DNA from: Deltaproteobacteria bacterium
GTDB lineage: Bacteria; Desulfobacterota; Syntrophobacteria; Syntrophobacterales; Syntrophobacteraceae
NCBI GenBank assembly: GCA_021777755.1
Contig: JAJYDE010000046.1
Location: 1 to 32,831, forward strand
DNA: 32,831 nt
Reading direction: 5' to 3'
The notes below the pieces were generated by a model that did not search any database, was not told the DNA's origin, and was given only the letters and a program-made list of their open reading frames with translations. The position numbers and the translations under genes were made by a program. Of this stretch, positions 1-32,831 are shown in pieces (the first letter of the stretch is position 1; every line of letters starts with the position of its first letter).

Positions 1-1096
<1,096 letters not shown>

Positions 1097-1109
1097 GATA
1101 GCCTCTCCA

Positions 1110-1802
1110 TTAGAGCTTGTCATCGGTTATACGGCCATCTTCGAGTCGGATGGTGCGGTCGGCCGCATCGACAATTCGGCTGTCATGGGTGACGATTACG
1201 ACCCCCAAATTGCCCTGGTGCGCCATGGTTTTCATCAGTTCCATCGCACGGAGGCCGTTTTCGGCGTCCAGGGCGGCGGTTGGTTCGTCGGCCAGAAGAA
1301 TTTTAGGGTTGGAGGCCAGGGCGCGGGCTATGCCCACGCGCTGCCGCTGGCCTCCGCTAAGCTGGGCGGGAAAGGCATCCAGCCGGTTGCCAAGGCCCAC
1401 CGAGGCCAGAAGATCGCGAGCCTGCCGTCGGGCCGCCGCGCCCTTTATGCCAAGCAAATCGAGTGCAACCATTACATTTTCCGTCGCCGTCAGGTTGGGG
1501 AACAAATTGTTGGATTGAAAAATGAAGCCGAAATTTTCCAGACGAAGAGTGTTGCGCCGGGCTTCGGGAAGCGAGGCGACGTCGTTTCCGTTCAAAAGGA
1601 CCCGGCCCTGTGTGGGGCGCAGAAGGCAGCCCATGATCTGCACAAGGGTGGTTTTGCCCGAACCCGAAGGGCCGACGAGCAGCAGGATCTCCCCGGCCAT
1701 AATATCGAGATCGATGCCCCGCAGGGCCGCGACAGCCGTTTCGCCGCAACCGTAGTTGTGAGCAACGGAGCGCACCGAGAGCATGGTTTTGTCCCCGGTC
1801 AT
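1110..1802 (-). CDS. ABC exporter ATPase (DevA/LolD-like)
   Basis: The 230-residue nucleotide-binding subunit has Walker A GPSGSGKT, Q-loop FIFQSNNLFPNLT, signature LSGGQRQR, Walker B ILLADEPTAALD and the switch His in VIVTHD. Length and sequence fit the MacB/LolD/DevA branch that pairs with FtsX-like permeases. The start at 1802 is chosen because its ATG overlaps the permease stop as ATGA, which implies translational coupling. A longer open frame reaches 1949 but only antisense to the permease end, and it carries no conserved sequence. It energises the permease encoded just before it. Confidence 0.9.
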   Translation of the reverse strand: MTGDKTMLSVRSVAHNYGCGETAVAALRGIDLDIMAGEILLLVGPSGSGKTTLVQIMGCLLRPTQGRVLLNGNDVASLPEARRNTLRLENFGFIFQSNNLFPNLTATENVMVALDLLGIKGAAARRQARDLLASVGLGNRLDAFPAQLSGGQRQRVGIARALASNPKILLADEPTAALDAENGLRAMELMKTMAHQGNLGVVIVTHDSRIVDAADRTIRLEDGRITDDKL

Positions 1803-2941
1803 CGAAACACCCGCACAGGGTCGATGCGAGTCACCACGCGAAGGGACACGGCCGCGGCCAGCCAGCAATCGCCAAGGGTTGTCATGCCTATTGCCGCGAC
1901 CAGCCAGGAGGGCATCTCGGGGGCCGCGCTCGCGTTTCGTGCCGACCATACCAGGAAGGCCACCACGATCATGCCGATGACATAGCCGATGATTCCGGCA
2001 AGCGAGGCCTGCATGAGGACAATTCGATAGAGATAGCCGGTGGGCCCTCCCATGGCCCGCAGGGTCGCATATTCGGGAAGATGATCGATCGTGTTCGCAT
2101 AGAGGGTTTGGGCGACGATAACCCCGCCGATGAGCAAACCCAGGACGGCTGACATGATGAGTGAAACTCCGGCGCCGGTCGTAAACAACCAGTATTTTGC
2201 CGAACTGGCGGCGAAGTCGGCCGAGGTGATGACATGCGTGTCGGGCAAATGTTGCTGGAGCCTGTCTCGCACGTCCTCGATTCCGTAGCCGGGGGCCACT
2301 TTGACCAGGACATAGGAGATGTGGCGATCTCCGGCCCCCACCATGCGCCGTGCGCTGGAAAGGGAGGTGAAAACGAAGGGCGACTGGGTGAAGGTGCGAA
2401 TGCCGCTGGTCATGCCGACAACACGAGAGCGAACGTCATTTATCTCGACGAGTTGGCCTATTTTCTCGGCTCGAAGCAGGTGTGCGTAAAGCCGGTCGAT
2501 GATCACGCCGTCGGGTTGGCCGAGAAGCGTGTGCGGATCGGCGTGATCGCACAGGTTCCACGGCAACTCCATGGTGGCGTCGGGGGCAACGCCGACAATG
2601 GAAATGGATTCGGTCACTCCGTCGGGTCTTTTCCATTGGCTGAAGTCCAGGATCATGGATTCGGCGCGCTCAACTCCCGGTACGCCCAGCGCCTGGAAGC
2701 GGCGCCGCTCGTTCTGGGGGGTGCTGACATCCTCCGATGTAACGCCCGGGGCCGTGATGAAGATGTCCGCGTGCGAGTGGGTGGCGATCGTCGAGGTGGT
2801 CGAGATGAAGTTTAGGAGCAACCCGATTTGCATCCCCATCAGGATGACTGAAAAGGCTATGCCGACGAGCGTTACGATGAATCGCGCCCTATCATGGGTG
2901 AGATTTCGCCAGGCAATCAAAAAGGGGATGGATTTGGCCAT
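1799..2941 (-). CDS. ABC exporter permease, FtsX/DevC-like
   Basis: The 380-residue protein has one N-terminal membrane segment (about residues 22-45: FIVTLVGIAFSVILMGMQIG), a large periplasmic domain, and three C-terminal segments (about 255-280, 305-330, 340-365). This is the FtsX/MacB permease topology. The start of the protein (FLIAWRNLTHDRARF) resembles DevC, the permease of cyanobacterial DevBCA-type exporters. With the adaptor and ATPase genes it forms a three-component exporter read permease, ATPase, adaptor. DevBCA of heterocyst cyanobacteria exports glycolipid, but that substrate should not be carried over to this organism. Confidence 0.85.
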   Translation of the reverse strand: MAKSIPFLIAWRNLTHDRARFIVTLVGIAFSVILMGMQIGLLLNFISTTSTIATHSHADIFITAPGVTSEDVSTPQNERRRFQALGVPGVERAESMILDFSQWKRPDGVTESISIVGVAPDATMELPWNLCDHADPHTLLGQPDGVIIDRLYAHLLRAEKIGQLVEINDVRSRVVGMTSGIRTFTQSPFVFTSLSSARRMVGAGDRHISYVLVKVAPGYGIEDVRDRLQQHLPDTHVITSADFAASSAKYWLFTTGAGVSLIMSAVLGLLIGGVIVAQTLYANTIDHLPEYATLRAMGGPTGYLYRIVLMQASLAGIIGYVIGMIVVAFLVWSARNASAAPEMPSWLVAAIGMTTLGDCWLAAAVSLRVVTRIDPVRVFR

Positions 2942-2977
2942 AGACTGATTCCATTATCGACCACGCTTTATCGCTCG

Positions 2978-3307
2978 CTATTTTCTATCATAAAAGACCG
3001 CCAACCACACGGTTTTTTGGACCGGGTCGGTCCATTCCACCCGATGTCTCAATCGGGGGGGGATATCGATCCAGTCGCCGGCTCTCAAAATGAGAATTTG
3101 CTCCTCGCCTTCAATTCTGATTGCCGCGCTTCCGCTGACCACCATTACCCATTCAGATTCTTCCTGGTCGTACCAGAAGCCCTCGGGAGAAGAATTGGAA
3201 TGAGAAATGATCCTTTCTATTCTGACTTTGCCCGAAGCGATCAGGGGTTCGAAAAATTCCTCCCTGGATCGGTTTGGCGCCGCCAGGAAAATGTTTCCCT
3301 TCCTCAC
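2978..3307 (-). CDS. Small cupin-domain protein
   Basis: The 109-residue single-domain beta-barrel has cupin motif 1 around SEWVMVVSGSAAIRIEG, then AGDWIDIPPRLRHRVEW as motif 2. The start is GTG at 3307, preceded by AGGAGG at good distance; no ATG start competes. Such stand-alone cupins bind metals or small ligands, and substrate cannot be read from sequence. It lies between the glnA terminator and the exporter genes on the same strand, with 36 bases to the permease start, so it may be co-transcribed with the exporter. Confidence 0.75.
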   Translation of the reverse strand: MRKGNIFLAAPNRSREEFFEPLIASGKVRIERIISHSNSSPEGFWYDQEESEWVMVVSGSAAIRIEGEEQILILRAGDWIDIPPRLRHRVEWTDPVQKTVWLAVFYDRK

Positions 3308-3344
3308 GATCGGTCCTCCTGAGGATCGGCGGGGGAGTCCCCGG

Positions 3345-3385
3345 AAACAAAAAATCCTCCCGGCCGGATTTCCCGGACGGGAGGA
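3345..3385 (-). terminator. Intrinsic terminator of glnA
   Basis: On the minus strand an 8-bp stem (arms 3378-3385 and 3355-3362) is followed by a run of six T, then GTTT. It lies 27 bases past the glnA stop and before the cupin gene, so it should separate the nitrogen block from the genes after it. Confidence 0.85.
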
Positions 3386-3411
3386 CCTGGAACTTCAAAA
3401 ACCAGCCAAGC

Positions 3412-4824
3412 CTATATGTCGAAATAGAGCTTGTATTCCATGGGATGGGGGCGCATGCGAACGGCGTCCACTTCGTTTTTGGTTTTGTACTCGATCCACG
3501 TGTCGATCACGTCCTGGGTGAAAACATCGCCCTTGAGCAGGAACTCATGATCTTTTTCCAGGTTCTTCAGGGCTTCGTCCAAAGCGCCCGGGGTCGAGGG
3601 AACCTTTGCCAGTTCCTCGGGGCTCAGGCCGTAGATGTCTTGATCGAGGGGATCGCCCGGATCGATGCGGTTTTCGATCCCGTCAAGAGCGGCCATAAGG
3701 AGGGCGCTGAAAGCCAGGTAGCCGTTGCAGGAAGGATCGGGGAAGCGAACTTCGAGCCGCTTGGCTTTCGGATTGGCCGAATACATCGGAATACGGATGC
3801 TCGCGCTGCGGTTGCGGCTCGAATAGGCCAGGTTGACCGGGGCTTCGTAGCCGGGGACCAGTCGCTTGTAGGAATTGGTGGTCGGGTTGGTGATGGCGCA
3901 CAGGGCCGGAGCGTGCTTCAAGATGCCGCCGGCGGCCCAGAGGGCCATTTGGCTCAGTCCGCCGTATTTGTCGCCTGCGAAAAGCGGATTGCCTTCCTTC
4001 CAGATGCTGATATGGGTGTGCATGCCGGTGCCGTTATCGCCAAAAAGGGGCTTGGGCATGAGGGTGACGGTCTTGCCGTGTTTTCGGGCGACATTTTTCA
4101 GAACATATTTGTACCAGGCCAGGTTGTCGGCCATCTTAACCAGGGGCGCGGCCTTCATATCGATTTCGGCCTGGCCGCCGGTGGCCACTTCGTGGTGCTG
4201 GCATTCGGTCTCGATACCCACCTGCTCCATGGTGAGGATCATATCCGAGCGCAGATCCTGCTGGGAGTCCATGGGGGGCACCGGGAAATAGCCCTCTTTG
4301 TACCGGGGCTTGTAGCCGAGGTTGGGATTTTCGATTCTGCCCGTGTTCCACTGCCCCTCGACGGAATCAACGTAGTAGTAGCTGGAGTTTACCGTGGAGT
4401 CGTAGCGGACATCGTCAAAGATGAAAAACTCGGCTTCAGGGCCGATCCAGACCATGTCGCCGATGCCGGTGAACTTGAGATACTGCTCGGCCTTCTGAGC
4501 TATATTTCTGGGGTCCCTGGAGTATCTTTCCATCGTGACCGGATCGACTATGTTGCATATGAGCGAAAGGGTCGGATGGGCCATGAAGGGGTCCATGACC
4601 GCGGTGTCCGGATCCGGGATGATGAGCATGTCGCTTGCGTGAATCGGCTGCCAGCCGCGGATGCTCGAGCCGTCGAATCCGTAGCCGGTCTGGAAATCGC
4701 CTTCGCCCAGTTCATGCATGGGAACCGAAAAATGTTGCCATACGCCAATAAAATCCATGAATTTGAAATCGACTATCTTTGCGCCGTTTTCCTTCGCAAA
4801 AGCCATTACTTCCTTCGGGGTCAT
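3412..4824 (-). CDS. glnA: Glutamine synthetase, type I
   Basis: The 470-residue enzyme forms glutamine from glutamate, ammonia and ATP in the cytoplasm as a dodecamer. Visible landmarks are [13 protein letters not shown] and FDGSSIRGW in the beta-grasp domain, the metal-binding [16 protein letters not shown] near the ATP/glutamate site, the NRSASIRIP arginine loop, and a C-terminal IYGLSPEE stretch. The Tyr in that last motif is at the place of the adenylylated tyrosine of beta-type enzymes, so control by adenylylation is plausible; no glnE is in the window. AGGAGGAG precedes the ATG. A sigma-54-like promoter lies about 60 bases upstream and a terminator follows. Confidence 0.97.
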
Positions 4825-4883
4825 ATTCTCCTCCTGAGAATTCTTAAAAATTGGTCGTTCAACAAACCAGTCAGGAATGTCTA

Positions 4884-4900
4884 GGCAAATTGCCTGCCAA
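4884..4900 (-). promoter_or_regulatory. Sigma-54 (-24/-12) promoter of glnA
   Basis: On the minus strand the sequence is TTGGCAGGCAATTTGCC. The GG and GC doublets are exactly 12 bases apart, as required, and 9 of the 11 fixed positions of TGGCAC-N5-TTGCW match. The predicted start of RNA is near 4873, giving a leader of about 49 bases to the glnA ATG. I see no clear NtrC dyad in 4901-5126; the rest of that gap shows nothing else I can name. Confidence 0.7.
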
Positions 4901-5126
4901 CGTCAACAATTTTCTTGCTCCGCGCTCCCTTTCTTCCAGTCGGACCTTTCCTGATGCCTGGAAACTGGAACCAAAAAAACAATTTCGTTACATTTTGGAC
5001 GCGCTTCATCGGGAAATGGCCGGCCACGAAGATGGCCTGACATCCAACCGCCCAATTACTCGACTAAATACATCATTGAAGGGTGAAAATCGATATCGTA
5101 ACAAAAATGTATCCGTCCCCGCTCGC

Positions 5127-7787
5127 CTATTCCCGCGCGAGACAGGCAAGGAGCTTGTCTCGCACTTTTTCATGCATGTCGTAGCTCATCAATTTTTCAC
5201 CGCTAAGATCGGTAACGTAAAAGATATCGACGACCTGTGCTCCCGGAGTCGATATTTTTGCAATCTGGATATTCAACTCCAGTTCGAAAAGAGCCTTGGT
5301 TATGGCGTGGAGCACGCCGGGCCGGTCCCAGGTATAAACTTCAACCAGGGTGTAGAAATCCGAGGCGTCTTCGTCAACGATGACCTTGTCATCTTTTCGC
5401 ACAGGCCGTTTTGCTTCCAGCACCGAAGGTCTACGCCTGTCGTCGAGGATTTGATCCAGGCGGGAGGAATCCTCCAGGACGCGCGCCAGGTCGGTTTCCA
5501 CGCGGCCCCACAGTTCGCCCGGGTGAAGCGGATCGGGGATGCGCTCGACCATCAGTATGTCGCAGGCAACGCCGGGTTCACGGGTAAATATTTCGGCCGA
5601 TAAGATATTGAGCCCCCTGGCCCACAGAATCCCGGTAATCAAGGCGAAAAGCCCCGGCCTGTCGCGGGTAACGATGGTTATCTGCCACATCTCGCCCTTG
5701 GCGGGTTCTGCCAGGAAGGAAAGTGTGCGGCCCTTCAACCGCTTTTCCATGCCGAAATGTTTGAGAATCTCCGCGGGTTGCTGCGAGAGCAGATACCGAA
5801 ACGAAAGCTTTTCCATCCACTCGGATATTTTTTCGTTCTCATCGGGGTTTGCCAGAAGCAAAAGGACCTGTTCCCGGGTTTTAAGGGTACGGGCCTCGAT
5901 ATTTTCCGGTTCGAGGTCGGGGCGCAGCAGGAGTTTGTCGACCTTGAAGAAAAGTTGCGTGAGCAGCGAGGATTTCCAGGCATTCCAGGCTTCCGTGCCG
6001 GTTGCGAGGCTGTCGGCGACTGTAAGCAGATAGAGCATAAGCAGCCGTTTTCGCTCCTTGATGGTCACCGCGCATTGAGCCACGGGTTTTTCGTCCATGA
6101 GATCGCGTTTGAGGGCGGTTTCGGCAAGAAGCAGATGATGTTCGATCAAAAAGCAAAGAAGGCTTTTCTGTGCTGAATCGAGTCCCATTCTTTCGGCAAT
6201 TTCGGCCGCCATGAGCGCGCCGCGAACCGAATGGTTCTTGCCCCGGCCTTTGCCGATGTCGTGCAAAAGCCCGGCGAGGAAAAGAATAGGTCTTTCCGTG
6301 GGGCCCAGCAGGTTGGCGCAGCCTTTGAGGGGCCCATCGGGGTCGACCTCGCCGGCCTCGATCAGGTGCAACTCCCTCACGGTGCGAAGCAGATGCTGGT
6401 CTACGGTGTAGACGTGATAGGAATCATCCTGGACCCTGTAGCGCACAGCCGAAATTTCAGGGATGAAGACCTGCAAAAAGCCGGTTTCAAGCATGGTGTT
6501 AAGGACCGCGAAGGAATGGCGGGCATCGAGCAGAATGTCGAAAAACTGGCTGATCGTCTCCGGATTTCGCCTGTGTTTTTCGTGAAAACTCCCCAAATTT
6601 TCCCGGATGATTCTTCCCGAGTTATGATGGAAATGGGCGCCGGACCGGGCGGCCTGCCAGAAAAAACGCATGAGCAAAAGCGGGTCTTTGCCAACCCATT
6701 CGGGCTCCATGAAGTGAAGGTGTTTGCCTTCGAGAAGAAAAGGGCCGGGCAGGATTTTTTTTCGCAAGGGGAAGGCGCGAAATTTCGTTTTGGTTTCCGC
6801 GAGTCTTTCCAGAAAAAAGTATGTGGTCCTGCTGATGCGGGAAGTGTTTCGATAATAGAGGCGCATGAAGGCTTCGACGGCGGAGCCTTCGGCGCCGGCC
6901 ATGCAGCCCATTCGCTGTGCGATGAGTTCCTGTTCGGGGAAAAGCAGGCGGTCCTGTCTTCGCCCGGCCAACTGGTGCAGTTGAAGTCTTACTCGCCACA
7001 GGAAATCGTAGGCCTGCTCGATCCAGAGCTTTTCGGACTCCATCATCCAGCCGTTTGCCAGCAGGGCCTCGAAAGAGGGGTCCTGGAGGTAGACGATCCC
7101 CGCCCACCGGAGGGTATGCAGGTCGCGAAGCCCCCCGACGCCGTCTTTTACGTTGGGTTCGAGCAGATAGGCGCTCTCGCCGTAGAGTTTGAGCCTTTCG
7201 TCCCTGTAGCGCGACAAGTGGTTGAGAAATCGCCGTTTCCCCGTGGTGCCGAAGGAATTTAGAAAGGAGTCCTTCCACTGCTTGAAAAATTGGGCATCTC
7301 CGGCAATAAATCCCGCTTCGAGGTAATTTGTCAGAATGGTGAAATCGTTTCCGACCATATCGCGGACCATGGAGACCGAAGCGGTGGCGTGGCCCACTTC
7401 GAATCCTCCGTCCCACAAGCCGTATACCAGATCGTGAATGAATTCGGACAGGTGGTCGGGGAGCCTTTTTTGGTAGAGAAAAAGCAGATCGATGTCCGAG
7501 GAGAAGCTTTGTTCTCCGCGGCCTATACCGCCCACGGCCAAAAGCGCCCAGCCCTTGCAGAGCGCATTGTCCTCAACAGTTTTGGAAAGTGCCTCGCGCA
7601 GATGGGAGGAGTAGGTACGCGCCGAGAGCAATCCGGGAACGTCGCCGCGGCACTCCTGGGCGAAATGGTCGCGCAGGTTCTTCAGTTTTCGAAAAGCAGC
7701 GGGATTGAGGGCCATATTCGCTCTACATGAAAGATCAAACCATAGCGTCTTGCCCGGACACGGGGTGACCGCCGGGCAATATCTCAT
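5127..7787 (-). CDS. glnD: PII uridylyltransferase / uridylyl-removing enzyme
   Basis: The 886-residue glutamine sensor uridylylates PII when glutamine is low and reverses this when it is high. Domain order is complete: nucleotidyltransferase with GGIGRGEQSFSSDIDLL (GG at 86-87, Asp98 and Asp100), a central helical region, an HD domain around residues 495-545 with LLHDIGKG, and two C-terminal ACT domains (about 700-780 and 810-886, each with DRPG). The first Met has a weak GGAG upstream; Met25 (7715) is an alternative start. It begins 22 bases after the glnK stop, so enzyme and substrate genes are co-transcribed. Confidence 0.95.
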   Translation of the reverse strand: MRYCPAVTPCPGKTLWFDLSCRANMALNPAAFRKLKNLRDHFAQECRGDVPGLLSARTYSSHLREALSKTVEDNALCKGWALLAVGGIGRGEQSFSSDIDLLFLYQKRLPDHLSEFIHDLVYGLWDGGFEVGHATASVSMVRDMVGNDFTILTNYLEAGFIAGDAQFFKQWKDSFLNSFGTTGKRRFLNHLSRYRDERLKLYGESAYLLEPNVKDGVGGLRDLHTLRWAGIVYLQDPSFEALLANGWMMESEKLWIEQAYDFLWRVRLQLHQLAGRRQDRLLFPEQELIAQRMGCMAGAEGSAVEAFMRLYYRNTSRISRTTYFFLERLAETKTKFRAFPLRKKILPGPFLLEGKHLHFMEPEWVGKDPLLLMRFFWQAARSGAHFHHNSGRIIRENLGSFHEKHRRNPETISQFFDILLDARHSFAVLNTMLETGFLQVFIPEISAVRYRVQDDSYHVYTVDQHLLRTVRELHLIEAGEVDPDGPLKGCANLLGPTERPILFLAGLLHDIGKGRGKNHSVRGALMAAEIAERMGLDSAQKSLLCFLIEHHLLLAETALKRDLMDEKPVAQCAVTIKERKRLLMLYLLTVADSLATGTEAWNAWKSSLLTQLFFKVDKLLLRPDLEPENIEARTLKTREQVLLLLANPDENEKISEWMEKLSFRYLLSQQPAEILKHFGMEKRLKGRTLSFLAEPAKGEMWQITIVTRDRPGLFALITGILWARGLNILSAEIFTREPGVACDILMVERIPDPLHPGELWGRVETDLARVLEDSSRLDQILDDRRRPSVLEAKRPVRKDDKVIVDEDASDFYTLVEVYTWDRPGVLHAITKALFELELNIQIAKISTPGAQVVDIFYVTDLSGEKLMSYDMHEKVRDKLLACLARE

Positions 7788-7808
7788 CGCGAGCAGCTCC
7801 GGATTTGT

Positions 7809-8150
<342 letters not shown>

Positions 8151-8164
8151 TCATCTCCTTTCGA

Positions 8165-9811
8165 TCAATCGTTGGAGTTCTCGACATAACCTTGTGCGAT
8201 GGGGTTGCGCCTGCCCATGCCGAAGGCCTTCGTGGTGACTCTCAGAATGGGAGGGGCCTGCCATCGTTTGTATTCGTTTCGTTCGACCCGCCCGGCGACC
8301 CAGCGCACGGTTAGAGGGTCAAAGCCCCGGGCCACGATCTGCCGGATGGAAAGGCGCTGCTCGACATAGAGGGCCAAAATCGCATCGAGGATTTCGTAAG
8401 GGGGAAGAGTATCCTGGTCTGTCTGGTTTTCGCGCAATTCGGCGGAAGGGGCGCGGGTTATAATGCGCTCAGGCAGCCAGCCGTGTTCCCGCATGAGTTT
8501 GCCTGCAAGCCTGTAGACCATGGTTTTGGGAACATCTCCAAGGACCGCCAGTCCACCGTTCATGTCGCCGTAGAGGGTGCAGTAGCCCACGGAGATCTCG
8601 GATTTGTTTCCGGTGCTAAGCAGAAGCCTGTCGAATTTATTGGAAATGGACATGAGAATCATGCCCCGAAGACGCGCCTGAAGGTTTTCCTCGGTAAAGT
8701 CGTGGGGCAAGTCGCCAAAAATCGGGCTCATGGATTTAAGGGAGGTGGAAAAGAGTTCGTCGATGGGAACCACCTCGAAGCCAATTGCTAGTCTACGCGC
8801 CAATTCACGGGCGTCGGAAAGGCTTTCGGGAGCGTTGTAGGGACCGGGCATGGCGACCCCGAGGACGTTTTCCGCGCCCAGCGCGAGCACGGCCAGGCAG
8901 GCCACGACCGCTGAATCGACCCCGCCGCTGAGTCCGATGACCGCACGGGTGAAGGAGCACTTTCGGGCATAGTCGCGCAGGCCGAGGGTGAGTGCCCCGA
9001 TGATCTCCGAGACCGGATCGGTTTGGGGATCAGGCAGCCGGGGCAGGCTCGACTCCGTGTCGAAATAGATCAAGTCCTGGGCGAAATCGGCCCCCGTCAG
9101 CAGAAGAGAGCCATTTTGATCCCACACCATGCTGTGGCCCTGGAAAATCAGTTCGTCATTGCCTCCGACCTGATTGACATAGATAAGGGGGGCACGGGCG
9201 CAGGCCGCCTGCTGTTTGAGCAACTCGCTCACAAGGTGCGTTTTGCGCAGGTGATAGGGCGAAGCGGAAATGTTTACGAGCAGATCGATTGCTACTTTGC
9301 CCAACTCGCAGACGGGGTTTTGCTGGTAGAGAGGACCGGGGAGGTAGTCGGGGAGGTTCCAGGCGTCCTCGCAAATTGTGAGGCCGATGCGCTTGCCCCG
9401 GAAATCGACAAAAGCGGGGGATTTGCCGGGTTCGAAATATCTTTCCTCGTCGAAGACATCGTAGGAGGGCAGCAGCATCTTGTGAGCTACGGAGCGCAGT
9501 TGGCCGTCATCGTAGAAGACCGCCGAGTTGAAATAGGGTTTGCCGGGGCCATCGTTGATGGAAACGGCGCCGAAGATCACCGCGATGGTCTTGCCGGCCT
9601 CCGCGATGCGCTCCCAGCATTTCAAGCTGTCGGAGACAAAACCGCTCTTGTCCAACAGGTCTCGCGGCGGATAGCCCGTCAGGGACAATTCGGGGAAGAT
9701 GACGAGATCGGCGCCGGCCTTTTTGGCTTTTTGCGTAAAATCGCATATTTTGAGGGTGTTTCCTTCCAAATCCCCGACGAAGGGATCGATTTGTGCCATG
9801 GCGATGCGCAT
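8165..9811 (-). CDS. nadE: Glutamine-dependent NAD+ synthetase
   Basis: The protein of about 548 residues amidates nicotinic acid adenine dinucleotide to NAD+, taking ammonia from glutamine. The N-terminal nitrilase-type glutaminase domain shows the catalytic Glu (FPELSLTGYPPRDLL) and Cys (GLTICEDAW). The C-terminal synthetase domain has the PP-loop GLSGGVDSAVVACLA. I start at 9811 (MRIAMAQIDP) because GAGGAA lies upstream and the nitrilase fold begins there; a longer frame extends to 9880. It heads the operon with PII and glnD, and a sigma-54-like site lies about 160 bases upstream. Confidence 0.95.
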   Translation of the reverse strand: MRIAMAQIDPFVGDLEGNTLKICDFTQKAKKAGADLVIFPELSLTGYPPRDLLDKSGFVSDSLKCWERIAEAGKTIAVIFGAVSINDGPGKPYFNSAVFYDDGQLRSVAHKMLLPSYDVFDEERYFEPGKSPAFVDFRGKRIGLTICEDAWNLPDYLPGPLYQQNPVCELGKVAIDLLVNISASPYHLRKTHLVSELLKQQAACARAPLIYVNQVGGNDELIFQGHSMVWDQNGSLLLTGADFAQDLIYFDTESSLPRLPDPQTDPVSEIIGALTLGLRDYARKCSFTRAVIGLSGGVDSAVVACLAVLALGAENVLGVAMPGPYNAPESLSDARELARRLAIGFEVVPIDELFSTSLKSMSPIFGDLPHDFTEENLQARLRGMILMSISNKFDRLLLSTGNKSEISVGYCTLYGDMNGGLAVLGDVPKTMVYRLAGKLMREHGWLPERIITRAPSAELRENQTDQDTLPPYEILDAILALYVEQRLSIRQIVARGFDPLTVRWVAGRVERNEYKRWQAPPILRVTTKAFGMGRRNPIAQGYVENSND

Positions 9812-9967
9812 TGCCGGCTTCCTCGTTGAAACCCGCCACTTCAAGCCCGACCACAAGTGGGGGAGAAAAATAGATTTCAAATCAAGACGGACGGGTTTTC
9901 AAACTGTCTTCGGTTGCCGCCCGACCGGGAGTGGACGCTATGCTAAACTATCACAGCGATCATACAA

Positions 9968-9984
9968 AGCAATTTATTTGCCAA
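9968..9984 (-). promoter_or_regulatory. Sigma-54 (-24/-12) promoter of nadE-PII-glnD
   Basis: The minus strand reads TTGGCAAATAAATTGCT, with GG and GC exactly 12 bases apart and 10 of 11 fixed consensus positions matched. The predicted start is near 9957, giving a leader of about 146 bases. A TGCACC half-site at 10003-10008 lies about 50 bases upstream of the start and could be half of an NtrC site, but its partner arm is not visible. Confidence 0.7.
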
Positions 9985-10044
9985 ATTCACATTATAACGG
10001 TTTGCACCTACAGCCATTATCTAATCCTTTTTTCAGCTCCCGTA

Positions 10045-10053
10045 TGCTATAAG
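10045..10053 (+). promoter_or_regulatory. Possible extended -10 promoter for the CoA-transferase/GNAT gene
   Basis: TGCTATAAG is an extended -10 element with no good -35. It points toward the gene starting at 10174, leaving a leader of about 115 bases. The gap 9812-10173 is otherwise AT-rich near its centre and holds only this and the divergent sigma-54 site. Confidence 0.4.
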
Positions 10054-10173
10054 AATTAACATTGAGAAAGGTTGTTCGGGGATAACCCTGAAACGAAGAG
10101 AGGTCGGTAATATCGGGCAATGCAATTCCGGCCGGCGGTCCCACCGCCCCGCCCCGCCCCGGAGAATTCAAGC

Positions 10174-12054
10174 ATGAACGAGCACAAGGAAGACCGACAG
10201 AGCATAGAGTTGCTACGCAAAATACTTCGCAACGGGCAGCGCATTTATATCGGCTCGGGCTGCGGAGAGCCCCAGCACCTGGTGCGTTGCTTGCTTACAG
10301 TGCTGCCCGAGTATCGCGATATCGAGATCGTTCAAAACCTCTCCCTGGGCCTTCTTCCGCAGGACTGGAAGCCTCTTGAGGGTCACGCCAGGCTCAAGAC
10401 CTTCTATGTGGGTCCAAAGACCCGGGAAGCGGTGAACGAAGGCATGGCGGACTATATCCCGGTTTACTATTCCACGGTGCCACGGCTTTTCAAGGAAGAC
10501 CCCCTGTGGAAGTTCGATATCGCGCTGGTGGAATTATCCCCGCCCGACGAACACGGTTTTTATTCGATGGGAATCTCGGTGGGTATGGACAAATGCGCCG
10601 TGGAGTGTGCGAACATTGTTTTTGCGCAGATAAATCGCGAGATGCCCAGAACTCTCGGGGACTCTTTCCTGCACACGTCCCGAATCCATTACAGAGTCGA
10701 ACACGACGAACCGCTCCACGAGATGATTTTTCGGGAGAGAAGCGCGGTTGCCGAACGCATCGCACGCTACATCTCTCCTTTAATCGAGGATGGATCGACC
10801 ATTCAGACGGGAGTGGGCAGGATCCCCAATTGGGTTTTGATCTACCTGGAGGGTAAAAAGGACCTTGGAATACACACGGTGGTCCTCACCGACGCCCATC
10901 TGCACCTGATCGATTCAGGGGCCGTGACGGGGCTTAAGAAAACCGTGAACCAGGGCAAGATCGTCGCCTCCTTCTGCATGGGGAGCAAACGCCTCTACGA
11001 TTTCGTCAACAACAACCCGGAAGTGGAAATCTACCCGACCGAATACGTCCACAGCCGCAACCTGATTCGGCAGCAGCACCGGATGGTGACGGTAAATTCG
11101 GCGCTGGAAATAGACCTTAGCGGGCAGATATGCGCCGAGTCGATGGGCCACAAGGTCTACAGCGGGATCGGCGGCTATGTCGATTTCATGCACGCGGCTT
11201 CGAGCGCAAAGGGGGGCAAGACGATTATCGTGTTGCCCTCGACGACTTCGGACGGGCGAAAATCTCGAATCGTGAGCCATCTTACCAACGGGGCCGGAGT
11301 AGTGTGTCCGCGCAGCACGGTGAGTTATGTGGCAACCGAATTCGGGGTGGCCTACCTGCACGGCAAGACCATTCGGGAACGGGCGCTGGCGCTCATAAAT
11401 ATTGCTCATCCACGTTTCAGGGAGCAGTTGATGGCGGAGGCCAAAAACATTCACTACGTCTATGAAGACCAGATCGTTCCGCCCATTTACGAACCCCTCT
11501 ATCCGGGTCAGTGGGAGACTCGCCAGGTTTTCCCGCCCAATGAAAATCTCCACATCCGTCCGGTAAAACCAACCGATGAGCGCAGACTGCAGGAGTTTTT
11601 CTACAATCTTCCTTTCGAAGACATCTATTTTCGTTTCCTTTCGGCCATGAAGGCCTTCCCGCACAGAAACATCCAGGCCATGTGCAACCTCGATTACGAG
11701 CACGAAATGTCGGTCATTGCCGTAACGGGGGAAATGGGGGCCGAGAAGATAGCGGGAATCGCCAGATACATTCTGGACCAGAAGACCAATCTGGCCGAAA
11801 TCGATGTCGCGGTGGGTTCCCAATGGCAGCACAAGGGTATCGGGAGTTTCCTGGTCCACTATATCTCCGAGATAGCAAAGACCAAGGGAATAAGCGGCCT
11901 GATGGCTTACGTGCTGGCGGCAAACAGGGCAATGCTCGCCTTGTTCCATTGTCTTGGCTACCTTGTGCACTCGAAGCTCGAAGACGGCATCTACGAGGTG
12001 TCGCTGCGCTTCGATGAACCGGCGCCGGCATGTCGGATATCGGAATACAAATGA
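10174..12054 (+). CDS. CoA-transferase / acetyl-CoA hydrolase-like domain fused to a GNAT acetyltransferase
   Basis: The protein is 626 residues from the Met with GGAG upstream (10174). Residues about 10-440 match the acetyl-CoA hydrolase/4-hydroxybutyrate CoA-transferase family, with the TGVGRIPNWV loop near 212 and IGGYVDFMHAA later. Residues about 457-620 are a GNAT domain with the acetyl-CoA loop QHKGIG. Where this CoA-transferase family usually has the catalytic Glu (H-S/T-E-M), the sequence reads HTVVLTD, placing Val236 at that position. The transferase half may therefore be inactive or use other chemistry. The fusion suggests acyl-CoA sensing or protein acylation, which is an inference. 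The next gene overlaps its stop. Confidence 0.85.
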   Translation: MNEHKEDRQSIELLRKILRNGQRIYIGSGCGEPQHLVRCLLTVLPEYRDIEIVQNLSLGLLPQDWKPLEGHARLKTFYVGPKTREAVNEGMADYIPVYYSTVPRLFKEDPLWKFDIALVELSPPDEHGFYSMGISVGMDKCAVECANIVFAQINREMPRTLGDSFLHTSRIHYRVEHDEPLHEMIFRERSAVAERIARYISPLIEDGSTIQTGVGRIPNWVLIYLEGKKDLGIHTVVLTDAHLHLIDSGAVTGLKKTVNQGKIVASFCMGSKRLYDFVNNNPEVEIYPTEYVHSRNLIRQQHRMVTVNSALEIDLSGQICAESMGHKVYSGIGGYVDFMHAASSAKGGKTIIVLPSTTSDGRKSRIVSHLTNGAGVVCPRSTVSYVATEFGVAYLHGKTIRERALALINIAHPRFREQLMAEAKNIHYVYEDQIVPPIYEPLYPGQWETRQVFPPNENLHIRPVKPTDERRLQEFFYNLPFEDIYFRFLSAMKAFPHRNIQAMCNLDYEHEMSVIAVTGEMGAEKIAGIARYILDQKTNLAEIDVAVGSQWQHKGIGSFLVHYISEIAKTKGISGLMAYVLAANRAMLALFHCLGYLVHSKLEDGIYEVSLRFDEPAPACRISEYK

Positions 12055-12665
12055 GCAGGTCCCGCCTTTCGCCGATAGATCCGGGCAGGCTGGCTTTCGA
12101 CATCGACGGGGTTGTGGCCGACACCATGTTGGTTTTTGTCCGGCTGGCCCACGAAAAATACGGGCTGTCGCGGCTGTCCAAGCAGGACATGCTTTGCTAC
12201 AATCTCCATGATTGCCTGGGTCTTGAAAAAGAGGTCGTCGACGACCTGATAGCTCTAACTCTTGATGACAAACACACCAGGGAGATACCGCCCGTTCCCG
12301 GTGCGCCGGAAGTGCTCGCCGAACTGGCCGAAGCGGTGCCGCTGCGGTTCATAACGGCTCGCACCGGGGCGGATGCGATCGCGGAGTGGATCTTTTCGAT
12401 TCTGCCCACCGTTTCGCGCAGCAAAATCACGGTGATCGCCTCGGGCGCGCCCGAATTGAAGCTCGGGATCCTCAATGAACTCGGGATTCGCTATTTTGTC
12501 GAAGACCGTCTGGAGACCTGCAGGGATTTGAAGGCGGCCGGAATCGAGCCGTTTCTTTTCGAGCAGCCGTGGAACCGCGATCAGCCCGCGCCCGGATGCA
12601 TCCGGATAAGCGACTGGATGGAGTTGAAAGAATGGTTGTTGCCCTTGGACGCCAAATTGGGGTAG
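12051..12665 (+). CDS. HAD-like phosphatase
   Basis: The protein is about 204 residues. Motif I is FDIDGVVADTM near the N-terminus, with the nucleophile Asp and the acid/base Asp two residues on. FITAR is motif II, and the Lys of KLGILNELG followed by FVEDR supplies motifs III and IV. The shape resembles 5'-nucleotidase (NT5C-like) HADs, so a nucleotide or small phosphate ester is the likely substrate, but none can be named. The ATG at 12051 overlaps the upstream stop as ATGA; an earlier in-frame Met at 12030 is possible. It ends one base before minC. Confidence 0.75.
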   Translation: MSRSRLSPIDPGRLAFDIDGVVADTMLVFVRLAHEKYGLSRLSKQDMLCYNLHDCLGLEKEVVDDLIALTLDDKHTREIPPVPGAPEVLAELAEAVPLRFITARTGADAIAEWIFSILPTVSRSKITVIASGAPELKLGILNELGIRYFVEDRLETCRDLKAAGIEPFLFEQPWNRDQPAPGCIRISDWMELKEWLLPLDAKLG

Positions 12666-12666
12666 A

Positions 12667-13332
12667 GTGAAAAAAATGTCATCCGCAATGGCGCCTATAC
12701 AGATTAAAGCCGACCGCGCCGGTTTTCTTTTGATTCCGGATCCCGAGGCCTCCTTTGAGGCCGTAATGGCGTTTCTGGAGGAACGGCTGGAGCAGTCGCA
12801 CGATTTTTTCCACAATACGGAAATGGTGTTGGACCTCAGGAAAAGTCCGATGGGAAGCGACGAGATTTCGGCGCTTTGTACGAGGCTGCACCAAAAATCC
12901 ATGGTCAGGATAGTGGAAGTGCGGCTTGGCGAGGAGGTGTCCTTTGCCGTGGCGGGGGCGCCCGAAAGAAAGCGCGTCGCCCCGGAAGCCGGTCGGCGGC
13001 ATGAAGAGAGCGCCCCGGTGATAGTTCGCAATACATGCCGGTCGGGGGTTCGGGTCGTTTCGGCCTCCGACTGTGTGGTTTTGGGTGATGTCAATCCGGG
13101 GGCTGAAATTATCGCCGGGGGCGATGTGATCGTTTACGGTACGCTAAGGGGGGTGGCTCACGCGGGCGTCGGCGGCGATCAGAGCGCAAGGATTTGGGCG
13201 CTCAGTTTCGAGCCCAATCAGATCCGGATCGCCGAGCTTGTGGCGGTGCCGCCACGGGGTTGCAAACCCGGGCGCGGCAGATTCGAAATAGCCGAGATTC
13301 GAAACGGCGTCATCCAGGTCGTCAGTCTATAA
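12667..13332 (+). CDS. minC: Septum-site determining protein MinC
   Basis: The 221-residue protein inhibits FtsZ assembly away from mid-cell together with MinD. The N-terminal domain (about 1-105) is weakly conserved. The C-terminal beta-helix (about 115-221) is clear: GVRVVSASDCVVLGDVNPGAEI, GGDVIVYGTLRGVAHAG and the end motif IAELVAVP. The first codon is GTG at 12667, with an in-frame ATG at 12676 as an alternative. It precedes minD and minE in the usual order. Confidence 0.95.
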   Translation: MKKMSSAMAPIQIKADRAGFLLIPDPEASFEAVMAFLEERLEQSHDFFHNTEMVLDLRKSPMGSDEISALCTRLHQKSMVRIVEVRLGEEVSFAVAGAPERKRVAPEAGRRHEESAPVIVRNTCRSGVRVVSASDCVVLGDVNPGAEIIAGGDVIVYGTLRGVAHAGVGGDQSARIWALSFEPNQIRIAELVAVPPRGCKPGRGRFEIAEIRNGVIQVVSL

Positions 13333-13409
13333 AGACATTTTATAGTGTGTGCTTTGGCGGGGGGAATGGATTTGGATGCAACTTATTTCTAAATTACAGG
13401 TGATGACAT

Positions 13410-14198
13410 ATGGCGGGTAGAACAATTGTGGTCACTTCCGGCAAGGGGGGGGTCGGCAAGACTACCACCGTGGCCAACCTGGGGACGACACTGGCCAAGA
13501 AGAAAAACAGCGTTGTACTGATAGACACCGACATAGGCCTGCGCAATCTCGATGTGGTCATGGGGCTGGAAAATCGTATCGTCTACAACCTTGTGGATAT
13601 CATCGAAGGCAAGTGTCGCAAAGAACAGGCGATGATTCGCGACAGGAAGCTTTCAAATCTTTGCATGATTCCCGCGGCCCAGACCAGGGAGAAAAATTCC
13701 ATAACCGAAGAGCAGATGAAGGAACTGTGCTCGAACCTGGCCGAGGAGTTCGATTACGTGATCATAGACTGTCCGGCGGGGATAGAGCAGGGGTTTAAGA
13801 ACGCGATCGCGGGGGCTGATACCGCCCTTGTGGTCACAACGCCCGAGGTTTCGGCCATCCGCGATGCGGACCGGGTTATCGGACTTCTGGAAGCGGCTTT
13901 GGTAAGAAATATCAACCTCATTATAAACAGGCTGAACGCCAGGATGGTGAAGAAGGGGGACATGATGTCCACCGAGGACATCATCGCACTGCTCTCGGTG
14001 CCGCTTCTCGGGGTGGTTCCGGAGAGCGAGGACGTGGTGGTATCGACCAACCGCGGGGTCCCGCTGGTTCACGACAGGAGCAGCAAGGCCGGCGCGGCTT
14101 TCAGAGGCATGGCCGGTCGGCTTGATGGTGAGAGCATTCCGTTGGACGGGGATGCGGGGGGACTTTTGGGACGCATGAAGCGGTTGATCTGGAACTGA
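13410..14198 (+). CDS. minD: Septum-site determining ATPase MinD
   Basis: The 262-residue ParA/MinD ATPase has the deviant Walker A GKGGVGKTT at residues 11-19, the switch motif IDTDIGLRNLD, and YVIIDCPAG as Walker B. The C-terminus GLLGRMKRLIWN is a short amphipathic helix like the membrane-targeting sequence of the family. It recruits MinC to the membrane and is released by MinE. AGGTGATG precedes the ATG. The 77-base gap after minC shows no strong hairpin. Confidence 0.97.
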   Translation: MAGRTIVVTSGKGGVGKTTTVANLGTTLAKKKNSVVLIDTDIGLRNLDVVMGLENRIVYNLVDIIEGKCRKEQAMIRDRKLSNLCMIPAAQTREKNSITEEQMKELCSNLAEEFDYVIIDCPAGIEQGFKNAIAGADTALVVTTPEVSAIRDADRVIGLLEAALVRNINLIINRLNARMVKKGDMMSTEDIIALLSVPLLGVVPESEDVVVSTNRGVPLVHDRSSKAGAAFRGMAGRLDGESIPLDGDAGGLLGRMKRLIWN

Positions 14199-14212
14199 AA
14201 GGAGGCGGGCCG

Positions 14213-14482
14213 ATGCTTGGGATTTTGCGGCGCATCTGGGGAGACGGGGCCAGCGGTCAGGTCGCGCGAAAAAGAATGCAGTTTGTCCTCATGCATGACC
14301 GGATCGACATCACCCCCGATGTGATGGAGGCGGTCAAAAATGATATTATCAAGGTGCTTTCCCGGTATATGGAAATAGAGGGCGGGTCTGTAAAGGTGGA
14401 TTTGGAGCAGGGCAAAGATTTTATGGCGCTTATTTCCAATGTTCAGGTAAAGCGGGTTTACAGAAACGCGGCATCGGGCTGA
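14213..14482 (+). CDS. minE: Cell division topological specificity factor MinE
   Basis: The 89-residue protein has an N-terminal segment MLGILRRIWG that can act as membrane anchor, then the anti-MinCD region (ARKRMQFVLMHDR), then the dimerising topological-specificity domain (IIKVLSRYMEIE to the end). AAAGGAGG lies 6 bases before the ATG. It completes minCDE, which by family knowledge generates pole-to-pole oscillation. Confidence 0.95.
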   Translation: MLGILRRIWGDGASGQVARKRMQFVLMHDRIDITPDVMEAVKNDIIKVLSRYMEIEGGSVKVDLEQGKDFMALISNVQVKRVYRNAASG

Positions 14483-14545
14483 GGGGGCCGGGTTCAGTGA
14501 GGCGAGCCCGGTTTTGAATCGGGCTCAGAGTTAAAGAAGGCCCCC
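14483..14545. terminator. Nested hairpins between convergent minE and the PC4-like gene
   Basis: An inner stem (GAGCCCG 14504-14510 with CGGGCTC 14520-14526) lies inside an outer pair (GGGGGCC 14483-14489 with GGCCCCC 14539-14545). No long T run follows on either strand, so a terminator role for the converging genes is likely but not certain. Confidence 0.5.
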
Positions 14546-14587
14546 GCCTTTCGTTCCAACCAATCATGTGTCAACCTCGGCGCGAGG

Positions 14588-14818
14588 CTATTGCTCGCCG
14601 AGAGCCTCCTTGAGCTTTTGTACCCCGGCTTCCAACTCCGGGAAAAGCTCCACGGAAAGTGTAAGTCCCTTCTTGGATGGGTGGAATTCCCCGTCATCGC
14701 CCTTGTAATAGATGCGAAGATCCACATACTCCTTACCTTTGAAAACAGTTATCGACGATCTGACTTCCTCCAGAGGATTTTTGGGGAAGGAATGAACGAT
14801 TTGAGGTTCTTTTGCCAT
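14588..14818 (-). CDS. Transcriptional coactivator p15/PC4-like protein
   Basis: The 76-residue protein has the PC4 core: EEVRSSITVFKGKEYVDLRIYYK, then GEFHPSKKGLTLSVELFPEL and a final helix. By family knowledge PC4-like proteins form dimers that bind single-stranded DNA; bacterial roles are poorly known. AAGGATC lies before the ATG. The strong terminator at 14860-14886 sits only 42 bases upstream of the start, so its own promoter must overlap that short stretch or transcription must read through from qmoC. Confidence 0.8.
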   Translation of the reverse strand: MAKEPQIVHSFPKNPLEEVRSSITVFKGKEYVDLRIYYKGDDGEFHPSKKGLTLSVELFPELEAGVQKLKEALGEQ

Positions 14819-14859
14819 TTTCAGATCCTTGGCTCAGGTGAAAAGAGAATCCTTTGATC

Positions 14860-14886
14860 AAAAAGCCCATCCGAAGATGGGCTTTT
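14860..14886. terminator. Bidirectional intrinsic terminator behind qmoC
   Basis: AAAAAGCCCAT (14860-14870) and ATGGGCTTTTT (14876-14886) form an 11-bp stem with a 5-base loop and T runs on both strands. It lies 29 bases past the qmoC stop and should end qmoABC transcription. Confidence 0.9.
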
Positions 14887-14914
14887 TGTATTCTAAGAAT
14901 GAGCCGCCGGGATA

Positions 14915-16138
14915 TCAAACGGCGGCTTCGACTTCCGGGGCAAGAACGGCGCCTTTTGCCGGCTCATATTCGGCGACGTACCTGGCCTTGACCTTCATCA
15001 GCATGAGGACGACGGGCCTGTAGGCAAGATGTGCCCACTTGGCGAAGGGGACTTCGAGGACCAGCATGGGTATGGCCACCATCATATGAAGGACATAGAT
15101 GGCATAGGTGAAAAAGGCCAGGTCGAAGATGTGTCCCAGGTTGATCAGGATACCGGTGATGGCGGTAGCCTGGAGCAGGATGAGAAACATCCAGTCCGTG
15201 CTGTGGGTGTTTTTGAACTGGGGCTGGGTTTTCTTCAACCTCGACCAGATCACATAGCTGGTTCCATACATCAGGGCGAAGAAGGAATAATAACCCAGGA
15301 GCCTGATGGGATTGAAGATGGAAATTTCGTTCACATGTCCCATCGAGGCCCAGCCGCGCTGAAATTTGAGGGCATTGATTCCCATGAAGGGCAGGCCGTT
15401 TACGAAAATAACGACCAGCAGAAACACCGTTGCATAGCCGGTCATGATCGCAAGATGGGCTATCCAGCGCTGCCTGTTGCCCTTGGTTTTGCAACCGTCG
15501 AACTGTTTTTGGGTTGCGAATTGAACGAGAAGATACTTGATTTCCTCATAATACATCTTGAGCGGTATTTTTTTGAAATAGTCGCCCAAGACAAGTTTTA
15601 CGCAACGAAACAGGTTTGTGAGGAGGAAAAAGGACAGAATTCCGGCCATAACGAGGTCGGCCTTCTCGATTCCCTCTGTGGACCACACGGAGCTAACATC
15701 GGCGTGTTTCCAGTCGATGAGCGCGTGGTTGGCTATTGCCCAGAAAATCATTCCGAGTCCGACCAGTAAGCCAAGGGCGGCCACGGCCATGGTCTCGAAC
15801 TTTTCCGAAGTATAGAACCTTTTGGAAAAACCGGTCCAGTCGTAGAGCGAGGTAAGATATCTGCGCAAGACCATCATCGTCTCGCCGGGGTCGGCTTCCC
15901 GCGGGCACCTGATGGAGCAGTCGCCGCAGTAGTAGCACAACCAGGGTTCGGGAGATTTCAAAATCTTTTCCTTCTGCCCCAGTTGAACGTACCTCACCAT
16001 TTTTCTTGGAAACGGGTTTTCGGGGGTCGACAGGTCGCATATCGCGGTGCAGTTGCCGCAGTTATAGCACTTGGCGGCATCCTTAAGTCCGTATTCTTCC
16101 AACTCTCTTATCAGATTTGGATCAACCCTGTTGCTCAT
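14915..16138 (-). CDS. qmoC: Quinone-interacting membrane-bound oxidoreductase subunit C
   Basis: The 407-residue protein fuses an HdrC-like part to an HdrE/cytochrome-b-like membrane part. Two [4Fe-4S] motifs are present: CYNCGNCTAIC with a later Pro-containing PFPRK, and CYYCGDCSIRCP. About six hydrophobic segments follow between residues 115 and 390, with His residues suited to haem b. It docks the complex to the membrane and exchanges electrons with menaquinone. It is the last of three genes, with the strong terminator after it. Confidence 0.95.
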   Translation of the reverse strand: MSNRVDPNLIRELEEYGLKDAAKCYNCGNCTAICDLSTPENPFPRKMVRYVQLGQKEKILKSPEPWLCYYCGDCSIRCPREADPGETMMVLRRYLTSLYDWTGFSKRFYTSEKFETMAVAALGLLVGLGMIFWAIANHALIDWKHADVSSVWSTEGIEKADLVMAGILSFFLLTNLFRCVKLVLGDYFKKIPLKMYYEEIKYLLVQFATQKQFDGCKTKGNRQRWIAHLAIMTGYATVFLLVVIFVNGLPFMGINALKFQRGWASMGHVNEISIFNPIRLLGYYSFFALMYGTSYVIWSRLKKTQPQFKNTHSTDWMFLILLQATAITGILINLGHIFDLAFFTYAIYVLHMMVAIPMLVLEVPFAKWAHLAYRPVVLMLMKVKARYVAEYEPAKGAVLAPEVEAAV

Positions 16139-16180
16139 CCGTTAACCTCCTGAGCTTTTCAAAACCGGCATGACTGAGCA

Positions 16181-18397
16181 CTAAAATCCCTTATACGGAT
16201 TGGCGCCGATCTCGACGAGTCTTTCGGCGAATTCGTCGAGCATCGCGGGCACCTTCTCGTAATCGGTAATGGATACATCTTCGAACCGGACGCGGTCGGA
16301 TTCGAGGGCGAGCCGGTCGAGAGTCTCTTTTACTTTGCTCAGCCGAATGTTTGCCAGTTCACTGCCTTTTATGAAGTGGCACTGATAGTTATCCCCGTGA
16401 CGGCAGCCAAGCAGCATGATACCGTCGATGCCCTTGGAGAGGGAATCGGCGATCCACACGAGATTGAGCGAACCAAGGCAGCGAAGGGGGATTATGCGAA
16501 CCCAGGCATTGTAGTTCATCCTGCGAAGCCCGGCCATGTCGAGTGTGGGGTAGGCGTCGTTTTCGCAGCAGAAAATCAGGATCCTCGGTTTTTCGTCGTA
16601 TTCATCGGGGACATTGATCGACTTGATCATGTCACCGATCATGGCGACCGAATAGTTTTTAAAGGAGATGATACGTTCCGGACAGGCGCCCATGCAGACA
16701 CCGCACCGGCGGCACCGGGTTGGCTGAGGCAGGGGATTGCCCTTTTCATCTTCGTTTATGGCGCCAAAGGGGCATTCTTCCGTACAGCGTTTGCACTGGG
16801 TGCAGCGTTGGAGGAAAAACTCGGGATAGCTCGTATCTCCGGCCCTGGGGTGAACGGCCATGCCCCCGGAGGTAAGCTCCACGCACTGAATGGCCTTCAT
16901 CACGGCGCCCGTTGCGTCTTCGATGGCATTGGAAACACCCATGGGGCGGCGAACGGGTCCGGCCGGATAGATACCGGTCCTGCGGCTTTCATAGGGAAAG
17001 CAGATGAAGTGGGAATCCGGAAAGCCGTATTTAAGTTCGGGAAGCTCGGGGCCCTGGCGATATTCGAGGTTCAAAATATCGGAGACGAAGATGGAGTCAA
17101 CCGAGGCGACCATTTCATTGGGTTTGGGGGGCTCATCGGTTTTCTTCGCCTTGTGGTCTTCTCCGAAGGCGGTGGCCGGAACCATACCGGTGGCAAGGAC
17201 CACCAGATCGACATTGTCGAGCAGGATATTGTCACCCAGGAGTTCGTCGAAGGCTTCGACGCAGACTTTGCCGCCTGCGGCCTGAATCTCGGGGGCCTGG
17301 GCCCTTACGAAAATAACACCTTCGCTTTGGGCTTTGCGGAAGAAATCCTCGCCCTGCCCCGGGGTCCTCATTTCCTGGTAGAAAACGAAGACATTCGCCT
17401 TGGGGTCCTGCTGTTTTACCTGAATGGCCTGTTTGAGGGCCGTAAAGCAGCAGATCGAAGAGCAATAGGGAAGATGTTGCGGGTCGCGCTGCCCGGCGCA
17501 CTGAATGAAGGCGGCCGTCTTTACCTGGCCACCGTCGGAGGGCCTGGTGATTTTGCCCGCCTTGGCGCGTTCTTCGAACTGAACGTTTGTGACAACGTTT
17601 GGAGAAGCGCCATAGCCAAATCTTTGGTCGAGCTTTTCGGGGTCGTAGGGTTTCCAGCCGGCGGCCAGCACAACCGCGCCGATCTTGTGATCGCTCGAAG
17701 AGCCGTTGGTTTTGATGGTGGCGTTAAAGACACAGGGGCCGCCCGAGAGCTTTTCGATTTTCGAGCCGGTGAAAACGGTGATCTTTTCGTTTGCTTTGAC
17801 CGAAGCGGCCAGCTTGTCGATATCGTTTTCCTGAACGTCCTTGAAAGGGAAGACGACGTTTTTGGCGACATTTTTTTGGAACCCGCCCAGATCATCGGCC
17901 TGCTCGACCAAAACGGCGTTGTAGCCGGCCTTGGATGCTTCGAGGGCCGCGGTCATGCCGGTAACCCCACCGCCTACGACGAGAATGTCCCGCGACATTT
18001 CCTGCTCGGGCTTGAAGGGCTCGGGGGGCTGCATTGCGGCCATGCGGGCGCCGCTCATGCGGAAATAATCCTCGGCCATCATCTGGGTGTCTTCGTCTTT
18101 GGCCGGATGGGTCCAGGCTACCTGCTCGCGCAGGTTTACCCGGTCGAGGATGGTGTTTTCGAAGTTGAAGACATCGTACATCACGCGCTGAGAACAGGCG
18201 CCTATGATAAGGCTGTTGGCACCTTCGGCGATGTCGTCGTTTATCATCCGCACGCCTTCGGGGGAACACAGACAGGCGTGGTTTTTACAGATGGCGGCCT
18301 TGCATTCGGATGTGGCCACCGAGCTGAGCTGATCGACGTCGAGGGCCTCCCCGATCCCGCAGCCCGTACAGATATATACAGCAATCTTCTTGTCCAT
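16181..18397 (-). CDS. qmoB: Quinone-interacting membrane-bound oxidoreductase subunit B
   Basis: The 738-residue protein opens with a CTGCG motif. An HdrA-like FAD domain follows (ILVVGGGVTGMTAALEASKAG near 138-158), then two ferredoxin-type clusters (CTQCKRCTEECP and CRRCGVCMGACP, around 535-580). The C-terminal MvhD-like domain (ILIFCCENDAYPTLD to CHFIKG) carries extra cysteines of the kind that binds a [2Fe-2S] cluster. The architecture matches QmoB of sulfate reducers. It acts in the cytoplasm as part of the complex passing electrons between menaquinone and APS reductase. It starts 5 bases past the qmoA stop. Confidence 0.95.
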   Translation of the reverse strand: MDKKIAVYICTGCGIGEALDVDQLSSVATSECKAAICKNHACLCSPEGVRMINDDIAEGANSLIIGACSQRVMYDVFNFENTILDRVNLREQVAWTHPAKDEDTQMMAEDYFRMSGARMAAMQPPEPFKPEQEMSRDILVVGGGVTGMTAALEASKAGYNAVLVEQADDLGGFQKNVAKNVVFPFKDVQENDIDKLAASVKANEKITVFTGSKIEKLSGGPCVFNATIKTNGSSSDHKIGAVVLAAGWKPYDPEKLDQRFGYGASPNVVTNVQFEERAKAGKITRPSDGGQVKTAAFIQCAGQRDPQHLPYCSSICCFTALKQAIQVKQQDPKANVFVFYQEMRTPGQGEDFFRKAQSEGVIFVRAQAPEIQAAGGKVCVEAFDELLGDNILLDNVDLVVLATGMVPATAFGEDHKAKKTDEPPKPNEMVASVDSIFVSDILNLEYRQGPELPELKYGFPDSHFICFPYESRRTGIYPAGPVRRPMGVSNAIEDATGAVMKAIQCVELTSGGMAVHPRAGDTSYPEFFLQRCTQCKRCTEECPFGAINEDEKGNPLPQPTRCRRCGVCMGACPERIISFKNYSVAMIGDMIKSINVPDEYDEKPRILIFCCENDAYPTLDMAGLRRMNYNAWVRIIPLRCLGSLNLVWIADSLSKGIDGIMLLGCRHGDNYQCHFIKGSELANIRLSKVKETLDRLALESDRVRFEDVSITDYEKVPAMLDEFAERLVEIGANPYKGF

Positions 18398-18402
18398 CGA
18401 CT

Positions 18403-19665
18403 CTACCTCCTGACAACGGATTGGATGGCCTTAAGGGCTGCAGCCGTGCCGTCCTGAACTGATTCGGAAACGTTGATCGGGGTCCTGGTGCAACCAGCGG
18501 CGAAAAACCCCGGGGTCACTTCCTGAGCGGCAATGAAGCCGTAGTCGTCGCGCGAGGCGAAGGCCGGCTGGTGGGAAATGGAAGAGTTTGGCTGCATGCC
18601 TGTTGCGAGCACCGCCATATCGACGTTGATCGTATTGAGGCTGCCGGTTGCGGTGTTTTCGACCCTCAGGACCAGGTTTTGTGTCGCGGCGTCCTGTTCG
18701 ATTTTGGCGACTTTGCCTTTAAAGAAAGTAACGTTTTGGTCCTTTTTGAGATCGGCGTAAAAGGTCTCCAGCCGGTCCATGGCGCGAATATCGATGAAGA
18801 AAATGTATATCTTGGCATCGGGGTACTGGGCGCGCACATAGGTGGCCTGCTTCATGGAGGCCATGCAGCAAATGGACGAACAGAAGGGGAGGTGGTTTTC
18901 GTCGCGGGAGCCGGCACACTGGACGAAGGCGATGGTTTTAGGGGCCTGTGCGTCGGAGGGACGCAGGATCTTGCCGTTGGTCGGGCCGTTTCCGGCCGCA
19001 AGCCGCTCCATCATCACGTTTGTAAGGACGTTTGGATAGGCGCCAAAGCCCAGGGTGTCGAGCCTTTTGGCATCGTAGGGGCTCCAGCCGGTGGCCCAGA
19101 CAACGGCTCCCACTTTGAGTTCGAGGGTCTTGGGCTGCATATCCAGCTCGATTGCGCCGTACTGGCATGCTTCTTTTACGCTTTGACCCTGGGAGCTTTT
19201 GGCCAGCGCCGGGTCTACGACATATCGGAAGGGGAAGGCCATCTCATGGGGCAGGTAGGCGGCCTTGATCTTGTCCATTCCATAGTTGAAGGGATTGTCG
19301 ATCTCCATGGTGCACACTTCGGCGCATTTGCCGCACGTGGTGCACTTTTCATTGACATAACGGGGCTCGATCTTTATGCGTGCGTCCCAGGCGCCTTTTT
19401 GCCCGGAAACCGATTCGACCTCGGCCATCGTCAGGACGTGAATGCGGCTGTTGTTTTTTATTCTGCGGAAATTGATTTCAAGGCCGCAATAGGGGGGGCA
19501 CAGTTTGGGAAAATACTGATGCAGTTGGGCTACCCGGCCTCCCAAGTAAGGATTTTTTTCCACAAGGTAGACCTCGCGGCCCGCTTCTGCTGCTTCGATG
19601 GCGGCTGTAAGCCCGGTCATGCCGCCTCCGACCACCAGAATACTTTGTGTTTCTACGTCAACCAT
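18403..19665 (-). CDS. qmoA: Quinone-interacting membrane-bound oxidoreductase subunit A
   Basis: The 420-residue HdrA-like flavoprotein has an FAD-binding VVGGGMTGLTAAIEAAEAG at residues 11-29, an LCPPYCGLEINF stretch, a CTTCGKCAEVC cluster near residue 115, a CAGSRDENHLPFCSSICC segment near 255-275, and the second FAD motif VLATGMQP. AGGAGG precedes the ATG. It is the first gene of qmoABC. Genes for APS reductase (aprBA), which often stand directly upstream in sulfate reducers, are absent: the next gene is rmuC. Confidence 0.95.
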   Translation of the reverse strand: MVDVETQSILVVGGGMTGLTAAIEAAEAGREVYLVEKNPYLGGRVAQLHQYFPKLCPPYCGLEINFRRIKNNSRIHVLTMAEVESVSGQKGAWDARIKIEPRYVNEKCTTCGKCAEVCTMEIDNPFNYGMDKIKAAYLPHEMAFPFRYVVDPALAKSSQGQSVKEACQYGAIELDMQPKTLELKVGAVVWATGWSPYDAKRLDTLGFGAYPNVLTNVMMERLAAGNGPTNGKILRPSDAQAPKTIAFVQCAGSRDENHLPFCSSICCMASMKQATYVRAQYPDAKIYIFFIDIRAMDRLETFYADLKKDQNVTFFKGKVAKIEQDAATQNLVLRVENTATGSLNTINVDMAVLATGMQPNSSISHQPAFASRDDYGFIAAQEVTPGFFAAGCTRTPINVSESVQDGTAAALKAIQSVVRR

Positions 19666-19691
19666 GCTTATCCTCCTGAGCTGGTTTATGA

Positions 19692-19697
19692 ATTATA
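19692..19697 (-). promoter_or_regulatory. Perfect -10 hexamer close to qmoA
   Basis: The minus strand has TATAAT placed so that RNA would start about 20 bases before the qmoA ATG. No good -35 hexamer stands at 16-18 bases, so activator help would be needed if this is used. Confidence 0.35.
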
Positions 19698-19975
19698 TGG
19701 AACATGTCACACGCGCATTCGGGCGCAATTTCATCCGTGCAACTCCCGCCTCGCCCGCGGGGCAGCGATATATTTGGAACTTTATGCAAACGCCTGTACA
19801 ACCGTGGGAAGTTCCAGGCCACATAGAAATCCGGAATGGACAAGGCCAAGAGGCACCCCGGGGCGCACGACCGTGAAAAGCCTCGATTTTCGGGGCCCGA
19901 CAGTCAGCCAAGTCTTTCATCAGGTGATCGATTTTTTAAAAACCTTAATGAAATTGTCGTCATATCAGCCGACTG

Positions 19976-20004
19976 CCTATATCTCCAAATCGAGCCGATG
20001 TCAA
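19976..20004 (-). promoter_or_regulatory. Sigma-70-like promoter upstream of qmoABC
   Basis: The minus strand carries a perfect TTGACA (19999-20004), a 17-base spacer and TATAGG (19976-19981). It lies just past the rmuC stop and points to qmoA, giving a leader of about 300 bases. Within 19666-20022 I see no reading frame or recognisable riboswitch. Confidence 0.5.
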
Positions 20005-20022
20005 TATTTTCGTTCATTTAAA

Positions 20023-21288
20023 TCAGTCATTCGGGGGGGTGGGGGGCTGGAAATCATCGTCGCCGATGAGCGCCCGGGCTTGGGCCGGTGGCAGTTCGCG
20101 CACGTTGCCAAGTTTTTTTTCGATCGCCCTGGACCTCCTTGCCGCCTCGTCCATGGTGTTTGCGGCCTGGTCCAGTTTTTTGCGGACTGCTTCGAGCACG
20201 GTCGCAAATTTTGCGAATTCGCTTTTGACCGCCCCGAGCAGTCTTTCGATATGGCGCGCGCCCTTCTGGACGGCGAGTGTACGAAAACCCATCTGGAGGC
20301 TGTTCAAAAGTGCGGCGAGGGTGGCCGGTCCCGCGATTATGACCCGGAAATCGCGCTGCAGGCTCTCGATCAGCCAGATCGCGCCGGTCTTCATCCTGAT
20401 GGTCTCGGCATAGAGGCCCTCGGTTGGAAGAAACATGATGGCAAAGTCGGTTGTGGCCGGCGGGTTGAGGTATTTTTCGCCGATAGTTCTTGCGCAGTTG
20501 CGTATCGTGTCGCACAGCTCCTTTGCAGCCTGTTCGGCCGCGGCCCGGTCGCAATTTTCGCGGGCTTCGACGAGCCTTTGGTAGTCGGCGGTCGGAAATT
20601 TCGCATCGATTGGAAGCCAGACCGTGCCGCGGGCGTCCTCATCATCTTTTCCGGGCAGCTTTACGGCAAATTCGACCGCTTCGGCGGAGTCCTTGTTGGT
20701 GCGAACATTCCGATCATATTGTTCCGGGGCGAGGAGTTGTTCGAGAAGCGCTCCCAGTTGGATTTCTCCCCAGGCGCCCCTGGTTTTGACATTGGAGAGC
20801 ACCCGCTTGAGGTCTCCCACCCCCGTGGCCAGAGTCTGCATTTCGCCCAGTCCCTTGTGGACCTGCTCGAGCCTTTCGGAGACCTGTCTGAAGGATTCCC
20901 CCAGCCGTTTTTCCAGCGTTCCCTGGAGTTTTTCATCCACGGTTGCCCGCATGCGGTCGAGTTGCCGCCCGTTTTCCTTCTCAATATCGGCAAGCCTTGC
21001 CTCAACGGTGTTTTCAAAAGACCTCAAGGCGTTTGCGGTTTCCTCCCGGCCCTGGCGCGCGACCAGGGAGGCCTCCTGGCGGTTTCTTGCGATTTCATCG
21101 CGCAGAGCCCGCTCGATTCGCTCCCCGTTTTTGTCCATGGCTTCGAACCGGTCGAGAAGAGATGAAAAGCCTTTGTCGTTGTTTCGAAGCAGGATGAGCA
21201 GGAAGATCGCATTAAGAGCGAGCAACCCGGCGATCACTGCGGGAAGCACCACCTGCAGGAGGCCGGCGCCTTCGGATGGAACCAACAT
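20023..21288 (-). CDS. rmuC: DNA recombination protein RmuC
   Basis: The 421-residue protein has an N-terminal membrane segment (about residues 10-34), a long charged coiled coil (about 45-150), and the RmuC nuclease-like domain: GDLKRVLSNVKTRGAWGEIQL, WLPIDAKFP, FAIMFLPTEGLYAE and an RDFRVIIAGPATLAALLNSL stretch. RmuC is known to limit DNA inversion events in E. coli; the mechanism is not firmly established. A gap of more than 350 bases separates it from qmoA on the same strand. Confidence 0.93.
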   Translation of the reverse strand: MLVPSEGAGLLQVVLPAVIAGLLALNAIFLLILLRNNDKGFSSLLDRFEAMDKNGERIERALRDEIARNRQEASLVARQGREETANALRSFENTVEARLADIEKENGRQLDRMRATVDEKLQGTLEKRLGESFRQVSERLEQVHKGLGEMQTLATGVGDLKRVLSNVKTRGAWGEIQLGALLEQLLAPEQYDRNVRTNKDSAEAVEFAVKLPGKDDEDARGTVWLPIDAKFPTADYQRLVEARENCDRAAAEQAAKELCDTIRNCARTIGEKYLNPPATTDFAIMFLPTEGLYAETIRMKTGAIWLIESLQRDFRVIIAGPATLAALLNSLQMGFRTLAVQKGARHIERLLGAVKSEFAKFATVLEAVRKKLDQAANTMDEAARRSRAIEKKLGNVRELPPAQARALIGDDDFQPPTPPND

Positions 21289-21355
21289 TTGTCACTCCAA
21301 TCTCACGATGAAGATACATTCTCGCGCTAAAAGCCGGAAAAATCCACCACAGAGA

Positions 21356-21372
21356 CGCCCCCCGGGGGGGGC
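21356..21372. other. G/C-only inverted repeat
   Basis: A GCCCCCC arm followed directly by GGGGGGGGC lies between rmuC and the CoA-binding gene, which are divergent. It has no T run and no loop worth the name, so it is not a good terminator. I assign no function. Confidence 0.3.
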
Positions 21373-21468
21373 GATCGAGGAAAATGCGTTGGACTTGCGC
21401 GGGATTTATTGACGGTGTTTGTCGCGCTCACCTTCACGCGATTGCCCCGGGCGCGGGGCTGAAACTCC

Positions 21469-21496
21469 TTGACTCCGGCGGCTATTTGACTATGTT
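21469..21496 (+). promoter_or_regulatory. Sigma-70-like promoter of the CoA-binding protein gene
   Basis: TTGACT, a 16-base spacer and TATGTT match 5 of 6 and 4 of 6 positions. The gene's ATG follows 38 bases after the -10 hexamer. Confidence 0.5.
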
Positions 21497-21534
21497 CAGT
21501 TTTAACGATCACTTTCGAGGAAAGGGAGACCGTA

Positions 21535-21981
21535 ATGAGTCCGGAGTGTAGAGCACAGAATCCAGATACCGCGGAACCGGATGTCAAGGCTTTGCTGGAA
21601 GGGGCGAAGACGATAGCCGTGGTGGGCATTTCGCCGCGAGAGGACGCACCGAGCCACGATGTGGCAAAATACCTGATCGAGCAGGGCTACAGGGTGATCG
21701 GGGTAAACCCTGTCCGAAGCGAAATTTTGGGGGTCAATTGCTACCCGGACCTCAAGTCCATCCCGGAACATGTGGATGTGGTGGATATTTTTCGCCGGGT
21801 TGACGCCATAGCGCCGATCGTCGATGAGGCCATCGAAATCGGGGCGGGCGCGGTATGGATGCAGCTTGGCCTCGAACATGAAGAAGCGGCCCAAAAGGCA
21901 AGACGGGCGGGGTTGTGCGTCGTTATGAACAAGTGCACGAAAATAGAGCACCGCCGTTATTTTGGCCGCCCGACGCTTTGA
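21535..21981 (+). CDS. CoA-binding (Rossmann) domain protein, YccU-like
   Basis: The 148-residue single-domain protein has a nucleotide-binding start (KTIAVVGISPREDAPSHDVAKYL), VIGVNPV as the second strand, and a GAGAVWMQLGLEHEEAAQKA segment followed by VVMNKCTKIEH. It matches the stand-alone relatives of the succinyl-CoA synthetase CoA-binding domain. Function is unknown beyond probable CoA binding. GAGGAAAGGGAG precedes the ATG. It converges with the inositol-phosphate-synthase-like gene, with only 6 bases between the stops. Confidence 0.85.
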   Translation: MSPECRAQNPDTAEPDVKALLEGAKTIAVVGISPREDAPSHDVAKYLIEQGYRVIGVNPVRSEILGVNCYPDLKSIPEHVDVVDIFRRVDAIAPIVDEAIEIGAGAVWMQLGLEHEEAAQKARRAGLCVVMNKCTKIEHRRYFGRPTL

Positions 21982-21987
21982 CGGGGC

Positions 21988-23346
21988 TCAGTCCTGTTGG
22001 GGTTGCCCTTCTTCGCTCATATAATAGTCCAGGCCGAAATGGGTTATCTGTTCTTCGTCCATGAGGTAGCGCAGGGTGTTTTTCAGCTTCATCGACTGGA
22101 TGGACAGATCGTGTTCGGGGTAGAGCCCCTCTTTTACCATCGGGCTTTTAAAATAAAAAGATAGCCATTCCTGGATGCCGCTCATGCCGGCTCTTTGCGC
22201 AAGGTCCATGAAGAGGACCAGGTCCAGAATCAGGGGGGCGGCCAGTATGGAGTCGCGGCAAAGGAAGTTGACCTTGATCTGCATCGGGTAGCCGAGCCAG
22301 CCGAAAATGTCGATGGAGTCCCAGCCTTCCTTGTTGTCTCCTCTCGGGGGATAATAGTTGATGGTCACCTTGTGGTAATAGTTTTTGTAGAGGACGGGAT
22401 AAAGTTGGGGTTGCAAGAGGTATTCGAGCACCGAGAGCTTGCTCTCCTCCTTTGTCTTGAAGGACTCGGCATCGTCGAGGACAAGACCGTCGCGGTTGCC
22501 CAGGATATTGGTGGAATACCAGCCTTCGAGGCCAAGCATGCGCGATTTGAGCCCCGGGGCGAGTATGGTTTTCATAAGAGTCTGCCCGGTCTTGAAGTCT
22601 TTTCCCGTTATGGGCACACCGAGGGAATCGGCCAGTCGGGTCATGGCTGGAAAGTCGATAGTGAGGTTGGGAGCGCCGTTTATGAAAGGAACGCCGCTTT
22701 CCAAGGCTGCCAGGGCGTAGAGCATGCTGGGGGCAATGGCGGGGTCGTTTTCATCGAGAGCCTTTCGCAAGGAATCGATGGACTGGTGGATTGGTCCCGG
22801 TTTGAGATGTATTTCGGTGCTTCCGCACCAGACCATTATGCACCGGTCGAGGCCGTTGCGGGTTTTAAAGTCGGAGATGTCGGCTTTTAGCGCATCGAGT
22901 TTTGCGCGCAGTCCGGGGGCGTTTTTGACATGGCTTCCGTCGAGGTTTTTAACGAAGCGGCGGTCGAAGACGGCTTCCATGGGGGTGATTTCGGAAAGAA
23001 AGCCCCTTATGGACTCGATATGGTCCCGCCTTAGAACGCGCGCGAAAAGGGCGGCCTCCAGGCAATTGGCCTCATAGATGTCCCAGCCGCCAAAGACCAG
23101 GTCGTCCAGGCTTGCGAGGGGCACGAAATCCTTGATCAGCGGGGATCTGCGCTCGTAGCGCTTTCCAAGCCTTATCGTGCCGAGCTGGGTAAGCGAACCC
23201 ACCGGTTCGGCCAGGCCGCGCCTGACAAGTTCGACTCCGGCGATAAAGGTTGTGCTCACCGCACCTCCCATGCCGGCTATGAGGACCCCCAGCTTTCCTT
23301 CGGGCGCTACGATTTGCGCCCCTTTTTTCAAATTGCCCGCTTTCAC
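21988..23346 (-). CDS. Inositol-3-phosphate synthase-like protein
   Basis: The product is about 452 residues from a GTG at 23346, which has GGAGGGG upstream; an open frame extends farther but overlaps the previous gene in antisense frame and looks non-coding. Visible are the glycine-rich NAD loop (VLIAGMGGAVSTTFIAGVEL), CGSTE, GKDFKTGQTLMKT and the NILGNRDGL stretch. These match the myo-inositol-1-phosphate synthase family, which turns glucose-6-phosphate into inositol phosphate. Prokaryotic members often make precursors of inositol lipids or osmolytes. It is read after the methyltransferase gene with a 23-base gap. Confidence 0.85.
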   Translation of the reverse strand: MKAGNLKKGAQIVAPEGKLGVLIAGMGGAVSTTFIAGVELVRRGLAEPVGSLTQLGTIRLGKRYERRSPLIKDFVPLASLDDLVFGGWDIYEANCLEAALFARVLRRDHIESIRGFLSEITPMEAVFDRRFVKNLDGSHVKNAPGLRAKLDALKADISDFKTRNGLDRCIMVWCGSTEIHLKPGPIHQSIDSLRKALDENDPAIAPSMLYALAALESGVPFINGAPNLTIDFPAMTRLADSLGVPITGKDFKTGQTLMKTILAPGLKSRMLGLEGWYSTNILGNRDGLVLDDAESFKTKEESKLSVLEYLLQPQLYPVLYKNYYHKVTINYYPPRGDNKEGWDSIDIFGWLGYPMQIKVNFLCRDSILAAPLILDLVLFMDLAQRAGMSGIQEWLSFYFKSPMVKEGLYPEHDLSIQSMKLKNTLRYLMDEEQITHFGLDYYMSEEGQPQQD

Positions 23347-23369
23347 TGTAGCCCCTCCATGAGAATGAA

Positions 23370-23915
23370 TCAGCAATTCGCGATCGGTCCGGCTTGGTTT
23401 TCGAGATCGAGCAAAGCTCGTTTGATATCCAGCCCGCCCGAGTAGCCGCCAAGCCCGCCGTTTGCGCCAACAACCCTGTGACAGGGAATAAGGATGGGCA
23501 CGGGATTTCGACCGCATGCGCCTCCAACCGCCCTGGCGGCGCCCGTTTTTCCGATTGTGGAGGCGATCTGCCCGTAGGAGCGGCGTTTTGCGAAGGGGAT
23601 CGTCTCGATTTGGCTCCATACGGCACGATCGAAGCCGCTGCCCTTTCGGAGGTCGAGCGGTATTTGGGGAAGCGGCAGCCGGTCTTTGAGGTAGCCGCGG
23701 ATATGGGCCGAGGTGCTCTCAAGAAAATCCGCATCTTCGGCGGGCGAGGGCAAAGCCTCGGGATAGACGCCAAGAACCGCGGAGAGGGCCGTGTCATGGG
23801 AAGGGCGATCGGCCCCCAGAAAAGCCACAAGCGCTATTGCCCCGGCGCTTTGGGCCAGCAGGAGCCAGCCCAGCGGGGTCGCAAAACTTATATAGTCGAG
23901 TTTGATTCTATCCAT
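23370..23915 (-). CDS. ogt: Methylated-DNA--protein-cysteine methyltransferase
   Basis: The 181-residue suicide repair protein removes alkyl groups from O6-alkylguanine. The active-site motif is PCHRVVGANGGLGGYSGG, with the acceptor Cys in PCHRV. RRSYGQIA, the AVGGACGRNPVPILI stretch and the helix-turn-helix context are typical. The N-terminal half is an ordinary ribonuclease-H-like domain without Ada-type zinc cysteines, so Ogt type rather than Ada. Its start overlaps the end of the MBL gene by 8 bases. Confidence 0.9.
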   Translation of the reverse strand: MDRIKLDYISFATPLGWLLLAQSAGAIALVAFLGADRPSHDTALSAVLGVYPEALPSPAEDADFLESTSAHIRGYLKDRLPLPQIPLDLRKGSGFDRAVWSQIETIPFAKRRSYGQIASTIGKTGAARAVGGACGRNPVPILIPCHRVVGANGGLGGYSGGLDIKRALLDLENQAGPIANC

Positions 23916-24555
23916 TCATGTATTCAGCTATATACGGATTGGTTCGGGCCTCGTGGCCGAGTGTCGAACGGGGGCTGTTGCCGTAATCGTGGCCGGGCCA
24001 CACGACGGTTTCCGGCGGAAGTTTTCGGACGAGGTCCTGGAGGGATTTTATCAGTTGTTCGTAAGAGCCTCCGGGGAAATCGGTGCGACCGACCGCTCCG
24101 ACAAAAAGCGTGTCGCCGGTAAACAGGTTGCCGTCGATAAGGATGCAGCAGGCTCCGGGGGTATGGCCGGGGGTATGGATGAATTCCATTTTGAGATTGC
24201 CAAACTGGAGCTGGTCTCCGCCTTTGACCCGCAGGTCGGTCGGGCCTGCGTCCTCGAAGCCCATGCCGCGGGAAAACTCGAGAATTTCGGGGCGCTGAAA
24301 AAAGGAATCGTCTTCGGCATGCATGACGACCTGCGCCCCGGTGGCTTCGCGGATCGGGCGGTTTCCGCACGTGTGGTCGGGATGTCCGTGAGTGTTGACA
24401 ACGTAGCGGAGCTTTACCCCCTTTTGCTTGACGTGTTCGATCAACTCCTTTTCATTGCCGGCGGGATCGATGAGAATGCCTTCCCCTGTCTCCTCGTCAT
24501 AGATCAGATAGCAGAAGACCTGCATGAAACCCACTGGAATTTGCTCAATTTTCAT
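23908..24555 (-). CDS. MBL-fold metal-dependent hydrolase (glyoxalase II-like)
   Basis: The 215-residue protein carries the metal motif THGHPDH near residue 55, HTPGHTPG with a further His, GDTLF with the bridging Asp, and PGHDYGN near the end. This order fits the glyoxalase II/ETHE1-like branch, which hydrolyses thioesters or oxidises persulfides; the size is that of the short bacterial type. The substrate cannot be assigned. It heads a three-gene overlap run with ogt and the inositol-phosphate-synthase-like gene. Confidence 0.85.
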   Translation of the reverse strand: MKIEQIPVGFMQVFCYLIYDEETGEGILIDPAGNEKELIEHVKQKGVKLRYVVNTHGHPDHTCGNRPIREATGAQVVMHAEDDSFFQRPEILEFSRGMGFEDAGPTDLRVKGGDQLQFGNLKMEFIHTPGHTPGACCILIDGNLFTGDTLFVGAVGRTDFPGGSYEQLIKSLQDLVRKLPPETVVWPGHDYGNSPRSTLGHEARTNPYIAEYMNG

Positions 24556-24691
24556 CGACTCCTCCGTCCGCGAAGAAAAAGATTCACGCTTTTACTGTAA
24601 CCATTTCAAGATGGACCAACTCGGTGAAAAAGTCAATCGGGCGAGCCGGCGGGTCGGGCTAAATTTGTCGGCATGAACTCTCCTCGGGATT

Positions 24692-24780
24692 TATAATCGT
24701 AGGAGGCTTAAGAGCATATTGAGGCGCCGGAAGCGGCGGTGTCCGCGGTCGGGTGAAGCGAGGGCTCTCCAAGGGAGCCC
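24692..24780 (+). other. Leader with -10 element and hairpin before the ArsM-like gene
   Basis: TATAAT stands at 24692-24697 without a clear -35. After it, a 6-7 bp hairpin (GGGCTC 24763-24768 with GAGCCC 24775-24780) lies 21 bases before the ATG. There is no T run. The leader is G/C-rich and could fold further; it does not match a riboswitch I know. Confidence 0.35.
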
Positions 24781-24801
24781 GTTTGCAGGGAGACGACAAA
24801 T

Positions 24802-25536
24802 ATGAAGAAACATATCCGGGATTTCTATGAGCGGTTGTATCTTGTCGGAAGCGGGTGTGCGCCGGGCTTGGGGGGTAAACCCCTTGCCCGCGAACTGGGC
24901 TATCCGGACGCCCTGATCGATTTGCTTCCCCCCGAGGTGTGGGAGGATTTCCTGCCGTGCGGTAACGTTATTTCGCGGATCGAGCCCAAGGAAGGCGAGA
25001 GGGTCCTGAACCTCGGGTGCGGGGCGGGGGTGGATTCAATTTTTCTCAAGATGTCCTCTCGCGCCTCCTTTACCGTGGTAAATATCGATACGGCTTTTCC
25101 CGCATTATTGAAGGCGCGGGCAGGGGCACTTCGATCGGGTTTGCAAGGCGGGTTCGAACTGATTTGCGCCGAGGGGGGCGGGCTTCCGTTCGCAGCGGCT
25201 TCTTTCGATTGGATTATTCTTAACGGGGTTTTCAATCTCTTTGCGGACAAAGGCGAGCTGATCGGGGAAATGGGCCGGGTGTTAAAACCGGCGGGAAGAG
25301 TCGCAGGTGCCGATTTATGCCGAAAGGTGACCTTGCCTGACTACTTCAGCGAGGTGCCGGACGCATGGGCGTGGTGCATGAGCGGGGCGGTCCGCGAAGC
25401 GGAACTGATCGAAGCCTTCGAGGCCAGGGGATTTTCGAAGCTTGAACTGAGGGCCGAGGCCATGGACGAATTCTTTGACCGTGCGGTTTTCACGTTCCGC
25501 AAAAACGGCGCCGGTAAACACCCCGCGGATGTCTAG
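24802..25536 (+). CDS. SAM-dependent methyltransferase, arsenite methyltransferase-like
   Basis: The 244-residue class I methyltransferase has motif I VLNLGCGAGVDS near residues 69-80. LPCGNVIS just before it resembles the GCGNP of ArsM. RVLKPAGRV and the WCMSGAV segment, with a Cys, follow as in ArsM. ArsM uses conserved Cys residues to hold As(III). Cysteines are present in the two ArsM-like places, so arsenic or another soft metalloid is a fair guess but not shown. No ars genes are adjacent. Its end overlaps porD on the other strand by 4 bases. Confidence 0.7.
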   Translation: MKKHIRDFYERLYLVGSGCAPGLGGKPLARELGYPDALIDLLPPEVWEDFLPCGNVISRIEPKEGERVLNLGCGAGVDSIFLKMSSRASFTVVNIDTAFPALLKARAGALRSGLQGGFELICAEGGGLPFAAASFDWIILNGVFNLFADKGELIGEMGRVLKPAGRVAGADLCRKVTLPDYFSEVPDAWAWCMSGAVREAELIEAFEARGFSKLELRAEAMDEFFDRAVFTFRKNGAGKHPADV

Positions 25537-25835
25537 CCGCCGTCGTGTTCGTCAACCATGGTGATCGCCCGTGCGGGGCATTCTTCGGCGCAAATACCGC
25601 ATCCCTTGCAGAAATCGTAGTCGATTTCAACGGGGATGGTTTTTGTGACGATCCCCTCGGGGCAGTACATCCAGCAAAGAAAGCAGGATTTTCTTCCCGT
25701 TTTGGAGGGGATGCACTTGGATTTGTCTATTTCCGGGCGGAAGGTTCTCCAATGGCCTGTTTTACCGCCTTCCGCCTTGCACAGTTTGGATCTTGCAACC
25801 GTAAAGGGGTCGCTGTGAGCCTTGCCGAGTTCCAT
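25533..25835 (-). CDS. porD: 2-oxoacid:ferredoxin oxidoreductase delta subunit
   Basis: The 100-residue ferredoxin-like subunit carries two [4Fe-4S] motifs. One has an enlarged first spacing (C-x9-C-x2-C-x3-C, ending SCFLCWMYCPEG). The other is standard (CKGCGICAEECPARAI). The tail and length match PorD of pyruvate- or 2-oxoisovalerate-type enzymes. It is read after the gamma gene with an 18-base gap and AAGGAAG before the ATG. No alpha or beta gene follows; the neighbouring gene is on the other strand. Confidence 0.85.
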   Translation of the reverse strand: MELGKAHSDPFTVARSKLCKAEGGKTGHWRTFRPEIDKSKCIPSKTGRKSCFLCWMYCPEGIVTKTIPVEIDYDFCKGCGICAEECPARAITMVDEHDGG

Positions 25836-25853
25836 GGAATTCTTCCTTAGAAA

Positions 25854-26429
25854 TCAAGTTGGTGAAACAACCGTACCTTGGGATGCGAGCTTGGCCCCCA
25901 GAACGTTTTTTTCGCAGGCTTCTCCCTTGAAGTGTTCTCTGAGTGCCTTTTCGATGTTTGCCATGCTGACAAGTCCGGTGGCGGAGGAGAAACCTCCCAG
26001 GATGGCGGTGTTGAACAAAACGGTTCCGGCGATGATGAGGCCGGCCTCGGAGGCCCAGCGGGTCGCATCGGTCACGGCAACTTGGCGGGAGGAGGGTAAA
26101 TGGAACCGCTCGGGCGCCTTTTTGCTGTTTATTATGACGATTCCCTCGGGCCGCATGCCCGCTGTGACATCGACCACGTCCAGGATGGTTTCGTCCAATA
26201 CGACGACCACGGAGGGCTTCTGGACGAGCGAGAGGGTCCTTACGGGTTCGCGGGCGAACCTGTTGGTGGCGATCACCGGAGCGCCTCTTCTTTCCGCTCC
26301 GAAGAACGGGGCCGCGGTGACGCCCTTATATCCCTCAAGGAAGGCGGCCTGGGCCAGGATCTCGGCGGCTGTCACAGCGCCCTGCCCGCCGCGGCCGTGC
26401 CATCTGACTTCGATGTAATTGTTGTTCAC
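25854..26429 (-). CDS. porG: 2-oxoacid:ferredoxin oxidoreductase gamma subunit
   Basis: The product is 191 residues from a GTG at 26429 with GAGG 8 bases upstream; an ATG at 26459 would give 201 residues but has no ribosome site. IEVRWHGRGGQGAVTAAEILA is the family's opening, followed by PFFGAERRGAPVIA and VVVLDETIL. The gamma chain helps form the CoA-dependent enzyme that makes acyl-CoA, CO2 and reduced ferredoxin or runs in reverse. The catalytic alpha/beta chains with thiamine diphosphate are not in the window. Confidence 0.88.
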   Translation of the reverse strand: MNNNYIEVRWHGRGGQGAVTAAEILAQAAFLEGYKGVTAAPFFGAERRGAPVIATNRFAREPVRTLSLVQKPSVVVVLDETILDVVDVTAGMRPEGIVIINSKKAPERFHLPSSRQVAVTDATRWASEAGLIIAGTVLFNTAILGGFSSATGLVSMANIEKALREHFKGEACEKNVLGAKLASQGTVVSPT

Positions 26430-26543
26430 AACTGCGACCTCATTGATTTGCGGATGCATATATTTTTGTAGAGCCGATTAATAGCTTTTTAACCATTCCG
26501 AGTCAACCGGCTCACGGCTTGTTTTTGTCATGTTCCAATTGAT

Positions 26544-26572
26544 TTGACTCTATTGGGCCGCCGGCGTAAGAT
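26544..26572 (+). promoter_or_regulatory. Sigma-70-like promoter of the thi operon
   Basis: TTGACT (26544-26549), a 17-base spacer and TAAGAT (26567-26572) stand directly ahead of the riboswitch, so RNA would begin near 26579. Confidence 0.65.
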
Positions 26573-26584
26573 TGCTGCAAGCAA

Positions 26585-26673
26585 TAGCCGTTAGGGGTGT
26601 CCGGCGAGCGCCGGGCTGAGAAAAGACCCTCAAAATACCTGATCTGGGTCATACCAGCGTAGGGAAATGGCTT
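26585..26673 (+). ncRNA. TPP riboswitch (THI element)
   Basis: The conserved segments appear in order: AGGGGTG, GGGCTGAGA, ACCCT, ACCTGATCTGGGTCATACC and AGCGTAGGGAAA, closed by AGCC/GGCT. These form the pyrimidine- and pyrophosphate-sensing arms for thiamine pyrophosphate. A terminator follows at 26699, so excess TPP should stop transcription before thiG. Confidence 0.95.
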
Positions 26674-26698
26674 GGGAAAAAACTCCGTAGATTTCCAC

Positions 26699-26738
26699 AA
26701 GGCCGTTGCCCTGCATTGAGAGGGCGCGGCCTTTTTTT
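26699..26738 (+). terminator. Riboswitch-controlled terminator
   Basis: GGCCG-TT-GCCCT pairs with AGGGC-G-CGGCC, followed by seven T. It lies between the TPP aptamer and the thiG start and is the off-state of the switch. Confidence 0.9.
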
Positions 26739-26763
26739 AGGGATGGAGACAGCAGGAGTCGAA

Positions 26764-27534
26764 ATGGATGATGCGCTGATAATTGCGGGACGAAGCTTCG
26801 GTTCACGGCTTTTGTTGGGGACCGGGAAGTTTTCATCCGCGGAAGTGATGCGGGGGGCCATCGAAGCCTCCGGGGCGGAAATAGTGACTGTGGCCCTTCG
26901 CCGGGTGGAACTGGAAAACCCGAAGGATAGTATTTTGAATGCCGTTGACCGGAGCAAATACCTCCTGCTGCCCAACACATCCGGGGCCAGGGATGCCGGG
27001 GAAGCGGTGAGGCTCGCGCGACTGGCGCGAGCGGCCGGATGCGAACCCTGGATCAAACTGGAGGTGACCCCCGAACCCCACTACCTTCTCCCCGATCCGA
27101 TCGAAACGCTCAAAGCGACTGAAATACTGGTCAAGGATGGATTCATCGTGCTGCCCTACATAAACGCCGACCCCATTTTGGCAAAGCGGCTCGAAGATGC
27201 GGGCGCGGCGACGGTCATGCCCCTTGGCGCCCCCATCGGGTCCAACCGCGGCATAAGGACCAAAGACGCACTGGAGATAATCATAGAGGGGGCCAACATT
27301 CCGGTCGTGGTGGACGCCGGACTCGGTGCGCCGTCCCATGTGGCCGAGGCGCTCGAAATGGGGGCCGATGCCGTGCTGGTCAACACCGCGGTGGCGGTGG
27401 CAAGGGAGCCGGTCGCGATGGCCGAGGCTTTCAAGAAGGGTGTTCAAGCCGGCCGTCAAGCTTTTCTCGCGGGATTGGGCAACACCCGGCGGGAGGCCCA
27501 AGCCTCCGGCCCGCTTACGGGATTTTTGCGATAG
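26764..27534 (+). CDS. thiG: Thiazole synthase
   Basis: The 256-residue TIM-barrel enzyme builds the thiazole phosphate of thiamine from deoxyxylulose phosphate, dehydroglycine and ThiS-thiocarboxylate. Family landmarks are LLLGTGKF, the IKLEVTPEP strand with the Schiff-base Lys, [11 protein letters not shown] and [27 protein letters not shown]. The start at 26764 has AGGAG upstream; earlier in-frame Met codons lie in or next to the terminator. It is first in the operon thiG-thiH-thiS. Confidence 0.97.
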
Positions 27535-27567
27535 CCCGCGCGAGGCTGTCATTTTCAAGGGGCAACG

Positions 27568-28692
27568 ATGAGTTTTTATGACCGGATCAAGGGTAGGGGC
27601 TGGGCGGAAACCGGCCGGGAAATCGAAGACCGAACGGAGGCGAACGTACAAACGGCGCTGGGCGCGGTGCGCCAGGGCGGAGTGGACTTGGACCATTTTT
27701 TAAGCCTTCTTTCTCCGGCCGCTGAAAACCACCTTGAAGAAACCGCCGCGATTGCTCATCGCATCACCCGCCGGCGGTTCGGCAACACCATGGGGCTCTT
27801 CGCGCCTCTATACGTTTCCAATTTTTGCAACAATCGTTGCGTCTATTGCGGTTTCAACTCGAACAACAGTGTGAGAAGGCTTGCTCTTAGCCCCGAGCAG
27901 GCAGTGGCGGAAGGCGAATTCATTCGCGCCATGGGTTTCAGGCACCTGCTGCTGGTAAGCGGTGAGGCCCCGCAGGTGGTGTCTCTTGATTACTTCCGGG
28001 AGATTATCGGGCTTCTAAGGCCTTTATTTTCATCGATCGGGGCTGAAATCTACCCGATGAGCGTCGAGGATTACCGCTCTCTTATCGGTTGCGGGGTGGA
28101 CGGGTTGACGGTTTTCCAGGAAACCTACAACGAGGGGGCCTACGGCGGTTACCACCCGGGCGGGCGAAAGGGAAACTTTCAGTGGCGGATCGAGACGCCG
28201 GACAGGGCGGGAGAGGCCGGTTTTAGGCGAATCGGACTCGGAGCGCTCCTGGGGCTTGAGGACTGGCGTGTGGAGGGCTTCTATCTCGGGGTTCACGCCA
28301 AGTACCTGATGCGAAAATATTGGAAGTCGCAGATTTCAATATCGTTTCCGCGGCTAAGGCCCGCGGCCGGGTCTTTTGAAGTCCCGCGCCCGGTATCGGA
28401 TAAGGAATTCGTGCAGTTGCTCACCGCCCTGAGGCTTTTCCTGCCAGATGCGGGTTTTACCCTCTCGACCAGAGAACCCGCGGAGTTGCGCGATCATTTG
28501 ATCGGCCTGGGAATCACATCGATGAGCGCCGGTTCGAGGACCGAGCCCGGCGGCTACACGCACCCGCAGTCCGGTGGGGCCGAGGCCCAGTTCGAAATCT
28601 GCGATGATCGCGATCCCGAAACGATTGCCGGGGTGATCAGACAAAAGGGCTATGAACCGGTTTGGAAAGATTGGGACGAGGCTCTTTCATGA
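27568..28692 (+). CDS. thiH: 2-iminoacetate synthase (tyrosine lyase)
   Basis: The 374-residue radical-SAM enzyme has its cluster cysteines at 87, 91 and 94 (CNNRCVYC). The Glu-containing LLLVSGEAP, EIYPMSVEDY and ETYNEGAYGGYHPGG stretches fit ThiH. It cleaves tyrosine to dehydroglycine and p-cresol, feeding ThiG. By family knowledge this anaerobe-type route replaces the oxygen-dependent ThiO. Its stop overlaps the thiS start as ATGA. Confidence 0.97.
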   Translation: MSFYDRIKGRGWAETGREIEDRTEANVQTALGAVRQGGVDLDHFLSLLSPAAENHLEETAAIAHRITRRRFGNTMGLFAPLYVSNFCNNRCVYCGFNSNNSVRRLALSPEQAVAEGEFIRAMGFRHLLLVSGEAPQVVSLDYFREIIGLLRPLFSSIGAEIYPMSVEDYRSLIGCGVDGLTVFQETYNEGAYGGYHPGGRKGNFQWRIETPDRAGEAGFRRIGLGALLGLEDWRVEGFYLGVHAKYLMRKYWKSQISISFPRLRPAAGSFEVPRPVSDKEFVQLLTALRLFLPDAGFTLSTREPAELRDHLIGLGITSMSAGSRTEPGGYTHPQSGGAEAQFEICDDRDPETIAGVIRQKGYEPVWKDWDEALS

Positions 28693-28889
28693 AAATCAGC
28701 ATCAACGGTAAAGAATGCGACTATGGTGGAGCGCCGGTTCTGGGCGAACTGTTGCGCTTTTTCGGGATCGACCCCGCGCGGGTGGCGGTTGAGCGCAACG
28801 GGGAGATCGTTTCACGCAATGCGTTGGAATCCCGGCCCGTGGAGGCGGGAGACTCGTTGGAGATCATCAGGTTTGTCGGAGGTGGATAA
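28689..28889 (+). CDS. thiS: Sulfur carrier protein ThiS
   Basis: The 66-residue ubiquitin-fold carrier ends in Gly-Gly-Gly, where the terminal glycine becomes the thiocarboxylate. MKISINGKE opens the fold and LEIIRFVGGG closes it. It overlaps thiH by 4 bases and yggS by 1 base, so all three are translationally coupled. No thiF activating enzyme is in the window. Confidence 0.95.
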   Translation: MKISINGKECDYGGAPVLGELLRFFGIDPARVAVERNGEIVSRNALESRPVEAGDSLEIIRFVGGG

Positions 28890-29581
28890 TGCGGAGCGGG
28901 GGAATTGCGGACAATCTTGCCCTGGTCCGTGAGCGGATCGCGGCCGCGTGCGGCCGGGTCGGACGAGAGCCGGTCGAGGTGAAGCTCGTGGGTGTTACCA
29001 AGACGGTCCCGGTTGAAAGAATCCGGGAGGCTATGGAGGCCGGCCTCGAGATCATCGGTGAAAATTATGTCCAGGAAGCCCGAAGCAAGCTTCAAGCTTT
29101 GGCCGGGCTGCCGGTGGTGCGGCATTTCATCGGTCATCTGCAAACAAACAAGGCAAAGAGCGCACTTGAGTGCAGCGACTGGATCGAAACGGTCGACAGC
29201 AGGAGTCTGGCAACGGAGTTGAACCGCAGAGCGGCACCCGGCGCAAAACTCCCGGTGCTCCTCCAGGTAAATATCGGGGGGGAAGAGACAAAAAGCGGAA
29301 TCCAAGAGAGCGAGCTGCCCTCTTTTCTCGCGTTTTGCCGCGGCTTGGACCGGCTCGACGTGCGGGGGCTCATGGCGATTCCGCCCTTTTTCGATCAGCC
29401 GGAGCGGGTTCGGCCCCACTTCAGGCGAATGCGCGAACTAATTGAAAATCTTCGGAAAGACGCGGGCGAACCTCGAAGTCTGAGCGAACTCTCGATGGGC
29501 ATGAGCGGCGATTTCGAAACGGCCATCGAGGAGGGGGCCACGATTGTGCGGGTGGGTACGGCGATTTTCGGTAAAAGATGA
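28889..29581 (+). CDS. yggS: PLP homeostasis protein, YggS/PROSC family
   Basis: The 230-residue PLP-binding barrel has the Schiff-base Lys in [11 protein letters not shown], then [21 protein letters not shown] and a C-terminal [28 protein letters not shown]. The family controls free pyridoxal phosphate rather than catalysing a known reaction. Its first base is the last base of the thiS stop (TAATG), tying it to the TPP-controlled operon. Confidence 0.95.
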
Positions 29582-29600
29582 GGGCCGAAGGCGATGCGAG

Positions 29601-29630
29601 GCGCCCCCGCGCGTAAAATGGCGGGGGGCG
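29601..29630 (+). terminator. Hairpin after yggS
   Basis: GCGCCCCCGC and GCGGGGGGCG can pair with a 10-base loop, 19 bases past the yggS stop. There is no T run, so it is a possible terminator or an RNA-end-protecting hairpin. Confidence 0.4.
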
Positions 29631-29686
29631 GCGGTTGCGCCCACCCCCCGTGCGTATGAATTGTTTCAGAGAAAAATTCTTTCCTG

Positions 29687-29944
29687 TCAGCCGTAGAGGC
29701 GCACCGGCGTGCTCAGGGATTCGAAACTGTCGCTGCCGGCGTCATAGCCAACGGTCATAAACATAATCTGCTGCATCCCCCTGGTGATAAGGCTCATCCA
29801 GCCATAGGCGGCCTCCTCCTCGGAGCCTGCCACAAAGACGTCTGCCACGCCGAAAAAGCGTGCGGTGCCGGCCAATTCCCCCGAGGTCTTGAGGGGAACA
29901 TCTTCCCTGCCTTGTGAGACATACAGGATCATACCCTTTTTCAT
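29687..29944 (-). CDS. Small protein of unknown function under a cobalamin riboswitch
   Basis: The protein has 85 residues from the ATG at 29944, which has GGAGG 6 bases upstream; another Met four codons earlier is less likely. I recognise no named family. The pattern suggests a small alpha/beta fold: strand (MILYVSQG), helix ([12 protein letters not shown]), strand (ADVFVAG), helix ([16 protein letters not shown]), strand ([11 protein letters not shown]). There is no signal peptide, membrane segment or cysteine. It is the only gene downstream of the cobalamin riboswitch and its terminator; the next gene is convergent. A role in cobalamin or cobalt metabolism is an inference from that control only. 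Confidence 0.75.
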
Positions 29945-29969
29945 ACAGCCCTCCATGGTTGTTGTGAGG

Positions 29970-29993
29970 GTCCGAAAACGTGTGTTTTCGGAC
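29970..29993. repeat. Perfect 10-bp inverted repeat in the leader
   Basis: GTCCGAAAAC and GTTTTCGGAC with a 4-base loop stand 26 bases upstream of the small gene's ATG and after the terminator. It could be a protein-binding site or a transcript-stabilising hairpin; it is followed by no T run. Confidence 0.55.
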
Positions 29994-30033
29994 AGTTGAA
30001 AAACCTCGCGGGCGACCCGTGGGAGCTTCGGCC

Positions 30034-30070
30034 AAAAAAAAATCCCTAGAGCAAAACAGCCCTAAGGATT
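30034..30070 (-). terminator. Expression-platform terminator of the cobalamin riboswitch
   Basis: On the minus strand AATCC-T-TAG pairs with CTA-G-GGATT (9 pairs including one T-G) around a 12-base loop, ending in a run of T. It lies about 60 bases past the aptamer and before the small gene. Confidence 0.8.
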
Positions 30071-30130
30071 GCACCCTGATTTACTTGATCCCTGGCCGGC
30101 GCACCCCGTATTTCCACGTACGGGTCCACC

Positions 30131-30297
30131 ATGCGGCCACAGGCAGGTCTTCTGACTCACGGATCACCCTACTTTCCGAACCTTCCCACTTCGCATCGCG
30201 AAATAGTGGTGTTTTCGGATTTCGTCCCCGTATACAGCGGCGGGACCGTTCCCGATTTAAACGGGATTCCCTATTAAGCTTTCGCGCCTGGCCGCAA
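30131..30297 (-). ncRNA. Cobalamin (B12) riboswitch
   Basis: The minus strand shows a GCGGCCAGGC/GCCTGTGGCCGC closing stem, the GGGAATCCCG segment, the B12-box-like GGTCCCGCCGCTGTATACGGGG, and the hallmark 3' part GTGAGTCAGAAGACCTGCC. The box reads GCCGCTG rather than the usual GCCACTG, a tolerated change in my judgement. A terminator follows, so cobalamin should lower expression of the 85-residue gene. No cobalamin synthesis or transport gene is in the window. Confidence 0.9.
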
Positions 30298-30319
30298 CAT
30301 ATTAAGTTGTCGAGTTGGA

Positions 30320-30349
30320 AGGTTAGCAGGCTCGGGTGGGGCGAGTCAA
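30320..30349 (-). promoter_or_regulatory. Possible promoter of the riboswitch transcript
   Basis: The minus strand has TTGACT (30344-30349), an 18-base spacer and TAACCT (30320-30325). The -35 is good and the -10 is weak. RNA would start about 15 bases before the aptamer. Confidence 0.45.
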
Positions 30350-30410
30350 TGCCTTTTTGCCCCTGAGATTTAGATTTTTGCGCCTCTTTTACGGCGATTC
30401 CGCGCGGTTG

Positions 30411-30447
30411 AAAAAAACGGGTACAAAACCTGTAGAATTGGTACCCG
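30411..30447 (-). terminator. Orphan terminator pointing left
   Basis: On the minus strand CGGGTAC and GTACCCG enclose 16 bases and are followed by seven T. No minus-strand gene lies between it and mazE, so either it ends a short RNA or it insulates the riboswitch promoter from antisense transcription. Confidence 0.7.
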
Positions 30448-30567
30448 AAATTTGGTCTAGCTTACCGACAGGATAGTAAAAAGAGCGACTTTTTCACTTT
30501 CTTTGCCCGCCGAGGTCGCCGAGCAGGCCGTTGTTATTGGAGGCACACCGTTACCAGTTCTCTCCCC

Positions 30568-30601
30568 TTGACGACCTCATCTTGCCGGGTATAAATTATA
30601 C
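30568..30601 (+). promoter_or_regulatory. mazEF promoter with overlapping operator
   Basis: TTGACG (30568-30573), 16 bases and TATAAA (30590-30595) precede mazE. The -10 lies in a perfect palindrome GTATAAATTATAC (30589-30601), a natural place for MazE/MazEF autorepression. Confidence 0.7.
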
Positions 30602-30635
30602 AAAATTATCCTGGCCAGATGGAACGGAGGTCGCC

Positions 30636-30875
30636 ATGCAAGTTCTTTTGAAACGTTGGGGAAACAGCCTTGGTCTTCGCATTCCGAAGGGAATTGTTGA
30701 GTCGGTCGGACTGAAAGCCGACGATGCCGTTGATATTGACGCTTCTAAAGACGGTTTCAAAGTGAAGAAGGCCCGAAAGAGGTATGTTCTGAAGGAGCTT
30801 CTAAGCCGAGTCACGCCTGAAAACAGGCATGATTCCATCGATTGGGGTGGCCCTGAAGGAAACGAGCTTCTATGA
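30636..30875 (+). CDS. mazE: Antitoxin MazE
   Basis: The 79-residue protein opens with the AbrB/MazE swapped-hairpin domain (VLLKRWGNSLGLRIPKGIVE) and ends in an acidic, probably disordered tail that binds the toxin. ACGGAGG precedes the ATG at 30636; a longer frame back to 30531 has no good ribosome site and would cover the promoter. It overlaps mazF by 4 bases, fixing the antitoxin-first order. Confidence 0.92.
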   Translation: MQVLLKRWGNSLGLRIPKGIVESVGLKADDAVDIDASKDGFKVKKARKRYVLKELLSRVTPENRHDSIDWGGPEGNELL

Positions 30876-31207
30876 AGAAAGTCCCGGAGAAAGGTGATTA
30901 CGTTCATATTGATTTCGATCCGCAAGGAGGCCACGAACAAGCCGGTTCACGCTTCGGCCTCGTCCTCACCCCTGTTGATTTCAATAGGATTACAGGGTTT
31001 GCGTGGGTTGCTCCGATCACAACCAAGGTTAAGGGATACCCCTTCGAAGTTCTGATTCCTCCGGGAGAACGATGCAACGGGGCCGTGTTGGTGGACCAGA
31101 CCAAAAGCCTTGACTGGAAAGCCCCAAGCCTTGATGTGGAGGGGAAGGCATCGGATTTGGTGGTCGAAGATGCTTGTGCGCTTGTCGCGGCGATTCTGGA
31201 GGGGTAG
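30872..31207 (+). CDS. mazF: mRNA interferase MazF
   Basis: The 111-residue endoribonuclease toxin matches E. coli MazF along its length: GDYVHIDFDP, GGHEQAGSRFGLVL, KGYPFEV, and the core VLVDQTKSLDW. The Arg of the QAGSR segment and the Thr of the VAPITTK strand fit the active-site region. By family knowledge it cuts single-stranded RNA at short sequences; the specificity cannot be told. It is intact, so the module should be functional. Confidence 0.93.
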   Translation: MKKVPEKGDYVHIDFDPQGGHEQAGSRFGLVLTPVDFNRITGFAWVAPITTKVKGYPFEVLIPPGERCNGAVLVDQTKSLDWKAPSLDVEGKASDLVVEDACALVAAILEG

Positions 31208-31279
31208 GTCGGCCGGTTGGTTTGCATAACGTCACTTTCCGGACCTGAAAGCCTCGCCCGTTCCCGGTTTCGGGCTGTC

Positions 31280-31387
31280 TCAGGCAATGTGGGGGAATTT
31301 CAGCGCCACGAAGAAGCCCTGATAATCCGGCAACACGATCTCTCGTATGCTCGCTGAATCCTCACTTTTTGGCCCTCGACGTTTCAT
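31280..31387 (-). CDS. Small reading frame, hypothetical
   Basis: The 35-residue product begins MKRRGPKSEDSASIREI and ends YQGFFVALKFPHIA. The second half looks like a normal protein C-terminus rather than random sequence. No clear ribosome site stands before the ATG. It may be the tail of a degraded gene continuing from the broken frame just upstream on the same strand. Confidence 0.3.
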   Translation of the reverse strand: MKRRGPKSEDSASIREIVLPDYQGFFVALKFPHIA

Positions 31388-31399
31388 CCATTATTGAGG

Positions 31400-31675
31400 T
31401 CACTCGTAAACCCTTGCTGGGCCTTTATCTTGGACCTCCTCTACGTAAGAGAGCAATGCATTTCGCTTCGAAACCAGCTCTTCCTGGGACTTGCCTTCGC
31501 AGGCGTTCAAATAGTCTCTTAGTTTTTCGTGTGCAACTTGATCTAGTTGCTTAATTTAATCAAATAGTTCAGATAGGGGCATGAAATCAAATGCCTTTAC
31601 ACCAAGTTTTTTGGCGACATTCCTGGCAGCGAATCTATGGAAACAGTAAACAGCTTCTTGATGGTCATCGGACAC
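31400..31675 (-). pseudogene. Hypothetical gene interrupted by an in-frame stop
   Basis: A GTG at 31675 has GGAGAATACC upstream and opens a 39-residue frame ending at TAA (31556-31558). Without any shift the same frame continues for 51 codons (IKQLDQVAHEKLRDYLN onward) to TGA at 31400. The second part is charged and helical, with protein-like composition. I do not recognise the family. It may be one gene with a nonsense mutation, or a short functional protein followed by relic sequence. Confidence 0.4.
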
Positions 31676-31777
31676 GGTATTCTCCTTATTGTGTGTGGTT
31701 ACCGGGTAACAGCCTTTTAAAGGTTTAAAGGCTATTAATTCTTATTGCTGGAGGTTTTCAAACAACTATGATTCTAA

Positions 31778-32704
31778 TTAATACGATGGCTTCGGATGGA
31801 ACAGCCCTTTAACTACTTTTATTAAAAGATAAAGAAATAGAATCGGCAGAACAATTGATTGTATAGTTATTACGATTATAAGGCTAATGATATAATCAAC
31901 TGTTCTAAATGCTATATCTTTAAAAGTTTCAATTTTACCTTTAATATTATTGAATGCACGTGTAATAGATGCAATTATGCCACTATGTTTTTCTTTCTGA
32001 TCTGAATTGTCGCTACTGCCAGCAATGCCAGCTTTTATATCCTGAACCATACAAAATGCATGTTGATACTCACTAGTCAAAAATTTATCAGATACAATTT
32101 TAACAGTGCATAAAGTAAGTGGAAAACCAATTTTGATGATAAACGAAAATATTAGAATATCGATCCCAAAGCGCATGAAATCAACGGTCCCAATACGGGG
32201 TAAAAGCATTCCCATGAAAATCAATATTAATGATACACCTAAGAATATCTTAAATCCTAGCCAATCACCAAGTTCTATAAATATTTTCTGTATACCCAAC
32301 GATACAGAACTAATTAGCATTACGGTTGATGCTTCCTCAATTAAATCTTCATATGGTTGAAATGCCTCTCCTCCAGCTAAAGATTCACCACCAGAAGCAC
32401 CTATCCCACCAGGCTCAGCATTTACGTTTACATTTGTTCTACTATCTTTGATTGTTGAAATTGCGGAATTCAAACCCCTTAGAATAGTAAATATTTCAAG
32501 CGTGCGTTTTGTTGTTTCATTAATATATCTATTAGCACCTTTTACAATATTTGAAGTAATTGGAATTTTATTGAACACAGTATCAAAAAAAGATGTAAAT
32601 GATAGGAATGAAAGCAATAATAAAATGAATCCAAGTAGTAACCGTTTGAAAATGAGTTTTATTCTATTAGCTTTGCCACCTTTTTTTGATTCATCGGAAC
32701 TCAT
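31778..32704 (-). CDS. Multi-pass membrane protein of unknown function, AT-rich
   Basis: The protein has 308 residues with a basic start and about five hydrophobic segments: near 22-40, 126-143, 152-168, 179-201 and 272-298. Between the first two lies a soluble part with a helix and a Gly/Ser-rich linker (GGIGASGGESLAGGEA). A second soluble loop runs from about 205 to 265. I recognise no family. TAGGAGG precedes the ATG. Base use is far from its neighbours: the line 31861-31920 has 15 G+C of 60, against 46 of 60 in the yggS line 28921-28980. This points to recent transfer, consistent with the transposase end 16 bases upstream. Confidence 0.7.
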   Translation of the reverse strand: MSSDESKKGGKANRIKLIFKRLLLGFILLLLSFLSFTSFFDTVFNKIPITSNIVKGANRYINETTKRTLEIFTILRGLNSAISTIKDSRTNVNVNAEPGGIGASGGESLAGGEAFQPYEDLIEEASTVMLISSVSLGIQKIFIELGDWLGFKIFLGVSLILIFMGMLLPRIGTVDFMRFGIDILIFSFIIKIGFPLTLCTVKIVSDKFLTSEYQHAFCMVQDIKAGIAGSSDNSDQKEKHSGIIASITRAFNNIKGKIETFKDIAFRTVDYIISLIIVITIQSIVLPILFLYLLIKVVKGLFHPKPSY

Positions 32705-32720
32705 TCTATCCTCCTAGTAC

Positions 32721-32831
32721 TTACTTGCATAAATCAGAGTAACGTTTTTTGAGGCCCTTTGGCCCCACTGACTTTTTCCTCCACTGAAACGGAGCTGCAT
32801 TTTCGTTGTGGACGGCAATAAAATTGTCGAT
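32721..32831 (-). mobile_element. IS630-like transposase, C-terminal end
   Basis: The frame is open from the right edge to TAA at 32721 and reads IDNFIAVHNENAAPFQWRKK, ending in LKKRYSDLCK. The I-x2-FI-x2-HN-x-N-x2-PF-x-W pattern is the C-terminal signature of IS630/Tc1-type transposases. The DDE catalytic part would lie outside the window, so it is unknown whether the element is intact. I did not find the terminal inverted repeat between it and the next gene. Confidence 0.6.

Follow-up and report, generated by a model that had tools for sequence, protein, structure and literature searches.

What does a cobalamin riboswitch control when the only gene behind it encodes a protein of 85 amino acids that can be placed in no described family? 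The question is raised by a locus in a deltaproteobacterium of the Syntrophobacteraceae. The window, by which we mean the whole stretch of 32,831 nucleotides that was analysed, is the entire contig C39 of a genome of 4.2 Mb in 103 contigs. The B12 regulon is among the best mapped of the riboswitch regulons. The elements of the locus are as follows, read from the promoter to the gene:

30320-30349 (minus strand): candidate promoter, with -35 box TTGACT at 30349-30344, an 18-nt spacer, TG, and -10 box TAACCT at 30325-30320
30125-30304 (minus strand): full-length cobalamin (B12) riboswitch aptamer, RF00174 (101.6 bits, E 1.4e-24)
30034-30070 (minus strand): intrinsic terminator forming the expression platform of the riboswitch, made up of a 12-pair hairpin (30070-30041) and the T-tract after it
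29970-29993 (minus strand): perfect 10-bp hairpin with an ACAC loop, between the terminator and the ribosome-binding site (-14.3 kcal/mol, z -3.7)
29950-29954 (minus strand): Shine-Dalgarno GGAGG, 5 nt ahead of the ATG, read from the sequence
29687-29944 (minus strand): open reading frame of the 85-amino acid gene, with an ATG start, encoding a member of an undescribed protein family

The aptamer (30304-30125) matches the RF00174 covariance model over positions 1-189, with a score three times the gathering score of 31.5 bits, which rules out a chance aptamer. It is followed by an expression platform able to stop expression, the 12 pairs of the terminator hairpin (30070-30041) preceding a run of T (-17.6 kcal/mol, z -3.4). 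The well-formed minus-strand aptamer and the intrinsic terminator proposed in the initial annotation are therefore both confirmed. The probable promoter that it also proposed fares less well. The TTGACT-18-TAACCT sequence with its TG before the -10 box (30349-30320) was found by eye and by script, and an automatic generic scan using a stricter threshold lists no promoter on the minus strand. A script comparison shows a TTGACA-like -35 box at roughly this position, shortly before the aptamer, in most relatives. We regard the candidate promoter as plausible, and as the softest element of the locus; the start of the transcript is expected just ahead of the aptamer.

A hairpin and T-tract lie between the aptamer and the gene in all 46 of the directly linked homologous leaders that were examined, compared with 36 of 600 random stretches of 200 nt (6%). 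Taken with the recurrent TTGACA-like -35 boxes, this indicates a conserved transcription-attenuation device. From the class of the riboswitch and the placement of its terminator, cobalamin would be expected to turn the gene off. The perfect 10-bp hairpin is apparently absent from the relatives whose leaders were inspected. In its full-length covariance match and its terminator-type platform the element resembles other members of RF00174, but it differs in that the gene under its control is no known gene of B12 synthesis, B12 transport or a B12-related isozyme.

The 85-amino acid gene is the sole gene after the riboswitch on the minus strand, as the initial annotation had it. The gene for YggS (TIGR00044, 28889-29581) is convergent with it, ending at 29581 on the other strand. 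On the far side, a MazE-like antitoxin and PemK/MazF-like toxin pair (30636-31207, plus strand) adjoins the riboswitch promoter and is oriented away from it. Elsewhere in the window there is a TPP riboswitch (26583-26682, plus strand, 67.1 bits) ahead of a cluster of thiG-like, thiH (TIGR02351) and thiS-like genes, and a predicted membrane protein of 308 amino acids (31778-32704, minus strand) with no significant family match.

The protein itself has no match in Pfam, in NCBIfam or among solved structures. Comparison of the window gene with its six nearest homologues gives dN/dS of approximately 0.13-0.25 (dN 0.18-0.28, dS 0.86-1.71), so that the frame is truly coding and under purifying selection. 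Most homologues have a ribosome-binding site comparable to GGAGG. In an alignment of 51 members the consensus is MKxGxIxYV...WWxLxTRGM...RLCG. G4 and G56 are invariant, and I6, Y8, W49, R82, L83 and G85 are conserved in more than 90%. Cysteine occupies positions 62 and 84 in slightly more than half of the members (57% at position 84). Beyond W49 and R82, which are near-invariant, conservation extends to few side chains that look functional, so that no metal site is obvious and no conserved metal-binding cluster is apparent. The AlphaFold2 model is a compact beta-alpha-beta-alpha-beta-beta-beta arrangement (pLDDT 85.8, pTM 0.77), and the protein is predicted to be a small soluble alpha/beta fold. 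Searches with two AlphaFold2 models found no significant structural relative (best Foldseek E 0.03, best VIA Z 4.8); the top rows of the fold searches are PelC, tRNA synthetase anticodon-binding domains and lobes of sugar-binding proteins, all common alpha/beta arrangements. Neither a signal peptide nor a membrane segment is evident in the sequence, which begins with the conserved MKxGxIxYV, and the protein is probably cytoplasmic.

Several possible relationships were considered. There is a weak similarity to rhodanese/3-mercaptopyruvate sulfurtransferase at the helix AWWxLxxxG (best E 0.0037 in NCBIfam), with matches of the rhodanese type for eight of the 51 members at E 0.1 or better and an E value of 0.11 for PDB 1urh. 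The catalytic cysteine loop (CxxGxR type) is absent from the alignment, however, and hhalign gives a probability of 0.8%. A homologue of CbiK or CbiX, or a diverged fragment of CbiK, is excluded by an hhalign probability of 1.2% and the lack of a Pfam match, and a B12-independent isozyme (NrdDG, MetE or similar) by the lack of any enzyme domain match. Single members give weak matches to CysG and to uroporphyrinogen methyltransferase (E 0.007 and 0.09).

We gathered 68 homologues by protein similarity alone, excluding a distant sister group, and scanned their leaders with Rfam; because of the way they were collected, the leaders provide an independent test. RF00174 is found upstream on the same strand in 64 of the 68, so that orthologues in many genomes are under the same control. 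In 52 of them the association is direct, with 99-405 nt (median 195) between the end of the aptamer and the start codon. In a further 12 the riboswitch is more distant, separated from the family gene by cbiK, by other genes or by a gap of 780-990 nt. One contig ends too early, and three members have no close upstream RF00174 (L045, L115 and L116); L045 lies beside btuF, and the other two beside TonB-receptor genes. Even at a density set generously at 10 riboswitches per 3,000 genes, 52 of 68 would arise by chance with a probability below 1e-110 if the members are independent; close relatives are not, though many genera and families are represented. The least credible explanation of all is that the riboswitch stands beside this gene by chance or as a relic: one could cite for it solely that the gene stands alone in the window genome, and the same element lies upstream of nearly every homologue across many genera.

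Homologues were found in 15 of 26 genomes of the same family and 23 of 39 of the same order. Among 395 genomes drawn evenly from the phylum, 35 contain a homologue, rising to 50 with a broader profile; about 42 of these 50 matches are strong (E below 1e-10), representing 14 families, or 19 families when the weak matches are counted. The profile searches covered this one phylum, and many of its genomes are draft assemblies. No copy was found on plasmids using one distant member as query, nor in phage records using the window protein. The distant sister group (L110, L111, L113 and L114) comprises proteins of approximately 109 amino acids with LLKFCxPEELGL near the end, whose genes lie near argC- and mutS-like genes and have no cobalamin riboswitch; we take this group as a clue to a wider superfamily.

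The family is linked to cob, cbi and btu genes. Gene calls in these neighbourhoods were made mechanically. In 35 loci scanned, the first downstream gene is CbiK (PF06180) in 18 and a TonB receptor in five; genes lying upstream, or second in line, include further CbiK as well as CbiZ, FecCD, Peripla_BP_2 and a tetrapyrrole methylase. Local searches within 6 kb of 62 loci found cbiK at 34, a TonB receptor at 13, BtuF at 11 and FecCD at nine, the cbiK genes being mostly within about 100 nt of the family gene. The order is variable. In a separate lineage (L079, L081, L085, L086 and L122) cbiK precedes the family gene. In L093 and L096 the riboswitch is followed by a family gene, cbiK and a second, different family gene, which suggests duplication and specialisation inside the operon. 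Genome G018 has two copies; judging by names assigned from translations, one lies close to a TonB receptor and to genes resembling CbiM/Q/O, and the other is beside a BtuB-like receptor with a riboswitch of its own and a BtuF-like protein. The initial annotation had emphasized a stand-alone gene. This describes the window correctly, but most relatives sit with cbiK or with receptor or transport genes. The check it suggested, whether homologues follow cobalamin riboswitches or lie near corrinoid genes, came out positive on both counts, with cbiK, TonB-receptor and B12-transport genes as the usual neighbours. Both links support its proposal that the gene has an undescribed role in the handling of cobalt or corrinoids, though the biochemical function itself remains inferred.

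The association with CbiK is also seen at the level of genomes. CbiK scores above the cut-off in 36 of the 42 genomes that have a strong family member, compared with 146 of the 353 others (Fisher p=2e-8, a test that treats genomes as independent and ignores their kinship). Note that the family is absent from 146 of the 182 CbiK genomes of the phylum. It is therefore not needed for CbiK, and would be accessory rather than essential. The CbiK of Desulfovibrio vulgaris is periplasmic, and many of the CbiK proteins neighbouring the family begin with a stretch resembling a signal peptide, whereas the 85-amino acid protein does not. A direct complex is consequently uncertain, since the CbiK involved would have to be cytoplasmic, or the partner a different protein. 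CbiK-P is cited in PMC11124144.

The window gene and cbiK are separated but share one type of switch. The only CbiK of the window genome is at C29:79636, where a cobalamin riboswitch of its own ends 239 nt before it. The other three cobalamin riboswitches in the genome precede, respectively, cbiL, this cbiK together with a BtuF-like protein, and lastly a ThiC/BzaB-like gene. They therefore control corrinoid genes. The last of these genes (L103:281-1588, minus strand, C20 of the genome) encodes a ThiC-family protein that scores 575 bits as ThiC and 511 bits as BzaB-like; it is possibly a synthase of the lower ligand (benzimidazole) of B12 instead of the ThiC of thiamin synthesis, and a CbiX-like frame adjoins it. 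In the passages of Rodionov 2004 (PMC545781) on cobalamin and cobalt, B12 elements in delta-proteobacteria are placed before cbiK-cbiL and btuCDF, and cbtX is a candidate cobalt transporter; the small gene is not mentioned there. Relatives of the window gene sit in cbiK operons like those of that account, but the window gene itself differs in lying apart from a cbiK that has its own riboswitch. The sections of a 2013 survey of riboswitch regulons that concern cobalamin (PMC3766115) class the regulated genes as those of synthesis, transport, cobalt transport and isozymes. Literature searches, largely outside of subscription papers, found no description of the 85-amino acid gene. Thus while the riboswitch class is known, the protein family appears to be undescribed in the libraries and literature searched.

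That the protein belongs to the B12/cobalt regulon can be accepted with high confidence. As to what it does there, our best explanation is of an OFF-switched, B12-repressed cytoplasmic protein that is accessory to cobalt insertion or to the uptake of corrinoid, and taken as a whole we consider this to be probable. In the absence of adenosylcobalamin the leader would be read through and the protein made, while in its presence the terminator at 30070-30034 would form and transcription stop. When B12 is short the protein would thus be switched on along with CbiK and the genes for cobalt and corrinoid uptake. As an accessory it might help the insertion of cobalt into the corrin precursor, or alternatively deal, on the cytoplasmic side, with cobalt or tetrapyrrole that has been imported. 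The narrower statement that it assists CbiK or cobalt handling specifically is put forward tentatively.

The main rival places the protein on the TonB/ABC uptake route. It would then be a cytoplasmic adaptor or regulator of import by BtuB-, BtuF- and FecCD-like components, acting in the uptake or salvage of corrinoid, with CbiK merely co-regulated. Loci where cbiK is not adjacent often have a TonB receptor or BtuF (L071, L072, L075, L083, L084, L087, L116, L128 and L129), as do the neighbourhoods in several genomes that have the family and lack CbiK. Yet by far the commonest near neighbour is CbiK, at 34 of the 62 loci and often within 100 nt, and the co-occurrence of the two in genomes is strong. 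We consider this explanation to be rather unlikely. Less probable again is a protective role under B12 shortage, whether against free cobalt or unfinished tetrapyrroles or through metabolic adjustment, with no direct part in insertion or uptake. The gene does stand alone in several genomes (the window, L088, L089 and L100), and parts of PMC545781 and PMC3766115 record B12-sparing genes that are also under cobalamin riboswitches; against this, it is cbiK and transport genes that recur beside the family, and no isozyme or stress gene does so. The frame is often the first between the riboswitch and cbiK, and might for that reason be taken for a leader peptide, or for another upstream frame of a regulatory kind, serving to tune the next gene without making a working protein. 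This is effectively ruled out by the purifying selection on the frame, its good ribosome-binding sites, the confidently predicted fold and the gene order, because the gene is also found downstream of cbiK (L081, L085, L086 and L122) and on its own in the window.

Returning to the B12-repressed accessory protein, a more specific form would have the family serve the early-insertion (CbiK) route as a dedicated chaperone or carrier, whose cargo would be cobalt, sirohydrochlorin or an imported corrinoid. We regard this as doubtful. The abstract of PMC10206600 reports that the early-insertion route works without a metallochaperone, CobW belonging to the late-insertion route, and so a carrier role would be notable. 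CobW, a G3E GTPase and cobalt metallochaperone, resembles the 85-amino acid protein by analogy only, as a possible accessory for cobalt delivery. It has a P-loop GTPase domain, whereas the small protein shows no match to such a domain, nor any other match in Pfam or NCBIfam. If the carrier reading were true, the family would constitute a B12-repressed handling protein of an undescribed kind.

We note finally that a family with neither name nor recognised domain is found faithfully behind cobalamin riboswitches in at least 14, and up to 19, families of the phylum. Such fidelity points to an unrecognised step in the handling of cobalt or corrinoid.
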